Positions 1 to 9,416 of a stretch of 9,416 nt of DNA are shown here, in pieces. The translations under genes and the position numbers were made by a program. The notes beneath the pieces are model-generated. The model was not told where the DNA came from, did no database searches, and saw only the letters and a program-made list of their open reading frames with translations. Every line of letters begins with the position of its first letter. Positions within the stretch are counted from its first letter, which is position 1. Source of the stretch: a bacterium. Its GTDB lineage: Bacteria > JAJVIF01 > JAGGVT01. The stretch spans positions 1 through 9,416 of the forward strand of contig JAGGVT010000012.1 in assembly GCA_021157815.1 (NCBI GenBank), in the 5' to 3' direction.

Positions 1-7
1 ATTGAGT

Positions 8-121
8 AAAAAAAGGGGACTGTCCCAACAAAGTGAATAAACACAGTATAAATAAGGGGTTACAGCATAGTATATTGATAACATCAGATTTGAAGCCTCA
101 TGTGGACTGTCCCCTTTTTTT
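8..121. repeat. Short element with inverted GGGGAC-GTCCCC ends (MITE/REP-like)
   Basis: Bases 8-25 (seven A, then GGGGACTGTCC) and the reverse complement of 104-121 (seven A, then GGGGACAGTCC) agree at 17 of 18 positions. The single mismatch is the centre of each small palindrome. About 78 non-coding bases lie between them. TA dinucleotides at 7-8 and 121-122 could be a target duplication, though they are too short to prove it. The element lies downstream of ftsK and could fold into a long hairpin in RNA. The rest of bases 1-217 shows no gene. A REP/REPIN unit or a small non-autonomous transposon are both possible. Confidence 0.55.
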
Positions 122-160
122 ACGGGGTGCAAATAACCCACACAATTTATTGAAGCGCCA

Positions 161-228
161 ATAATCCATAAAAGCAAACAGGCGGTAAATAATTACATTA
201 TCTTCTGCATCACCAGCTTATGGATTAT
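161..228. repeat. 11-bp perfect inverted repeat spanning the ftsK stop
   Basis: ATAATCCATAA at 161-171 is the exact reverse complement of 218-228, with 46 bases between the arms. The right arm includes the ftsK stop codon. The stem would be AT-rich, the loop long and there is no U-tract, so this is a weak candidate for a transcript-end structure and may be chance. Confidence 0.35.
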
Positions 229-2449
229 CAATGCTGTCCATGAAATCATTACCTTGAATAAGCCTTCGCTTTCGGTGGCCATCCATGCCGCTAATAATGC
301 CCAACTTCTCCATCTTGTCAATGATTCGGCTTGCGCGGAGGTAGCCAATCCTGAAATCACGCTGAATCATGCTCGCGCTTATCGATTTCTTCTCGTGTGC
401 CAGTTTGACCGCCATCTGGAAGTATTCCTCATCGTCGTCTTCGGATTCAAAACCTGTGATAATATCATCCTCAAGTTCTTCAATGCCATCGATATCATCG
501 ATTTCACCCTGGTATTTTGTGATGTCGGCTCTGTATTCCGGTTTGATTTGGCTGGTTAAAAAGGATACCACTTTTTCAGTTTCGTCATCGCCGATAAATG
601 TTCCCTGCGCGCGTCTGGGACCTGATTCACTTGGGCTTGAATATAGCATATCGCCCTGTCCAAGCAGTTTGTCGGCTCCGCCCTTTCCGAGAATGGTTGT
701 CGAGTCGGCGTGTGATGTTACACTGAAAGCGATGCGAGCTGGAAAATTGGATTTAACGCCGCCGCTGATAACCTTGACCTCGGGGCGCTGTGTCGCGGCG
801 ATTACATGAATTCCGGTAGCGCGCGCGAGACGGGCGATGTGGTTTATCAAACGCATTAATTCCTTGCCATTCGGGGCATCTATAAGGGAAGCAAACTCAT
901 CAATAATGATTACAATATAGGGCATGAACTCGCCGTCGGGACGTTTTTTATTGTACATTAAGATGTCCCGGCATTTTATATCCTGAAATTGGTTGTAACG
1001 ATTATTCATTTCCTTTATGACCCACATCAATGCGTTCCTTGCTTTATTCCAGTCAATGATTACCGGCACCAGCAGATGAGGCAAGCTGTTATAAAGTATC
1101 AGCTCAACTCGCTTTGGATCGATTAGAATCAACTTGACTTCATCCGGAGCGGCTTTGAAAAGCAGGGACATCACGATTGAGTTAAGGCACACGCTCTTGC
1201 CTGCACCTGTTTGTCCGGCGATGAGAAGATGCGGCATCTTGTTCAAATCCTCGATAATCGGGTCTCCATCCACATCCTTTCCGATGCATAAGGGCATCAG
1301 CGATTTGGATTTGGTAAAGGCATCGCATTCAAGAACCTCGCGGAGAGTTACAAGATTCCTGCTGGATTTGGGGAATTCAACTCCGATAACATCTTTTCCC
1401 GGAATTGGAGCTTCTATTCGCAGCCTTTTTGCCTTAAGCGCGAGTTTAAGGTCATCCTGAAGCGCAATGACCTTCTTTACACTTACGCCGGGAGCGGGTT
1501 TAAGTTCGCAGCGAATCACTGACGGGCCAATAGTCATGCCGGTAACATTCACTGCCACATTAAAATTCGCAAGTGATGTTTCAATAACAGATACGATTTT
1601 TTCTCTGTCTGTATCCAATAAGTTATCAATTGGTTTCTCAAGGAGATCAGTTGTTGGAAATTTATATTTCCCGATTTCTCTGAGCATCGGCTTAAAATCA
1701 AGCTCCATCTGCTCCTTTGGAGTACCGTTTGTTTTCTTAACAGTTGGAATTTCAGAACCTGCGGAAAAGGAATCAACAAGCGAAATATCAGATTGTAAAT
1801 CCTTCTTCTGCTCATCGTCATCTCTGTCCAGTGATGATACTGTTACTTTTCGTTTTGCTTTTTTTTTGTTAACCGGCGTATCATCAATCCGTGTGAGTTT
1901 ATTTTTTAGAGCTATTAATCCTGCTATGAGTTTGGTTGGAGCGTAACCGGTTACATAAGGCAGTGAAATCAATCCAAGAACAATGAAAACAACAATCCCA
2001 CCTGCATTGCCGAATGCCGTTTCAAATATGGAGCCGAAGAATTTCCCAATTAATCCGACCCAGGCATCATCAGAAGGATGGTAAAACCCCCCCAGCCTGA
2101 TTCGCAGTATTAATCTCATTATTGGAAGCGCAAGGAGACAGATCAGGCATATTAACTGCGCAATCGCGTTTACAATTTTATTTTCCCTGTGCAGGATGCA
2201 GCTTACACTCATGACAAGAAAAGTGAGTGGCAGCATGTATAGGCCATATCCGCCGATTATCGGTTTTAAGCCTTTATAGACAACATAGCCCATTATGTTC
2301 TGGGCATCATTATCTATCATGCCGATAATGTGTATTACTATCAATCCAAGGAGTACCAGACCTGTAACTTCGAGCCTGATTTCAGAGGGGAGAATCTCTT
2401 TTTCTTTTGGATTCGGCACAGCATTAACCTTGGGAGATGCCTCAAACAT
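218..2449 (-). CDS. ftsK: DNA translocase FtsK/SpoIIIE
   Basis: FtsK is the septum-located ATP-driven motor that pumps chromosomal DNA during division and activates dimer resolution. The 743-residue product is a short form, close to SpoIIIE in length and much shorter than E. coli FtsK. The N-terminal part has about four hydrophobic membrane segments (roughly 28-46, 64-84, 93-117, 150-167). A charged linker (about 185-255) follows. The motor spans about 265-640: Walker A AGQTGAGKS (411-419; AGATGSGKS is commoner), Walker B IIIDEFA (514-520), AATQRP (551-556) and a GKGGADKLLGQGDML stretch (588-602). The end (about 675-730) is the gamma winged-helix domain that reads KOPS-like sites, with ISASMIQRDFRIGYLRASRI (690-709). 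It has its own promoter and no link to the Mo genes beyond position. An upstream GTG at 2458 is an alternative start adding three residues. Confidence 0.96.
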   Translation of the reverse strand: MFEASPKVNAVPNPKEKEILPSEIRLEVTGLVLLGLIVIHIIGMIDNDAQNIMGYVVYKGLKPIIGGYGLYMLPLTFLVMSVSCILHRENKIVNAIAQLICLICLLALPIMRLILRIRLGGFYHPSDDAWVGLIGKFFGSIFETAFGNAGGIVVFIVLGLISLPYVTGYAPTKLIAGLIALKNKLTRIDDTPVNKKKAKRKVTVSSLDRDDDEQKKDLQSDISLVDSFSAGSEIPTVKKTNGTPKEQMELDFKPMLREIGKYKFPTTDLLEKPIDNLLDTDREKIVSVIETSLANFNVAVNVTGMTIGPSVIRCELKPAPGVSVKKVIALQDDLKLALKAKRLRIEAPIPGKDVIGVEFPKSSRNLVTLREVLECDAFTKSKSLMPLCIGKDVDGDPIIEDLNKMPHLLIAGQTGAGKSVCLNSIVMSLLFKAAPDEVKLILIDPKRVELILYNSLPHLLVPVIIDWNKARNALMWVIKEMNNRYNQFQDIKCRDILMYNKKRPDGEFMPYIVIIIDEFASLIDAPNGKELMRLINHIARLARATGIHVIAATQRPEVKVISGGVKSNFPARIAFSVTSHADSTTILGKGGADKLLGQGDMLYSSPSESGPRRAQGTFIGDDETEKVVSFLTSQIKPEYRADITKYQGEIDDIDGIEELEDDIITGFESEDDDEEYFQMAVKLAHEKKSISASMIQRDFRIGYLRASRIIDKMEKLGIISGMDGHRKRRLIQGNDFMDSIDNP

Positions 2450-2453
2450 GACT

Positions 2454-2459
2454 ATCACC
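2454..2459 (-). promoter_or_regulatory. Ribosome binding site of ftsK
   Basis: GGTGAT, four bases before the ATG at 2449, pairs with the distal part of the anti-Shine-Dalgarno sequence. It favours this ATG over the in-frame GTG at 2458, which lies within the site itself and has no good site upstream. Confidence 0.5.
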
Positions 2460-2507
2460 AGCCATGAAAAAGTAATTCCCCGGTTATCGCCATAAAATCC
2501 ACATTAG

Positions 2508-2536
2508 ATTATATTATAGATTATTAAGATTCGCAA
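2508..2536 (-). promoter_or_regulatory. Predicted sigma70-type promoter of ftsK
   Basis: Read on the minus strand, TTGCGA (2536-2531) and TATAAT (2513-2508) are separated by exactly 17 bases in an AT-rich stretch. Transcription would start near base 2500, giving a leader of about 50 bases before the ftsK ATG. A second TATAAT overlaps at 2518-2513 but is only 12 bases from the -35. I see no GC-rich terminator hairpin between the Mo operon and this promoter, so some read-through into ftsK is possible. Confidence 0.65.
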
Positions 2537-2584
2537 GATACATTTAAGTTGAGGGAATCGATGGACTCTCCCGTGTGTTAATCT

Positions 2585-3382
2585 TCACGAATCGGATTCG
2601 AGGGATTTAGCCAGTTTTTCGAACGATTTGTCGCTCTCGCGAATAGCTCGGCGCTTGATGCGCCAGTAGCCGTCAATCAACTTACGCGCTTTTTCGGTTA
2701 GTTTCGAACCGCCGCCGTGAGCACCGCCTGTTTGGCGTTCTATCAATTTAAACTCAAGGCGTTCCTCCGCGCGTTTGATATCCCCCCATGCGTGCCTGTA
2801 TGAAATCCCCTCTTTTTTTGCGGCTTTTGCGAGGCTGCCTTGATTGTCTATCGCTGACAGAAGACGTGCAATGCCCTCGCCGAATACGGTTTTGCCATCG
2901 CGATTGATCCAAATTTTTGTCCTGATGCTCAACTGGCTGCCTGTGAGAAATTCGTGCTGGTTCTGAAAAATGCGAATAAGTTTCCGCCTTGAGCTGACAG
3001 GAATATCCAACGGTGCCAAAGCCGCCATCCAGCCGTCAGGATTGGCGTTATCGCCAAGCACAATGTCGGCCATGTATGCCAGTTCGTCCGCATCGCTTCG
3101 CCTGATTTCATTGTGCTGATTTAGAAAGATGACTACATCGGCATCAATATTTCCGATCAGGCGAGTTGCCTCCGCGACACAGTGTTTGAATTTGGCGCGG
3201 CTGGAATCAATAAATTCAAGCGCCTCATTGGTGTTGGTGAAATAGTTGTTCGATTTGGATTTTTTTGTTTTACCATGCCCAAGTTTCAGATTTACCGGCT
3301 TATCAAGCACATCGGTAATTTCAGATGCCAGTTTTGATTTGCCCACCTGGCTGGATGAACCGCCAATCAACCATAATTTCAT
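2585..3382 (-). CDS. P-loop domain fused to a ModE-type DNA-binding domain (probable Mo/W-responsive regulator)
   Basis: This 265-residue protein has two parts. Residues 1 to about 145 look like a P-loop NTPase: LIGGSSSQVGKSKLASEI (5-22) resembles a Walker A of the MobB/dethiobiotin-synthetase kind, though with Ser9 where the first Gly of GxxxxGKS is expected. ADVVIFLN (81-88) could be the Walker B strand. Residues about 150-245 match the winged-helix domain of ModE, with LLSAIDNQGSLAKAAKKEG (174-192), ISYRHAWGDIKRAEE (193-207) and ERQTGGAHGGGSKLTEKARK (215-234). The last 20 or so residues are charged. The TOBE/Mop molybdate-binding half of classical ModE is absent, so the P-loop part may provide sensing, or the protein may respond to a cofactor or nucleotide. 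It is the last gene of the operon and overlaps the previous one by 4 bases. Autoregulation of this operon is likely but its promoter is outside the window. Confidence 0.85.
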   Translation of the reverse strand: MKLWLIGGSSSQVGKSKLASEITDVLDKPVNLKLGHGKTKKSKSNNYFTNTNEALEFIDSSRAKFKHCVAEATRLIGNIDADVVIFLNQHNEIRRSDADELAYMADIVLGDNANPDGWMAALAPLDIPVSSRRKLIRIFQNQHEFLTGSQLSIRTKIWINRDGKTVFGEGIARLLSAIDNQGSLAKAAKKEGISYRHAWGDIKRAEERLEFKLIERQTGGAHGGGSKLTEKARKLIDGYWRIKRRAIRESDKSFEKLAKSLESDS

Positions 3383-3690
3383 TTAAAACACCCCAGCTGG
3401 CATCCGAAGATTTTCATCTCAAGCACGTTAGCTAATTTGCCGGCATTGGCGCGGCTGATTCCGAGTCTCTTCCCGATTGCAAACGCAACAGGGCACGATA
3501 TTCGTCCGCCGACATGCATGACTCCAGGCTCGCTTATCTCTCTTTCGGATGGGTTGTCGATTGTGATATCCGCTTCCGATGCTGAATCCACAATAATGTA
3601 TTCCAACTCAATCGATTTGTAGAATTCATTCAGTTTGTTGACAATATCATCCGGCAAGTTTGCAAAGTGTAATTTTGGTTTATCAGCCAT
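3379..3690 (-). CDS. Small Cys-containing protein with a helix-turn-helix-like segment, function unknown
   Basis: I do not recognise this 103-residue protein with certainty. Residues about 1-65 are acidic and include a possible beta segment (LEYIIVDSASEADITID, 29-45). Residues about 64-94 have a helix-turn-helix look: SCPVAFAIGKRLGISRANAG then KLANVLEMKI, with LGIS at the turn. The protein ends in GCQLGCFK, so cysteines fall at 66, 97 and 101, a pattern that could bind a metal or cluster or form a redox pair. The gene overlaps mobA-fdhD by 8 bases and the P-loop/ModE gene by 4 (ATGA), so it is made with them. The context makes a role in regulating or assembling Mo/W enzymes plausible. That is inference, and a structural zinc or iron site is an alternative. 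Confidence 0.8.
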   Translation of the reverse strand: MADKPKLHFANLPDDIVNKLNEFYKSIELEYIIVDSASEADITIDNPSEREISEPGVMHVGGRISCPVAFAIGKRLGISRANAGKLANVLEMKIFGCQLGCFK

Positions 3691-5044
3691 GTTTAATTCT
3701 CCCTGAGTGAGTGTAGATATTGAATCGCGCGCCACGGGCGAACCCGATAAGCGTGATTCCGTATTTGTCCGCAAGTTGAACAGCGCCATCTGATGGCGCT
3801 GAATGTGAAACAAGAAACGGCGCGCGGGCTCGAATCGCCTTTGTAACAACGCCGGTGGCAATACGTCCGCTTGTGAGAATCATTCTTTTGTTTTGTGGCA
3901 CTTCATTGAACCTTAATTCATGCCCCAGGATTTTATCGATAGTGTTGTGGCGCGCTATATCATCTGCGACATGAATAATCCTCTCGCCATCGCTCAATGC
4001 CGATGTGTGAACCCCGCCTGTCGAGTAGAACATGCCGCTGGTTTTCATAAGTGAGTTCATCATGTCGATTATCCTGTCCGCTCCGGCTTGAACATCAGTG
4101 CCAACAGCCTTGAAACAATCGGCGTAAGCGGGACGGATTGAAAAAAGCACATCCCCGCATCCCGGCGAGACAGTTCGAACCAGCGATGTCTGCTGGGGTT
4201 TGATTTTCTCTTTTGTGTTTACGGTTACAGTGTCCAGCTTGTCGTTGAATTCAATCGATGTGATTTTCTCGATGTCGTTAAGAACACATTCGGTATATAA
4301 GAAACCGACAGCGAGATTTTCAACATTATCCTTTAAAGCGTTAATGACAGCGACTTCATCATCGTTGGCCCAAATCCGTATGAACGATTCACGCACGAGA
4401 ATATCATTGATATCCCGGATGCCATCAATGCGGTGATAGCGTTGAATAGGGCGTTTAACAGTCACATCCAGATTAGCCGTGTTGTTTTTATCGGGCTTCA
4501 TATCATCGGGAGAATTGAGATTTAGAAAAGGCGTTTCATCGTTGAAAAATATTAGTTCGCTTTTATTGTTATGGCAGAAATCAAGCACACTGAGATTGCG
4601 CTTTTCAAGCGCGTTTGTAATCGCGGGTAGGATTCCTTTTTTATAAACAGCGCAAAGGGGATGCTCGCGGAGCGGAGTTGAAACATAGATTAAATCGGCA
4701 TCTGACTCGCAAGCTTTGTTAAGGAGAATCGCAATTTCATCGCTGGTTATTTTCGGCATGTCGCATGACAGCACCAGTATTGAATCCGCCTGTGTTTTTT
4801 TCAACGCGCTGTGTATTCCCGCAAGTGGGCCTGATTTTATATATTCATCCGGGATAGACTCGAAACCTATGGACGAAAATACATCGGTTTCATCGGTTGA
4901 TAAATATATATTATCTATTCCGGCTTTTTTTATTTGCTCTGTGAGATAAGCGACAAGCGGTATGCCATCCACTAGCACAAGGCTTTTAGGAGTGCCGAAT
5001 CGAGAGCTCTTTCCGCCTGCGAGTATGACTGCGGTTTTAATCAT
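3683..5044 (-). CDS. mobA-fdhD: Fused MobA-like guanylyltransferase and FdhD sulfurtransferase
   Basis: One uninterrupted 453-residue frame joins two enzymes. Residues 1 to about 185 are MobA, which transfers GMP to the metal cofactor. Visible motifs are LAGGKSSRFGTPKSL (8-22), SGPLAGIHSAL (71-81), LSCDMP (92-97) with the metal-binding Asp, HPLCAVY (128-134) and FLNLNSPDDM (173-182). Residues about 193-453 are FdhD, which passes sulfur from a cysteine desulfurase to the bis-MGD cofactor of formate dehydrogenase. Its motifs are GFLYTE (247-252), STGGVHTSAL (341-350), ADDIARHNTIDKILG (360-374), TSGRIATGVVTKAI (391-404) and SHSAPSDGAVQLADKYG (413-429). The sulfur-carrying loop reads SPGCGDV (293-299), so only Cys296 is left of the CxxC pair known from E. 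coli. The linker around 183-193 is short and polar. A MobA start at 5044 (8-base overlap with the previous gene) has an AAGGT site upstream. The fusion suggests GMP addition and sulfuration are coupled. Confidence 0.94.
   Translation of the reverse strand: MIKTAVILAGGKSSRFGTPKSLVLVDGIPLVAYLTEQIKKAGIDNIYLSTDETDVFSSIGFESIPDEYIKSGPLAGIHSALKKTQADSILVLSCDMPKITSDEIAILLNKACESDADLIYVSTPLREHPLCAVYKKGILPAITNALEKRNLSVLDFCHNNKSELIFFNDETPFLNLNSPDDMKPDKNNTANLDVTVKRPIQRYHRIDGIRDINDILVRESFIRIWANDDEVAVINALKDNVENLAVGFLYTECVLNDIEKITSIEFNDKLDTVTVNTKEKIKPQQTSLVRTVSPGCGDVLFSIRPAYADCFKAVGTDVQAGADRIIDMMNSLMKTSGMFYSTGGVHTSALSDGERIIHVADDIARHNTIDKILGHELRFNEVPQNKRMILTSGRIATGVVTKAIRARAPFLVSHSAPSDGAVQLADKYGITLIGFARGARFNIYTHSGRIKHG
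3698..3704 (-). promoter_or_regulatory. Ribosome binding site of the 103-residue gene inside mobA-fdhD
   Basis: AGGGAGA, seven bases before the ATG at 3690 and within the last codons of mobA-fdhD. It supports the short start over the open frame reaching back to 3861, whose extra residues overlap the fdhD part and look like out-of-frame translation. Confidence 0.65.
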
Positions 5045-5561
5045 CGTTTACCTTTTTTCCACATTCGCTGCTATCGCCTTTAACCGTTTCCAAAGCGTGA
5101 GGCAGGATTTCGAGAATTGCCTCAAGCGATTGGACAGCTCCTCTTTCGCTTCCGGGCACATTTACAATTATACTTTGCGCCCTGACTCCCGTGATTCCTC
5201 TCGACAGCCAGGCATACTTCGTATGCTTTGACCCCTCACTTCTCATGCACTCTGCAAATCCGGGGATTTCATAACCGATAACCGCACGAGTTGCTTCGGG
5301 AGTAACATCACGCGGAGAAATGCCTGTTCCGCCTGTTGTTATGATTAAATCAGCCCTGTCATCATATAGAAGTTTTTCGAGAGTTTGAACAATCGAGTTG
5401 TAATCATCCGGTATAATAACAGGCGGTTTGGTTTGGTAATGGGCGTCAGCCAACATTTGAATCAGCATTGGACCCACAGTATCTTTGTTTTCCCCGCTGA
5501 AACGGGAATCGGAAACTGTGAGAACGCGCGCGCTATAACGTTTCGATTTTGTCGCCGACAT
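5037..5561 (-). CDS. moaB: MoaB/Mog-family molybdopterin adenylyltransferase
   Basis: Members of this family (MogA, and MoaB in organisms lacking MogA) adenylylate molybdopterin, activating it for metal insertion by MoeA. The 174-residue product has the MoCF fold. RVLTVSDSRFSGENKDTVGP (12-31) forms the first strand and loop. TTGGTGISPRDVTPEATR (75-92) is the molybdopterin-binding signature, and VNVPGSERGAVQSLEAILEILPHAL (133-157) is the C-terminal motif. The last 15 or so residues are polar and probably flexible. MoaB and MogA cannot be separated reliably by eye, but as the only such gene here it is likely the adenylyltransferase. It starts inside the MOSC gene (29-base overlap) and ends 8 bases into mobA-fdhD. 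Confidence 0.92.
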   Translation of the reverse strand: MSATKSKRYSARVLTVSDSRFSGENKDTVGPMLIQMLADAHYQTKPPVIIPDDYNSIVQTLEKLLYDDRADLIITTGGTGISPRDVTPEATRAVIGYEIPGFAECMRSEGSKHTKYAWLSRGITGVRAQSIIVNVPGSERGAVQSLEAILEILPHALETVKGDSSECGKKVNDD

Positions 5562-5967
5562 TAATCTCACCTCCGACAACAACCGCCGCGAAGATGCCTT
5601 TGCTCATTAACGGCGGCTCGCCTATTTCAGGGCTTAACGTATATCCCGTGGGATTCGGCTTGCCTATTTGTGTTACCTCAAGTTCAATATTTCCTATTCG
5701 TATTCTCGAACCGACTGGAAGTTCAATAAGATTTATTCCTTCGGTTGTGATATTCTCAGCGAAGTCACCGGAGTTAACTTTGATTCCCCTATCAATGAAA
5801 CTTTTGTAAATCTCAATTCCAATCAGCGATACATGCTGATTTTCAGTTCCGGCGTGAGCGTCGCCTTCGACTCCGTGATTCTCAATCAATCGGATTGCAT
5901 CGACACTGGTTTTCGCGATTCCTTTATCTTTGCCTACACAAAGTCCCGCAACTTTTCCTGTTTTCAT
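5533..5967 (-). CDS. Stand-alone MOSC-domain protein
   Basis: This 144-residue protein is essentially one MOSC domain, the beta fold found at the C-terminus of molybdenum cofactor sulfurases and as small free proteins in Moco operons. Recognisable stretches are HGVEGDAHAGTENQHVSLIG (31-50), SGDFAENITTEGINL (66-80), LPVGSRIRIGN (83-93) and GIFAAVVVGGEINVGDKI (124-141). In the family, the segment after TQIGK normally carries conserved cysteines and a histidine (pattern like CHxxC...GxC). Here it reads PNPTGYTLSPEIGEPP (104-119) with none of them. The only cysteine is C10, in the first strand. A sulfur-carrier role through the usual cysteine therefore looks unlikely, and pterin binding or a structural role remains possible. 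It overlaps moaC by 4 bases and the MoaB/Mog gene by 29. The exact function of such small MOSC proteins is not established. Confidence 0.88.
   Translation of the reverse strand: MKTGKVAGLCVGKDKGIAKTSVDAIRLIENHGVEGDAHAGTENQHVSLIGIEIYKSFIDRGIKVNSGDFAENITTEGINLIELPVGSRIRIGNIELEVTQIGKPNPTGYTLSPEIGEPPLMSKGIFAAVVVGGEINVGDKIETL
5566..5574 (-). promoter_or_regulatory. Ribosome binding site of the MoaB/Mog gene inside the MOSC gene
   Basis: GGAGGTGAG, an almost complete anti-16S match, lies four bases before the ATG at 5561. It decides that start over the in-frame ATG at 5582. In the MOSC frame it encodes the conserved Gly-Gly-Glu of that domain. Confidence 0.8.
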
Positions 5968-6437
5968 AATTCATCCCGTACATATTCCCCGGATCGTCCG
6001 CCTGATTTTTTCAGAAGGCGGATTTTATCAATTGTCATGCTCCTATCCGCTGATTTGCACATGTCATAGATAGTCAGCGCCGCAATTGATACCGCAGTTA
6101 AAGCCTCCATTTCAACTCCGGTTTTAGCGTGCACAATGACAGTCGCGGTGATTTTAATTCCATCCTCGACTATTTCAAATTCTATATCAGCGTGGTCAAG
6201 CCCCAGCGGATGGCACATCGGAATCAGTTCACCTGTTTTTTTCGCAGCTTGAATCCCGGCGATTTTAGCGGTGGACAGCACATCCCCCTTCGGCATTTTA
6301 CCCTCGGTAATCTGATTGAGCACATCCGGTTTTATTCGCACAAAGCCATCGGCGACAGCGATACGTCTTGTTATCTCCTTTTCAGAGACATCAACCATTT
6401 TTACCTTGCCTTTTTCATCGATGTGGCTGAATTCCAT
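5964..6437 (-). CDS. moaC: Cyclic pyranopterin monophosphate synthase MoaC
   Basis: MoaC converts the MoaA product 3',8-cyclo-GTP to cyclic pyranopterin monophosphate. The 157-residue protein matches the family from end to end. It has the N-terminal HIDEKGKVKMVDVSEK stretch and KGDVLSTAKIAGIQAAKKTG (50-69), whose Lys50 corresponds to the catalytic lysine of E. coli MoaC. It also has MCHPL (74-78), TGVEMEALTAVSIAALTIYD (106-125) and the C-terminal RLLKKSGGRSG (140-150). Asp125 is the expected catalytic aspartate. The start has a perfect GGAGGT site overlapping the end of moaA. The stop overlaps the MOSC gene's ATG in an ATGA arrangement, so the two are probably translationally coupled. Confidence 0.97.
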   Translation of the reverse strand: MEFSHIDEKGKVKMVDVSEKEITRRIAVADGFVRIKPDVLNQITEGKMPKGDVLSTAKIAGIQAAKKTGELIPMCHPLGLDHADIEFEIVEDGIKITATVIVHAKTGVEMEALTAVSIAALTIYDMCKSADRSMTIDKIRLLKKSGGRSGEYVRDEL

Positions 6438-6439
6438 TG

Positions 6440-7411
6440 CTAACCTCCAATAGAGAACATGTAACTCGCGATATGATCAGAAACCCGACCGTTCTTGCGG
6501 CTGACAAAATCCTGAATCGCCGTTTTAAATTCATCATCGGATTTCTCAAGAAGCGGTCGAATTTGCATCGTTTTATTTGAATACAAACAGTATCTCAGCA
6601 TTCCCTCGCAATTCAAACGGATACGATTGCAGTGCATACAGAAAGGATTAGTAATCGCGGGGATAAATTCAAACGTCCAGTTGTTGGATGGAATCCGGTA
6701 TTTCGTTGTATGATTACCCGCATCAGAACTGTTGTCATCAAGTTTCTCAATATCAGAAAACGATTCTGACAAGCTGCGAAGAATGTCAGGCATTCTCGGA
6801 GCGTTTCCGTTGGAAATATCTATGTCTAACGGAAGGGAGGGCATCAACTCGATAAATCGAATCTGGAATCCTTCGCGATTCGCCCACTCAATCATTTGCG
6901 CTTCCTCGTCGAATCCGGGAAGCAGCACAGTGTTAATTTTAATCGGAGAGAATCCGATTTCTTTCGCGGCTTGCAGTCCTTTAAGGGAATCATCGAGATT
7001 ACCCACTCGTGTTATCCGATGAAACCTGTCGTGGTTCAATGTGTCGAGCGAGACATTAATACGGCGCATTCCGGCATCGAAAATAGGCCGCCCTTTTTCC
7101 GCAAGAAGGATTCCGTTTGTGGTAATCGCCAAATCGTCTATTCCCGGATTGTTCGCCAGATTATTAATCAGGAATTCGATATTGCGCTTGATAAGCGGCT
7201 CCCCGCCGGTCAGCCTGACCTTGTTTATTCCGAACAGGCTAACGAACCTGTTGACACATAAAGTGAATTCCTCCAGCGAGAGAACATCATCATGGGCGCA
7301 GAGTTTATAGCCGTCTTCGGGCATGCAGTACACGCACCTTAGATTGCATCTGTCGGTGATTGACAATCGAAGGTATGTAATTAATCTTCCCGCGCCGTCT
7401 CTAAGTTCCAA
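6440..7411 (-). CDS. moaA: GTP 3',8-cyclase MoaA (radical SAM)
   Basis: MoaA is the radical-SAM enzyme that converts GTP to 3',8-cyclo-GTP, the first step of molybdopterin synthesis, working together with MoaC. With the TTG start the product is 323 residues and begins MELRDGAGR, the usual MoaA N-terminus. The SAM-binding 4Fe-4S cluster motif CNLRCVYC supplies C22, C26 and C29, followed by LTGGEPL (68-73). The second, substrate-side cluster ligands are C258, C261 and C275 (CX2CX13C) with the conserved CNRIRL context. The protein ends in Gly322-Gly323, the flexible double-glycine tail that MoaA needs for activity. The first codons overlap the end of moeA by 11 bases, and the gene stops two bases before moaC. 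An ATG at 7465 would give an 18-residue extension with no family match, so I consider it less likely. Confidence 0.95.
   Translation of the reverse strand: MELRDGAGRLITYLRLSITDRCNLRCVYCMPEDGYKLCAHDDVLSLEEFTLCVNRFVSLFGINKVRLTGGEPLIKRNIEFLINNLANNPGIDDLAITTNGILLAEKGRPIFDAGMRRINVSLDTLNHDRFHRITRVGNLDDSLKGLQAAKEIGFSPIKINTVLLPGFDEEAQMIEWANREGFQIRFIELMPSLPLDIDISNGNAPRMPDILRSLSESFSDIEKLDDNSSDAGNHTTKYRIPSNNWTFEFIPAITNPFCMHCNRIRLNCEGMLRYCLYSNKTMQIRPLLEKSDDEFKTAIQDFVSRKNGRVSDHIASYMFSIGG
6443..6448 (-). promoter_or_regulatory. Ribosome binding site of moaC inside the moaA Gly-Gly codons
   Basis: GGAGGT, five bases before the moaC ATG. The same six bases are the last two sense codons of moaA (GGA GGT), which encode its essential C-terminal Gly-Gly. 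Confidence 0.85.
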
Positions 7412-8618
7412 AGTTTTCCCCCCTGAAAAGAAAGAATCGAACTTTCTCGCCGGATTTAACGACATATTTCCCCTTGTCGAAAATTGCGAACGCATTTGCG
7501 TTAACCACGCTGAAAATATCCGCTGAACCTTTGGATTCAACTGGCGCGATTCGCCATTCGCCACTCACATTTTCAACCAGCCCATGCGGAATAAACGCTC
7601 GGTTACTTTTGATTTTGAAATCACCAGTCGCTGTGGCTTCCATGAACTGTGTGCTGAAATCGGATTGACCCATCATGCGCCGTATCGTCGGGCCAACATA
7701 GAGTTCAAATCCCAAAAACGCTGAGACCGGATTCCCCGGCAGTCCGAAAATGAGCATTTCACCCAGTTTACCAAACAGCATCGGCTTGCCCGGTTTCTGC
7801 GCGACTTTGTGAAACAGCACCTCGACTCCGAGTTCCTGTAAAATGCCAGGAACCAAATCATAATCGCCGGCTGAAACTCCTCCTGTGAGAATGATTATAT
7901 CCGGGTTAAGTTCAATCGCGTCCTTGATAGTACCCTTGAGCGATTTTTTATTGTCAGCCGCCCAGGGGCGCCGTGATGCCGCACCGCCCCATCGTGTGCA
8001 TTGAGCCAGCAATCCATAGGAATTCGATTCCCTTATCTGTCCCGCTTGAGGTTTATTAGTTATCTCCACAAGTTCCGATCCCGTCGAAAGAAGCAGTACA
8101 GATGGCCGTGGATATACGGGAACAGTCGCGATTCCAACCTGCGCCAGAACAGCGGCTACCGGCGCGGATATTTCCATTCCCTTTTTCAGAATGACCTGTC
8201 CCTCTTTTATCTCCTCACCCTTGTATGCGATATTTTTCCCTGATTCAATTTTATCCTGCAGTTTCACAATGCCGGATGTTGGTTCGGATGTTTTCTCTAC
8301 CTGAATAACTGTATCGACTCCGGGAGGCACAGGCGCGCCGGTCATGATTTTAACAGCGTGTCCGCGTTTGACAGTATCATTGCTGAATTCACCAGCGGCA
8401 ATAATCCTGTCGATTTTCATCTCAGCGCCGATGCCGGAATCATCGGCGTGAATAGCGTAGCCATCCATAGTGGCCCTGTCGAACGGAGGTACGTTGATGT
8501 CAGCTGAAATGTCCTCGGAAAGAATCAAGCCGGCTGCGAAATCGAGAGGCAGCTTGACCGGGTCGAGTTTTTGAAGAGTATCGAATACTATTTTTTTTGC
8601 TTTGTCTATTGGTATCAT
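7401..8618 (-). CDS. moeA: Molybdopterin molybdenumtransferase MoeA
   Basis: MoeA inserts molybdate (or tungstate) into adenylylated molybdopterin, giving the active metal cofactor in the cytoplasm. The 405-residue product has the full family length. Motifs seen in order: PPFDRATMDGYA (44-55), the segment around IMTGAPVPPG (91-100), LSTGSELVE (177-185), GQIRESNSYGL (193-203), the MoCF-fold motif ILTGGVSAGDYD (243-254), KPGKPMLFG (275-283) and GLPGNPVSAF (292-301). A C-terminal beta domain (about 325-400) follows, matching MoeA domain IV. The start MIPIDKAKK is chosen because it has a Shine-Dalgarno site and matches the usual MoeA N-terminus. It begins 46 bases after the ATPase gene and its last 11 bases overlap moaA. 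Only one moeA is present here, so nothing shows whether a second, metal-specific copy exists elsewhere. Confidence 0.96.
   Translation of the reverse strand: MIPIDKAKKIVFDTLQKLDPVKLPLDFAAGLILSEDISADINVPPFDRATMDGYAIHADDSGIGAEMKIDRIIAAGEFSNDTVKRGHAVKIMTGAPVPPGVDTVIQVEKTSEPTSGIVKLQDKIESGKNIAYKGEEIKEGQVILKKGMEISAPVAAVLAQVGIATVPVYPRPSVLLLSTGSELVEITNKPQAGQIRESNSYGLLAQCTRWGGAASRRPWAADNKKSLKGTIKDAIELNPDIIILTGGVSAGDYDLVPGILQELGVEVLFHKVAQKPGKPMLFGKLGEMLIFGLPGNPVSAFLGFELYVGPTIRRMMGQSDFSTQFMEATATGDFKIKSNRAFIPHGLVENVSGEWRIAPVESKGSADIFSVVNANAFAIFDKGKYVVKSGEKVRFFLFRGENFGT
7418..7424 (-). promoter_or_regulatory. Ribosome binding site of moaA (supports a TTG start)
   Basis: AGGGGGG lies inside the end of moeA, six bases before a TTG at 7411. 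The site supports TTG over the in-frame ATG at 7465 or the far-upstream ATG at 7564. Confidence 0.6.
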
Positions 8619-8625
8619 TTTTTTT

Positions 8626-8631
8626 CCCCTT
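8626..8631 (-). promoter_or_regulatory. Ribosome binding site of moeA
   Basis: AAGGGG followed by seven A residues and then ATG at 8618. This decides the moeA start: the same frame runs open upstream to an ATG at 8714, but that would add 32 residues lacking MoeA character and overlap the upstream ATPase gene by 50 bases. Confidence 0.7.
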
Positions 8632-8664
8632 CGCCGGATAGAATCCAGCGCTCCCAGGGGCGAT

Positions 8665-9416
8665 TCATTCAAACACGTGAATCGCGACGGATTTGAAATG
8701 CGCCCAGACATCATCCCCGACTGTGCAGTTAAACTCCTTCACGGTACGGCTTGTTACACTTGCCCTGATTGAAAAGCCATCAGAACATTCAATGGTAAAT
8801 CCGACAAGATTCTTTCCGATTGCCTCGATGCGCCGAATCACGCCTTTAAAACTGTTCTGCGCGCTGGATGCTATCTTATCCTTCGATAACAAAACCTGGT
8901 TTGAGTTAATTGAAACCGTGTAAACGCGTTCATCGCGTGTTTTCCCCTGAGCATTATTTAATTCTCCCGCATAATATATCCGCAAGCCTGAATCCGAGAG
9001 AAATTCCCAGCCGTCCTCTATCGGCCTTGCTTTCAGGCGATACAGGTTTTCGGGAGTCCACGGTGATATTTTCCCATCCTGCAAAGTAACAATCCTGTCA
9101 GCGATATCATGCGCTCGGGACAACTCGTGAGTTGTGAATATCACGGATTGATTATCAGGCAGATTTCCGATAACGCTTTGGAGGATTTCATTGCTTTGAG
9201 TATCCACGTTTGCGAACGGCTCATCCAGGAGGAGAATCGGTGTTTTGTGAACAAGCGCGCGGGCAATCGCTGCCCGTTTTAATTCACCTGATGAAAAAGT
9301 TCTCGGTGACCGTTTTTTCAAATCCGCGATTCCAAGCATTTGAAGATATTTATCTATTAGAATAGCAAATGGTTTTAACCCTCTGCTGTTATTTTCCAAT
9401 CCAAACGCCATGTTAC
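8665..9416 (-). CDS. Molybdate/tungstate-type ABC transporter ATP-binding protein (5' end outside window)
   Basis: This is the nucleotide-binding subunit of an ABC importer, acting on the cytoplasmic face of the membrane to drive oxyanion uptake. The frame is open to the window edge, and the first in-frame ATG (9411) sits in an N-M-A-F-G-L stretch typical of the region after the Q-loop, so the true start and the Walker A lie beyond 9416. Counting from that Met, I see the signature region FSSGELKRAAIARAL (39-53; FSSGE instead of LSGGQ), Walker B ILLLDEPFANVD (59-70) and the H-loop FTTHE (92-96). Residues about 185-248 look like a TOBE/Mop domain, the C-terminal module of ModC/WtpC-type ATPases that bind molybdate or tungstate. 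A less familiar linker of about 65 residues lies between the two domains. The position just ahead of moeA supports Mo/W transport, but the metal cannot be told from the sequence. No permease or binding protein gene is in the window. Confidence 0.85.
   Translation of the reverse strand, partial: NMAFGLENNSRGLKPFAILIDKYLQMLGIADLKKRSPRTFSSGELKRAAIARALVHKTPILLLDEPFANVDTQSNEILQSVIGNLPDNQSVIFTTHELSRAHDIADRIVTLQDGKISPWTPENLYRLKARPIEDGWEFLSDSGLRIYYAGELNNAQGKTRDERVYTVSINSNQVLLSKDKIASSAQNSFKGVIRRIEAIGKNLVGFTIECSDGFSIRASVTSRTVKEFNCTVGDDVWAHFKSVAIHVFE

Follow-up and report, generated by a model that had tools for sequence, protein, structure and literature searches.

A MobB-like P-loop domain joined to a ModE-type DNA-binding domain in a molybdenum/tungsten-cofactor gene cluster

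MobB acts as a GTP-binding adaptor in the synthesis of molybdopterin guanine dinucleotide. In E. coli it is an accessory protein that binds GTP and assists guanylylation by MobA; in Methylorubrum its partner is MoeA1, and the tungsten formate dehydrogenase (FDH), unlike the molybdenum enzyme, depends on it; MoeA-MobB fusions are found in gamma-proteobacteria (PMC13197769). The known MobB fusions, represented in NCBIfam by PRK14489/14490 (MobA/MobB), PRK14491 (MobB/MoeA) and PRK14494 (MobB/FeS), resemble the protein studied here in having a MobB-type domain joined to a cofactor-pathway protein, but none of those models has a DNA-binding partner. On the side of gene control, ModE (TIGR00637; 1b9m/1o7l), which normally senses molybdate directly, shares with our protein, in both sequence and fold, a winged helix-turn-helix (HTH) with a long helix; this HTH is N-terminal in ModE but C-terminal in the fusion protein, which moreover lacks the TOBE/Mop molybdate-binding domains. 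The HTH-only ModE-type proteins (2ijl) are similar in having the ModE DNA-binding domain without TOBE, whereas the P-loop domain is present in the fusion protein only. No NCBIfam MobB/ModE model matched the fusion proteins, and no described MobB/ModE fusion was found in a literature search of open-licence papers.

The cofactor gene cluster and its last gene

The window, that is, the whole 9,416-nt stretch of bacterial DNA analysed, carries a tightly packed minus-strand Mo/W-cofactor cluster, which runs in the order ABC ATPase (with TOBE), MoeA, MoaA, MoaC, MOSC, MogA/MoaB, MobA-FdhD and a 103-aa Cys protein, and ends with the fusion gene. Listed from the fusion gene upward, the genes are:

2585..3382 (-), MobB-like P-loop / ModE-HTH fusion gene, 265 aa, ATG start
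3379..3690 (-), 103-aa protein with a C-terminal Cys motif (..ISC..CQLGCF); its gene and the fusion gene are coupled in translation
3683..5044 (-), MobA-FdhD fusion (MobA-like NTP transferase and FdhD sulfurtransferase), by Pfam/NCBIfam-type domain matches
5037..5582 (-), MogA/MoaB-like molybdopterin adenylyltransferase, by domain matches
5533..5967 (-), MOSC-domain protein, by domain matches
5964..6437 (-), MoaC, by domain match
6440..7564 (-), MoaA, by domain match, with the GTG start at 7564 as listed
7401..8714 (-), MoeA, by domain match
8665..9414 (-), ATPase of a molybdate/tungstate ABC transporter, including TOBE, truncated at the contig end; WtpC is its best NCBIfam match

The ATG of the fusion gene overlaps the stop codon of the upstream 103-aa gene in an ATGA junction, GTTTTAAATGAAA. 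G003, a genome from the same class but another family, shares both this junction and the gene order and carries a full-length homologue 52% identical to the fusion protein. The MobA-FdhD fusion of the window corresponds in G003 to separate, neighbouring genes for MobA and FdhD (L109: 7030-7824 and 7814-8389), and the 103-aa gene is kept beside the fusion gene there. For the 103-aa protein (3379..3690) no Pfam/NCBIfam match was obtained; over its last 41 residues (G-I-S-C..L..KI..C-x-L-G-C-F) it is 46% identical to the module that ends a MobB-like protein of genome G263, and because of this match it has the appearance of an independent Cys-rich module, perhaps of Fe-S type, of Mo/W-cofactor clusters. 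The listed MoaA frame, starting from GTG 7564, overlaps MoeA, which ends at 7401, by 164 bases. Since the radical SAM domain of MoaA starts only at residue 68, this overlap suggests that the true moaA start probably lies near 7400.

The ABC ATPase fragment matched WtpC more closely than ModC among the NCBIfam models (5e-35 versus 1.5e-25), and therefore tungsten may be the relevant metal, which we take as a lead only. An Rfam search of the window returned no element, such as a Moco riboswitch. E. coli-type ModE boxes were not found above a Markov null in the window and the homologous loci, the operon promoter lying beyond the contig end, and no inverted repeat near the fusion gene exceeded chance.

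The two halves of the fusion protein

The fusion protein is divided into a P-loop domain, a helical linker and a ModE-type half, with the following features:

3047..3382 (-), N-terminal P-loop domain, residues ~1-112, from the model, profiles and family alignment; no Pfam/NCBIfam model
3335..3361 (-), Walker A GSSSQVGKS, residues 8-16, from the sequence; G14 and K15 invariant in the family
3170..3172 (-), Glu71 at the end of strand 67-71, invariant; equivalent to the E of MobB 'EGxK' and lying in 'ESNS' in the family
2912..3046 (-), helical linker, residues 113-157, from the model; flexible at 150-153
2588..2911 (-), ModE-type winged HTH and long C-terminal helix, residues 158-265, from sequence and fold match

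In the C-terminal half, Pfam HTH_1 matched residues 173-232 above its cut-off (E 1.7e-8), and TIGR00637 ModE_repress matched residues 168-256 with E 1.7e-21 and 76.1 bits, which does not reach the curated cut-off of 98.5 bits; this cut-off is strict, as only 4 of the 192 genomes sampled contain a match above it. Among solved proteins, E. coli ModE 1b9m is the closest in sequence, and to it the full-length model was also matched by Foldseek (E 2.2e-6, rmsd 1.7 A over 101 columns), and 2ijl, a solved HTH-only putative ModE of Agrobacterium, is matched by sequence and fold as well. Pfam detected no TOBE in the fusion protein, and the sole TOBE genome-wide belongs to the ABC ATPase of the same operon. 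The absence of TOBE/Mop domains, which the original prediction had singled out, was thus real, but its weight as a remarkable trait was overstated, since HTH-only ModE-type regulators commonly lack TOBE: 33 of 51 ModE-HTH matches in the 192 sampled genomes lie in frames of ≤180 aa, too short for TOBE. With about two thirds of the sampled ModE-type HTHs in such frames, the missing TOBE is unremarkable by itself, and it is the joining of a MobB-like domain to ModE that is unusual. Equally overstated was the idea that the P-loop domain replaces the molybdate sensor by sensing a nucleotide, an intermediate or the metal.

For the N-terminal domain, AlphaFold gave a confident P-loop fold of ~112 residues (pLDDT 90.6, pTM 0.86) followed by a helix pair. 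Together with the HTH matches and a genuine Walker A motif (GGSSSQVGKS), this bears out the predicted pairing of a ModE DNA-binding domain with an N-terminal Walker A-like domain, and the doubt then raised, that residues 1-145 might not adopt a P-loop fold, is answered by the model. A second doubt, that homologues might carry this part as an ordinary dimerisation domain, found no backing either, as Walker A survives in the homologues examined. Across 14 family members, G14, K15, K33, G35 and E71 are invariant. The window copy is among the most divergent of them, with S replacing the usual T after GK and E-A-T replacing E-S-N, which would fit a P-loop domain no longer able to bind nucleotides, whose sole remaining task is to help an HTH-only ModE-type regulator dimerise or fold. 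Such a relic is highly improbable, however, because G14, K15, S16, K33, G35 and E71 are all kept in the window copy and the motifs are the same in the 52%-identical copy of G003. In the full-length model (pTM 0.59) a flexible hinge separates HTH and P-loop, and no coupling is visible.

Structure comparison of the N-terminal domain was less specific. VIA-align returned Z-scores of 8-10 to many P-loop NTPases, with SIMIBI members prominent: ParF 9.6, UreG 8.9, MeaB 8.9, MobB 1xjc 8.5 (rmsd 3.7 over 106 residues) and BioD 8.4. The comparison with MobB and other SIMIBI NTPases that had been proposed along with the original prediction therefore yielded a SIMIBI-rich set including MobB and BioD without a clear winner, MobB being inseparable from ParF, UreG, MeaB, BioD and kinases, and Foldseek gave generic P-loop matches with poor superposition. 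Single-sequence Pfam, NCBIfam and PDB searches left the domain without a family; residues 1-145 had no Pfam/NCBIfam match and no MobB match up to E 1, and the weak single-sequence matches favoured MobB no more than the CbiA/CobB families.

Kinship of the N-terminal domain with MobB

Because structure alone cannot separate MobB from other P-loop families, the identity of the domain was argued from sequence intermediates. Aligned directly, the window-family profile and a profile of 17 canonical MobB proteins matched around Walker A only. Bridging proteins were found at six loci (L021, L023, L024, L027, L029 and L044), in which the MobB motif GKDT..AGA occurs together with the window-family motif I-I-E-[GS]-[NT]-S...PD...[KE][PE]SA, and all 6/6 matched Pfam MobB (best 4.4e-9). 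By hhalign, the bridging set aligned with MobB at E 1.2e-18 over 88 columns, including GKDT..AGA, and with the window family at E 4.5e-26 over 118 columns, while with a control ABC ATPase only 18-19 Walker A columns were aligned. The bridge HMM found the window domain, which it had not seen, at 2e-5 (nominal 1e6 database) and canonical MobB at 6.6e-9, and the window-family HMM found the domain at locus L103, which lies outside both training sets, at 2e-11. Since the bridging profiles link the window family with MobB, it is well supported, through sequence intermediates, that MobB and the N-terminal domain are related, the latter being shortened and divergent. The 'MobB-like/ModE' option of the original prediction is borne out by this route only, as direct MobB profiles do not match the window domain.

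The likeness to MobB extends to the P-loop/SIMIBI-like fold, Walker A, a K-(x)-H region after strand 2, a Glu ending the Walker-B-like strand, and MobA, MoeA and FdhD partners in the same gene clusters. The differences are that the window domain has ~112 residues compared with ~165 in MobB and lacks the EGxK/PKIEV motifs as well as the GKDS..R..AGA block after strand 2, which is present in canonical MobB and the intermediates and absent from the window family. Direct membership in the curated MobB family (PF03205/TIGR00176) was considered and rejected, since its cut-off is unreached and the GKDS..R..AGA block is missing.

A small P-loop NTPase of another kind, resembling BioD, CbiA or UreG, with another ligand, for example molybdate/tungstate plus ATP, and no functional relation to MobB, would account for the missing core block, for the equally ready CbiA/CobB matches and for Z-scores to ParF, UreG, MeaB and BioD that equal or exceed that of MobB. 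We consider this unlikely, because the intermediates carry MobB GKDT..AGA and the family motif I-I-E-[GS]-N-S..PD..KPSA in the same proteins, and the fusion partners of the family, MobA and MoeA, are MobB's own. That the two halves are a MobB-related NTPase and a ModE-type HTH can be stated with high confidence.

Occurrence of the domain and the proposed role of the fusion

A census of several hundred genomes and the GTDB collection recovered about 20 members of the domain. As a stand-alone protein it occurs in Krumholzibacteriota, Syntrophus, Fibrobacter, Spirochaetales and the genus g33, and the stand-alone shortened family is seen in several phyla (L036:4001-4456, L038:4001-4456, L039:4001-4426, L040:4001-4450, L041:4001-4435 and L042:4001-4513). 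It is fused to MobA at L019/L037, L020/L035, L106 and L107, and to MoeA at L043 in Melainabacteria, where the fusion gene (L043:4001-5608, its Walker A masked as N in the stored record) adjoins moaA, moaC, MOSC and a tungstate-type ABC transporter. Most loci for which neighbours were read adjoin genes for FDH, FdhD, MobA, MoeA, MoaA or a Wtp-type transporter; no such neighbour was recognised in the stretch seen at L037, itself a MobA fusion, and at L039. No relatives were obtained when viral contigs were searched with the full-length protein. Through this family the MobB role is connected with formate dehydrogenase and with tungstate/molybdate uptake of the Wtp type; being currently unmodelled, the family is worth a Pfam/NCBIfam model.

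Next to this distribution, canonical MobB over the cut-off was absent from 13 of 15 domain-carrying genomes, compared with 17 of 35 MoaC-positive genomes without the domain (Fisher p 0.014, or 0.046 counting genera, several of the assemblies being incomplete). Canonical MobB is absent from the window genome (G000) and from G003, while G002, another member of their class, carries canonical MobB but lacks a window-type protein, and the fusion protein is the sole MobB-like protein found in the window assembly. These comparisons lend modest support to the view that the shortened family replaces MobB where canonical MobB is missing, a role that this unmodelled family may thus fill.

The reading that we favour, by a slight balance of probability, is that the protein is a regulator/maturation-factor fusion of its Mo/W-cofactor operon in which the state of the P-loop domain is passed to the HTH; taken by itself, the coupling of the halves into one regulator is about an even proposition. 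The P-loop domain would bind a nucleotide, probably GTP, and would take part in the MoeA/MobA steps of late cofactor assembly, since the same domain is found fused to MobA and MoeA, partners of MobB. Its nucleotide- or partner-bound state could then serve as a read-out of cofactor demand, be relayed via the helical linker to a dimeric HTH, and so control the transporter, cofactor or FDH genes from a putative target promoter. Such a 'trigger-protein' regulator would follow a logic comparable to that of BirA, and gene control and Mo/W-cofactor assembly may in this way be linked in one protein.

Independent action of the two halves is nearly as likely as a coupled regulator. In its fuller form, this alternative makes the domain the MobB substitute of the operon and the HTH either constitutive or governed by a separate Mo/W sensor (the ABC protein, for instance, or a TOBE protein on its own), with no signal between the halves, so that their joining only gives co-expression or puts cofactor assembly at the gene. 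Consistent with it, HTH-only ModE proteins are common, the hinge between the domains is flexible, canonical MobB is missing from the window genome, and the stand-alone copies and the MobA and MoeA fusions carry no HTH, so the domain works without DNA binding. We nevertheless regard this fuller form as less likely than not, as the domain has become joined to ModE HTHs in lineages outside any single clade, which suggests selection for coupling to the regulator.

Four such ModE fusions were seen, in at least three phylum-level lineages: those of the window, G003 and G262 and, with a bridge-type domain, that of G106 (L103). In the domain tree the ModE-fused copies need three changes, and a single clade was rejected for all four fusions (p 0.001) and for those of the window, G003 and G262 (p 0.035), with long branches counselling caution. 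Since the ModE-fused copies are rejected as one clade, the fusion probably arose more than once, as judged from this tree. A natural precursor is provided by one Krumholzibacteria genome, in which a separate ModE HTH gene stands directly before a stand-alone domain. In G262 the fusion gene lies between WtpABC and FdhD-FDH, and it is sporadic in that phylum, no second copy having turned up among the 74 phylum members searched.

As a broader and more tentative proposal, still short of an even chance, such proteins may represent a regulator class that senses Mo/W-cofactor assembly, through a GTP-, molybdopterin (MPT)- or partner-bound MobB-type domain, and not the free oxyanion, with the fusions built repeatedly in poorly studied phyla. 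As many genomes carry TOBE-less ModE-type domains, a fused or adjacent cofactor-assembly domain is a direct, testable candidate for their signal. The copy of G106, which belongs to another phylum-level lineage (L103:1471-2268, minus strand), keeps the MobB-like GKTDTRR..AGA in its bridge-type domain fused to the ModE HTH, and so shows the window architecture in a form closer to MobB.
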